Shown: positions 1 through 64,000 of the stretch, one piece after another
Position numbering within the stretch: position 1 is the first letter of the stretch
How the letters are laid out: the number at the start of each line of letters is the position of its first letter
From: Proales similis
Lineage: Eukaryota; Rotifera; Eurotatoria; Ploima; Proalidae
Assembly: GCA_019059635.1 (NCBI GenBank)
Contig: JAGVRJ010000015.1
Location: 744,001 to 808,000, forward strand
DNA: 64,000 bases
Direction of reading: 5' to 3'
The notes under the pieces: generated by a model
What the model was told of the DNA's origin: nothing
The model's database searches: none
The model's input: the letters and a program-made list of their open reading frames with translations, nothing else
Position numbers and translations under genes: made by a program

Positions 1-445
1 GGTCGCTCGGCTCGTCTTCGCTCAGCTCAACGCCAACCACTTTGTAGACAGAGTCCGACTGGCTGCCGCCTAAGAGGTGAACTTGTTCGTGAAGGAAAAA
101 TCGCTCGCGGGCAAAGCCGACAATCTCGTCCAGAGTTTCCTTCAGGTTGCCGCGGCCGGTCAGCGTGACCAGGTAGAGCAGTGCGCGTCTGAGTCCACTC
201 GAGATGCATTTGAGTGTCTGGCGCGCCTGCTGCTCGTGCTCGAGAGCTTCGGAAAACGTGAGGCCAGACTTGCCGGTCAGCGAGCAGGTCCAGACCAGAC
301 TGTTGCAGAGGATGGTGCGTTCGAAGTATTGGTCGTAGTCGAGAAATATCTCGCCGGTGAGCTTAGAATAAAACACGAGCGTGTCAGGTGCCACATTCTT
401 GGGCACAGGCAAGCGCTCGAATCGCTGCTTGTGTAGAAGCGGCAT
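1..445 (-). CDS. BAZ1A: BAZ1A/ACF1 N-terminal exon (WAC domain), partial
   Basis: Reading the minus strand from the ATG at 443-445 gives an open frame of 148 codons with no stop, running off the left edge. It begins MPLLHKQRFERLPVP and includes FERTILCNSLVW, TGKSGLTFSEALE and an RFFLHEQV segment. This is the WAC domain at the extreme N-terminus of ACF1/BAZ1A, which normally starts MPLLHRKPF. ACF1 is the large non-catalytic subunit of ISWI remodelling complexes (ACF/CHRAC), and its WAC domain binds DNA. The start is clear because family members begin at this same methionine. DDT, PHD and bromodomain regions should lie to the left of the window. BAZ1B also has a WAC domain, but the residues resemble BAZ1A more. 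The paralogue choice rests on memory of the family, not on a search. Confidence 0.88.
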   Translation of the reverse strand, partial: MPLLHKQRFERLPVPKNVAPDTLVFYSKLTGEIFLDYDQYFERTILCNSLVWTCSLTGKSGLTFSEALEHEQQARQTLKCISSGLRRALLYLVTLTGRGNLKETLDEIVGFARERFFLHEQVHLLGGSQSDSVYKVVGVELSEDEPSD

Positions 446-1948
446 GCCGTTCTTTCTGTCTGTCTAGAGCACGCGCGCACACACACACACTTTTCTCAGC
501 CTCAGAACCGTTCGTGCATCCGTCGGCGGTTGAGGGCCGATATCTGAAAAATGGCAACAAAATCGATAAATCAACTGAAGAGTGAGTGCGACGCGATGCG
601 CGCGCCATTCCATCTATCATCGTCGTCGTCGTCCCCCTCGTCATCATCATAATAATATATTCAAGCACAACGTCACTTTGGAGCTGGACGCACGCGCTGC
701 TAGAAACAAGGATTTAGATTAACGGCCGTCTGAAAAGCAACAACTCACGCAGCGGCAACGACGACGACGACGACAAGCAGTTTATGCGCAAACGCGTCCA
801 GCCAATCACGCTCTGTCTAACAGTTGACCACCGATCGAACTAGGTGCGGTCCGCTAAATTGTCCGACAGAGCAACCTGGCTGCTGTCTTGTGGCGCCCGT
901 TTCGCCCAAACACAACATCTCGCTGCTGACTCGTCTCACTTTTTAAAGCGTTCGTCGAACAAAGTGTTCGTGCCATTCACCATTTATATTATGTTCAAAC
1001 CTGCTCACAAATATATATATAGAGAAAAAAAGAGAGAGAGAAGAAGTGAGTTGAGCTCATTGCACTCTGGTTGCGAGCGCGTGCGTGTTCGCAATGTTCT
1101 ATTTGCTGGCTTAGAAAAACGAAGCAGCGAGAAAGAGAGCGATAGGAGAGAAATCCGTCTACTGACTGAACGGTCGAACGAAAAGTGCGCAGGAAAATCC
1201 TGTAACCATAGAGACTGGCCAGAGACAAGGCCAAATCGAAAAGGTGACCCTGGTCCACGACCCTGCTTGCCCCGCCCGTCTCTCCTCTTTCCCGCCTTCG
1301 CCCACAGCTCTTCGTCCTGTCGTCGCCCGAGTAGAATGAGCCAATTTGAAAGCAGTCTCTATGCGCAACCAAATTGCCAATCAGCGACCGTTTGAGCGGT
1401 CAATTCAGCCAAAGTGCTTTTTTGCTTTTTTATTCGACCGACAATTAGCCATCGTCCCCAACTCCTTGTTTAGACGGTTCTCACTTTTTTCTCTTTCAGT
1501 CGAACGCGTCATGTTATTTTCTAGTTGCGAGCTGAGTAATAATTTTCTAAACGGGGGTTGCTAACTGGCGCAGTTTCGAATGTCTCCGAGTCTCAAAGTC
1601 GAGCGCGCAGTCGAGTCAGTAAAAAGAGTAAAAATCGATAAAAACAGAGGCAGTCGATTTAAGACGTCGATTTGCCAAATAAAAGGTTCAAGTAATTAGA
1701 GAGCCTTGAGCCGATCGGTCAATGTCTGTTGGCGGGCGGGTTGGAACTAAGAAACGATCATAAATCAAACTGGATCGCATCGCGTTGGCGTCGAGAAAGT
1801 TAATCGAGCTGCACTGGGTGTCGAAAAGCAGCTCAAGACGAACCTGGCACTGCTCAGGCAGTTTTGCTCAATTTACTTGGACTAATCGAGCATGGCCTAC
1901 ACATTCGACTGTGTGAACGCGCCAGATCATAACGCCGACTGGCTTTGG
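446..1948. other. intergenic: divergent promoter region and 5' UTRs
   Basis: This 1.5-kb stretch separates the minus-strand ACF1 start from the plus-strand FN2-CAP gene. It holds a short CA repeat (about 478-490), GA-rich and AT-rich patches near 1005-1045 and scattered TC-rich tracts. Open frames here, such as the one at 844-1395, have unbiased composition and match nothing I recognise. I see no RNA gene. Confidence 0.5.
478..490. repeat. short (CA)n microsatellite
   Basis: An uninterrupted CA dinucleotide run lies about 35 bp upstream of the ACF1 start codon, in its 5' UTR or promoter. Confidence 0.7.
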
Positions 1949-1956
1949 TATAAAAA
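1949..1956 (+). promoter_or_regulatory. TATA box of the FN2-CAP gene
   Basis: TATAAAAA lies 72 bp upstream of the ATG at 2021. With the usual 28-32 bp spacing, transcription would start near 1980 and leave a 5' UTR of about 40 nt. This is the clearest core promoter element in the window. A TATA-driven single-copy promoter suits a tissue-specific secreted protein. Confidence 0.6.
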
Positions 1957-2020
1957 TGAGTTGAATGAACAAGAGCGAGATGTTAGTCGATAATCGAACA
2001 GAATAAAGCAAGCGGCCAAA

Positions 2021-3961
2021 ATGATCCAGAAGGGCCCATCCGTGGTGATGCTCACATTTCTCGTCGCCCTTCTCTCGCCCCTGCCGCGTGTCAGTTGTCT
2101 ATGTAAGCTGCTCTCTTGTGCGCCTCTGCCTTCGGCTCTAAGTCGGCCTTGGCCAGTCTACGTAAAGAACGTCAGTGGTTGTGTCTTCCCGTTCGAGTAC
2201 GACGGCAAAATGTACAATGACTGTATTGATGAAGGCAAGAAGTATCCATGGTGCAGCGAGGCTCCGAATTTAAACACGATCTGGAAATACTGTTACGGTA
2301 GGATTCTGACTGTGCCAGTGCGTCATGCTTGATCTTACACTAATCGTTGTCTGGCCAAGACATGAGCAAAACTGACCTGGACTGTGCAACTGAGTGCAGT
2401 GATCGAGAGTATCCTTATTGTCGGGCAAAAGATCGCCGCAAAATCTACTGCTTGGGTAAGCAATGAGCAGCAAAAATGAGTCTGGCAAAGATCTTAATCT
2501 GTGTCGTTGTCGTCCACTGCTAGACAAAATGACCAAGAATAGTCCACCAAGTGAGTGCAGTCACAGTAATTGACGAATAGGGCTGTTCTAATTCGAAAAC
2601 TTGAAAAAAGACTTGCCGTGCAGCAAAGAGTACCGTGAAATCTCACCATACCACACGGCCTGTCTAGCGCCAAGTCCCTATGTCTACAACTATGGCATGA
2701 CTCAGGCGGAAAAGGACGGCATACTTCAGCTTCACAACGAATGGCGCGCGAATCCCAAAGTGCCAGCTGCGAGAATGCAGCGATTGGTTAGCTGCCTGTC
2801 GGTGTCGATCTGTCCTGCTCAATTGACTTGGCTCATTTTCCAAAGTACTGGGACGATCGTCTGGCGTACGTGGCGCAGAAGCATTCAGAACGGTGCTCGT
2901 TCTATCACGATAGCGCAGAGCTGCGGCAGATACCTGGCACAGGCAAAAACTCGGGCCAGAACATTGTGATGGTCAGCAGCACCAAAGACTACAACTGGAC
3001 TTATTCGTACGACATGATGTACAGTGGCGAAGAAAAGCGATGGGAATACGGCTCTGGCATCAAGTCCAAGTACAGTGGCCTTCATGCTCTTCATTACACA
3101 CAGGTCGGCTGCTGCTGAGCTTTATTCACTTGGGCTCTTCCCTAATGCATTTTGAAGATAATGATCGACGGTATGACCCGAATGGGCTGCGGCTACAGTG
3201 AGTGCATTTTTGCCGATCGTGTAGAAAAGTTTTTCGTCTGCAACTTCAACGAGATGTGAGCATTCGAGCTGAACCAACTAGAATCGAACTTGTTTCAGTT
3301 CAACTTGAACTAGGCAGTCAATGCACCACACTGAAAAGCCGTACGCGGAAGGAGAGCCATGCTCGGAATGTCCGAACAGCTGCTACAATAACAAGCTATG
3401 CGGTCTGTAGCTGCTTTAGTGCTTTAGTCGACGAATCTGGCTGTTAACCTGGAACGGTGTAAAGACTGCAAAGGAAAGGAGTGCTTGAATGGAGGCAAAA
3501 TCGACCCAGCCACCTGCAAATGCGACTGCTTTGGATTTTGGCAAGGCGATGACTGCTCTGTGCGTAAGTGTTCTTCGATATTGACCGAATTGGGCCCATA
3601 AACGCTTTGGAATCAATTAGCCATCGAGACCAAAGTCAACGAGCTGAATTGCACAATTCCGTTCTGGTACGACAACAAGCTGAACTACGATTGTGTGGAG
3701 ATTCAAGGCGACTGGATTTGTTCAAAGACAAAATTCTACCATCCGTACACGGAGGTAAATTGCGATCGCAAAATGGCAAGTTCATTCGTTTTAGCCTTAA
3801 GCCATCAGTATTTGATAAGAGAAAGCATTTTTAACAGAGACGTGCTGGCCGACTGGCACCAACAGGTTCAAGCGAAAATGATTTCATTCAGCGTTTGTTT
3901 GACAATAGCTTTTAAATGTTTGTTGGTGAAATTTGATCAAAGCTCCTTTTTATTCGACTAA
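2021..3961 (+). CDS. secreted FN2-CAP-EGF-FN2 protein (CRISP/VAL-like)
   Basis: Multi-exon gene with introns of about 50-70 bp. The ATG at 2021 opens a hydrophobic signal peptide (about residues 8-28). In order come: a fibronectin type II module (CVFPFEYDGKMYNDC ... WCS); a Cys-rich linker; a CAP/SCP domain with HNEWR, YWDDRLA, HSERC, GQNI and FVCNFNE motifs; a Cys-rich segment GEPCSECPNSC; an EGF-like module (CKGKECLNGG ... CKCDC); and a second FN2 (CTIPFWYDNKLNYDC, WICS). The CAP active-site pattern is altered: the first family histidine is in LHNEWR, but no HYTQVVW box is seen, only HYTQ then IMIDG across a splice. CAP proteins are extracellular (venom allergen, CRISP, PR-1), while FN2 modules bind collagen or glycans. 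The last exon is uncertain: reading on gives a stop at 3959-3961, but a GC-donor splice near 3777 could shift the tail. Confidence 0.75.
3948..3953 (-). promoter_or_regulatory. poly(A) signal of the minus-strand TPR gene
   Basis: TTTATT on the plus strand reads AATAAA on the minus strand, about 200 bp beyond the stop of the cadherin-like/TPR gene. It lies upstream of the opposing gene's own signal at 4062, so the two 3' UTRs should overlap. Confidence 0.5.
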
Positions 3962-4061
3962 TGCCCAATGGTCTAAGACTTTACCTAACTTTTATCTCCT
4001 GCGTGTGTGTGTTGATGTTGTCTCAGTTTGTTTAGTAGATCGCTTCATAAACTTAATCGAG

Positions 4062-4067
4062 AATAAA
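4062..4067 (+). promoter_or_regulatory. poly(A) signal of the FN2-CAP gene
   Basis: AATAAA about 100 bp after the likely stop of the FN2-CAP gene. Confidence 0.5.
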
Positions 4068-4149
4068 AGAATTATTATCAGACAGCCAGATGGCCGTAGT
4101 TGGTTGGCTGGTTGGTTGAATGGCAGAGCTCATTGCTCACAAGGCGCTT

Positions 4150-7100
4150 CTAGATCCATCCTTTGAACTTGAAAAATTGAGCCAAGTCCGGATCGTCGAT
4201 TGACTTTCGATGAACGCCGGCGTAAATCTGTCTGCACGCGTTCGTTTTGTTCGCTCTGTCCAAAGTGTCCACGTATTTTTCAATCACGGCTGCATCGGAT
4301 CAATTTGAATTGGAAATGGTCAAATCGATGCGAATGGACAACAACTCACCGACACCCATTTGACGCGCCCAAACAATCAGATAGCGAACCAGACGCTCGT
4401 CGTCGTACATTTTGCTGCCCATAAGCAACACAACCACTTCGGAGCAAATGAACGAGTCTTCAAGTCCTCTGGAGAAGAGCGCGCACTTTCAAATGAGTCG
4501 ATCGAAGACCAAGAGAATGATAGGGGTACCCTTCGCCGTCGCTGGTTGGATACTGGCAGTAAGCGTCGATTGCTTCCAACGTCTTGCCAATCTGCTTGTA
4601 CATCGAGGCGAGCTCAAGATAGGCGTCGGCAAACTAAAATTCTCAAAATTTTAGAGTCACGTTCGTTCGTCTTTTTGCTCCATTTTTACTTTGGGATTGA
4701 GCTCAATCACTTTGCGATAGTGCTTGGCGGCTTCGTCAAATTCTTTGAGTCGACAGCTCACTCGTGCACAACACAGGCTGAGTTGAACGTTCAGACGCAC
4801 AGCTTTAAGGTCTTCGTCCAATCTCTGGTACGCCCGGTCTGCTGCATCTTGGCTCGATGCCTCGTCGTTGGGCGATTTTTCGCTCTGAATCGGAGCAGTC
4901 TTGCAGGAAGCGGCCGGGCTACTCTTCACTGGCTCGGATTTGGGCTTCTTTTGTTCCGCAATCGCTCCCTTACGCTGAGTGTTCGCTTTTCCTGCAGCAG
5001 ACTTGCTCGCCGGGACTGTGGCCACCAAGGTTTTTGAGTTGGCACTGGCGGTGGAAGCTGCTTTAACATTGGCAGTCTCTTTTTTACCCGTTTCTTCCTT
5101 CTTAGATACAACTGGAGCGAACTGCGACTGCAACTGTTTCCACCAATCTAGTCCTTTCTCCCAGACTCATTGAAATTGAGCATTTTGCTGCGCTCGAGTT
5201 TAAACTTTACCAGTCAGCTTTTCGGACACGGCAGCTCTCTTGGGATCGCTGATCAGTTCAGCGGCAAATGAAAGAAATGCTTGGCTACTGTTTAGCAGGT
5301 CCGAGTCTGTTTCTGCTTTAAACTCGAGCTTGTAGTCGTAATTCTCGAGCAACGATGATGCCATCAGAATGTTGTTTAAGACACTCAACGGATTGGCGAA
5401 CAGAAGCTGTTGACATGTCTTTACATCGATCGGGATCGTTTAGGACAATTCGCAATTTAAAAAGAAAAAGGCAAGGCACCTCCTGCTGAGTCTGGATCAA
5501 CTTCTCGGTCAAATATTCGTTGGATGTCTGAATCAGATTCAAAAGCGCTAAAGCTCGCTTTGATTTGGTCTTTCTCAGCGAATTGATGTTCTCAAGCGAC
5601 TCTTTGACTGGTTTGCAATTCAGCAGTCCTTCGTGAGCTTCAATTATGAGCGAAATGAGCTGATTGACCAATGTGGAGTAGTCTTTGGTTTCTCGCTTCA
5701 GTTTTCGACATTGATCCACCTCAAGCAGACCAATGAAGCTCAGCCAGCATGCCCTTGAAAGACAGAACGCTGGATTAGAGCAGTAGACGATTTAATTCGA
5801 TTGTTCGGCAGACAAACCATTTGAAAGAGTCTTCAGGTGCCAAAGTCGCAGATTGAATTCCGAATCGACTCTGAGCTTGACCCAGAACAACGAACGCCTC
5901 GATTAATAAGGTGTTCAAGACGCTCGCTTCGTTCTGAGCGTAAAGGCTGCTCCAGTCATACAAAGGCTGCTTGAGCATTTTCTTAATCAAAGAGGCCAGT
6001 CCTTGTCGAAGGTATGTGACAACCAACGGAACGTTCTTCTCCAAGTTCAAGCCTTGCCGCCACAAAGCGATCGCAAAGTAGACTCTTGCTTGTGCTTGAT
6101 TGTATTTGTCGTTCCAGTCCAAGCAAGGCTTTAGAAAGCTCAAACTTCGAGTGAACTGTCGAGATCGAAGCAGAATTCGGCCCAAGCTCAGCCACGTGGC
6201 AAAGTCTGTTTGCTGTCGCCCTAAGACAATCGTGGCTGCATCGGCAAACTTGAGCCGAGCCTGGTCCAGCAGGTCGCCGCCATCCGAATTCTTACTCCCA
6301 GAGCCCTTTGACTTGAGTCCAATTCTTCTTCAGCATGTTGATGAGCAAACTATGATCGTGTCCGATTGATTACCCGTGCGATTTTTTTAGCCTTGAACTG
6401 ATACAAGAGCTGGATCTGCTCGGCCTTGGCTGACTGGCCTGTATCCAATAGGTGCCTGTACTCGGCGTCGAGTGCTTTGAGCTTTTCAGCTTCTGGTGCA
6501 TCGGCAGTCACATTGCGCAGTCGACAGATCGCCTCTATTTCATCCTCTTTGGAGCTCTCGACCGCTAGCTGTCCTGTTGACAGTTGATCGTGCTCTCTGC
6601 AGCCGGAATCTTTTTTAGGGTGAATGAAAATCGATTCGAAAAAGTGACGCTCCTCCAATAGTTCGCCGAGTCGTTTGTGTGCCTCCGAGTCTGCACTCGA
6701 GTGTTTTATGGCAGTTGCTTGGTTGTATATGCTCATGTCAAGGGAGTATAGGGGACCGGTTTCGGCGTCTGAAAATTTTAGAAGCAAGTCCAACGGCATG
6801 CTGGTCAAGAAAAGATCGTATCGTCTCTTACCGGTCGGATCGGCACCTTTCCAAACTTTGAGTCGCTCAAAATAGCTTTCGAGTTGCGAGAGGCTATTTT
6901 TCTTAAGTCTATGAGGATCGGTTTCATCAAAAATGATCTGCAGCTGCTTTTCCCACTTGCGAGTCTTGAAAGGCTTAGCTCTGGCACTCTTCACTGATCT
7001 GAAGTACAAACTACCTGATTGCTTGCTTCAAATGCAGCAGGTTCGCCTATTAAACTCAATTCGCCAGAGATAGGTTTTTCTTCCGCCAGTATGAGTTGGT

Positions 7101-8071
7101 CGCAGTTCAGCTCTAAGTTGGCCGCAAGGATGAAACATTTGCGCAACTCGACTGTTTCGGTAAAAGTTCCGTCAAGAAGTGGCACTCTCACATCCAGTCT
7201 GGCGAGTTGCTTTTCTCGTTGGAAATCGACTTGGCCTGTCTCTTTGTCGCTGCTCTCATATCTTCCAGCTTCTGACAGTCTATTCCACAATTCAGCAATC
7301 GGATGGGAAAACGAGCCGGAAACTTGAGCGCCGTTCAGTTTTGTGCAGCACCAAATTGGCATTAGAGTGAACGGATCTTCGTTATCTAGCTGTGCTTTTG
7401 CATCCAGACAGACCAAAAATGGAACCGGTCTTCGAATTATTTTTATCAAATAGTTCTAAAAGCGCCCTATTCAATCGCCGCATTTCAAATCAGCTTATCT
7501 GCCATTGACTAACCTTGTTTGTTGAACGATCGGGTGAGGTGACGGCCACATCAATTTTGGACGCGCCGAAATTCAGATCGAGCTCGAATGAACCGGAGCT
7601 TTTAGGCTCAGCAGGAGTAGAGTCGCACAAAACTCGAACTTGTGTCTTTTGGTCGAAGAGCAGAGTCGAGAATTGAATTGCTTCACAGTTCCAGTCAACG
7701 TAACATTCGTAGTCTACGATGTCTGGCTCGAAAGATGGCTCAAGTTTTAGTCCTTTGATCTCAAATGACTTGAGATCGGCGTTTGAGGCTGAGAGCCTGA
7801 TGCAGTCGATTGAATAGTTTTTGATCGTTCCATCCTCGGACGTGACTTCGATGAGAATTTTGTTCAAGCCATCAATGAGCTGAACAGAATTGCCGACGCC
7901 CTCTTTGCTCTTGACGCTTGCTGAAGCGCCCTTGTCGCTTGTCTCTGTGCGCACCTTTAAAACTTGGGTCTCAGAGGAGACTACAAGCTTGTAGTTAACC
8001 ACGTCTCGTTCGAATGGTGGCTCAAGGCCACCAGGGCTAACGATCAGTTTGGAGAGATTGGCGTCGTCCAT
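4150..8071 (-). CDS. cadherin-like sandwich plus TPR protein
   Basis: Multi-exon minus-strand gene. The ATG at 8069-8071 opens MDDANLSKL. The first exon encodes two tandem repeats of about 95 residues with the cadherin-like beta-sandwich pattern (LSKLIVSPGGLEPPFERDVVNY and DLKSFEIKGLKLEPSFEPDIVDY, each ending in a GxNKI-type strand). The second exon follows after an intron at about 7453-7512 and contains a Cys-bearing segment (LMPIWCCTKLNG). A long, mostly helical and acidic middle follows. Then comes an Ala/Lys/Ser-rich linker (about 4870-5130) and a TPR-like unit (FDEAAKHYRKVIELNP). The C-terminus reads DDPDLAQFFKFKGWI, with the stop at 4150-4152. I do not recognise a named orthologue. TPR proteins are usually assembly scaffolds. 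The neighbouring dynein might suggest a ciliary role, but that is speculation. Confidence 0.7.
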
Positions 8072-8305
8072 GCCGCTCTTTTCTCTGCAAGCAAAAGCGC
8101 CAAGTCGTTGAGGGACGCAATTATTAGAATAGTTAAAGGCCGCCTCTGGTAACCATGGAGAGCGAATCAGATAGGCCGACTAAGGAGTACGCTCGGAGTC
8201 GACGAAGATAACTTTCAGGCGGCGAAAACTGCGACGTAGTAAATTCGGCAATGACGTAAATAGAAATCGTAAATTAGGCGCTTGTCAATAGCCTGATTTA
8301 CAATA
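8072..8305. other. short divergent promoter, TPR gene / GPCR
   Basis: Only 234 bp separate the two divergent start codons, so they must share regulatory sequence. No TATA box is evident. Confidence 0.4.
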
Positions 8306-9328
8306 ATGGCGATAAGGCTCTTTTCAATAAAAAGGAGCGCAATGCCAAGTTTAAAATCACAAGCGAACGAAATGAATCGATCGGCATCGAGCGGCGTGTC
8401 AGAACTGGGTCTCTTCTTGATCCCTCTGAAGGTCTGCTCAATTCTACTCAATCTGATTCTGAACGGCACCGTCATACTCATCATACTGGTGCTGATCAAG
8501 AACAAGACATATTCGGTTATGCTGCTTCTGTCAATCACCATAGCCAGTCTATTGAACGGACTTGTGTCTCAGACGTTCATGACCTTGCTCACAACGTTCA
8601 AGAGTTGGCATTGGCCTTCACAGCTCTGCTTCTTCTGGCTGCTCATCGACTCGATATCAAACAGTGTCTGCTTGCTGTCTCTGCTCTTGCTGGCCTCACA
8701 CCGTCTATTGATCATGACAAAGCCGTACGTGAATCGGGAGCGAATAGCCAAGTTCACTTTGGTGCGCTTGCTTGCATTGTGGATAGTTCCCAATTTCGTT
8801 TGGACCTTGATATTTTTCCTCTACTCTCCAAGTGTCCAGAGTGGGTCGGGAAAGTGCTTTTTGAATTTGGGCTTTACTGTTACACTTGTGGTGGACATTA
8901 CACTTTTTGCCGCGCCTACGCTTCTCATCATTCTGCTTAATTTGATGATTGTACTCAGCCTACGCAAAAGGACATCATTTAGACTGAAGCACATGGTTGC
9001 ACGCTGCTCAGTAGCTGCTTCAGGACCCTCGTCTGACCCGCCGACTGCAGTCGAGCTTCCTACACTAGAACAAGCATGCTTGTTCAAGGAGAAGCGAGCA
9101 ACCACTTGTCTCTTAATTAAAACGCTCTCTATTGTTCTATGCTGGCCCATGTTCATGTTTGTGTGGCCTATTAAAATCTGCTGTCCCAGTTCAATTGATT
9201 CAGGTGTCTACGAGTTTTCTAACTGGCTTGTCTATCTCAGCTCTACTCTAAACCCAATAATTATTCTCAAATTCGATCATCGCATTTGGGCCCATTGTAA
9301 GTCCCTGATGAACAATTTGCAAAAATAA
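8306..9328 (+). CDS. rhodopsin-family GPCR, aminergic-like, intronless
   Basis: A 340-residue single-exon frame with seven hydrophobic segments. An Asp at residue 115 lies in WLLIDSISNSV, in the TM3 position used by amine receptors, with the exact 17-residue spacing to the DRY site seen in histamine H3-type receptors. Cys108 and Cys184 can make the TM3-ECL2 disulfide. TM6 has LCWPMF and TM7 has LSSTLNP. Several signature residues differ: DRY is HRL (132-134), the TM2 Asp is Ser81 (IASLLNGL), and NPxxY is NPIII (316-320). These residues normally run activation and G-protein coupling, so signalling may be constitutive, biased or absent. Starts at Met13 or Met23 are also possible. The stop codon lies inside the AATAAA signal. 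The ligand is unknown. Confidence 0.82.
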   Translation: MAIRLFSIKRSAMPSLKSQANEMNRSASSGVSELGLFLIPLKVCSILLNLILNGTVILIILVLIKNKTYSVMLLLSITIASLLNGLVSQTFMTLLTTFKSWHWPSQLCFFWLLIDSISNSVCLLSLLLLASHRLLIMTKPYVNRERIAKFTLVRLLALWIVPNFVWTLIFFLYSPSVQSGSGKCFLNLGFTVTLVVDITLFAAPTLLIILLNLMIVLSLRKRTSFRLKHMVARCSVAASGPSSDPPTAVELPTLEQACLFKEKRATTCLLIKTLSIVLCWPMFMFVWPIKICCPSSIDSGVYEFSNWLVYLSSTLNPIIILKFDHRIWAHCKSLMNNLQK

Positions 9329-9329
9329 A
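9324..9329 (+). promoter_or_regulatory. poly(A) signal overlapping the GPCR stop codon
   Basis: AATAAA spans the TAA stop at 9326-9328. If used, the 3' UTR is only about 10-30 nt. The next start codon on the same strand is 79 bp after the stop. Confidence 0.55.
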
Positions 9330-9339
9330 AAAACTTACT

Positions 9340-9360
9340 CTCCTCTCTCTCTCTCTGCTC
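9340..9360. repeat. (CT)n tract between GPCR and dynein genes
   Basis: A pyrimidine-rich CTCTCT tract lies in the 78-bp spacer. It may be simple sequence, or core promoter or cleavage-region sequence. Confidence 0.5.
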
Positions 9361-9406
9361 TCTGGAGTGCTCTCTAAGACTATTTTCTAATGCGGTCCAG
9401 GTTGCC

Positions 9407-12400
9407 ATGGAGCCGAAGCGCTTGGGAGAGGCTCTACTTTCTAGGAGGGGGAGCAAGCTTGGTGTTCTTTACATTCGATTGTCTAATTCGAAGAGAGAAT
9501 CTGAGCTAATGGAATCCGAACAGTTGTCCAATGTGCGATCAGGTGTCGCTCCAGTCTACAGCGAGAGTGAACCAGTGCGCACCATGAGTCAATCGTCCGA
9601 CCATGACTTGATTCTCAATGAATTAAAGCACATCAAACAGCTTCTCGAACGGTAGCCGCTACACCTCGTCTCAAGAGGATTTTCTGCACATTTGACTTTG
9701 TAAGGGTTGAGCTCGCAGTCGATGATTCAAACTCATCCAGTCAACTCACGGATCTTAAGAAGAGTTTGTGCAAGTCGATCGTTGTTTGTCTCCATTCAAA
9801 CACGTGAGTCAATTCTCGTTCTCTCAATTTTCAGTCGAACTAAATAAATTTGTTCAAAGCGACTCAAACTGGAACTTGATTGTTGAAATACTCGACGCGA
9901 TCAAGTCTATAGCCGGACGAATCAGTCCTGACTCTCAGCTGTGCCATTATATTGAGCGGGTTTACTTTCAGCACTCGGGCGCAAGTGAACTGTCCGAGAC
10001 AAGCGGCAAATTGATCCAAAATCTCCAGCTCCTCTTTCCAAAGGTAGACTCTTATTTCCTTGTCACTTGTTGACGACTGCAAGTTAACACGAGCGAACAA
10101 AAGGAAATCGAACAAATACGCAAAAATGCAGTAGCTCGCTCGTTTGAATGCCCACCACGAGCGCGACCACCAGTAAAAAGGAACTCTCTGGTGCCTAATC
10201 CCCTGGTGGACTTTTATCACGACCAGAACGAGCCGTATGGCAATAAGATAAAGGTTGGTGCTTCATTTGCTGAATCAACAGAGCTCATGGGCTAATTCTC
10301 GTCTCTGAAGGATTTGACCAGACCCGAAAAGGATAACCTCACACTAAAAAATGTAACCGATTGCGTGGCTGACGTGGCTACTGAAGCATTCAAGAGTATG
10401 CGTCTCAAGAGTTTCAAAGGCCTTTTATCGTCCTTAATCTCATAAAATTTTTACTCAAGTCGAGTCGAATTGGCAAAAAAAGGAGTCGCTTACGAGTATA
10501 GCAGCTGCCTTGGAGTTCAACGAGCTAGAGGGCCAAATGGATGAAGAAGATCGGCCACTGTTTGCTTTGAACGGAAGTCTGGATTCTCTCTTTGAGCTTC
10601 GCACTGCTCGTAAAAGTATTGCTGGTGACGCTCCTGACTTTGTAAGTTGGTTAAATCAGATTGGGCGTTGGCTGTTCTGACCGAGTCCACTTGAAAGAGA
10701 GTAAAATGCATGAAAATGAGCGGACGCGATCTGATATTCTACTTGTTGGAAAACGCTTACAATCAACGCATGAAGTCGTTTTACTTGAACATGAAAGCGG
10801 GCGGCCGAGTTTATCGGCCTTATGATTTAGAGACGGTGCCGGCCAATGATGTAAGTGCGAGAGGTTGTGAACTTGGGGCAAAGTAAATGACGATGGCGAG
10901 TAGAGAAACGCGGAACATTTCATCTTTTCGCCGTATGGAGTGATTCACGTAAAGCCTGGCTGCGAGCAGAACGAACAGCTTTCACTTGACGAATGGAATC
11001 GAGAGGCCGTTCTTTGGGAGGCCTGTTCACGACTCGACTTTTTCAAGAATTTCCTCTACACGAAATTCATGGCTCGATGGAGGAGAAGAGTGAAGCTGCT
11101 TCGTTTCGTCAAGCTAAGAGACACACTCGCGCCACACATACTCGACAATCACAAACGCTTTCGCCAAGCATTTCAACAGATCGGCAAGCTGAACAGTGAA
11201 ATTGGCCAGTTGCGGTTCATACCCCAACTCACACAGCACACGAGCGTGGCCTACTCGAGCGAAGAGAATCGGCGAATTATTGAACGGCTCAAGCCTCAAG
11301 AAGAAGTTCTAATTGAACCTTGGACCATCGAGCAGCTCTCAATGTCATTGCTCAAGCAGCGAGCAACAAACATCGACGTCTTACGGCAATACTTTGTCTA
11401 CGTCAAGTACATTCTCAACCACGCGCGCGACAGCCTGTACAACACAATGCGCTTCTACTACACTTTGCTAAATAAGCCAGACTTGATGTAAGTGTTCGCT
11501 TTGTACGTTGGGCGCTAGTAGGAGCTTCGGTGCCCTCCCTCTCCAAATGCTCCTCGCCGATTGGCTATGTCAGTGCTCGCACAGCGTAGAGGATTGTCCA
11601 GTCTTATGCAAGAGGAGTGACCCCACATTAGTGCCTTTAAAGCCATGTCTATTTCTAACGGTTGCATTTTTGCCTCATCGATCCTCAGGGAGACCGGCAA
11701 GGCGATGCATGTGCAGGCTCGGCTCAAAGCTGAAAGGCAACGCCAACTTGCCGATGTTGAACGTCAGATCGGAATGCTGGGCAATTTCGTCAAGCGAGTG
11801 CATGCTCAAGTTCAAGAATGCATTCTTCAAATGCTTCTCGACAACGTGAACAATTTAGACCGCGAGACAACCGACTGTCAGCAAACAGAACTTCAGTCAG
11901 TGCCCATGTTCACCGCCCAGCTTTGTTTTGACTCAGCCGGTAGAATTTGCTTTTGTTGTTTCAACATGAGCGTGACTCGAAATTCACTTTGACAGGGCAA
12001 CTGAAAACCACCCCTGCGATCGAAGTTTGGTGCAACCGTGTGCTCACCATTGTGCCTGAGCTCACCACCATAATCGTAGACGCATACCAAATACTCGATC
12101 CAGACGGATTTTTAAGAGACTTTGAGCGCTACGGTATGGATCTGGTGAGCGCCGAGTTCGGTCAAGACCAGAGCGGTCAAGAAGAAGACGACGACGATGA
12201 GACAGAGAATGAGCCAGGCCAGATAAATACGTTAAAGTTTTACAAAAACGCCTTGAAAAAGCCAAGCCTTCTACCTCTAACTCGGCCCAAGTTAGACCAG
12301 ACAGCCGACTATGACGAGAAACTTTTAAAGCAGCGCTACGTGATTCCGTTCAATGAAGAAAAGCTTGTAATCAAGCAGTTTATTATTAGAGCGTCTGCCA

Positions 12401-15400
12401 ACAAATTGAACACTTTTGACCTGAAGAGTCTTATCGACGAAGAGTAAGTGAGAGCTTCGGATTTTCATTCAACTCTTCGTTTAACTTTCAAAAGTCCTCG
12501 ACTCCAAATGCAAAGCCAGAACTTGACTGAACGCATTCAGGCAGCGCGCCAACAAGTGAACGAGTTTTGCGAGCAACGCACTTGGATGAGTGAAGCGAAG
12601 CAATTCGCCAACCAGTGGAATCGTCGTCTCTTGACCGAGTGGGCCAAAAAGGGAGCGATCGAGGTAGAAGAGCAGCTGGGCCGAATAAGGATGTGGATCG
12701 AATTGGCAAACGACGAGCTTGCCGATCGCTTCCACACCACAGACCGCCTGTTTCAGATCGATTGTGTTGAATTTCGCAAGCAGTTCATGCTTTCACTCGA
12801 GTCAACACTCTCGGACGCAAACGAAGCCCTGGTCGACTACTCAATGGCTGAAGGCAAAGACCTCGAGAATGTCCTCTCTAAAGCCATCCAAGTAATACGC
12901 AGGCTTTTATTTTCATCTTTTCACTCTTTTTTTTTTCAATCAACTGATCTAAATGGCGTTCAATTGCAAAGGAAACCGGAGGAGAACCCGAAGACTTGAA
13001 GAATTTCGCTAGTCTCGTTCGCTCGCTGGAAAAACAAAGATTGAGTAGACAAGCCTGGGAGGCGAGATATACAATGTTCAGGTCATTGGTTGAAGTGAGT
13101 GTAGCTGGTCAAGTCAGCTTCGACGCCGCCTGGCCTAAACGAGCCAATTTTAGATTATGAGACTGAACTACCGTGCGTTGAATGCAGAAGAGGAAAAACT
13201 GTTCGAAAGAGTCGAAGAGCTCTGGAATGAGTACATATTTAAACTGGAGGCCAGCGCTCGATACGTGAGCGCTCAATCATCCAACATTCTCTCTCAGCTG
13301 GACAAACTGCTCGCGGTAAGGAACATTGGCACAAACTTCTTATTGATCTTGTCTACGAGCGTCCCTTTCAACAGGACTATTTCGACACGCTGTCTCGTTT
13401 AACAGAGCAAGGAACTACGGGCCTTTACTTGGATCCGCTCCAAAACTCAGCCGAAGTCATTAACGGACTCAAGGAAGTAAGATTTTGTGTTCTATGATCT
13501 ATAAGTTGGAAGCCTTCACCATGAAACGAAAAGCTGCTGCGCAAGTTCGATTCAGTATCGGAGAAAATCGCCGAGTGCTTACGATGGCGCCAGTTGATCA
13601 GCGAATCCAAACTGAGCACCGATAAATTGCAAGCAAAAGAAAAACAACGCGAAAGTTTGGTTGTGCGCCGAGAGCTCTGGAAGTACTTTGAAGTCACTGA
13701 TCAGCACATAAAAGATTGGAAGCGGACCTCTCTCAAAGATGTAAGTAAATTTTTAAACTGAAGTGGTGAATAAGCCGAAATGATTTGAGCGACGTTGTGC
13801 TCAGCTGCCGACAAGGATTATCGAGGAGAAGCTCACCAAATGGTCGACAGAAGCAGAAAAACTTAAGGAAAAAGTTGGAGAGACGGACGAAGTTTGGATG
13901 AGTTGGTTCAACTTGCTCAGGAACTTTGGCCACAGCTTTAAGTGGATCAGCATGTTGGCGCACGAGTCCTTTGGCGAGTCGAGTTTTGTCGAGCTCTTTT
14001 CGTCTGTTGGCCTCTCGTTTGATCCGGCGCACAAATACACCGCGGCCGAGCTCTTGGCGCTTCATTTCGACGACTACGCCGACATTATAGAAACCATTTA
14101 TCGCAAAGGCTTTCTCGAGTCCGCTCAGGCCAAAGCTTTTAGCGATCTGCTCGACTTCTGGACGCAGAAAATGCGATTCAAACTGGGCAAGAAATTCTCG
14201 CTTGAAATTCTGCTGCCAAGTAACCAGAGCGCTTACTTGAATGAGATCAGTGCGCTAAAACGATTGAATAGGCAAAGTGAGAAGAAAGCTGCCCGAGCCA
14301 ATGGTCCGATCGGTGGCGGTGATCGGGAACAAGGAAGAACAGGTCGATGACGAGCATGAAGAACATTCGGGCTTCAAACTAATGGACATAGACGAGCTGC
14401 GTCATTTTGTCGAGGTTTTAAAAATCTTTTCCCTTTTTTGAACTTGACTCCAATCAAAGCTTGAATATTTTCAGGATGGCCTGGTCCGCTTGGAGATGAT
14501 GAAAAAAGAGCGAGTGAACGCCGATCTCATGGAGAAAGTCACACGGCTTAAACTTGAACTCGAACAACTTCTCAACTTGTCGCAAGTTTGGCTCAGAGCG
14601 CAGTCCAGCTGGCTGTTTATTGACCGCGTTTTTTACGAGACCAACGTAAGCAAAGACATGGAGGAGCACTACCTGCAGTACGGCTTGGTGCTCGATGAGT
14701 TCAAAGTGAGCGTTGCTTTATTGCCACTTGTCCCAAAGCTCATTCATTAATATTTGGCCTAGAAATTTCAAAGCAAAATCAACCAGGATCCCTACGTGTT
14801 AAACTTGGTTCGTGATCCTATTTGGCACACAAAGCTGTCCGACTGGGACAAAAGACTGGCTACGATAAGTTCTGCATTGGACTCACGACTTGAGCAAATG
14901 TGCCAGCAATTCGGCAGATTCCATTTCTTAGAGCGAAGCGTTCTGCTGGAAACCATGGCGAGCATAAACGACTGCCGGAAATATTTGCCCGCTGCTCGGA
15001 AATGTTTTATGGGCCTTAGCCAGCTTCAGTTTTCGGTGCCCAAGAAAAAAAGGCTTGACCAGACTGAAACCGGTTCGAACACGCAACTTGAAATGGACAT
15101 AAACGGTCAGTTGCATTTTTAAATTCTGATTTAAGACCTCTCGCTGACCTAACTTGCAGCCGGAAAGCTCGAATGCTTCGGAATGGTTGGAGAATCGGCA
15201 GGCGAACGTCTCGAGTTCTTTATGCCTTTGCAGTCCTACAGCTCTCAGAAAGCCAGCGACTGGTTTGATCAACTGCTCAAACTCAGCAAGTCGAGCATGT
15301 GCAAACACACACAAACTTATTTGGAGTGGCTAGATACTTCTGGTAAATAGCTTCACCTCGATTCTTATAAGATAGCAATGGCTTAGTCTCAAGCAATAGA

Positions 15401-18400
15401 ATCAGAAACGATAGATGAAACGCTTAAGCAGATTGACCAGAGACCGTCCCAGGCCACACGTCTGGCCGAGGCAGTTTATTGGACCACGTGTATTAAAAAA
15501 GCCATTTCAGGAGGCAGTCATTTGCTGGATCTTGAAAAAATCGAGTAAGTTGACTTTGAAATAATTTTAAGAAGAGACATTACAATTTAGGGATTTAAGA
15601 GCGCGCTTGAATAATTTGATAAGCGGACTTGGCGAGAGGAAAAGCAATACCAGAGAGTCAAGATCACAGAGCGTTTTACTTTGGCTCCTTTTCCTTCGAG
15701 ACTCGACCAGGAAGTTGATCGAATGCAAGGATCTAAAATTCGACTCGTTCGAATGGTCGAGCTTGATAAAGTACGACTGCGAGAAAAGATCGGAAATTAA
15801 AGTGGATGGCGGCGAATTCACAGGCAAGTTAGAATATTCGAACGGAGCGTTGATTCAATTGAAATTTAAAACGTCTTAAAACAGACCCTCGATCTGTGGT
15901 CATGCACAACAAATATGAGAATTTCCGTCTGAGTCAGCTGGTCTCTGAGTTGCCCTATGAGTTCGAGTTCAGTGGCCAGCCTTCTCTTGGCGTGGTCACT
16001 CCTCTGACCGAAAGATGCTGGCTCAACATGACCAACGCTCTCGGCTTTTACCTTCCCTTGGCGGTCTATGGTGCAGAGAAGAGCGGCAAAAGCGAAACTA
16101 TACGTTTGTTGGCTCAAGTAATCAAAAATCTCTTTTCTTCGTCGTCAACTCTTGAACCATCTGATTGCAATAGGCATGCGGGCAATTCGTTCACGAGATA
16201 AACTGTGACAGCGGTCAAAGTCTGCCCAGATTAGAGGATTACATTCGGGGCATGATTTCAAGCGGATGTTGGCTTACCTTTCGCAATTTTGATCGCTTGC
16301 CACAAGGTTTCAAAATTCTTGTTTTGATTTCTCCGAGTTGGCCAAAATTAAATGAAAATACTTGCTTCAGACATTATGGTCGCGTTAAGCTGCTCGATTG
16401 AGAATCTCTACAATTCGATCAATTTGCTGCTTAGCTCAAGCTCTGAATTGAGGGCTCAAAGAAAACGTCCGAAGCCTCGAACCGCGATTCATGTCGAAAT
16501 CAAAACAGAACGCATCAAGACGGTTCCTTTTATATTTGTGGTAAATTTAAGATCTATCAGTCAAGTTGGTCACTTAAACTAAATTTAAATTGCCCTTTAT
16601 AGAACAGTGGCCTCAAAACGTTTTTCGATGAAGTCTACTACGAGGAGGTGCTTTTTCAAGATCAAAATGTGAACAGCAACCAGCCTCTCAGACAGAGTGA
16701 GCTCAAATTCAGAGAAGACGAACTGAACAAGATCGAGCAGACAATGGTTTATGGAAGCATCAAACCTGATCAGTATTTTCAAAAAAAACAGCTTGGCCTC
16801 ATCAGAATGCAAGGCAGCATTGTTCGAGTGGCTGCCAACTTTAGCTGCTTCCTTACCTTGAACTCGTTCGAAAACATTCCCTTCAATCTGTCTGTAAGTG
16901 ATCGTTGATTTGGACGCGATTTCATTTAAACAGATTGAGCAAAGAAAACGCTGCGGACTCACTATTTGACTGAACCCGACCTTCAAAGGATAGTCGAGGC
17001 TCTTTTAATTGCTCATGGCTTCTCGGCAGGGCTAGTTCGAGTCGACCAAATCGCGCGTAAAATCGTCAATTTCTTGAATGAACTCAAATTCATAGTAAGA
17101 GTTTAATAGTAATTGCTGCCTTTGATTTCCGCTTTCAATCGAATTTCGATTTAGAGCAAAGAGCCATGGGCCAGCAGTGGATCGAATCTTTCATTTATCC
17201 GAAGATTGATTCAAACCGCCGCCAAGAAGCACAGCCAAGAGAGCGGCAGGCCTGAGCGCACATTCTGCATGCTTCTTGCAGCATTTCTGATGCCCGGAGC
17301 AAGTCGTGAATCAGAACTGCTTAGAGAGCTGCTCAAACGCCACTTTGGTCTTGAGCCAAGTGCATTTATGGAAGACTTTCTCACAAAGCTGTTCAAAGAA
17401 AAGCTTGCCGAAATGAAGCTTTATGTGGACCTGCAGCAAGTGGCCAAAATGGTCGAGCTTCACACAGCTTTAAGCCTTGGACAGCAAGTGATTCTATGCG
17501 GATCAGCTCTTAGCGGAAAATCCACCTTGTGGAAATGCATTGCTGCTGCATTCAATTCCTATCTCAGTGGCTCAATGGTTCGTAGATATTTTCAATGTTC
17601 TACAAAGAAATGTCTTTAAAAAGCAAGTTAAAACGACGATCATCGATAGGACATTAAATGCAATGATGTTTTTAAAAAATATTCGCTTCTGTCAAGGCTT
17701 GAACTTGACAGTCTAAAGCGAGTGCTTACCTATCACCTATTCCCGCAGGCTTATTCCGATGAAATGGTTAGATGCCAAGCAATTTGAGCTCTTTCTCCTC
17801 ATAACCATATCATTCGAAGGGGTGGATAGCGCAGATAGAACGAATTCAGCAAGAGCATGCCGAATCAGAAGAAGCCAGAAGACGCCTGATCAACGAGAAC
17901 ACCAAAGAGGTTTTAGTTTCTGCCTCAGTTATGCACCTTTTAAATCCGCTCATTTTATTTTAAACAGCTTAAACGATTTGAGAGCATAGAAAAATGGCTT
18001 ATACTAGACGGAGACTTGAAGAAAACTCAATCGGCTCTAAGGCGATTTAAATCGGACCAAAGTAATCTAGACTGCTCTACGACGCTCATTTGCCAGCAGT
18101 TTAAACCATTTCCACAAGGATTCAAGCTGATTATAGAAACCGACAGTCTGTGTGATCTAACGCCTAGTCAACTGGACAACACTTGCTTTTTAATAATCGA
18201 ACCGGTTGGCTGGCAACACATTTTGGAGTCGAAAATAGAAGAGATCTGCTCGAAATACAAAGTGCCGCATTCAAAGTAACTTGATAACAAATAGGGGCCT
18301 TTGCTCAGCTTTAATAATGTTTGGTAAAGAATCGCACTGCTTCAGCAATGTTCGACCACTCTATTCTCGGAGATGAGCCAGGCCGTTGACCAGCTTGAGC

Positions 18401-21400
18401 TTGAGTGGCTGATTTACAATGGCCGTAGAGTGTGCATTCGGGATATGATCAACTTTACTCTGGCATATGCGAATTTGGTCGATTCACTTCTCAAAAGGCA
18501 TTTGAACGAACTCAAAGAGCAAACTGATGGTAATTTTCTATTATGCTCAGTCTAAAGTCGATGATTGACTCGTTTGACAGGCGAAATCGGAAATTGGCAT
18601 TCTCTGCGTGCATTGGCCGTATATTCATTCTTTTGGTCACTTGCGGCTTCTCTTTCGCCGTAAATATTCTCGCCTTGGGCAGTTAAAATCTATGCATTCT
18701 TCAAGACCGCTCTCGCAAGGAATGATGCTCAAAGACTCGATCAGTTCACTTTGGATATCGTTAATCGCCATATGCCCGAAGTGGCTGCACAGGATTTGAA
18801 TCTTCTTGAGAGTCAACTTGAAATACGTCAAGGCCGTTTAAAACGCTCTAGCAATCCATCTGTAGTAAGCTAGCTTGGAAATTTCCAAATTGAAATCAGA
18901 TTCAAATGGTTCAAAGCATTCGAACAAATTGTCAATAATCCGTGCCTGTCTTGACAATCAGCAGCCGGTGTACCTGTTTGGACCAGTTGGAGCAGGCAAA
19001 TCACAATTGGCAGAGGTTCTCATCAACGAACAAATATGCTTGTCGATTAACCTGATTGATTTGTGAAACTTTTCAGAAGCTGCTGTTGGGCAGCTACGAA
19101 CAAGTGAAACTTTGGAATACCGGCTCGAACGGTTTCCTCCAAGATCAGTTGGTCAAGCATCTGAAAGCGGTCAGAGAGGCCCGAGAGAAGAAGAAGGAGT
19201 CGTCCAGCAAACTGAGTCTAGTCTATTTAATTGCAGACTTGAACAAGAACGAGCGTGCTCCAGAACAGCCGGAATCTGCCGAGCTCATGCGGCAAATATT
19301 TGAGACCAAAAGCATTTATTCACCGTCCGAGCATGTGAACGAGACGACCGGAAATGGTCGATTCCTTCTGCTCGGTTCTCATTCAATCGAGACCGGTTCA
19401 AGTCCGCTGAGTTGCCGAATGGCCAAGCACTTGATCTGCGTTAATTTAGACGAGTCGATTGAATCACTTGTGAGTGGCCTCTTCTCGAATCCAGTTCTCC
19501 ATTGGCTCGAAGAGTTTCCACCGGATTCAATCGAACACCCAAGAGAGCTCACGAAGCAGATTATAAAGACTTTGACGGAGGCGTTCATGTTTGCTCGAGA
19601 CGAGTTGAAGCCGTCCCCACTCAATCCTCACTACACTTTCAATATGCGCGATTTGGCCAGGGTGGTTCAGGGTGTTCAGCTGATGGCACCCAAAGGAAAA
19701 GTGCTTCCGGCCAAGTTCGTTCGCAAGAGTAACTATTTATCTCTTCGCTCACTAGCCGACTCTGATCATCATCTTAATTTAGGCACAGCTGTCGATTTGA
19801 GTGGCTCACCTGTGGCTGTCATCATTCGTCTGTTATACCACGAGATTCAAAGGGTGTTCACCGACCGAATTATAGACGAGCAAGGTTAGCAAAATATTTC
19901 GATTGCTTGCTATTTTCTCGACAATTGAATCGTTTTTTTAAGATTCGCTGGATTTCAATAGACAATTAGCGTCAATATTGCAAGTCAACTTTTGTCAGGA
20001 AATCGGCGCCAGACCAACAAAGGAGAGCCCACCGTTGATTGATAGTTCGCAGACCAAATCCAAAAAAGCCGTTTCATTCAAAGAGGGCCTTGTAACGGAT
20101 CGTAATTTATCCCAATTTCGAGGGCCTTTCATTAGCGAGAAGCAGGTAAGTGCTTTTGAGCTTTTGAGCAAAGCCGACGCAGACATGGAGAACTCGTTTC
20201 TAGCTCGGAATCGACCCAAACACTGGCAGAGTGGAGAGCTTATTTTCGCGTCATTTAATTCGTGTTGGCGTCCGTGGCCATTCAGACAGAGCTGGTAGGA
20301 AATATGAAAAAGAAAGCAACTCTTTGCAACGGTCTAAGCCGAGCAATTTAAGCCTACACGGAAAGTTCAATCTCAGAACTGGCCGATGCAGCAACGTCCA
20401 GCCTCGACGCGTATGAGAAATCAACAAACCAGTCGATGAGCATTTTCTTTCACGAAGAGGCCGTCAAGCACTTGGCACGATTGACACGAATTCTGGTAAG
20501 TTGAACATTCACTTGACTGAGGTGAGTTTCTTCTTAAATTTGCCGACCCTCAAGTCCATGAATCGTGGACATGCTCTCTTGATCGCCGAGGATAGCGGAC
20601 TGGGCCGGGCTAGTTCCATTCGCCTATGCTCTTATTTGGTTCGAGCCAAGGTAATCATCAAGCGACTGCCAACTAGACTTGTTCTTGGAACTGATCCCCG
20701 ACAATTTAGTTCTACGAGGCGCAAGTTTCAAGCAACCAGTCGAAGAATAACGGCTATCTTCGATCAGTGCTGCGGCAATGTTGCCTCATGTCCGGAATCA
20801 AATGCGCTCAGAGTGTTTTGTTCGTCAGAGCCGAGTATTACAACCAAGAGACCATCGATCGCCTGGGTATTCTGGCTCGCACCGGCTTCTATCCCAATTT
20901 GTTCAGTGAGGAGGAAATTTGCAAAATTTGCGGGGAGATTCAACCAAGCGAACCCGATAACCAGAGGACTGAGCGAACTCCATTTATTCTGAGCAAGTTT
21001 CAGTCACAGATCCAGCAAAAGCTTCATTTGGTAATCAGCCTGCCTGCGCCGTCGACAGCGAGCTCAGATCGGCAACAACTCGGCATTTTGTTAAAGAAAC
21101 ACTCAAATCTATTCGACGAATTCTATTTGGACGTATTCAAGCAAATCAAGCGACCAGGAGTGGAGTCGATCGCTCGTTTCTACTTAAATCTTCAACTTGA
21201 GCAAGACAGAGCTCGATATTTAAGCCGAAAGCTGCAAATGAGCGATGCTGACGATCTCAGTTCAAAAGAAGTTGTCAGACTGTGCTCTGCCATGGAGCGC
21301 ATACACTCGATTGTTCGAAATCACATTGGTCTTCAAAACAGGGCTCGGCAAGAGGCCAATTCAAACTGGCTGCCTGTGGCCAATTTCAACTTTTCCATAT

Positions 21401-24400
21401 TCAAGGAGTTTTCGGTTTACTTTCGTCTGTTTGCTCGTCGCTTGAGCGAGCGTTATTCACTGGCCAACAAGCGAATCGAGCAAGTATTCGCGCGTCTTCA
21501 GTACGTTGAGCATTGCGTGAATGGCTACGACGCAGAGAGAAAAGCGCTCAAAGAGCGAATGGAACGACTTAATCTCCAAATATTTGACTGGGACGCCAAA
21601 ATAAACGCGCAAAAGGCAGAGTACAAGCAAGCGGTCGAGGACTATCGCAAAGAAGAAAAGCTTTTGAATGAGATGAACGAGGCGCTTGAAAAGCTGCGAG
21701 ACGAGATAAACAACGAGCGGAGCAGCGTCAACAACCTTCACAGTCCTCAGTACGATTTGGCTCTCATGGCGCTCAAGTCGCTAAGTGAGAAATCGTTCTA
21801 TGAGCTGCGCTCGTTTAGATCGCCGCCATCAAAACTTCTGGCTGTGAGCAACACTCTTTGCCTGATGTTCAGACAAGCGCCTGGCTGGGACAACGGCAAG
21901 CGGCTTATGCTTCGGCCCGGCTTCTACGAAGAGCTTGTCTTCTATGACAAGAAGAGCATGCCCGACGACATTTTCGAAGCCCTCGAGCAGATTTGCTCGC
22001 TGGAAACGTTTAGGCCTGAGCGCATCGCATCTGTCAGCATGGCCGCTTCGTTCATCTGCCGCTGGATAATTTGTGTGTTTGAGTTCGCCAAGTTGGAGAG
22101 AACAATTGGCATGAAGAGCAAGCAGCTCAAGGAATTCGAGGGCTTGTACGCCCAGCGGCTGGCCATCTATGCCGAAAAGAAAAAGGTGGGCGACGAAAAA
22201 TGCGCCAAATTGGAACAGCTGGCCAAAGGTCGCTGTGACGTCCTGCGTGAAATCAAACGAGCCAACATCGAACTCGACCGCATCAATCAGAAAGAAGAAA
22301 AGGCGAAAAATTTGCTCAAGCTAATCGAAGCCGATAGAGCTGGATGGCAGAGTGAGCTCGATTCGAATCGAAACGCTCTGGAAACAAGCAAGTGCGACGC
22401 CCTTCTCACTGCTGCTCATCTCTGCTATTTAGCCTCGCTGGACAGTTCGTCAAGAGAGCTAATGGTCGCCAAGTGGTCCCAAGAGCTTCAGAGTCTCGGT
22501 TTTAAGGCTCGAGCTCATTTCAGACTTGTGGACATCTTGCGAGCACCTTATGAGCCGAGTGAAATGTTGATTAAGATTGAACAGCTCACACTGGGCGATC
22601 CACATCTGATCGAAAACGTTTTCATGCTGCGGGAGCTGTGCTCTGTGCCAAGCTCAAGTGCTTGGCCTCTGCTTCTCGATCCGGAGGGAATTGGCTCTAA
22701 AATCTTGGCCAGCATACAAGAAACAACAGAGCAAATGAAAGTCCAAAACTTGAAAGAATACGAGCTGGACACTAGCGACACTCCACTGAGCGATCCGTTG
22801 GAGAACACAGCGACACCCAAAGACATAAACGAGTCTGTGGTTGTAGAAGAGCCGTTGAGTGCGCTGGACGTCACTCGTTCGCTGTTCAACAGCTCATACA
22901 AGCCGCCGATTGACTCAGTGAGCCAAGTCAACATCCCGGGTTCTTTCGCGCTCTTTTCAATGCCTTGCAGTCGTCTCTCTCGAGCACAAACTGTCCAGAC
23001 GAGTAGTGGTCGCTCAAGCATCTGGGAAGCGTCTTCGTTTTACACTAGATCCCAGGCGACAGTGTTCAAATCAAAGTCGGTGCGAAATTTCGCTCCTCAA
23101 CTTGAATTCGAGTCTCAATGCGACTTGCCAATAATCGAGCCCGATCTCAATGTCGTGCCCAAACACAATCTATGCATAATCGACTCGGCCGATTCCAACA
23201 TAGACTACAAACTGGCAAATGCAGCCTATCACGGCCTCACGGTTCTTCTCATAGGCGCCGACCAACTCGAGTCGCACTCGCATTTGCTCGGCGTTTTCAT
23301 GCAACGCGACTTTTGCTTTGAGCCCGACAGCAATCGCGAGTTCATCAGACTCGGAGAGGACAAGATTCCGATCAGTTCGTCGTTTCGTCTCATTCTGCAA
23401 GCATCCTGTCCTCTAGTCGTCTTGCAGCGTCAAAGCAGTTTGTTCAGGCGCATTCAAAGTGGAAAGAATGCAGCGCAGATGATCATTGACTTGAGCCCGT
23501 CGGTTAAGTTCATGTCCAACGACCTGCTATTGTGCATGGGGCCAAGTGGCATGACCAACATGCCAAGTCAAGTGGCCCTGAGCACAAAGCTGAAAATCGA
23601 ATCTGAGTGCCAGGCGTTTGAACGCAAAGAAGAGCTGATGGATCGACTGTGCTCGCGAGAGGAGCTTCTACTTGACGACAAGCAAATTGTGCCGTTTGTT
23701 AACGAAAAATTGAACAAACTCAAACAGATCAATGATGCGCAGAGCGAAGCCGATCACATCAGGTTTGCTTTATGAGCTCGAAGCTCTGCCAGGGCTCAAA
23801 ACGAATTAATGCTTTGAATCAGGGCCAAGGTGAACAAGTTAGCTCACTATTTCGGGCCGAGCTGTACCAACGTGGCACTAATCTTGGAAGCGCTCAAGTG
23901 GCTGCTCATACTGCAGCCGGCCTATTATGTCAAATGGTCGCTGCTCAGATCCCTAATAAATCTTGAGCTGAGTGAGGATTTCAAAAACAAAGGTAAAGCT
24001 TGAACTCGAACCCGCCTTGAGAATTTCTCTCAAATCAGCCACCTGAAAGCATTCAACTCGTTTGCCCGCGCCAAATTGATCGAGCGAAAAATGACCAGCC
24101 TCGTTTTCGGCCATTTGGAGTCTATTATGGAAGCGCGCCACTTCCTCCTTCTTCAACTGCTGCATTCGATTATAGTCGAACAAAGAGAAAAGCGGAAATC
24201 TTTCGGCCTGGAACAAGCACTTTCGGCCATTTTTGAGCCAATATGTGGCACGTCAAGTCAAAACTGGATCGATGTCTTGAACGAACCATTCTTCAATCCT
24301 TCGCTTGATCTTTTCTCCAGACTGTCTCACTCGATACGATCGCAGCCTAACCGGGTAAGAAAGACGCTTGCACAAATTTTCAGAGTCGAAAAATGTGCAT

Positions 24401-26507
24401 TTTCCTTCTCTTAGTCGTTTGAGTCTCTCAGGCAGTACGCGAGTTGCTATTACGGAGGCGTGCTCAAGGAGCCAGTCGAGTTCGACTTGGACACTGCATA
24501 CAAATTGCTAAGCAGCAATACGCCTTGCCTCCTACTTCAGTCAAATAGAAGTAAGCCAATGAATAAGAACACGCTCGATGGCTGCTCATTTCTCAATCTA
24601 TCAAGCCAACGAATTTGTGGACAGCAAGTTTGAAATAGGCCGCTTCGGGAAGAGTATTCACCAAGACCTAAAGCTAGTGGTCATCTCAATGGACAAAAGC
24701 CAACAGAAGCAAACAAGACTCAAGGAGGCGCTTGTCGATGCTCGTCGTTCAGGTGCCTGGCTTTTGGTTCAGAATGTTCACTTGATTGATATATGGAGTC
24801 CGGAGTTGATATCGATCGTCAACGTAAGCATCATTCGTTTGCTCTCTCTACTCGTCTCAGATTACTTGACTCAAAAATCCAAAGCAAACAATGGACGCTG
24901 GCCTGGCACAGGAAGAACTGGACGCTCGCGAAGACTACACTCTGAATATTGTCGAAATGCAGACAACAGGAGGCGTTTACGTTCACCCCAATTTCCGCCT
25001 GTGGCTCATGGCAGACAAGCACTGCCTCCATTCGCTCCCCGGTAATCATTCGCACACCTTTCTGACCCGCTCAAGCTTAATCTAATTTCAAAAAAAAATC
25101 AGAACCGATTTTGGCTCAGTCAGTAAAGCTCGCTGCTCGAAGTTGTGGAGTCGAGCGCACATTCTACTCTTGCTTGAGAGCCAGCCAGGTGAAATGTTTA
25201 TTCATTTTACTGCTTGAAATCATATATTTGAGGCGAGCTGATTTTTAGACATCCAAACAGGCCGAAACAAGTGAAAAGATCGCCTTGCTTCACAGCGTTT
25301 TAATGCACAGCGATCTGAGCCTCGACTACAGATGGTCAGTCAATCTCTATCATTTTGCGCCTTTTGCACTCATTCAGATTAGCCTTAAAGGAGCCTGAAT
25401 GATTACAAAGTGTTCATGGAGACAGTGGAACGAACAGATGCGATGTCCAAATCTTTCCTTCTCCAGCTGGCCACTCGTTTGATTTATGGCTGCAGACTAA
25501 GCTCACCGCTAGATCTGAGCCATTTCGACCGGCTAAGTCTTCAACTCATCGATCAACAGGTCAGATGCCGCCATTTCGCTTTATTTCCCAGCCAATTCTG
25601 ATTGTTTTATGGAGTTTAGAGCTGGCACATGGAGCGAATCAGCAAGGACGATATTCTCTTCAGACCAGGACAGTTGAATGAGTCGAAGCTCGTTTATCGA
25701 GAGCTCGCTCTATTGGCGAATGTTTTTTCCAAAAGTGACCAAACCAGGCAACCAGAGCAATCGGTCGTACCCGATAGCCAAGTCAAAGATTCCCAGACGC
25801 TCATCTCATTGGATCAAGCAGTTGCAGAGATCGAGTTCGAGTGTAGCCAACCATCAGTTCAACTTCGCGACTCGCTCGTTCGGCTAGAGTTGGCCGAATA
25901 CGCTCAGTATTTAAGACGAGAAGGATGTTCTTCTCGCCAAGCTCAAAGCCAGCTGATTCAAAATGCTCTTCGACTCAAAGAGACATTGGCTAAGGCTCAA
26001 AGTCTACCTGATCCCGGCCTTTTCCTAAACGCGAAACGAATGCTCGAAGCAAACACAATGCTGGGACCCAAATGGGTGCAAGAGACTCAAACAGGCCCCA
26101 TGAGTCTTCCCGTATTCTCCATCCAGGCAAGTCATTTGATCGTGTCCATTTTAAGGCTTTTCCGGTCTCATCGCCAAAAACAGGTCGAAAGCCCGGACAC
26201 GAGAACCAAAGAAGACGACATTTGTCTCAACCGCCTTGAGCTAATAAACGGAACATTCGAGAAGGATAAAGGCGCATTCAAACCAAGCCGGCAAGCAGGT
26301 TGTCGAACTAAAATTCAATCTGCTTTTCTGGCCAAGTCAAGCCAAAGCGGAGCTGACTTGATCGCGCTTTGTGCGAATCAGGCGAACAAATTGACCCCGA
26401 TCGCGTGGATTGAATGCCAAGTGGACACAGGCGACCTCCTCAGTCCGATGCCGCTCTACCTGCAGATAAGCACAGATGAGCTCTTCTCTTCACACGCTAC
26501 TGACTAG
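9407..26507 (+). CDS. divergent dynein heavy chain, DNHD1-like candidate
   Basis: A chain of several dozen exons with introns of about 50-75 bp; I estimate over 4,500 residues. It starts MEPKRLGEALL and ends SSHATD with the stop at 26505-26507. N-terminal tail and linker motifs are present (SPYGVIHV, LDEWNREAVLWEA). The AAA1 P-loop is YGAEKSGKSET (about 16068-16099), not the near-invariant GPAGTGKTET, and its Walker B reads WLTFRNFDRL (about 16271-16300) where active dyneins have DEFNR. The AAA2 P-loop is GSALSGKST (about 17500), AAA3 is GPVGAGKSQ (about 18979) with IADLN in place of DDLN, and AAA4 is EDSGLGRAS (about 20586). The coiled-coil stalk and microtubule-binding region lie in the long exon ending at about 23764. 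AAA5, AAA6 and a short C-terminal domain follow. The AAA1 changes predict no ATP hydrolysis there. Length and sequence feel suggest DNHD1, a divergent heavy chain linked to sperm flagella, but this is unsearched. A second divergent axonemal dynein is the alternative. Confidence 0.8.
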
Positions 26508-26553
26508 AACCTCAAAGACTAAAACTCATTGCTGCCTAATATTCACAAGAGCG

Positions 26554-26559
26554 AATAAA
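26554..26559 (+). promoter_or_regulatory. poly(A) signal of the dynein gene
   Basis: AATAAA 47 bp after the stop codon. Confidence 0.6.
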
Positions 26560-26806
26560 ATACCGACACCCTTCGCTTTACTGGGCTCTTTCTTGGCCTT
26601 TGAGATTTAACTCCATCAGCTCGGGCTCAAATCCAAATCGAGCAAATTCTAATCGAGAATGAGCCCAGCTCTGAATTGAGATTGAGTTGAGGTTGAAAAA
26701 ACTGCAGAAGCTACTACATGAAAGGAAACTATGCAACTTGTTCGCATAATCGCCGACCAAATGAATTGAATGAACTCGACGGACTCGAAATAGCTCAGCT
26801 GTTGAC

Positions 26807-29800
26807 ATGGAAGATCGTCAGGATCTGGAGGCATACAAATCTTACCTGGACGCGAACATATTCGAGCAGTCGAAATTGATAGCAAAGTAGGTCGAACTGA
26901 GAATCTATAAGGCTTGACGATGACGCTCACCTGGCTAAAGAGACAGCAAGGAGTATGTGGAGTTCTGGCGCTTCTTGCGCAAATACCAGGCGGTCAAGGC
27001 GCAGCGAAAGTCAAACAAGAATCAGACGCCGAGCGATCCGAAGCAAAAGCGCTTCTCACCAGTGCTGGGCATTCCACTTGACTACGATCCAGCGTACCAT
27101 TCGAATTCGGTATATGTAAACAGGCGGCCACAAGTAGCTTCGTACGATGCCACCGGGCACCGAACTGATGCGCAAATATCAGAAGCTCTGCTGAACGAGT
27201 TCAAAATGATCATGAGTCTGTACATTGATTTCATGCAGCAAGAAAAGGTAGCCACTTTTTTTTTTGTTTGGCATTTTGCCAGAAAATCACTCATCCCTCG
27301 CGATTAGTTTAAAAAGCTGAAACAACTGAGAGAGAAACAGGCCAGTCTGCCGATCGCCCAGTACCGAGCCGAGATTATCAGCTCAGTGAGAGAGAATCAA
27401 GTGACAGTGATAGCCGGAGACACCGGTTGCGGCAAGGTATACAGCTCATCGTGTCTGCCCATTGTTGATTACTCACCAATTCATACACAAAGAGCACTCA
27501 AGTGCCCCGCTTCTTGATGGAAGCAGGCTTCGAGGACATTGCCTGTACCCAGCCGAGGCGAATAGCTTGCATCTCATTGGCAAAGCGAGTGAGCTTCGAG
27601 ACTCTGAATGAGTACAAGACCGAGGTGGCGTTTCAAGTGCGCTTTGAAAAGTCGCGCACGCGCCACACCAAAATCCTTTTCCTCACCGAAGGTGTTCTCC
27701 TTCGCCAGCTGTCGGGCGATCCGCTGCTCAACCAGTACAGCGTCATACTGGTCGACGAGGTGCACGAGCGTCATGTGCTCACCGACTTTTTGCTCGGCAT
27801 TCTCAAGTGTCTGTTGAGCAAGCGGCCAGACTTGAAGCTCATACTCATGTCGGCCACAATCAACATCGATCTATTCTCATCTTACTTTGCCGGCGCCAAG
27901 GTCATTCGAGTTCCAGGCCGAACCTATCAAATAGAGCTCAAGTACATGCCGATCAGCCAGGTGGCGTTCGCCTCGGACAAGAAGAAAAAGTCGAGCAAAA
28001 TCGACCCGCAGCCCTATTTGGCCATCATGCAGCTGATCGACCAGAGCTACGGCGCTGACGAACGCGGCGATCTCCTCGTCTTTCTCAGCGGCATGACAGA
28101 CATTCAAACGGTGTACGACGCGGCCAAAGAGTACGCGGCCGAGAAGAAGCAGTGGATCGTGCTCACCTTGCACAGCATGCTTTCGATCGAAGAGCAAGAG
28201 AAGGTGTTTGGCATCTCGCCGCCCGGAGTGCGCAAATGCATATTGTCGACCAACATCGCCGAGACGTCGGTGACCATCGACGGCCTCCGCTTCATAGTCG
28301 ACTCGGGCAAAGTCAAAGAGATGAGCTACGACGCCTCCAACAGAATGCAGCGTCTCCAGCAGTTCTGGATAAGTCGTGCCAGCGCCGAGCAGCGCAAAGG
28401 TCGTGCGGGCCGAACTGGCCCGGGCGTTTGCTATCGCCTTTACTCTCTCGACGAGTACAACAAGTTTGCCGAGTTCAGCACGCCCGAGATCAAACGTGTG
28501 CCTCTCAACTCTCTCATTCTTCAGATGATGTCCATCGGCCTGCGCGATATTCGTCGGTAATGTTGGCAGCCTCTATCGCAGGCCTAGCGCCCTGGCACCA
28601 TTTGCTCGTCGTTTAGATTCCCGTTCATCGAGCCTCCGTCTGGCGAGAGTCTTGAGACCGCATTGACAAACCTGTTCGAGCAGAACGCAATTCACCACAA
28701 CGAGGAGCTCACCGTCCTGGGCCGGATCCTTGCAGAGCTGCCAGTCGATGTGCAAATTGGAAAAGTGCTCATAATGGCCAGTCTATTTCATGTAAGGTTC
28801 AAGACACACTCCTGCACTTGCACTCGAAACGAATCTTTGGTGAACAGCTGGTCGAGCCGCTTTCCATAATCGCCGCCTCATTCAGTGTTCAGTCGCCGTT
28901 TGTCAGCAATTTAAAGTGCAACTTTGACACAATGGAGCTTAGGAAAGAGCTCGTCTCCGACCACGGCGACCCGTTCACGTTGCTGAATGCCTACACCAAA
29001 TGGCTGGAGGTCTGCACTTGAATTGTTACTCAGCTGCTCACAGCTACTCATTTGGACCGAAAAGATCAAGGCAGGCAACGGCAACTCGTCGAAATGGTGC
29101 AAAAAGCGCGGCGTCGAAGAGCACCGTCTTTATGAGATTAGCAAACTAAAGCGGCAGTTTCACAACTTGCTCAAGGTCTGTCTCTGGCTTGTCAATCTAT
29201 TGAAATGAGTCACATTTAGTGACCGAACAAAGGACATTGAAACGGCTGAAAACGACGACCAGAGCGAGAACGATTCAGACAACGATGAGCAAGAAGAGCT
29301 GAATCGGCTGAGAAAGAGCAAGAGCTCCGCTCAAGAATACAACGAACGAATGAAAAAGCTGACCGCAAAGTTGTTTGAGAAAAAAGAGCGCAAACGATTG
29401 ATGGCCCTTAGAAGACAAATGAGCTCCAAGCCAAAGCGGCCCAAAATGCTCAGCGTCGAAGTGAGAACTTAACAGCTTTACTTGCTCCATTGTGAGCTGA
29501 TCTGATTTGCGACCGAAAGGAGAATGAAATTGATTTTGACAATTTGAACGAAGACGCCGAGGAAGTCGACGAGCTCGGCGACGACATTCGCGACATTGAT
29601 TTCAAGCTAATGCACGATCCAGACGAGCTGAAGGTAAATTTGGACTGCTTGCCGCTTTGCAATAGTCTCGAGCCAACGGGTAATAATCAAGGACAAACTG
29701 CACGAGCTGCAGCGGCACATGAGTGACACCAGCCTGCTCAAGTTTGTCTGCTGCTGCGGCTTGTATCCACAAGTGGCTGTTTGCGACGAGGCAAACGACT

Positions 29801-31025
29801 ACCGACGCGACTCGGATCAGTGTCTTCACACAAAAGTAAGTCACTTCTCCCATATCGTCACATTTAGTTGTCACATTTGAGTCACATTGGTTTGAATCGG
29901 AAAGCGGAAGCCGTTCGTCATTATCCATCCGACCTCGGTGTTCTCCTACGATCCGGACATGCTGATGGCCAACGACGATGGCTTTGTAGAGGGAAAGCTC
30001 AAGTTCAGCTCCAAGCATCAGCTGATTGTCTACGAGTGAGTGCGATCGCTTTGCTTGGCCTCTCGTTCTAAAGGCTCTCGGACACTTTCTCTCAATCTAA
30101 AGCAAACTGATGGAAACAAACAAGCCTTACATAATGAACTGCATGCGAGTGCCGGCCTTGCCCATATTGTTTCTGTGCGCCCAGAGCGTGCACTCAAACG
30201 CGCGTCTAACTCAGTTCTTGTTCGAGGACTGGCTCGAGATTCGCTTCACCGGGCCCGAAATAGGACAAAAAGTGCTCAGCGATTCGCTCAGCCTTCGAAA
30301 GCTGCTTGAGAAGCTGTTCGAACTCAAGGTCAGTCAAAAGCAGTCGCTGTTCAAGTCAAGTCAAGAGGGCGCCGGCTCTTCGTCGGCCGACTTGTTCGAC
30401 CGAGCCAAATTCCTCGAGCGACACACAAAAAAGTTGCTCGTCAAATTCATGCGACTGAATGTGCTCTACTCGTTGCGACGAGTCTTTCCGGCCGAGCTCA
30501 AGGAGCTGCTGGCTCCTGCCGAGGACTCGCAGATTAAAACCGACTCGGACCAACCGCCAGCCAATCGAACCAAACTCACCGAGTTCTTTACTTATGCAAG
30601 GTAAGCAAGTTTGCGCGAACCTTGGACAGGAGTGATTGTTAATTAATTGAGCTCCCCTTGCCAAAAAAAAAAAAACAGCTTAGTGGGCAGCGAGCAGACG
30701 CCGATTGACCAGGACGGCCAAGCGCCTTGCATTCAAGTCGAAACGGCCGAATGGAAGTGCGATTCGTGCAACTCTTGTTTGAATGTGAATCTGGCCGAAC
30801 GTGTCTACCACCAAGTCGACTGCTTAATCGGTGCGTGGTTAGCTTCTCTCATTTGCGGATCACTTTAGCATTCACCTTCTCTACAATCAAGAGCAAAAGA
30901 ACAAGTCCAAGCAGGAGAGGCCAGGAACAAGCGAAAGTTCAGCGTTCTTCTGCGAACAGTGTGACAAGAACCTAAATCTGACGCCGATAGAATGGCTCAA
31001 GCATAAACGATCTCATCAAAATTAA
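26807..31025 (+). CDS. DHX34: DHX34 DEAH-box RNA helicase
   Basis: Starts [14 protein letters not shown] at 26807 and ends [10 protein letters not shown] with TAA at 31023-31025, in about ten exons. The N-terminal region has FWRFLRKYQ. Helicase motifs: Walker [10 protein letters not shown], split by an intron after GCGK; motif II DEVHERH; motif [19 protein letters not shown]; and motif [14 protein letters not shown]. Winged-helix, ratchet and OB-fold regions follow ([49 protein letters not shown]). The C-terminus has Cys pairs ([16 protein letters not shown]). The DEVH motif and the residues around the core match DHX34, which promotes UPF1 phosphorylation in nonsense-mediated decay. An acidic/basic linker lies near 29230-29640. 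Human DHX34 is about 1,140 residues and this gene is of similar size. Convergent with PAL. Confidence 0.93.
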
Positions 31026-31196
31026 GAGAACAATCGACGTCAATAGTCTGTCCCATAAAATGAAGAGTTGAGAATCAGCTTTTGCCTTTTTCGTCTCTAG
31101 ACAACTAGGGCTTGAGTATAGCGATGACATCTACGCCTGAGCGGTTTTTAATTCAACTTTGCCTCGCCAACGCAAACGCCCACGGTAAACTAAGAA

Positions 31197-31202
31197 TTTA
31201 TT
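31197..31202 (-). promoter_or_regulatory. poly(A) signal of the PAL gene
   Basis: TTTATT (AATAAA on the minus strand) 74 bp beyond the PAL stop. The opposing DHX34 gene lacks a clean AATAAA here. Confidence 0.5.
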
Positions 31203-31275
31203 GTCCGATTTCTAAAAAAAGAGAGATAGGGAAAAGATTACGACAAAGGGGCTGAAATGAGTCATTTGGACGAGT

Positions 31276-32567
31276 CTAGGCGACTGTGAACTCATCGATG
31301 CGGCCGTCCATTTGACCGACGTAAATCTTGGCCGACTCGGGCGTAACGGTCAGGTCGTGCGCCTCGGATATGTCGGCCTGTTTGGTGAGCCAGGTGTTTT
31401 TCAATTTGCCAAACGCGGATGCAGACGCGTCAAATGTGAAGCCAAAGCCGCCGGTGCCCTTGTTGGGTCCGGTAACTGCGTAGATCGCTTGTTGTTTGGC
31501 ATCGAAGGCGATCGCATAGACTGTCCTCATCTGCTCATGTCTGATTTCGTGCTTCTTCTCAAACGAGCCCATGTCAAAGCAGACAATTCTGAAATGCAAC
31601 TCATGTGCTCAGTGACCGACGCTGCTGCTCACGACATCTTACCTTCCCTCTTCGCGACTGACCGTACAGACGAGCTGGTCGTCTTCCAAGAGCGTCACAC
31701 TGTGCACAACAGCGAGCGGCTGCTGCTTGTCTTCGTACTGGCCGATGAAGTTTCCGTTGCGGTCAAAGCGAGCCACTCGAGAGTTGCAATAGCCGTCCGC
31801 CACAAAGATGTCGCCGTTTTTCACCGCCACAGCGATCGACGTCGGCTTGCAGAAATGGTTCTGGTCGTTGCCGGGCATCAAATGAGTGCCGAGCACAAGC
31901 GCTGGCTCTACCAAGCTCTTGACAAAGTCGAACTTGTAGATTTGATGCGTGCCGACGTCCGTCAGCCAGACGTTCTCTTCATGGTCAACGGTGCAGCCGT
32001 GTGGCATGTAAAACCTGCAAAGAGCAGCAGTCGCTCGTTAAACGCCGACTTGTAAAAACGAGAGCAAAACTTGCCGATCTGCGCCCCACTGGTCGAGAAT
32101 TTGGCCACTCACGCCGTCAATAAGCAGGAGCACGTCCGACTCGATCGGGCCGTAGCGGTCCGTGTTGAAGCTGTTGCTGAACATTTTGAACGAGCTAAAC
32201 CGCTTGGATAGGTCAAGTGCGCTTGACTGGGCGATAGTCTCGACCGGCTTACTCAAACGTCCACTTTCGATCAGCGCGGTGGAAAACCACAATGTTGTCG
32301 TCTAGATCGGCGTCCAAGCCGCCTACTTGTCCAATGGACGTGATGCGGGCTGATGGCGCAGTTTGATTTGAGAAGCTCACTGCGGCGTTCACTCTTCCTT
32401 CGCTCATGTCGCCCTGCACACTCGAATCTCGTTCAATGTTTGCTTTTGGCCAAAGAGCCAAGCTGCCGGCTAACCTGCGAAAAGAGGCTCGAGCGTTGAA
32501 GGCGGAAGCCCAGAGCGCCAGCGTGGAACAGAGCCATGCCCAACAAGACGGTGGCCGCGTGCGTCAT
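31276..32567 (-). CDS. Pal: peptidyl-alpha-hydroxyglycine alpha-amidating lyase (PAL)
   Basis: The ATG at 32565-32567 opens MTHAATVLLGMALFHAGALG, a likely signal peptide. It splices across a 61-bp intron (32414-32474) in frame into GDMSEGRV. NHL-type beta-propeller exons follow. PAL landmarks: MPHGCTVDHEENVWLTDVG (a zinc-ligand His), NHFCKPTSIAV, VADGYCNSRVARFD (the catalytic Tyr region), AVVHSVTL with SREEGR, and AHDLTVTP (a further His). The stop is at 31276-31278. PAL cleaves peptidyl-hydroxyglycine to the alpha-amidated peptide plus glyoxylate, the last step of neuropeptide amidation in the secretory pathway. In vertebrates PAL is fused to PHM in one enzyme. Here no PHM domain is present upstream within the gene, as with the separate Pal genes of insects. 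Head-to-head with SRP9. Confidence 0.9.
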
Positions 32568-33229
32568 TTGCCAAATGCTTGATCAAATCTTTACTCTTTG
32601 GCGTTTCCCAATGTTCGTTATGCTAAAAATCCAAGGCCAAGCGACCGACAATCAGACTGAGATGAAGCGAATTGAGTAGAAAACGCATAATAGGTTGTCG
32701 AGCACCGACAAGAACAAGCGAGAGACGACCGGGAAGCGAAGTGAAGAGCGCAATATCGATTTTGGATTATGTCGAGTCGTTTGGCGATAGACGAAGACGT
32801 CTGCTGCTGCTGTTGGATGTGGTGATGTTGAAATCGGGCCCGACTTGAAGAGGAGCGATGAGAAAACAACATGAGCCAACGGTCTTTCAACTCACACACA
32901 CACACACACACACCTCAAGCTCATTAAAAAGAGGTGGGCGCGATCGTGATGCCGGCGAGTTTGAATTGCACAAATTCAAATGCGCGCTTGCAACCTAAAA
33001 TAACATAGAACGAATGTCGAGTTGGATGTGAGGCGCGCGCACGCGAATAAGTGACAATTCGTTCGCTCTTGATTGAGTTGGCCAAACAAGCAGAGCCGTC
33101 TACACATGTCGTCTGTCTGTCTGTGAACGAAAAATTCACAGTTAACTCTCGAGAGCAGGAAATTCCTTAATCCAACCTCTCAAGCTGACCAAGTTGTTTT
33201 CGCAGATTAAAAAACAGCCCGAGAAGGAA
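32568..33229. other. divergent promoter region, PAL / SRP9
   Basis: 662 bp between opposing starts. It contains a CA repeat at about 32892-32913 and, just before SRP9, a splice-acceptor-like TTGTTTTCGCAG (33194-33205). That suggests an untranslated first exon of SRP9 or a trans-splice acceptor. No other gene is seen. Confidence 0.45.
32892..32913. repeat. (CA)n microsatellite
   Basis: Pure CA run between the PAL and SRP9 promoters. Confidence 0.75.
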
Positions 33230-33569
33230 ATGGTTTACGTGAGCAGCTGGGAAGAGTTCACCAAAAACGTGGAAAGTCTTTACTTTGCCGATCCGATGAA
33301 GGTAAATGAATGCAAAGCAAGACCACAGCAACAGTTAAATTATCTCGTCGGCTAGTTTCGCATTGTGATGAAGTACCGCGCAAAGAGTGGCCTGTTCATT
33401 CGAGTGACCAACGACCAGCAAGTGAGTACAGCAGACGTCCCCCTACTCGCCACGATCTAACGGCTTTCTGCAGTGCTTCCAGTACCGCACCGAAGTGAGC
33501 CAAGACGTCAAAAAAGCCGAGAAGCTCATGAGTCTCCTCATGAAACAAATGGTCTCCGACGAGCTTTAA
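33230..33569 (+). CDS. SRP9: signal recognition particle 9 kDa protein
   Basis: Three short exons. They read MVYVSSWEEFTKNVESLYFA, then DPMK, FRIVMKYRAKSGLFIRVTND and CFQYRTEVSQDVKKAEKLM, ending QMVSDEL with TAA at 33567-33569. About 77 residues in total, against 86 in human. WEEF, LYxADPMK, VxKYR, VTxD and QDVKKxEK all align with SRP9. It pairs with SRP14 on the Alu domain of SRP RNA and gives elongation arrest during co-translational targeting. The start follows a splice-acceptor-like tract, and the frame stays open back to it, so the first exon may be non-coding. It is shorter at the C-terminus than human SRP9. Confidence 0.93.
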
Positions 33570-33686
33570 ATAAGAACTTTTTCTGTTTTGCGTTTGTTTT
33601 TCGCTCGTTTTGTTGGCGGCTAAAGCCCGACACGTCGAATCTGGTGCCCACTCCAAGCAGTTCCGAGTCGCCTCGTCTTGTTCAGA

Positions 33687-33692
33687 AATAAA
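33687..33692 (+). promoter_or_regulatory. poly(A) signal of SRP9
   Basis: AATAAA 118 bp after the SRP9 stop, 35 bp from the opposing TRIP4 signal. Confidence 0.55.
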
Positions 33693-33726
33693 TACCGAAA
33701 TGAAAGCGAACGATGGACTGCTCGTG

Positions 33727-33732
33727 TTTATT
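33727..33732 (-). promoter_or_regulatory. poly(A) signal of TRIP4
   Basis: TTTATT (AATAAA on the minus strand) 41 bp beyond the TRIP4 stop. Confidence 0.55.
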
Positions 33733-33772
33733 TCAAATGGTCAAGTAGTGAAAACTCAACGTTCGCATCGGG

Positions 33773-35975
33773 TCACTTTTTGAGCGAGTTGGCCTTCACT
33801 TGGGCTCGGACAACGACCGATCCTTTCTTGGCAATGTTGTGAATAGTCTTTTCCATTTTGACTTGAATTTGCACCAATCAATCAAACAATCGGACGCTAT
33901 CTACTCAATTGACTCGAACTTACAAATCTTGTGATCACCGGACATTGGAATTTTTATGCGAAGCTCACACGGATCGGAGCAGATGAAGACGAAGTCGGAC
34001 TCGGACTCGCCGTTCGGATACTTCACAATGTGCCAATTAGAATGAGAAGCGAGCCGACTCTATTTGAGCTTGCCTTTTGCTTGTAGCTCTCGCTGTCCAA
34101 ACAGTCGACCAGATCGACGTAGCCGAGGAGACAGCTGGTCGGATAGGAGCTGGGGAACTCGATGCTGCTTCCTAAAATAGAGACCATTCAGACCGTCGAT
34201 TCAAACTGCGAATGTCTGCTTGACACCGGCCATCGCGATCCTACCTTGAGCGTAGTAGGCGCGATAGAAGTTCTGCATCTCAGCAATGCTCTGCTGAGTG
34301 GGCGCTTTGGCTGCCGCATGGATCCAGAGGCGGCCTCGATGCGGTGTGTACCAACTCCTGCCTTCGTGTCTGGTCGCATTCAGAAACAATCGAGTCGAGA
34401 GCAGAAGCTTTAAAACTCACTGCTTAATGCCGGCGACAAGCAAAGAAGCCCAGGGCTGATGCATGCTCAGGCACATGGCCCGATCGTCAAGCTCGATCAA
34501 ATCGCTGTCCTGAATTCGCATGATCGCGTCGGTCGTTGGCGCCCGGTTCTCGTCGTTTCTTTTCTTGTCCCGCTTGGACTCGATGAACTTGCGATGAACA
34601 ATGCGGCTTAGCTCGCCGGAAAGTGGCTCAAAGCGGCAGCTTACCGTCGGATTGAAATCGATTCCCCTGTCTTCGGGTCGCGCTCCCATCACGCTCGAGT
34701 GCTGCTGCTCTTGCTGCTCGAGCTCGTGACTCAGTCGCTCGTATTGCTGCCTCATGCTGGTCTGCTCTTGCTCGCTCAGAACTTTACGGCCAGCAAAATC
34801 GATCGTGAACATTTGCGCCTGCAGTCTTGAGCCGAAGCGTTTGTCGCGCAGCTCGGACTCGGCCGCCTTGACCAGCCGTTGCTTCAATTCTTTCGTTCAA
34901 TTTGGCGCAAAACTGACCTGGTAGAGTGCTCGCTGCTTGCCAGTGAGCCAGTTGCTGTTTGTGTTGAAATAGTCCGACTCGTCGTCGATCACCTGAGTTC
35001 GTTTGGCGCTGTTCAAATTGAATGCGTTTCGACTCGACACAGACAGAGGAAGGGGACCAGTGCAACGAACCTGGTGCGTTCAAACTCAATAAGTTTATTC
35101 TTGTGCTCGATCGCCCGCTTGAGGCTGTCGTCGCTCGACTGGACGCTTGTCTCTGTTGACTTGGTGGCCGACAGGCTCTCGGCGATGGCGTCGAATCCCT
35201 TCCACGAGCGACTGAGCAGATCCTGCTTCAACTGTGCGGCCTTGTTCGAGTCGCGGCTGATCTTTTCCATCTCCTGACGAGTGCAGACCAGATTGCCGCA
35301 AAAGTAGCACGGCCCCGAGCCCTCAAACTCGCACACGATGCGTCCGCATCTAAGGCAGTTGTTGATCAATTTGTGCTTGGACGCCTGACACTCGCACTTG
35401 ATTCGATCTGTGGACGACGCGTGAGTGGACATTTCTAATCGAGACTCGTTCCAATTACTTGGCTGATGGGATCGCGTGCTGGCCGCGCTAGAGCTCAGAC
35501 TGAACGTGCTCTTTGACGCTTGGGCGCCCGACTGCGGCTGCTCGGCGTTCGCTTTGTTGGCCTGTTTGCTCGGCGCAGCGGGTTTGGACCGACTGGCGGC
35601 CGGCTTCTCTTCCAAAGGCGGCTTGACGTAAACCTTCGAGCAGACGCTGATCGCTGACCTGAATGGCAAATAGGGCAAGAATCGCTTACACGCGCCTGCA
35701 CCGGCTGCATCCCGAGTCTGGCGAGCAGCTCGTCAATGAAAGCTGCCTGAGGCGGGTCGTTCACGTCCAACATGCTGGCCATGAACTCTCGCAGCTCTTT
35801 CTCCGTCTCAATGTTCAATATGTTCCTTGATGGGTGGTGAAATTGAGACACGACCATTCGAGCCGAGCGAGGAAAAGAGTCCAACTGACTTGGCGTATTC
35901 GTCGTCAATCTGAAAGCCGAGCATCTCAGACATTCGACTGGTGAACCAGGAATGGTGTTGCGAGTGTTTGCTCAT
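33773..35975 (-). CDS. TRIP4: activating signal cointegrator 1 (TRIP4/ASC-1)
   Basis: Starts MSKHSQHHSWFTSRMSEMLG at 35975 and ends VRAQVKANSLKK with TGA at 33773-33775. In order: an N-terminal region (FMASMLDVNDPP, DELLARLGMQ); a disordered Ser/Gln/Ala linker; a C2HC5 zinc finger (CECQASKHKLINNCLRCGRIVC, CYFCGNLVC); a middle segment with DFNPTVSCRFEPL; and a C-terminal ASCH domain (LSMHQPWASLLVAGIKQ, then EGRSWYTPHRGRLWIHAAAK, and SDPCELRIKIPMSGDHKI). ASC-1 is a nuclear-receptor coactivator and part of the ASCC complex, which acts in alkylation repair and ribosome-collision quality control. Order and length match the family. Convergent with SRP9, with only 203 bp between stop codons. Confidence 0.93.
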
Positions 35976-36388
35976 TGCTGGTAAATGATGCTCATCAACG
36001 ACGACAACCTCGACAAGCTGCGATCATCAACATACGGTCGCAAATATTGAAGCTTTTATTGCAAGCCGTGGCACTGGCTGGCTTCGAGTTCGTCTGTGTC
36101 ATCAAAGAGCAGAGCAAACGGCTTGGCGCGGTTTATTAATTCAATGAGAAAAAGGTCAGAGGAAAGAAAAGAGCTCCTGATGTGAGGCAGACACGAGTGA
36201 GGAGGAAACGGCATCGCTCTGGACGATTGGTGGTCTGTGCTTCTTGACTCCGGTCTGTTTTAATGAGTAGAGGACTGAGTGTGAGCCGGCATGTGAATGC
36301 CATTGTGAAGAGATTCAAAATTGAGAAATTCAAGAAACTGATGAAACAAAAAAAAGGGCCGCGGCCGCCGAGGGCCGACCGTAGTTGC
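35976..36388. other. spacer between TRIP4 start and TCP11-like stop
   Basis: 413 bp holding the TRIP4 promoter and the 3' UTR of the next minus-strand gene. TTTATT at 36132-36137 is a candidate poly(A) signal for the TCP11-like gene. No TATA box or RNA gene seen. Confidence 0.4.
36132..36137 (-). promoter_or_regulatory. poly(A) signal of the TCP11-like gene
   Basis: AATAAA on the minus strand, about 250 bp beyond the stop. Confidence 0.4.
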
Positions 36389-38342
36389 TCAGGCCATTGG
36401 CTCTATTATTTCGCCGTAGTACGAGCCGAACACGTTTCGGTTGAAGGTGACCAGTCTGAGGAACTGGCCGGTCAGCTCGACGATCTCTTTTTCGATGGCG
36501 CCCATTCCCTGCGGCTGTTCGACTGGGCCCTGAGACCGTTTGGTGAGTATGCTCTGCAGGAACTTGATGTACCTGGAGACTTGAGTTTGCGGTCAGAAGG
36601 CACACTGGAGGAGACTGGAGGAGAGAGGCCGACTTACACATTAGCTTGTAAATTTGATTCTCGTGCAGATTTTTGGACGACAAGTCAACAAGGAGACTGT
36701 TGATGGACTTTTGCTGCGAGTCGGACAGCTGTTGACCGACGTGCTTCTCCAACGCCTCGTTTATGCATTTGAGCACCTCGAGCGAGAGGCGCTGCATCAT
36801 TTCCTCGAACGGCCTGTTCTCAATCGATTCAGACTTTTCCTCGTCGAAGCTTGGCCGCTCAAACAGGCACACTTACAGTCCAATGTACTCGTCGAGCAGG
36901 AGCAGCAGGTTGTTCTTTAGCTTGTCGCGTAGTTCGCGCAGGCCGCGCACACTCTCGCCCAGCATGGAGAACACTGAGTTGATGATGACGCAGACGAGCA
37001 AGTACTTGCGGCACTTGACGTAGATCTCGTTGAACCTGAGCTCGTCCATGGCCAGCGTCTTTGGGCGTCCAGAGTCAATAGAGAGAACTTGGAATCAGAG
37101 GAAAAGAGGATAGCTACCTCCGGAAAGGGCAGCTCGTTGCGCCACACGAATATCTCCATGAACGCCTCGTTGACCACAGAGCCGCCGGTCGGGCCGCTCT
37201 CGTGTTTAAACGAGCCGATGGTGTCCTCGTTCTTGATTCTGTCAAAGGCGCGTCTCAGCCATTGGCGCGTGGCTGCCAGGCCGTCGATGCCGGCCGCTGT
37301 CCTCAGCAAATGAAACGGGCGCCGAATGCAGACACAAGCCAAGCGAACGAACCTGATTGACTCTCGAGCAGCTCTTTGAACTTTTTCTGCTCGTAGGCGA
37401 CCACTTGCTGCTGAATGTAGGGTCGCATCTGCTGAATTGTGTAGTTGGCCATGTCGAGTCTCAGCAGCTCGAGCGTCTCGATGATGCCCCTTTGTCGGTT
37501 CGTTGTGATTGAGCTCGACCGGGGACAATGAACACTTACTTGAACAAATCGACCGGATTGTCGACGCCTCGCAGCTGCGCCACTTGTTCGTCGCGGGCCG
37601 GCGCACATAACTTGCTCATCGTGTCGATGATGAACGTGGCGTACGGCTTGTAGTCGAACGAGCCGCTCTCGATCTGCTGCTTGATGAGCTGCATGTCGAG
37701 CACGCCTTCGATCTGCTCGCGGAATTTGACGTGATTGGGCAGCAACAGTCCCAGCACTGCCTGTCTCGCCTCCTCGATGAGCACGTAGGCGTGCTTGAAC
37801 TCGCCCGGCTCCTTTTGCATGTCCTCACGAACGGCGTCCCAGAACGCCTTGTGAACTGTGCTGGCGATCTGCTTCTCTAGGCTGTGAACAGTGAGAGCAC
37901 GCTGGCCAACACAAGCAGACCGGTTCTCACCTGTTCTCTTCGTAGTCGAGCTTCTCCAGCTTAAAGTCCTTGTTCACTGAGATCTCGTGCGCCAATGCCA
38001 TGTTTTGCGCCGCGTTGGACGCGTTCATGAACTGTTCGATGGTGGCGAAGCGAGGCGGCGAGGCTAGGCCCATGCGGTCAACAAGAGCGCTGTAGACGGG
38101 CAGACGACAGGCAACTTACCGCCAGTGAGAAGCGCCGCTTGCATGGCGGCCAGAGTGTCTCGTGGCGAGCGAGGTGAGCCGCTTTCAAACGACCTGGCGC
38201 TGCCTGGTCCAGAACGCGACGATGGCGTCGACGGCGTCGAGCTGACCTTGGAGAATCCGATCGGTTCTGAGCTCGACTTGGCCTCCTCTTGCTCCTTCTT
38301 TTGCTGATTCAGCCTTTTCTCTTCGCCTCCTTTCTCTGACAT
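36389..38342 (-). CDS. TCP11L1: T-complex protein 11-like protein
   Basis: The chosen ATG at 38342 begins MSEKGGEEKRLNQQ. An in-frame ATG at 38432 would add 30 residues, but TCP11 proteins usually begin hydrophilic. A Ser/Pro-rich N-terminus (STPSTPSSRSGPG) leads into SPPRFATIEQFMNAS and MALAHEISVNKDFKLE. The TCP11 core follows: LLPNHVKFREQIEGVLDM, YATFIIDTMSKLCAPARDEQ, then helical exons to the C-terminus GQFLRLVTFNRNVFG and EIIEPMA, with the stop at 36389-36391. TCP11 family members are helical cytoplasmic proteins. Mammalian TCP11 acts in sperm cAMP/PKA signalling, while TCP11L1 and TCP11L2 are broadly expressed and poorly understood. Exon boundaries are GT-AG with introns of about 60-90 bp. 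The assignment to L1 rather than L2 is a guess. Confidence 0.85.
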
Positions 38343-39215
38343 CTCCGACTTGGCGGCCTCTCTTCTCCCAATCTGGCTTCTAGACTCAAACTGAATCAAT
38401 CTGACTGCCAAACATGCCAACTCTGCGAGCACGTAAAGTCGAGCGAAAACATTTTGGTTGGGAAATTCTCGCCGCGTTATGTTTCATAATAAGTTGAAAT
38501 TTCGCCATTCATTCAGCGACCGAACAATACAGCTCTAGATTGTGAATGTGACAAGCGGCCCAAGACGGGATCGACCGTTTCGAATGCACGCAAGGCGATG
38601 AAGCGTATGTGCGGACCCTATTCTCTCGCTGCTGCTGCTCTCTCTCTCTCGCTCATCTTCTCTTATGCGCGCAAGACGCGAGGGCCGCTTTTCCCGTACG
38701 GACGTCGGACTCCGCCCTCGCCGCCGATTATGGCCAGAGACAAGCATAATTATGAGGGTCCGGCTCGCTTTCAAGAAGCAGCGCCCGGCGGCGGTGGCAA
38801 GCGCGCTCAAATTTGACTCTTCTCGCTTTACGGCGGCCATCAATTTGTGAGCAACCCAAGTTGCGCAACTGACAACAAGTCGACCCAAGCCGAGTGGAGA
38901 ATGGCCGTCTTTATTGGATTGACAACAACAACAACTTGGGTGGGGCCGACACCTTAGACAATTGGCAAAGAGACTCTCATCGTCGGCTCGTCCTATTTAG
39001 AGTGAGCTGCCGCGACGACCAAAATAGACGCATTTCAAGTCGGCAATTCCAATTGTTTGTTTAGGTTGTTGTCTGTTTAGGTCGCCAACAAATGGAATTT
39101 TTGTTTATTTTCAAAAAGTCTCGACAAGAAAAGCGAGAAAAGTGTAAAATGACAAATTAAAAAAAAAAAGAAGAAAAACAGAGAAATTGAATGGAAAAGG
39201 GCATTTTGTTCTTGT
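38343..39215. other. spacer: TCP11-like promoter and BTBD9 3' UTR
   Basis: About 870 bp. It includes a CT-rich tract near 38638-38655 and AT-rich 3' UTR sequence of BTBD9 with a minus-strand AATAAA at 39104-39109. The open frames in it look like chance. No RNA gene seen. Confidence 0.4.
39104..39109 (-). promoter_or_regulatory. poly(A) signal of BTBD9
   Basis: TTTATT on the plus strand, 107 bp beyond the BTBD9 stop. Confidence 0.5.
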
Positions 39216-41541
39216 TCACAGCTGGTTCTGGAGCGTTGACTGCTGCCCTGGCTGTGTTGTTGGTTGGGGCTCTGGCAGTTCTGGTTGCTGCTCGCCTGGT
39301 GGCTGCTGTTGTAGCTCGTCTTGTGGCGGCTGTTGTGGTTGAGATTCGGCGATTGAAAGGTCAATTTGGTCCAAATTGAGCTGAGATACGGACGAAGTGT
39401 GAGAGATGGCGGCTACTACTGTTGGCTCTTTTTGCTTGTCGACGGGCACTGCCGACTGACTTTTGGCCAGCGCCTGCTCGCACGGGCATTCGAAGTGAAC
39501 GCAATGGAACACGTCGTTGGCCGTGTTCTGGGTGCCTGTGATTTTTATGTACGACACTGGCCTGGGAGTGAAGGTGACCACTTGCCACGACCTTATGGCC
39601 AGAACAGAAAAGTGACTTGCACTGTGATAGGGGCCTTGATCACGGACACTTACCGGCAAGCTTCGTTGCGCTTGTCCACTGCCAGCTGCCATTCGGTTTG
39701 ATCGAGCGACGTCTCGATGTAGTAGCTGTAGGCGCGGCTGTCGCAGTCCCAGAGCAGCATTCTAAAGCGGCAGCGGGTTCGACACGGGGAAGCGTGTGAG
39801 AAGGAGAGGAGGGCACTCACTTCATCGAGCCGATCAGATAAGGCTGAGCGAGCTGGATTTGAATGCAGCCGTTGCCCAGCTGGTGACACGTGTAGCCCGA
39901 GTCCCAGTCGTAGCTCGTGTAGTCCGAGTTGATCAGCGAGTTTCTCGATCGGCTCACTCCCTCCAGTACGAGTGCGTGGTTGGCTATGCTTGCCACATTG
40001 TAATGCGGAACTAGACGCGATTGGCTGTTAGAGAGACACGTTGCAGAGGCCCATAGGACAAGAATAGTCACCGATTAGATCGTTGAATAGCTCGTAGCGC
40101 TCGGTGGTGTAGCGCACCTCGATCGAGACCAAGTGGAAGATTCGATTGGCCGTGTTGCGAACGCCGGTCACTTTTATGTACCTGCAACAGGATGGCATGG
40201 AACGCGTTAGAGCGCCATGCAGAGGCTTTTTTTTGGGGGGTAGAGGCGACTTGCCTGGCAACCAGCGGCTTGAACACCAGATTCTGCCACGAGCGGCAAA
40301 AGTACTTGGAGTAGTCGACGATCCGGGTCCAGTCTTGCTCGTCCATTGACACTTGGACTGTGTAGGAGTAGGAGCTGCGAGGAGGCCTGATCAGAGGCGA
40401 TCGGATGCGAGCCAGAGCGACGACTTACCGCAAGTCCTTGTCCCAGAGTAAAAGTTTGATTTGATTAAAAATGGTCGGCTCGCCGAGCTTGACCACAATC
40501 GAGTTCTGGTTGGTCTCGTCGATCGGATGGTAGGAGAAGCCGCGGTCAAAGTCGTAGTTGTGCGTGTCGCCGTCGAGCAGGGCGGACTTGAACTCGCCCT
40601 TGACGACTATAGCCCGGAAGCTGCTGGTGGCCACGTTCTGGTTCGGATAGAGCTGGCCGCGATGCTTCAGCGACATGTTCTTCTTTTCGAATTTCACTCT
40701 GATCGCGTCGAGTATGAGATTGGGCTCGAGCAGGGACGAGTCGCGCACTTCGTTCAGCAGCTCGTCCATGTCCATCAGCGGCAGGCGGATTTTGTCCAGA
40801 ATCTCTGGTCTGGTCTCGGTGGGCGAGTTGCGCTCGTGCCATTTGGCCACCAGACGAAATATGTCGATTTCTTTGGCAAAGAACGAGTCGCGTTCAATGA
40901 TCACCGCCAGACTCTCCTGAAATTTCCCTTGCCGGTTAGAAGAGCTCACGGGCGAGCAGGAGACAGGCGCACTTACACTGGAGAGGCCCAGAAGCTGATC
41001 GGACCGGAGCAGGGCAGTCGAGTTCTGGTCGATGTACTGCGCACAAGTGTCCTCGAGCGAACGCAGCTGGTAGAGCCGGGCCATGTCGTAAATGCTGCAC
41101 ACGTTGTCAATGCTCAGAATGGACTTGAGGTAATTGGAAATCGACTGAAGCAGGTCGGTGAGGCCGTACTGGTGCACGAGGATCATGAGATCGATGAGCG
41201 ACTCTTCGCTCTCTTTGCGCAGCTGCAGCTTGCCCGTGTAAATGTACTCGAGCAAGAGCCTGAACGCGTGCGCTTTCACCTCTCTCACTTCGATTCGCTC
41301 TTGGCCCGTCTCCATCATTCCGCCGTAGAGGAGCGCGCGAAAGTATTCGCACCTGGCCGCCAGTATGATGCGATGCGCGGCCAACTCTTGTCCTTCGACC
41401 ACGAACTTGACGTCGCAAAAGTCGTTCTTGTCGAACAGGTTTCCTTTTTTGGTGGCACAGTTTCACTTTAAGCACGCAGCCAGACAAGCGATTTATTCGC
41501 GTACCAATATCGTCAGAGAGACGCTTCACATGCTCAACCAT
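39216..41541 (-). CDS. BTBD9: BTB/POZ domain-containing protein 9
   Basis: Starts MVEHVKRLSDDIG at 41541. A roughly 60-bp intron is followed by the BTB domain (DKNDFCDVKFVVEG, AHRIILAARCEYFRALLYGG, YIYTGKL) and a BACK domain (ENVCSI-like VCSIYDMARLYQL, FAKEIDIFRLVAKW, RLPLMDMDELL). Two discoidin-like (F5/8C) domains follow: VKGEFKSALLDGDTHNYDFD with SYHPIDE, then WDSGYTCHQLGNG with QLAQPYLIGSMK and NTANDVFHCVHFEC. The C-terminal tail is rich in Gln and Pro, and the stop is at 39216-39218. The residues match BTBD9 closely along the whole length. BTBD9 acts as a Cullin-3 substrate adaptor and is linked to sleep, dopamine and iron phenotypes in flies and mammals. No truncation is seen. The long antisense frame at 40461-41471 is a shadow. 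Confidence 0.95.
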
Positions 41542-43659
41542 GCTGTTGCTGGCATCGCTTGCACTGTTTACTACAAAGCAGCTGCGCCTCAGTGTCAGAT
41601 CAGACTCGCATTTAGAAGGCAGCAGCTACCAAGCCTACCTCTCTTGCAACATTTCGTTTATGCCGTCCATCTTGCCTCGTTCCTACTTCATTCGCGTGGC
41701 AGACGCTTTAGATTTAAAACCGCTATAATCCAGTGGATCGCGTTTCCGTTTAGATTTGGGCCAAATTTTATTTTTATCTCGACTGCATAAATTACATAAT
41801 ACGAATTGGAGCCAAGCGATGGACTGGCACGTCATTCGACAAGTGCGTCGCAAAACAAACTCGACATCAAGTGAACAGTTCACTTGCTCTCTTTTTCGCT
41901 TGTTCTCTTTTTCGCTTGTTCTCATGTTTGACTATATTGTCTAGAGTCCTGCTCGCCAATTCTCCTAAAAGTTCTCCGAAAAAAACACTCTTGCCTGCAG
42001 ATTGTTAAAACTTTCGACTTGAATCAACGATTGAAACACTAGTTTCTATGAATAGAAGAATAAAGGAAATTTATCATAAATGGCTCAAAGGGCCGGCGAC
42101 CAGATGCGCGTCAAATGGGCTAAATTTAACTTGAATTCGAGCCAGATATAGCCAATCGAGCGCTGCCCTTTGGCTGTGTCTCTCTTGAAATGTTTGAGGC
42201 CAGAATGCAAATATTAGGGTTAAACCCAATTCAACCTAAACCCATTTCAAACAGCAGCATTGGATGCACAAACTTGGCAGTTATTTGTGCTTGTTGTTAA
42301 GGTGCTTGCCCAAGGATGCAGAGACAGCGTATCAGTGGCTGTGAGGCTTCTATTAAGTAATATGAACGTGTCGAAACAGAATTTCGCTCCAGAGCATGTT
42401 CGATGCAAATTGGTCCGATCCAAACAGAGTTGCGAGCATGCGCGCGCGCACACACAGACAAGCACAAGAGCAAAAGAGCGCGTACAAGAGAGAGAGAGAG
42501 AGAGAATGAGTAGAATGAAGAGAATTTGGGCTCGTCTAGAGCACAAGAGAAGAACTAGCACGTAAATGCGAGCGCGTGGCTTATCACTTTTTTATTTGTT
42601 TATGCCTTTGCGGCCAGAGAAATCTCAATTAAGCAGAATCAAACGACCTCAATTCGTTGGTGGCCGCCAGAGTCGCTTTGAGAGTGAGAGACAAACAGAG
42701 AGAGAGCGAGAGAGAGGGGCCTTACGGATCCACTTGGCAGCCAATTATTCTGTTTCGAAGCTGCTCGTTAAACACCGACGAATGGAGCAGAATGGAGCCA
42801 TTTAATCAGCGAGCGCTTGTCCAAATGAGCCCGGTGGCAGCGCAGCTAGAGCAGGGCGTTTATCACAACGACAAATTTGCGTAATTTGACGCGCTCTTTG
42901 TCTACTAGTGGCTCGTTGGACCAGCTCGCTTGCTTGTGTCTCTATCGTTTCTCTCCTTTCTTGCGCGCCTCTCCCTTTTGTTGTTGTTGCTGCTGGCGGT
43001 CGAGTCCAACTCTTCACTTTGTTAACGCGCCGACTATTCGTGATTGTTGAAATCGAGAAATATATTTACTCGACATTTGCAAACGATGACACACACACAC
43101 TCACGAAGCGAGTGAACGCCAAGCGAGCAGCCAAGAGGAGAATAATTTTCTAATTCTGTTTTATTACTTCTCTCCGTTGTCAAATTTTTATCTAAATTCG
43201 CTTTCTCGTCCGCCAAGCGGTCGCACGCGCGTCCTTAAGCCAAGTGGAACCAGATGGCGCTCGCCGCCCATCTCAGCTAACGAGAGCGTCTGGCTGCGTG
43301 TTTGCTCAGAGTGTAATATGGCGCTCTGACGATCGGCGCTCTCTCACTGACATTTCATCATCTATAATGAGCGCGCTTGTTGTTCCGATCTGAGCAAACT
43401 CGGCCCGTAGAGCAAACACGCCAAAGACGCTCATCACCAGAGCCGACGCCTCTTCTCGCTCCGAACGTGGTCGGCTCAATCAGACTCGTCTTGCCTCGCT
43501 GCCAACTCGCCTTGCTTCGCTCACAAACACGCCTCTCATGTCATGTCTCTCATTTGTCTATTTCGCTTTGCCTTTAGAAGCCTGATTGCACGCAAACTGA
43601 ACTGAATGAGCTCGCTGAGGTCAAGTGATCATTAAATAGGAACAACTACCAAAACAGAA
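41542..43659. other. intergenic: divergent promoters of BTBD9 and SLC44
   Basis: 2.1 kb with no gene I can support. It holds an AG repeat at about 42487-42505, a second GA-rich patch near 42680-42720, a CA run near 43090-43100 and AT-rich stretches. Open frames such as the one at 42260-42565 are low-complexity. Confidence 0.45.
42487..42505. repeat. (AG)n microsatellite
   Basis: AG dinucleotide run in the BTBD9-SLC44 intergenic region. Confidence 0.75.
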
Positions 43660-46174
43660 ATGTGCTGCGGACCAACGAACGATGACGTAAGGAATCGCTT
43701 TGGCTCGTCTCTTGAGCGCGACTCACGCCTGAGCTTAGCCCCAAGAGTACAAGCGGCAGCAACCGCGTCACAAGTACAAGCGACGATGCACCGACTGCAT
43801 CTGTCTGCTCTTGTTCGTGGCGTTCGCGCTGGGCATGGCGTCCATAGTGGCGTTCGCCATCATGCACCACGGAATCGATCGACTCGTGAACGGATTCGAT
43901 TCGCACGGCAACATCTGCAATTGGCCTAATCAGCCTTCTGAGGCGTCCGACTCGCCTTTCATGAGCGCGGACACCACCGGCAGAGGGTGAGTGAACTCTT
44001 TGTCAGGCCTGGGTGCGTCGAATTGATTTGAATGGCAGGAACGTGCTCATCATGAACTACTCGAACCCGTTCTCGTCGGCGCGCGTCTGCGTCAAGTCTT
44101 GTCCCGAGCGGCTCATAAGCACAGTGGACGAGTACATTCGCTATTCGATTGAGAGCAACCAGTCGCTCTGCTTCTACACGGTGGCGCCCGGACAGTTTGT
44201 CACCGAGCTGTGTCCGTCGCTGCCGATCCTGCCCACGTAAGCGATTACCTGCCCAGCTACTTCCAGTCATTTGTGTGACCGGTGCGACCAGGTTCACATT
44301 GGCCAACCGATGCCTGCCCAAGATCGATCTGCTTCTTCTCAACTCGCTGCCTGTCGAGCTGCGCGGCATCCAAGAGTTTGTTAAGAGCGACTTTGTCCGC
44401 ATATCGGTGATTCGCTTCTACGAATGGAGACTCGAGATCGGCCTTCTCTCTCTGCTGGCCATATTCGTTTCGCTTGTGCTCGTGTTCTTGCTCAGGTACA
44501 TCGCCAAGATCATGGTCATCCTCTTGCTCGTCTTCTCAGTACTCGGCTCGATTGGTAAGCGCTGCCTGTGGTCGCTCTTCTCACCCTTGTCTCACGCGAG
44601 CTCTCACCAAGCGCTCTCCGCCTGGCTCTGGTACCAGTTCGCCGAGCTCGTCAAAGTGCCCTCACTCAACACCAGCGTGCTTGTGCCAGTCCTCAACGTT
44701 CAAATGGAAAGAAGAACTCTTCAGCTGGTTTACTCCATTCTGGCCACTATCCTTGCCGTGAGTTGCCGCCCTTTCACTGACCGGCTGCTGCCGCTTTGCT
44801 CTAATCTCTGCCTCTGGCCAGCTGGTGCTCACTTTGATCGTGTTTGCCATGCGCAAGCGAGTAGGCCTCGTCATCCGTTTGTTTGCGGAGGCGCAGAAAG
44901 CGCTCGCTGACATGCCGCTGCTGTTTGCGCTGCCAACGCTCACCATAATCGCCCTGTTGCTGTTCTTGACCGTCTGGCTGGGCACCAGCATCCTGATCTA
45001 CTCGCTGAGTAAGTAGAGCATTCCAGCTTGATTGATGGGCGCCGAATTGAAACTTGACTGAAAAAGGCAACTCGCCCGAGTCGCACATAAAGCTGCACGA
45101 GTGGACGGTCAACAAGAGTCAGGTGGTGCTCGCCATGTGGATCTACCACATATTCGGCCTCGTCTGGATCAGCGAGTTCATATTCGCCTGTCAGAGCATG
45201 GTGGTGGCCAGCTCGGTCGCCCGCTGGTACTTCACCCGGGACAAGCGGTACCTGGGCTCGCCGATCTGCAGCTCGATCGCGCGAATGCTCCTCTTCAACT
45301 TGGGCTCTGTGGCCTTGGGCTCGCTAATAATCGCGCTCATTCGTCTGCCTCGCTACATTCTCATGTATCTGCGTGACAAGTAAGCAGCTTATTGCCGTTC
45401 GTCTCGCTCTCCTCCTCACTCTTCTCGTCTTGTCTCCTGTCCCTCCACACAGAACCAAAGCTTCACCTAAAGGCTCTCTGGCAGACGTTTGCGCCAAGAT
45501 GTGCATTTGCTGTCTCTGGCTGCTCGAGCGGTTCATGCTGTTTGTCAACTACAACGCCTACACAATTGTGGCCATCGAAGGCGTATCGTTCTGCACCGCG
45601 GCGCAGAAGGCGTTTGTGCTGATTGTGGAGAACGCGATCAGAGTGGCGGCCATCAACTCGCTCGGCGACTTTCTTCTGTTTCTCTGCAAGCTCGCGGTCG
45701 CCGCAGCTACTCTTCTCGCCGCCGTCTTCTACCTCCGGATCCCTGTGGATGACGTATGGCCCTCTCACTACTCTCTCTCTCTCTCTCTGTGGGGACCATT
45801 TGAGCTCTCAAAATCGCTCTAGTTCGAGGAGGCCAAATTTGACTTCTTGACCTTGGCGTTCATCACCATCGTGGCATTTTTGATCGCGCACTGCTTCTTC
45901 ACCGTCTACGAGGTAAAACTTGCTTCTCCTGTCCACATTGGGAATAATGTGGCCACACCCAAGCGACAAGATGGTGATCGACGCCTTGCTCGTCTGCTTT
46001 TGCGAAGACTGCCGAGCGAACGATGGCACTCCCGAGCGGCCCTACTACATGAGCCGATCACTGCGCGTAAGTCTTTCTATGCGTTTGATCCGTGGCATCC
46101 GTTTCGACTCTCTTGTCACTTAAAAGCGATTTGTTGACGACTCGTCCTCGACCAGCATAACCATAGACCGCTGA
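43660..46174 (+). CDS. choline transporter-like protein (SLC44 family)
   Basis: Starts MCCGPTNDD at 43660. After a short intron comes YKRQQPRHKYKRRCTDCICL, the cytosolic N-terminus and first membrane segment. The extracellular loop follows (VNGFDSHGNICNWPNQ, NYSNPFSSARVCVKSC, CFYTVAPGQF, RFTLANRCLP). Then come clustered membrane segments (IGLLSLLAIFVSLVLVFLL, YIAKIMVILLLVFSVLGSIG, LVLTLIVFAM and others), the family block AMWIYHIFGLVWISEF, SVARWYFTRDK, FLLFLCKLAVAAATLL and a C-terminal tail ending SSSTSITIDR with TGA at 46172-46174. The arrangement fits the ten-helix CTL proteins, which carry choline and ethanolamine for phospholipid synthesis. Which of SLC44A1-A5 it matches best I cannot tell. 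Convergent with the ParA-like gene, and the 3' ends overlap. Confidence 0.92.
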
Positions 46175-46342
46175 GATGGGGCGCCGGGACCAACCGTTTC
46201 TCAAAGCATTAACCCGCCCTGTATGGTCGTTGCATTTTCCTACTTGCCATCTCGTTTCTTATTTTTCTTTGTTCCAATCCACCAATTGAACAACAGAGCA
46301 GCCCGAAATACACTCAAAAGCCCGACTACCGCCGCTAGTGCG

Positions 46343-46348
46343 AATAAA
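46343..46348 (+). promoter_or_regulatory. poly(A) signal of the SLC44 gene
   Basis: AATAAA 169 bp after the SLC44 stop, 16 bp from the opposing signal. Confidence 0.5.
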
Positions 46349-46363
46349 TTGACAGGCATCTCG

Positions 46364-46369
46364 TTTATT
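46364..46369 (-). promoter_or_regulatory. poly(A) signal of the ParA-like gene
   Basis: TTTATT (minus-strand AATAAA) 22 bp beyond the ParA-like stop. A canonical animal 3' end supports this being an expressed nuclear gene. Confidence 0.55.
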
Positions 46370-46390
46370 ACTTGTTTAGATTTGGCTAGA

Positions 46391-47749
46391 TCACAGTTCG
46401 AGACGATTGAGAATTTTAATGAGCGCCTGTTCGAAATGAGTCGAGGAGTCGTCGCCGCCGCCGGACGCAGATTGGCTCGATGAAATTTGCAGTGGCCGCC
46501 TGCTGCCTGGGTCGGCGTTCAGATGATCGTAGAGCGAGACGCGAATAGAAGGCGACGCCGATCGCGGCTGTCTGGGCGATGTGGAGAACGAGTTGCGAGC
46601 CGAGTCGCTTGGATGCAGGCTGTTTAGGTTGGATGCGCTCATGTTGAATTTGGCTTTGTTGAGGTCGACAGATCCAACGCCGTGGGCACTGGCATTTCTG
46701 ACCGATGCAAACGAGCACTTGCCAGTTTGAGAGGCGGCGCTCTGTTTGCGCAAGAACAGCGAGCGGCTGGCGTGAACCGCTTCACGCACCGACTCGTTCT
46801 GGCTGAGCTCGTTTTGCATGTCGATGACGTACTCGTTGAGGAAACTTTTCAAATCGTTGACTTGTCGAGTGGGCAGACGAAACGCGTCCGGACTGTCCTT
46901 GTAAACGTCCAGGGCCGTGTTCCAGTCGAATTGGGTGTCTCGCTCGCTCGGTCGACGCCTGAGCGCCAGACGAACGATTAAACTGATCACCGGTGGTTTG
47001 AGGTTGTACTGTTTGCATCTGTAGTAGAAGCTTAGCTCACGGTGGTAGTAGAATGCCGGATTTGTCCAACGCACGTGCTCGTGCACAAGACCGAACGTGT
47101 GCTGGAATCGGCCGCGCAGCAGCTCTTCGTCGCTCATCGGCAGTATGAGCTGGAACGAGGCGGCCAGAGCGATCTCGGTCAGAATGGAGTAGGCCGAGTT
47201 GGTGTCGATGAAAACGGCCAGCTGAATGCCCTTTCTCTCGCCTACTTTGGCAATGAGGTCGCGCAGGCTCAGCGTGACACGCTTCCAAGCCAACGAGCTC
47301 GACTTGAACAGGTTGGCCTGGTTCTCGCGCCTCTGCTCCAGCGAACGGCTCACTAGCTCGATGCTCGAGTCGCCGCACAGCAAGTAGACGTTGCGGTTCA
47401 AGCACTGGTTGTACTTGCTCACGTTTATGAGGAACTGGCGCGGATCGAGCTCGTCCAACAGGCCGCTGGTGGAAGTCTTGAGGTCGAGATAGCCGGCCAG
47501 CGTTTTGGCCAGTTTTCGCTCGCCAATCTGAATCTGCTCGCACTTTTGGCTGCACACAAGACCGACCGTGTCTTGCTTCTCGCCGCCCAGCAGAGCGTAA
47601 GATATGTCCGCCTGCGGACACATGTCCACTACAAGCACGGTTCGGTCCGCATGTCTGGACGCGTATTTCAGCGCCAGGTGGTAAGCCAGCGTTGTTTTTC
47701 CGCTTCCGCCCCGGCTGTTCCAAATTGCATAAGAACCGAGCAGAGGCAT
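46391..47749 (-). CDS. ParA/MinD-type P-loop ATPase, intronless
   Basis: A 452-residue single-exon frame. I chose the start MPLLGSYAIWNSRGGSGKTTL at 47749 because the deviant Walker A of ParA proteins normally sits about ten residues from the N-terminus. An upstream in-frame ATG at 47881 runs through a TG repeat and is unlikely. Residues 13-19 are RGGSGKT, where the ParA signature lysine (KGGxGKT) is Arg. Walker B-type VLVVDMCPQADIS lies at residues 38-50, and LAVFIDTNSAYSILTEIALAA (Walker A'-like) followed by LILPMSDEE fits the rest of the ParA fold. Then comes an alpha-helical extension. The last 100 or so residues are Ser/Pro/Arg-rich and disordered, eukaryotic in style. ParA proteins segregate plasmids, chromosomes or cargoes in bacteria. 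No animal function is known to me for this type. The gene lacks introns while all its neighbours have them, so bacterial origin or retroposition are both open. Confidence 0.75.
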   Translation of the reverse strand: MPLLGSYAIWNSRGGSGKTTLAYHLALKYASRHADRTVLVVDMCPQADISYALLGGEKQDTVGLVCSQKCEQIQIGERKLAKTLAGYLDLKTSTSGLLDELDPRQFLINVSKYNQCLNRNVYLLCGDSSIELVSRSLEQRRENQANLFKSSSLAWKRVTLSLRDLIAKVGERKGIQLAVFIDTNSAYSILTEIALAASFQLILPMSDEELLRGRFQHTFGLVHEHVRWTNPAFYYHRELSFYYRCKQYNLKPPVISLIVRLALRRRPSERDTQFDWNTALDVYKDSPDAFRLPTRQVNDLKSFLNEYVIDMQNELSQNESVREAVHASRSLFLRKQSAASQTGKCSFASVRNASAHGVGSVDLNKAKFNMSASNLNSLHPSDSARNSFSTSPRQPRSASPSIRVSLYDHLNADPGSRRPLQISSSQSASGGGDDSSTHFEQALIKILNRLEL

Positions 47750-48472
47750 TTTCTTTTCTACCTCTAAAGACACAGACAGATAAAGCAAACTTTGAAACAA
47801 ATTTAAAGAGCAGCCTCTGGCCTGTCTTAGTGTGTGTGTGTGTGAGTAAGTGGGGGGGGGTGTGAGCGTTTGTGTGTACATGTTTGGAATAAAATTACTG
47901 CGAGAGCACTCATTTGCTAGTCAACTTCTTAGCCATAATCGCTTAAGCTGGCATTTGCAATTTAGATTGCCAAGTCCCAGCTGATCTAATGAGTTGATAG
48001 GAGCTGAGAGAAGCTGCATTCTGCCAGACGACCAAGCAGAGACGAATGGCGGCCTCGAGGCGAGCGAATAAAGCAGCATTCAATCAGTTTGTGAGCGAAC
48101 GAATAAATGAATGAGAAATTGGCGAAATCGTAGCCAAACGAAGCCAATCGATTTCTTTCCAACCGGATGTTGCGTTTTCCACCACAAGAAGCAATCATTC
48201 CGCTTATTTTGCCTACTCATTTGCGTTTGCATTGCAAATACGCTGAAAAATGAGAAAGAGAAAAAAAGAGAGGAGAGAATTGGTGTTTGAGTAGCTATGC
48301 GTTACCCGGATTGGAGCTAGCGGGCCAGACACAGAGAGCAAGCGAGTGTAGAAATTGACTTTCAACTCTTGTGATTCTCTCTTGTTTGGTGCTAATTAAT
48401 CAACTGGCGCAATAATTTGCTCACAAGTCAGTGGCGGTCGATGATTCTATTCTACACTAGCAACTCTCTCAT

Positions 48473-48490
48473 TCTCTCTCTCTCTCTCTC
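48473..48490. repeat. (TC)n microsatellite
   Basis: TC run in intergenic DNA between the ParA-like and ALADIN genes. Confidence 0.75.
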
Positions 48491-49105
48491 TTTGTCTCTG
48501 TCTGTCTGAATCTCTGGCTCTCTGTTCTGGCATTCTGTCTTTTCCTCTCGGGGCCACGATTGTTAGCCTCCTCATTTGTGCTTCTTTCCTTTTTGCTGCT
48601 TCGGCCAAGACCGCGTTTGGCTGAAATGTTGGCTCAAACTTGCTTGCCTCTGCTTCTGATCGATTCGCGGGCATCATGGCTCCGGCTTCCGGCTCCTCTC
48701 TCTCTCTCTCTATTTCTCTCGCTCTGCTCATTATTGGCCCTATGATAATAATAAATTTCAATCGGCTACTACGAATAATCAATAAAATTTCTACCGGCTG
48801 TTTGAAACGTAAAATATTGAATAAATAGGCGATACAGATAATCAGGGCGGATTAGACGGGGTGCTGGGTTCGAATTGACGGATCAATTTGCCGATCGGTT
48901 TTCCATGACACGTCAACAGACCGGCGCCCTAATCTATGCGCACGTCAGGCACTTGGCGCTAATCATTGAAGGCGTCATAATCAGACAAGTCGACGAGCTT
49001 CTATCTAATCCGCTTGCTCTAAAACGGATGCCACCGCGGCAGCGTCCAATACCGATCGGAGACATATTTGCTGCCGGTCCAGAAATAGACGCGCCGCTTA
49101 AGTTG

Positions 49106-49117
49106 CCCCCCCCCCCC
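49106..49117. repeat. C12 homopolymer
   Basis: Twelve consecutive C. Confidence 0.85.
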
Positions 49118-49299
49118 ATCCATCTGGCCTGCCCGCTCGTGTCTTTCACTTTCACGTTGCTTTCAAGTGTTGGCGAGCTTTGATGATGACGATCTAGGCC
49201 TTCCGTGATGCTTGTCTTTTCGTGTCGCCGTCTCGCTAGATACGCGCAGCTCTCCTTACTTGTATTCTGCTCTCGTTCTCTCTTGGGTTTGCACTTTAA

Positions 49300-50361
49300 A
49301 TTGGAACCGCTCGCTCGCTTGAATCTGATTTGCCCAAAGAGCAACAGGCTGAATTGCTCCACAAGCAACATAGAATGATTCACACAAACTCAATACTGGG
49401 CCGGGTAAACGTCGACTCGAGTCAAACGCAATTGAACTGCTCGGTCGATTTGAGTCTGCTGGACGAGTATGCAGTTCAGGACCTGTTGACGGTAGATCTA
49501 GACGCGCTCAATTCTCTAGCGGCGGCGGCCAACTCTTAAGTGAATAGAGATACGACGTACCGTTGGTCGAGACCGATCTCACTCAATGGTCGAACGAGTT
49601 CACGCAGTTCTCGCCACACAAGACTCTCAACCAGACAAACAGTGAGCACGAATGCTTAGTCAAGCGCCTTCTCGTCCAGTACTTCAACTCGGGCCTCTCG
49701 GCCGCCCTCGACGAGCTCAAGTCCTCTCAAATCGGTTCGTAAGACTCGCAAGGCCGCGCCTGCTTGCTCAACTGACACGATTCGCTCGTTTTAAACAGCT
49801 TCGGTTCCGATTGTGACTCAGACGACCGCTCTGCTCGGCTACGTGATTAATTTGTTCAACGCGCCCGTCTATCCTTGGCTTCTGGCTGTAATCTGTTTTG
49901 CCTTTTCTCTGCATTGCTCCTCAAATCGTGACGTTCAGATCATAGAGCGAAGAGCTCAGCTCAAAAGCACTCGAAGCTTTCAAGTAAGAGAGCGTGCGCC
50001 TGCAAGACAGGCACGAATTCTAATTCTCTCCAAAGGGAAGCAAGTTTGATCGTTTGTCTGAGCTGGCATCCGCACTTTAACAAGCTGGCAGTCGCCTACA
50101 AACAAGACACAGTCGCCGTTTTTTACTCTCAGAAGCAGCCGGTGATCCTCAAACACGCAAGGCAGCAGTCGATCACAAGCATCGCCTGGAAGTAGGCCAA
50201 ATCGCTCTGCCTTTTGAACGTTCGATCTCTCCCAAATGCAAACAGGCCCTTCTCGGCGTCGATAATTGCGGTCGCTTGTGCGCAAAGGATATTCATTTGG
50301 GATTCCGAAGTACTTCCGCTCAACTTGAGGTTCTCAGTCTATCTTGGTCTTCATCTCTTCA

Positions 50362-50394
<33 letters not shown>

Positions 50395-51805
50395 ATTTCG
50401 GTCTCTCTCTTTCTCTGTGTGTGTGTGTTTGCTCTGCCTTTCCCCTTGTCAATCAATCTTTTCCACGTCTCTTCGACGGCGGCGTTCATCTAATCTCGAT
50501 TAATTCGGACCGCTTCTCAAGACGCTCGACATCGTGCTGCTTCGTGCTTGAGCATCCTTATCACAATGACATTATGGATATCAAATGGCATCCCAAATTC
50601 GACTCACTTATTTCGATCGCGTCTAAGGACAACCGACTGCTTGTAAGTGACACTCACGATACTCGATTGGCAATAAACAAGCGCCAACATCTTCCGCAAA
50701 GGTCTGGGACGTCTCTCGTCGTCAAAACGAATCGATCAAGCGAGTTGGCACTCGCGGCTTTTCCCTCTGCTCGCCGAGTCCGGACGGAAGTCGTCTCTTC
50801 ACCGCCGATCTGACCTCGTCGTTTCGGTGCGCCATTTTCCCTTTTCCAACCTCTCTTCTCATTTTTTTTTTCAACTCGATCCCGTTCGAACAGAGTGTGG
50901 AACACGCAGAACTTCGAGTCGGACTCGTGGTCCGACTTGCCTTCGCGCTGCAATGTACTCAAATCTGCCTCTCTGTCTCTCAGCTCTCTCTCTCTCTCTA
51001 GTGTGATCGTGTTGAAGGCGGCCTGCTGGAGTCCGGACGGCTCTGCCCTGATTTTCTCCACTTTGGAGAACAGCCTGCTGTATGCGCTGCGGATGCGTTC
51101 GAACGAACCACAAGACATCGGAGTGCTATTGGACGTGGCCTCGGTACTGTCCGAGCTGGAGGCCAATCAGAGTGGATGCGAGAGCTTCAGGTTTGTTCAG
51201 CCTTGATTGAGCCAGCCAGCGGCAGAGCACTCATTACTTGTGCCTTGGACAGTGTCACCGGTTCGATTGCGGCGATCGCATGGGACAGCAGCGGGCAACG
51301 AGTGGCGGTCTCGTTCAAAAGTAGACATTTCGATATTTCATTTTTATGACGAGTCTTAATTTGGCCTTGATGCCATAAACGGCCTTGATCAAAGGAAAAG
51401 CGATCGGCGCCAATGTGGTGGCCATATTCATGTGCAAGCAGGGCGCCAAGCTCAATCTGATTCCGAGGTGAGTGCCTCTCTGCGTCACACAAGCATGCGA
51501 GTAGCCATCTTCTAATGGCTCAATTCAGCGGAGTGATCAACGAGCCGGAAAACGCCTGGGCTGTTGACGTTTGCTTTAAGCCGTCGTTCGAGCAAGGTGC
51601 TCTCCTCACAATTGTAAGCGTTCAATTGGCCTTCTCCGCTTCACTTGGTCCGTGTACATATTCAAATTACCAAAAGAAGCGTTTTCATTTCTTTACAATT
51701 TTATGTGCGCGTCGTTTACTCTCGTCGTTATTGTTTTTCTTCTAGGCATGGTCGAACGGACGCGTTCAGCATCAGCCAATTGTGTTTGCTCGATTTGCCA
51801 ATTAA
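49300..51805 (+). CDS. AAAS: ALADIN nucleoporin (AAAS), WD-repeat
   Basis: About eleven exons. The 5' end is uncertain: a frame is open from 49300 and the first ATG in it is at 49375 (MIHTNSILGRVNVD). Downstream exons: YDVPLVETDLTQW, CLVKRLLVQYFNSGL, TTALLGYVINLFNAP, then WD units (LSWHPHFNKLAVAYKQDTVAVF, SITSIAWKPFSASIIAVAC, IMDIKWHPKFDSLISIASKD, VWDVSRRQ, AACWSPDGSALIFSTLENSL, SIAAIAWDSSGQRVAVSF). The end is NEPENAWAVDVCFKPSFEQG then AWSNGRVQHQPIVFARFAN with TAA at 51803-51805. The match to ALADIN, including the C-terminal FxPSF..GALL block, is strong. ALADIN sits at the nuclear pore, docked by NDC1; human loss causes triple-A syndrome. Its largest intron (about 50327-50520) carries a CT repeat. 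Confidence 0.9.
50362..50388. repeat. (CT)n microsatellite in an ALADIN intron
   Basis: A 27-bp CT run inside the longest ALADIN intron, followed by a TGTGTG run near 50416-50428. Confidence 0.8.
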
Positions 51806-51884
51806 ACGTGGACGCGGCGATCTCACAGGCCTGTCAGATCACTTTTGCCTCAGCAGACTACGAAATGTTCTAATTGTCGAATCT

Positions 51885-51890
51885 AATAAA
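51885..51890 (+). promoter_or_regulatory. poly(A) signal of ALADIN
   Basis: AATAAA 80 bp after the ALADIN stop. Confidence 0.55.
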
Positions 51891-52185
51891 TCATTGTCAA
51901 CGCCAACAACAATAATCATAATAATCAATGAGTGAACGAGTGAGATGAATAGGGAGGGGAGACGAGCTCAAAGGCCATTCCAATCAAATGCCGCTTTGTA
52001 TTTCAATAGCATCCATCATGCCGACGCACTAGTCCTGGCCCCTACTCTGGCGGCCCTCTCGCTCGTCGAGAACCAATAGGGCCACAGCGGGAGGCAGCGT
52101 CGAGAGTCATTAGAATGTAAAACACGATATCGAAATTAGAAACAAAAACAATGCGTTCCATAGGCGAGAGGGAAGTCGAGCAGGA

Positions 52186-52197
52186 GGGGGGGGGGGG
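52186..52197. repeat. G12 homopolymer
   Basis: Twelve consecutive G in the ALADIN-HR3 convergent region. Confidence 0.85.
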
Positions 52198-53691
52198 AGG
52201 CCGCGATATGCAGAGCCCGCGGCTATCATTAGAGCAGACGGAACTGGGCGGGGCATTCAGAAACTAATTGAGCCGTGTGAGCTGCTTTGGAATGCAGCAT
52301 TCACACACACAAGCACGCACAAGTCCGATTCACCTGAGGGCAGTCCTCGGGCGTCTAGCTGTGCCCCGAAGAATGCATCAGCTAGACAAACGGTCCCACA
52401 GTTTGGTCTCGGATGGCCATCACGCAAGTCAGAAAGAAACTCGATCCAACTAACTGCCTCCCAACAGCCCGCTCGGTCGCCAGCCCACTCAATTACGTAC
52501 GAGAAAAACTTGAGAGTGAATTAAATACTTAAATAATTTATTAACAATGGCCGGATGATGGTTTCCGAGCAGAATAAAAAAAAAGAGAAAACAATCGATC
52601 AAAACAACGAATGAAAGAATAAAAAAGAGGAGCAAAATGAACAGGCGAGGGAAAGGAGTGGAAATATTGGATTCTGGATGATAAATAGGTGTGGAATAGG
52701 CGGAGAGCGCCAATCAGCTGGCACGCCCCGTCTGTTTTAAATATAGAGCAAATAAGTTAATTCTCGATGCCTAGAATGAAACCAAAAACACATAAAAGTC
52801 AATTTTCAAACAAACAAGCAAACGGCGGCAAACGAGATTAAAAGCAGCCAGCCAGCCGAAGCAGCAGCAGCAATCTGGCTTCATTAATGGCTTCTTCATA
52901 TTGCTTGGACATGGCTGTTGCTTCTCAGACTTGTACATCTTCGTTTGGGATGGCGCCGATTCGCTCTCTTTGTTTCAAAGCTTCTTCGTTGGGCTGGCCA
53001 TCGTCTGTGTGTGTGTGTGGAAACTTTTGGAGCGCTAGGCCACAGACAGTCGAGGCCTGCCTCAAAGGAGCGCAGACTCGCGTGTCTGCCTCGCAATAAA
53101 ATAAAAGTAAAGCTCAAACAACAACAACTTGAACAAGTCTAAAACATGTGGATAAAATAAACGCGTCGCCGCAGCGAGGACGAGACAAGAGCAGAGGAAT
53201 GACGATGAGCTGTGGCGTGGCAGTCGTCGCCGCTCTCTTTTCTTGTTTGCCTTAGTCCTTAAATATTTGATAGATGGAACAGAGTTGAATGGAAATATGA
53301 CGAGCTGAGCAGAGTGGCCTGCTCGTTTGCTCGCCAAAATAAGAACGAAATCATACACACATGCGCACGCTCAGACTAAAACGCACATAGACGAACAGGG
53401 CAAACATAGTCAAAGTGGCAGCAAATAAATAGAGGGCGACGATTAGATGCAGCAAGGAGGCAAACATATTTACAGTGATGAAATAGCAGGACTCGTCTCA
53501 ATCGACGGGAATAAATAGAAAGAGATGTGAAGCGGTGGTGGTGGTGGTGACCAAGCGGTGGTGGTAGTGGCGAAGCGATGGATGCTTAAATACTTTGGAA
53601 GAGAGCGCCGCTGTTGGAGGTGCTCAGACTGTGTGCTCACAGCTCTCGGGTCAGTCTGGTCATTCATTCTTTCGTTCATTATTTGCTTGCA

Positions 53692-56591
53692 TCAGTCGAT
53701 TCCAATCGGCATTGGCTTGGAGTTGTTGGCAGGAAACATTTTCTCTGATTTGATTATCGCCGAATAGGCCGAGTTGAGCGACGACGCATAGGCAGGCGGC
53801 GAGGCCGAGCCGGCCGTCGAGCCCGGCGAGCTGTCAGTGCGAGTTTTGAGGTTCGATTCGCTCTCGTGGCTCTGTCCGTGCTCGTCCAGGTTGTGCGTCA
53901 TTTCGATCGCGTGCTGGTTAGACGAGCAGCTCGAATTGGCCGGCGACGGCAGTTTGTGGCCGTCACCACCGCCGTTCACAATTGTTGTCTGATTCGAGTT
54001 GGTCGGCATACAAGACGACGACGATATGGACGACGAAGAGGCAATCGACGAGCAGGGCGACGGCTTTCCTTGTCCCGCTGTTGCATGATAGCCGTGACCG
54101 CCGTGGCTCGATTCATATTCACTTCCTATGGGCTCACAGACGCGCGTCTCTTGCTTCATCTGGCCAGCGGGCATTGGACTGCTGTGGTAGGCGCTGTGCG
54201 AGACGAACTGCGCTGCGCCGTTCATGTTCATCTGATGCGGCGCCTGTGGCTGCATTTGTTGATGTTGGTGCTGAGCATGTTGCTGCTGCTGCTGTGCATG
54301 GCTGTGATGGACTGTCTGGCCGTGTTGGTGCGAAGTTTGAAGCTGCAACTGTTGCTGCTGTTGGTGGTAGCAGTAGATCATGTAGTCGACGTTGAACAGC
54401 TCTCGGTGAAGTGGCGGAAAGTCAACGTTCGGATTGTTCAGCTTGAATGTTTTGATAATCTCGAGATGCGACTGTGACAGTTGTCTCACGTTGTATGAGA
54501 GCAAGTTGAGCAGCTGCTGAACAGTTTGCTGCTTTTCGAGCGCACTGGCGCCCTGGTGACGTCCATTGTTCTCCATGTCCATGCGGAGAATGTCGATGAA
54601 CTTGTGTCGGTAGGCTTGCACGCCCTTCGGGTCGTTGAGGGCGGCATTGTCCGGATTGAAAAGAGCAATGGCGGACAGAATGGCCGTCTCAGTTGGTCCG
54701 AGTCTGAACTGCTTCAGTTGTCTGAGCAGATCGACATTCTCGTGCAGGAAATAGGCCTCTTGTTCGGTGAGCGCCCATTCTAAATGCTCGCGTCTGAGTA
54801 TCTGGTCGATGGTAATCAACTCTCGGTTGTAGACAAAGGCATTGCACTCGGGCACGAAGCACTGCGCCGCGTAGATGAGCGTCATGCCGAACGACGCCGA
54901 CTTGAGCAATGTGATCTGGTCGTCCTGAACGAGCTGCATGAAGCCGGGCACCATTTTTGAAAAGTCAATTATCTGCTGCACGCAGGCAGTCAGCTTGTCG
55001 GCCAGCTCCAAGTAGACCTGAATCTTGTTGGTGCGGCCCAGACGAACGAGCTCGCCGCTGGGCGCGTTCGGGTACGACTGGAATCGATGGACAACGCGCG
55101 CAATCTCGTCCAGATCGAAATAGGAGAGGAAAGTGCGCGAGTGAGCGTCGAATATCTGCTTGGCCAAATTGGACAGACTGTAGTCGCCCGAGTAGCCGTC
55201 GATCAGAATTTCACCGCCAACAGGTCTCATGCTCTCGTCGCCGTAGCCATACTGGCTCTGTTGGGCATGCTGCTGCTGCTGCTGCTGTTGAGGTGGCATT
55301 TGGTAGTAGGCGCCGTTCTGCTGCTGAGAGGAGACAAAGTTGGACGGCGAGCCTGAAGAGACCGTGTGCACTTGATAGGGCATTGGCTGAAGGTCGAACG
55401 AGCCGAGCAGCTGAAAGTCGTTCATGGGCATCAAGTGAGCGCCGGACGTCGACGAGGAAGACGGCGACGCCGAGCTGGTCGTGGTCGCCGCTCCGTAGTC
55501 GATCATTTCGTCTGTGCTCAGCAGCTGGGCTCGTTGGACCATTTGCGGCGCGCCATTATAGCCGCTCTGCATGCTCTGCACAGGTGTCATGAAGTTCTGA
55601 TGAGGATTGAGCACCTGGCCCGGCTGCACATTTGCTTGCTGGGCGCTGCTGCCCTGCGTGGACGCAGCCGTCTGATAAGTGACCCGAGCGTTGATAATCT
55701 GCTCGGACGCGGCGCCGTTCTCTGTGTAAATGCCGTATGTGGAAGGCGACGAAGAGGCCGACGACGGACACGAGCGTCCTTTGTGCTCGAGCCCGGTGCC
55801 AGCTTGATATTGCCCGGCGAGCTGAGCGCCGCCTCCGTTTGGTGTCATTGGCGGCCCGAACGATGTGGCCGGCATCGAGTTGAACCCGGCCTGGATCAGT
55901 TCGAATTGATTTTCATTTTTCGCTTTGAGTTCGCTGGCCACCTTGGCCTTTTGCTTTTTTGACATTCGTCCGAATTTGACCGCTGCTCGCAGCGAAATGA
56001 GAAACCGAGGCCAGACAAGTCGCAACGAATGGGCACACTTACCATCTTTGGACATGCCGAGAGACAGGCACTTTTGCAGGCGACAGTATTGGCATCGATT
56101 GCGGTTGAGACGATCGATCAGACATGACTTGTTTCGGGAGCAAACGTACTGCACGTTTGTCGAATAGCTTCGGCGGAAGAAGCCCTACAACGTGACGGTG
56201 GTGAGATGAGCACTTTTTATTTTTGACGACGACGACGACAAAGGACGGAACTGAGACGACACTGAGACAGCACTACACCGAGTGCTTACTTGCTCTGTCT
56301 GGACGTCATCGGTCTGGACGCCATCAGTCTGGACTTACCTTGCATCCTTCGCATGTGATCACACCGTAGTGGACGCCGGACGATTTGTCACCTATTTTGT
56401 TGATTAAACCGAATGAGTGAACTGCTCTAGCCGAGTGGGTGAGAGAGAGAGGCTTACCGCAAACTTTGCATGGTATGTTCTCGAGCTCGCCTGTGAGCAA
56501 AATGTTCAATTTAAATGAGCGAGCGGTCCGAGAGGTGGGCAACTGATCAACTTACGCATTTCGCTGGGTGTCGAGAGTGAATCGATCGATG
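53692..56591 (-). CDS. HR3: HR3/ROR-type nuclear receptor (NR1F)
   Basis: The 5' end is incomplete: the most upstream exon I can place ends TPSEM at 56552 and its start codon is not identified. Exons then give [28 protein letters not shown] and a second zinc finger ([35 protein letters not shown]), and continue [15 protein letters not shown], the NR1F carboxy-terminal extension. A hinge of over 200 residues is rich in Ser, Gln and Gly. The ligand-binding domain follows ([40 protein letters not shown]), and helix 12 is PPLHRELF. After it comes an unusual tail of about 230 residues rich in Gln, His and Ser, ending MPIGID at 53692. The tail has two SUMO-type motifs (MKQE, IKSE). HR3 is an early-late ecdysone-pathway regulator in arthropods, and vertebrate ROR sets circadian and lymphoid programmes. 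Other NR1 members fit the DNA-binding domain less well. Confidence 0.88.
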
Positions 56592-56606
56592 TGAAAAGTG
56601 TTGGAT

Positions 56607-56622
56607 GTGTGTGTGTGTGTGT
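56607..56622. repeat. (GT)n microsatellite
   Basis: GT run about 15 bp upstream of the most 5' HR3 exon I can place. Confidence 0.7.
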
Positions 56623-57851
56623 GAATGAGCGCACAGTAATTGGTTGTGGAAACGCCGACGAGCGTCTTGGTTCTGCTTTGACCGCTTTGTACGTTTAATG
56701 AGTTAAAAGACGCCGCAGAATTGGGCACGTTTAGTGCGTCCGGTTGGACATGTCGAACGGTGGCAAATAAGGACTCTAAAAAGGCGCTGAGAGTTGAACA
56801 TGAAATTTAGCGGACATTCGAAGAGTTGGCAAAACAGGCAACAAAATGAAACGAAGTAGGCAATACGAACGAACGAACACAGCACCTTGGACGGCATATC
56901 GAGAGCTGCGTGAAGCCGGCCCAACAAGCAAGCCGAGCGAATGTTGGCCGAGCGAGCCGACCGACAAATGACCCCGGCCGGCCTCGTCTTCATAATGATG
57001 TTGTGTCCATTAGCATAGTTTATGCGGATGGCGCTGTAGCCAACCACATTCCTACCTGGCGTTTAATCACGCCGGCTGAGCACCGCCCCCGCACCTGGCT
57101 CTTATCGTTTGTCGACTACGACGATCACCACCACCACTGTGATCACGACGGCCACAGAGCTGAGCTTATGAGTGAATAAATGCACTTATCACGGAAGGGA
57201 CAATGCCATGGCGGTGGTGATGAGGATGATGGCCTCACAGCACGCTACCTCTCCTCTCGCTCTGACATGTTCTCTGACAGGCTTTAACGGCTGAGCGAAC
57301 TAATCAAAATGCCAGCACGACCAGCAGAAGCGCGTCAAAGCTGCCTCGAAATATTGTCCCCGACTCGATGAATGGCTTGTTGGCAGTCTCTCTCTCTCTC
57401 TTTCACTCTGTCTATTTATTTATAGAAAAATAGAAATACTATGATGAATAGAGCCGCTGCTAAAATTAGCGATTTAAAAAAAGTGAGCCAATGAAGGAGG
57501 AACGGCCGAACGACTGAGTGCCGATGGGACAGGCAGCACTCTGCTTTATATTGGCTCCTCGTTTAATGGGACGCGAGTTACCTAATAAATTGGGGCGCAA
57601 GGGCATCTCGCCCGTGAACAGCATTCAAATAAACTAGAACTGGCTCTCGCTCATTTGTTCGATTGATCGAAAAAAAAAGGAGAAACAAAATAGAGAGCGG
57701 ACGAATGGACGGCCGTATGTCCGTCCGTCCGGCCGGCCCAATCGACAACGCATGTTTTGTTAGGCATGCATGAAGTAAGCAAGCGAACGAGCGATCGTGC
57801 TGTCCAAATAGATTTATATCCTCCAAGGCTTGATTTTCGATTAAATTAAGA

Positions 57852-57872
57852 AATAATAATAATAATAATAAT
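57852..57872. repeat. (AAT)n microsatellite
   Basis: Seven AAT units. Confidence 0.8.
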
Positions 57873-59094
57873 AGTAGAGGAAAGAGAAGAGAGGAGAGAA
57901 ATAAAGCGAGCCATACAGCCAGAGAGAGAGCGCGAGAGCAAGGGAGGAAGAAGGGGAGAGAGAGAGAGAGGAGTGGGCGGGTGGGAGTGAGGGAAAAGAA
58001 GGCCCACAGGCGGTCAAGACAATGCGGTTGAGGACTCTCGAGGCAATTTGTTTTCGTTTCGCTGCACAAATACTTCTTCTCGTTGTACTTGAGCGAATCG
58101 AATGGACCGCAAGCGCTCTCCTCTTCGGTCCGTTTCTCACTCGCCTCCGTCGATGGCCTCCCTCTCCTCCCCTTCTTCTTCTTCTTCTTACCTGCCCGAC
58201 AGGCCCACGATTGCTATTATTTGCCTATTCGATTAATATTTTCGTTTCGCGCCGCCAAAAAATGCCTGTTTGCTCACGTACTGTTTGCTCGCCTAAATAA
58301 GTGGCGCTCTTCCGGTCGCGTTGGAAACATTCGGCTTGCAGGCGGCCACAATCGATCAACAACATGATTCGCTCGGACGCACTCCTTAATTGACTGCCTC
58401 TCGTGACCCAGAAAGAGCCGGAGACGCACATCTGTCTCTTGAAGCATGAGATAATCTACTGCGGCTATCAGCTACTACTACTAATACTACTTTACAGCAA
58501 TCAAGCAGTACAAGCTCGCAGCAGCGGCCGCCGTTATCTGCTCAAATCGAGCTGACGCGCTTGGTTTCAGTTGCTTGCTTGCTAATGTATTAAAATAGCC
58601 CTCGAACAAACTCAAATGCCGTGGGCCCGCTAGTGGCTGTTTGTTTGGTTCAATAAAGGACCGTTATTATTCAGCTTCTCTCGTGCCCTCTCCTCAGTCC
58701 AGATTTTCAATCTCGCGCTTAGAGGGCCATCACATCACAAAATATTCGTGCATAAGACCTCTACAATCTTTGTTCAAATCTCTCTTAATCTCGCCCCATT
58801 CGACCAATCCGATCATTGTTCCCATTTTACTGGCAAGGGCGAAAGTATTCTTCTCTTCGGTTTCCTGACGCTAATTCGGCCAATATTCCGCCGCAGTGAG
58901 AATGCGTTTAAAGTGCTCGACTGGTCTGTGTTGGCCAGGAAACAGCTCTTTGATGTCTACCGCGCCCGTCCAAACTGCTTTTGTTGTCGCACTAATATAT
59001 TCCCCTTGAGTTGTTTACCATTTTAATTGAGTTTAATTGAGACTGCGGCATCCAGGCGCGTCTTCAATCAAGCGCAAACTGATAAAGGAAAAAA

Positions 59095-59200
59095 TGTTGA
59101 ATGGGTCGGGTATCGAACCCGGGACCTCCGGCAGACGGCAACCGCCCAAAAGGGCCATTATTGGCCAAAAGGTTCAAGCAAAGTGGCAAAAACAGACAGG
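59095..59200 (-). repeat. tRNA-derived repeat or tRNA relic
   Basis: The minus strand contains GGTTCGATACC (plus-strand 59109-59119), a good pol III B box, within CCGGGTTCGATACCCG, which folds as a T-arm. About 50 nt before it is an A-box-like TGGCCAATAATGG. I could not pair an acceptor stem or find a clean anticodon arm, so this is not an intact tRNA. A tRNA-headed SINE or a decayed tRNA fits. The extent is uncertain. Confidence 0.35.
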
Positions 59201-59774
59201 AGTCTCGCTTGTATAGCGGGCTGTCTATCACTTGCTACTCACAAACGCTATCCCACTACTGATTGACGCGGGAGCTTTGATCTGCTGCCTTTCGGCCCTG
59301 GACCGGTGCACTCCTCTTTAAGTAACCTGGTCGCTTCGGACTCCTCCAAAGCGGCGCATATTGACGCCAAGCTTGGTGCGGACGTCTGTTCAACATAGCG
59401 CAGTGATAGACAGTTGGCCCCACCACCAAACCATCCTCGAACCTGGCCTCCAGTAGCTGGATTACAGGAAACTGCTAAATTTCCCGGCCGACTGTCTTTT
59501 CGCTTATTCGCCTATTTGAAACATGCTTGTGAATGCATCGCAATTCAACTCATTTGCATTCAGGCTTCATACGTTGACAGTCGCAATGTCTTTGCATCTT
59601 TCTTTCACTTTTACCCGTCTAAAACTTGCTCTCTCTCTCTTTCTCGTTCATTCAAATGAAAAGTTCAAGGTGCCATGACGTTGGAGGTTCAGAATTTCTT
59701 GGCGAAATTCAACCAGAACGAGCTGAGACGATTTGGGCCGCCATAAAATTTGAATTAGAGCGTACAAGTTGCAA

Positions 59775-59845
59775 GCACTGGTGGTTCAGTGGTAGAATGC
59801 TCGCCTGCCACGCGGGCGGCCCGGGTTCGATTCCCGGCCAGTGCA
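59775..59845 (+). tRNA. tRNA-Gly: tRNA-Gly (anticodon GCC)
   Basis: A 71-nt tRNA with acceptor stem GCACTGG/CCAGTGC and discriminator A at 59845. The A box is TGGTTCAGTGG and the B box GGTTCGATTCC. The anticodon stem CTCGC/GCGGG carries the loop CTGCCAC, with GCC at 59807-59809. It has no intron and a 3' CCA is not encoded, as expected for a eukaryotic nuclear tRNA. A run of five T directly after it (59846-59850) is the pol III terminator. It decodes GGC and GGU. Confidence 0.96.
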
Positions 59846-59850
59846 TTTTT
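59846..59850 (+). terminator. pol III terminator (T5)
   Basis: Five T immediately after the tRNA-Gly discriminator base. Confidence 0.85.
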
Positions 59851-60085
59851 GCGCTGACTTTTCTTATTTGCCTTTTTCAACTCTCAAGTTCTCATTGCTC
59901 TGGTTTCGTCGTTCACAAGACTCCCTCTATTTCGAACACTAAATGAACTAATTTGAGAGGCCAAAATAATCGATTGCTCATTGCTGTGATTTGTATTTGA
60001 ATTCAGAATTTACTTTATCGCGTGTTGAAATTAATTGAAAAAAAAAAAAAAGAATTAGAATAGACTGGGATGAGATGGAGAGCAA

Positions 60086-63000
60086 TTAAATGCCAGACAA
60101 AGGGCTGGTAAAAGCTGATCCAACGAATGCGTCGGCTATTTTGCGAGCTTCTCTGATGCCGCTCAGAAGCGCTCCGTGCACAGTGGCCGGATAGTTTTTG
60201 ATCGTGTGCTCGCCAGCAAAGAAAACTCGCGGCACTTGGGCAGAGCCACTTTCAGTTGAAGGAGGCGCGATCGGCTCGGCCAGCTCGTCATAGTCATTGC
60301 CATTCGAGTTTACTGAAACAAACGAATATGATCCGCGCGCCCACGGGTCCGACTTCCATCTGGTCACCACTGCCTCTTTGGGCTTTGTTCGGGGTTAGGA
60401 TTTGAAGCGATTGATTGGGCCGTTGAAAACTTCAGACACATTACCTGAGGCACTTGAGTGTTGCCGAATATGCTTCTCAATATGGTCATGCAACGTCCTA
60501 TAATGACGTCATCGCTCACATTCTCCATTATGGAGGCCGAGTCGCCGGCCAACAGCGAGAGAAGCACCGGAGCACGGTAGAGGTTCCAGAATAAAAAGAA
60601 CTCGCCACGACTTGCTGTGGTCAATGGCACTTGGCCGAACAAGTTTATGTGCGGGTCCCAGAATACCTTGTCAAAGCAGAGAACCACCTGGTGGCAAAAT
60701 GCCGTCAACATTAGAGGCATTTGATCGACCACGGACAGTTTAACCAACTTTGTTCAGATTGCCGAAGCCGAGCCGGTCGATGGCATCGAGTTTCCAGTCC
60801 GGAAGAGGCGGCTTGAACATACTACGAGCGGTTTCCTTCAAGCAGCCCAAAGGACTTGTCACCAGCACCGCGTCCGCTGTCTCGGTCTTGATCGTTTTCA
60901 GCGGCGGTCCCGATTTCGTCACTGCCGGGCCGGGTTTTGTTGGCCTTACGGTCACTTCGACTCCTGATTTGGCAAAAATTAGACGAAAATCGCAAGTTCT
61001 CAGTCTCGATCTTTACCTTGCTCGGTGTATTTGATGAACTCGACAGCAGACGACGTTTTTATGTTCAGACCCTCGCTGAGCGCAATCGGCAGGCAAGAGT
61101 AGCCATTTCGAACTGCGAGCAAGAGAAGCGCCTGAATCGGGCGATCGCACTCGAAAAATGAAGAGAAAAATGGACCAACCAGTCATGTGAGGGCCGGTGA
61201 ACTCATACTCGTCGTCCTGATCCCAATGCTTCAGGGACAACGCACGTAGAGGCGTTGCATTGGCGAACTCTAAATTCGCCAAGTGCCAGTCGAGCAGCTG
61301 CCGATCTGAAGCGCTCATGTAGAATGCGCTGTTTTGAAAGTCCATTCAATTCGATCAGAGCAGAGGCGTGGTCAAGGCAAAGGCTTACCAGGTCGGCTGA
61401 TCGCGCGCTTTGGCCATTTTCTTGTTCAGCTCTTCGATCTCAGAGACAAGTTTTCTGTATTGCTGCAATAAACTGAACGGAGCAGATACGTTGGAGAGAA
61501 GGTGTGCGACCAGGCGCATTACCTTGAGGGCGGTGTCGAGATCTCGGTAAGCGCACTTCAACTCGAACTGGTCTATTATGTCATTGGACGAGCTATTGGC
61601 GTTCTTGAGCTGTTCGTAGTCAATTTTCAACTTGTCAATACGCTCCTTGATCGAAGACAACTAAAGAGACAGACAGCCATTGCTCAATGAACGTTTAGGA
61701 TGGCATGAGACCCGCACAAACCTCTTGAAACTTGTCGATCCATTCGACTTGCGACTGAGTAAGTTTCTGCAGCCGATGCACATTCTTGTCTTTGATGTGC
61801 TTTTCCTGGAGCCTGAGCGAACAAGCAGAGTAGGAGCTGAGGCGAGCCAGGCAACATCTTCGGCTAAATCAACTCACTCAATGATGAGGTCTAACGCTTC
61901 TCCCAGGGAGATGGGCTTCTTGTCCAGGTTGGACTCGAGATCGAGGTTATGACTCAGGTACGAGGTCGACTCGAGCAGCTTGTTGAACTCTTTCTCGATG
62001 GCTTCGTCTCGATCGCGAGGCACAATTTTGCCGTTGCAGTCGTAGAGCGGACACTTTGGCTTGATTCGGGCCAGGTCCATTGAGATCTGTTTGCTGAGAA
62101 TGCCGACCGGATTGCCGCCTAGTCCGGTGACCACCATCGCACCCAGGTCAGCCACGTAGCTGCCTTTTCTGAAGGTGGCTATTCGACCTCCGATGCGATC
62201 CTTGATTGCCCGAATGCCCTCTTAATGGCCGCAGCCGCTTGAAATTTAAGAAACACTCACTCTCGCTTCGTAGACGACCACTTCGAAGCCGAACTCTCTG
62301 AGCTGGCGAGCAGCCATCAAGCCGGCGATTCCGGCGCCGACCACGATCACTTTGCCGGCCGGCTTTGCTTCAGTCAGAGAATGAAAGGTCTCCTGCTCAG
62401 CAAACTCTCCAAGCGCCTCTTACCTTCGAGTGGACAGATTCGCTTGAAAATGCCAAAGTTTATGTAGCCGTAGCGTTCAAGGTATTTGAATATGCGCACA
62501 ATCAGCTCTTTGTTTTCTAAACTTGCTCAGCTTTAACATTTGACTCAAACTCGAATTCGGATGCGACTGCAAATGACAAGAACGCACCTTGAACCAGACT
62601 CGGCTCGAATCTGTTGAGCACGTCGAGTATGACGAGCTGCACCTTGGGATTGTCGACCCACATGTGAAGCTAAATATTTCAAAGTAAAATGAGATTGTGT
62701 TGAGTTCAGAGCTGATTTGAACCAGAAAGAAGAAATTAAAAATGAATGAAAATGACTTGCAATTCGGTTTCGAATGAGCAGAAATACTCTATATCGTTCG
62801 GTCTGGCACTGTGCTGCCAGGAGGCCAGTGTCGTCGGTCGCAATGTCTCTGAACAAATTCACCTCCTCGAACGTCATCTTGTCAGCCGGCAATCGACTGG
62901 CGAACGCGGCACTCTCGAGCGCTGTGGTTCGTTGAGCCGTGAGCTCTGATTTAGGAGCGAGTAGAAACGAGTGAATCTGGCACCAACCTTCGGGGTCAAT

Positions 63001-63333
63001 GCTCTTGGCGGTGTCGAGCTCGGTCTGCGCTGATTCGGCTTTTCGCCCTCGACCAAGCTTGGACGAGCCCTTTTTGGAATCAGGCTCGCCATTTCGGCTC
63101 GTTGCTGGCACAGGCTCACGGCTGAATTCGATTGTGGACGCTCGACTGTCGGACGGGTCGTCCAAGTCCGAGTAGTCGCCGTTTATCGAGCGTTTGCCTT
63201 TCGATCGACGCGCATTCAGACCGTTGGCGAGAGAAACTTCGGCCGCTCCCGACAGTGTGTTCAGCTCTTCGTCTTGGTTCGAGTCCTCGTCGTTTATGAG
63301 AATGAAGTCCTCGTCATTTTGGCTGGCCATCAT
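60086..63333 (-). CDS. KDM1A: lysine-specific histone demethylase 1 (LSD1)
   Basis: Starts [14 protein letters not shown] at 63333; the second Met is also possible. The N-terminus is acidic and disordered. It is followed by a SWIRM domain ([60 protein letters not shown]). The amine-oxidase FAD motif comes next ([30 protein letters not shown]), then [21 protein letters not shown] coiled-coil tower insert (about 61400-61830) should bind CoREST. The catalytic half has [20 protein letters not shown], including the Lys that holds the FAD-bridging water, then [48 protein letters not shown], and TAA at 60086-60088. It removes methyl groups from H3K4me1/me2 in the nucleus. Family domain order and length are normal. 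About ten short introns. Confidence 0.95.
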
Positions 63334-63978
63334 CTCTTTGTCTTTGGCTATATCGCTTCTATCTGGCTATATCGCTCTTTTTTTCCTCTCTCTCCCTCTC
63401 TCTCTTTCTATTTCGCTCTTCTTCCTCTTTTAATTATTCGTCTCAATTTTAGCGCGACTGTCTTTAACTATTCAATTCTCCGTTCTGTGCAAATTCAAAT
63501 TCGCTTTAGCGCAGCCGAGCGCTCGTGCATGATCGCCAAGTCAAAGAACAAGTGACCGTCAGAAAAGAGCAACTCGGGCAAAGGTAAACAATCAAGAGAC
63601 AGTAATTTGAGAAGAGAGCGCAACAAACGTGAGAAGTAGCTCTCATTTGTTTTGGCCGCCGATTTGTTTGCCATCTCATTTATTGTGGCTATCAATTGCA
63701 GCAGCAATAACAACAACAACGACAAGACATATGCATAGAGTCAAATAAGGAGTCGAAATGGAGTCACGTTTGAGGTGGAGTCACGTCTTGCATGAATGTG
63801 CAAATGAGCTCTCCGCAAGGACACACAATTAGATGAGCGCTTATCGCACAAACGTGAAAGACTGACCGAGTTTAGCAGGCGCTTGTCACCACCGCATAGA
63901 GAAAGAGATAAAAAGGCAGCGTCCCAAAGGCCACCAACCGACCAGATACGAGTAGAGAGAGAGAGAGATTGTGCAGAG
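63334..63978. other. LSD1 upstream region
   Basis: About 640 bp. It contains TC-rich tracts near 63386-63412 and two copies of TGGAGTCACGT (63759-63769 and 63776-63786), 17 bp apart. At the right end is an AT-rich GATAAAAAGG (about 63907-63916) that could serve as a TATA element for the next gene. Confidence 0.4.
63953..63970. repeat. (AG)n microsatellite
   Basis: AG run just upstream of the ATG at 63979. Confidence 0.75.
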
Positions 63979-64000
63979 ATGCGAATATTGACCTCAGAAC
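63979..64000 (+). CDS. possible first codons of a gene running off the right edge
   Basis: ATG at 63979 reads MRILTSE to the window end, 63-72 bp after an ATAAAAAG element. Seven codons cannot identify a product. It is listed because the element-to-ATG spacing matches that of the TATA-driven gene at 2021. Confidence 0.2.

Follow-up and report, generated by a model that had tools for sequence, protein, structure and literature searches.

An animal branch of a prokaryotic ParA-type ATPase subfamily with two changed mechanism residues, as read from rotifer, mussel and coral sequences

The locus in Proales similis

The window, i.e., the whole 64,000-nucleotide stretch of Proales similis DNA that was analysed, lies on contig 15 of the assembly (1.2 Mb) and contains an intronless frame, P0001, encoding a ParA/Soj-type ATPase. 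This gene, its motifs and the other features referred to below are as follows (window coordinates unless another contig is named).

46391-47749, minus strand: ParA/Soj-type ATPase P0001, intronless frame, 452 aa, ATG to TGA
47690-47722, minus strand: deviant Walker A motif WNSRGGSGKTT, residues 10-20, with R13 at the place of the signature Lys and K18 and T19 kept
47612-47626, minus strand: D-M-C-P-Q, residues 42-46, with C44 at the place of the Soj catalytic Asp
47606-47608, minus strand: D48, rotifer-specific switch
47369-47383, minus strand: L-L-C-G-D subfamily motif, residues 123-127, from the alignment
47198-47212, minus strand: F-I-D-T-N, residues 180-184, with the Walker B Asp 182 kept, from the alignment
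46451-46729, minus strand: Ser-rich insert, residues 341-433, predicted to be disordered, preceding the last helix
46547-46564, minus strand: RSASPS short motif, residues 396-401, within the insert
46397-46450, minus strand: last helix of the ParA fold, residues 434-451, conserved in rotifer-type rows
46364-46369, minus strand: AATAAA, candidate polyadenylation signal, read from the sequence
59191-59488, minus strand: metazoan SRP RNA
59775-59845, plus strand: tRNA-Gly(gcc) gene, about 290 bases from the SRP RNA
Contig C6, about 269764-271276 (L106:1204-2716), plus strand: second P. similis ParA-type gene, of another subfamily

The 452-residue frame described in the earlier note was found at this position and assigned to the minus strand, which that note had not given; the same span on the plus strand, read in the first frame, is broken by several stops. 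The peptides quoted there (RGGSGKTT at residues 13-20, VLVVDMCPQ at 38-46 and FIDTNSAYSIL at 180-190) were all located in the translation, the frame claimed to lack introns is uninterrupted over 1359 bases, and the AATAAA said to lie 22 bp past the stop starts at the 22nd base after it. In 200 order-1 resamples of the 4-kb region the longest stop-free run was 361 codons (mean 166), as compared with the 452 codons of P0001, and a chance origin of the frame is ruled out because homologs exist; homologs opening with MPLEGSY also back the start MPLLGSY. The third-position GC of P0001 (72%) is similar to that of the nuclear-receptor frame (70%) and the helicase frame (74%), so composition gives no sign of foreign origin; two other frames of the window have 59% and 55%.

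Contamination had been called unlikely, and our results agree. P0001 had one match in the whole genome (assembly of 32,716,893 bases, 15 contigs) and is thus single-copy, it has rotifer homologs, and on this 1.2-Mb contig the window frames around it encode a nuclear receptor, a dynein motor, a 7TM receptor and a helicase, in the company of the metazoan SRP RNA; a bacterial contaminant was ruled out on these grounds. Elsewhere in the window two long frames overlap on opposite strands, at 40425-41402 (minus, 325 aa) and 40461-41471 (plus, 336 aa), and the plus-strand frame had no Pfam match at E up to 0.001. The second P. similis ParA-type gene has the canonical KGGVGKTT and DADPQ motifs and an N-terminal extension, matches AAA_31 at E 1.1e-18 and is 35% identical to P0001 over 48 residues; it probably contains at least one intron, because the match is divided between two frames.

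Assignment to the ParA/Soj fold and sampling of homologs

P0001 was matched above cut-off by the Pfam families AAA_31 (E 9.1e-10) and CbiA (E 4.3e-07), and it matched phrog_164 ('ParA-like partition protein') over residues 7-338 at E 2.7e-22. Structural alignment of the predicted structure found the whole ParA/Soj fold in the model, last helix included, and predicted viral structures matched the model weakly, one of them at E up to 0.001. The curated NCBIfam cut-offs were not reached for ParA_partition (35.7 against 180 bits), BcsQ (18.5 against 157.85) or RepA (25.6 against 348.45). As to the features that define the ParA/MinD family, the fold, the Walker A Lys with its Thr/Ser and the Walker B Asp are present in P0001, while the signature Lys of KGGxxK[S/T] is Arg and the catalytic Asp is Cys 44. 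P0001 is almost certainly the P. similis member of a ParA-type ATPase subfamily in which D-x-C-P-Q replaces D-x-D-P-Q. Among the paper titles listed from the openly licensed literature none describes an animal or eukaryotic ParA family, and the ParA content of PMC7159879, as far as its excerpts go, concerns bacterial systems.

The fold class is shared with known eukaryotic P-loop families such as NUBP and GET3, from which P0001 had been claimed to be distinct. The NUBPL model PF10609 gave P0001 11.9 bits against a cut-off of 27.1, the GET3/ArsA model PF02374 was absent from the 11 Pfam families matching P0001 at E up to 1, and the NUBP- and GET3-type matches of the P. similis genome sit at other loci, the GET3-type one on contig C5; within the reach of these tools an NUBP or GET3 identity was ruled out, and the claimed distinction holds. 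GET3 was also absent from the 50 structural matches listed for P0001, an absence that carries no weight. In view of the sub-threshold models and separate loci, together with the animal contig and the rotifer homologs, it is extremely improbable that P0001 belongs to such a known family or is a bacterial contaminant.

Among 5.8 billion proteins, 38 matched P0001 at E up to 0.01; the named organisms among them numbered 12, all of them rotifers, at 43-52% identity, and the weakest of the 38 matches, P0039, groups with mussels in the tree. Searching with a profile yielded 304 matches, the best 120 of which reach Mytilus and then named bacteria, with five Mytilus proteins above the best named bacterial protein (P0069) and one Mytilus fragment below it among the 120 listed. 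A profile built from mussel-type and other rows gave 3877 matches at E up to 1e-10, and the 120 listed include Oculina, Pocillopora and Porites. Animal genes of the family lie on long contigs in Mytilus californianus (99.9 Mb), Oculina (38.5 Mb) and Adineta vaga (16.3 Mb), and more than one family protein per species was found in Oculina, Mytilus coruscus and M. edulis among the matches listed. The N-terminus of M. edulis P0059 (376 aa) resembles a faulty gene model.

The rotifer-type rows are 42 in number (P0001, P0002-P0038, P0040-P0042 and P0068), 12 carrying a rotifer name and the rest assigned by similarity, and 16 of them entered a 101-row tree, in which P0106 and P0039, both unnamed, fall among the mussels. 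Prokaryote genomes were scanned twice: with the rotifer profile, none of the 27 pattern matches proved to be a relative, and the bacterial profile found 117, of which 80 loci were kept and 34 used in the 101-row tree and in a 257-row alignment. The search words and profiles contained the motif, so rows that keep it were favoured.

Conserved and substituted residues

Residues were counted in the 257 aligned rows, with only those rows scored that have letters at the position. At the place of the signature Lys, the rotifer-type rows have Arg in 33 of 36 and His in 3 (six further rows lack the region), so the change from Lys to Arg reported for P0001 extends, as Arg or His, to all 36; the signature Lys is present in 208 of 209 non-rotifer rows, the sole exception being Mytilus edulis P0059. 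K18 is found in every row with letters, and the ATP/Mg residues 18, 19, 42 and 182 are unchanged in all rotifer-type rows with letters.

The second substitution was overlooked in the earlier note. By profile alignment, C44 pairs with the Asp of H. pylori Soj in 6iub (IDFDPQ) and with the Ala of 8jmj (IDFAPQ; D41A according to the titles), and Cys occupies this place in 253 of 254 rows, the exception being Tyr in P0109. The change of the catalytic Asp to Cys is older than that of the signature Lys. Excerpts of the papers concerned present Soj D44A, MinD D40A and MipZ D42A as dimeric or dimer-locked ATPase mutants (PMC9178275, PMC13246001, PMC7229837). With Cys at the catalytic place across the whole subfamily, one cannot take it for granted that these proteins cycle in the usual ATP-driven way.

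Residue 48 is Asp in 39 of the 40 rows counted as rotifer, the lone other row being P0039, which is unnamed and groups with mussels, as against Asn in 213 of 214 other rows. The further changes that set rotifers apart from the rest are F23 to Y, P185 to S and G328 to H, besides N48 to D; P0001 has Y23, D48 and S185 as in rotifers, but Ser at 328. At residue 125 all 41 rotifer-type rows that have letters there show Cys, whose place is taken by a different residue in 20 of the 34 bacterial loci; C44 and C125 are a candidate metal or redox site.

The Ser-rich C-terminal tail that had been proposed turned out to be an insert. Residues 341-433 hold 22 Ser in 93 residues, with pLDDT below 50 over residues 341-427, and they are followed by the conserved helix 434-451, in which pLDDT was 76 (431-440), 95 (441-450) and 91 (451-452). 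The structural alignment of the P0001 model to 6iub extends to residue 452, paired with chain residue 263, and a tail was ruled out since the alignment reaches the end of Soj. As regards the C-terminal amphipathic membrane-targeting helix that MinD has beyond the fold, the last helix of P0001 aligned with the end of Soj, so that in the predicted model it looks like part of the fold. Within the insert, RSASP occurs in 7 of the 43 rows scored (P0001-P0004, P0006, P0007 and P0037) and an R-x-x-SP variant in another 5; the region is absent from many of the other rows.

Phylogeny and relatives in bacteria, phages and plasmids

Two ML trees were compared. Tree 1 held 62 rows, i.e., 12 rotifer (5 named, P0001 included), 8 mussel-type (3 named), 12 coral-type (4 named) and 30 prokaryotic rows, two of the latter being IMG/VR contigs, and tree 2 set 20 animal rows, every one of them named, against 38 prokaryotic or phage rows. 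Animals and prokaryotes were split at 100/98 in both, and at 99 in the earlier quick tree of 101 rows; rotifers formed one clade at 100/100 in both ML trees, and the four coral rows of tree 2 were united at just 83/50. The rotifers sit on a long stem, of 1.34 changes per column in tree 1 and 1.39 in tree 2, and P0001 is itself a long branch, with a risk of long branches meeting in tree 2. Two groupings, picked after the earlier trees had been seen and covering the nearer bacterial clade but not the farther one, were put to the test: rotifers joined with the nearer bacterial clade were rejected (p-AU 0.018), and rotifers placed outside all other animals were not (p-AU 0.53).

A homolog search with phylogeny had been suggested in the earlier note, and it places rotifer-type proteins nearest to P0001, then those of mussels and corals, with the animal rows on one side of the 100/98 split. 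Of the two origins considered there, a little-studied animal ParA family stands, and a horizontal acquisition is likely only if it happened very long ago, given that split and the rejected grouping with the nearer clade. A single gain by animals from bacteria, long ago, seems quite probable from the sequences compared, and we infer the direction from bacteria to animals because the family is widespread among prokaryotes, as judged by record titles. A single bacterial origin is the simplest reading, with an ambiguous attachment point of the rotifers and thin animal sampling; it is conceivable that the rotifers made a separate old gain, their donor being unsampled and close to the stem, since rotifers outside all other animals fit equally well, but this is not favoured over the simplest reading. 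Brachionus and Proales, both Monogononta, fall with the bdelloids into the one rotifer clade, so a transfer confined to recent times does not fit. That rotifers took the gene from bacteria recently, or independently, would agree with the long rotifer stem, with the placement of rotifers outside other animals at no cost and with the gene transfer into bdelloids reported in paper titles; against that clade, the rejection of the nearer bacterial grouping and the rank of five Mytilus proteins above P0069 in the best 120 of 304 matches, it is very doubtful.

The relatives outside animals are found on mobile elements as well. With the Ectopseudomonas protein P0077 as query, 153 plasmid records matched at E up to 1e-30, with lengths of 4.5 to 15.5 kb and identities to P0077 of 42.6-42.9% among the 12 listed; three phages matched at E up to 1e-15. 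In Pseudomonas phage phi297 (L091:3959-5011) the family gene lies directly behind a CI-like repressor, which is a usual site of prophage accessory genes. The enterobacterial plasmids NZ_CP113171.1 (4.5 kb) and NZ_CP023572.1 (5.5 kb) carry a subfamily gene, the former together with a Rop protein, and such a solo gene on a small Rop-bearing plasmid would be unlike a partition system. No ParB is annotated in these two plasmids, whose gene tables are incomplete, or in the phi297 stretch. For 47 flanking proteins selected at 19 bacterial loci, the 25 Pfam families listed of 82 include no ParB-type family and none found on more than two proteins. Six family members had no match in PADLOC, and the 27 families (25 listed) that it gave for the 47 neighbours were not weighed as evidence, there being no control set.

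Discussion

ParA-type proteins of bacteria and archaea sort DNA and other cargo. As far as sequences can tell, the proteins described here are a real and surprising animal branch of this prokaryotic ATPase family, with two mechanism residues changed. The subfamily does without the catalytic Asp and the rotifers also without the signature Lys, which amounts to a natural experiment on two mechanism-defining residues, and it is open to experiment because rotifers can be cultured. In excerpts of a 2022 review these ATPases are unique to bacteria and archaea (PMC9178275), a view with which a conserved branch in rotifers, mussels and corals conflicts.

We propose that P0001 would bind Mg-ATP via K18, T19, D42 and D182 and, once ATP-bound, would close into a sandwich dimer. 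With C44 in place of the catalytic Asp, hydrolysis may be slow or partner-dependent, and the dimer may be long-lived, working at some cellular surface as a docking switch or tether and not as a rapid motor for partition. In the rotifer proteins, R13 might take over the cross-dimer contact of the signature Lys, with Y23, D48 and S185 changed alongside, and the disordered insert, which carries RSASP in some rows, would offer a place for regulation. A lasting ATP-bound dimer is suggested by the retention of the ATP residues and the loss of the catalytic Asp, and a slow switch or tether is favoured by the same two observations together with BcsQ and McdA, which live without the signature Lys. Such an ATP-locked dimer, distinct from a ParABS motor, is a tentative reading to which we would give somewhat less than an even chance; the explanation as a whole, i.e., an old animal ParA-type branch whose ATP-dependent dimer serves as a slow switch or tether, we hold at about an even chance. 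Hydrolysis could be normal with another residue acting, since Cys is not Ala, and the signature-Lys change could equally block dimer formation.

The protein might instead be a pseudoenzyme scaffold, in which ATP is only structural and drives no dimer. The change of both the signature Lys and the catalytic Asp in all rotifer-type rows with letters and the long rotifer stem are consistent with a scaffold, while the invariance of residues 18, 19, 42 and 182 in those rows and the charge that the signature place retains, as Arg, in 33 of 36 rows argue the other way; we rank a scaffold next after the slow switch or tether and consider it somewhat unlikely. An ordinary positioning ATPase of the ParA/MinD/McdA kind, in which a partner stimulates hydrolysis and gradients form on DNA or membrane, would be in keeping with the full ParA fold with its last helix and with the excerpted account that McdA functions without the signature Lys (PMC9178275). 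It is improbable given the replacement of the catalytic Asp across the subfamily and the want of a ParB-type family among the 25 of 82 listed for the 47 bacterial neighbours, or of an annotated one in the phage stretch and the two plasmids with their incomplete gene tables.

A bolder version of the proposed dimer switch would have animals domesticate a mobile-element, possibly defensive, solo ParA of bacteria in that role; corals and mussels would have multiplied it, perhaps for immunity or symbiosis, and rotifers would have rebuilt the interface (Lys13 to Arg, Asn48 to Asp) so that ATP is sensed in a new way. The hints behind it are the relative beside the phage CI-like repressor and the one on a small Rop plasmid, where partition by ParA is not expected, and, for the multiplication, the coral and mussel species in which two or more of the proteins were seen; this scenario is speculative and hardly probable.

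Among the known systems, H. pylori Soj, a ParA of type Ib (6iub, 8jmj), is like P0001 in the whole fold, the Walker A Lys, the first Asp of DxDPQ and the Walker B Asp, and P0001 differs from it by Arg for the signature Lys, Cys for the catalytic Asp and the disordered insert before the last helix; as compared with the ParABS system of Soj, no ParB or parS is known for P0001. The D-x-C-P-Q proteins of prokaryotes, phages and plasmids (phrog_164 matches; P0077, phi297, NZ_CP113171) share the subfamily and C44 with P0001, but they have the signature Lys in 42 of 42 bacterial and IMG/VR loci aligned, and those of the A4 type, about 355 aa long, are without its long insert. The mussel and coral members (Mytilus P0043, P0051 and P0054; Oculina P0146 and P0169; Pocillopora P0182; Porites P0210) stand on the same animal side of the tree as P0001 and differ from the rotifer proteins in having the signature Lys. 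McdA, which positions carboxysomes and for which a D38A mutant structure is present in the PDB, has Ser at the signature place where P0001 has Arg; excerpts of PMC9178275 describe it as a strong ATPase that works without the signature Lys and count both McdA and BcsQ in the family in spite of this absence. BcsQ, which is bacterial and, by structure titles, found in BcsR/BcsE complexes, has Arg at the signature place (RGGVGTT) as P0001 does, and unlike P0001 its second Walker Lys is changed as well (Table 1 of PMC9178275, in excerpt).
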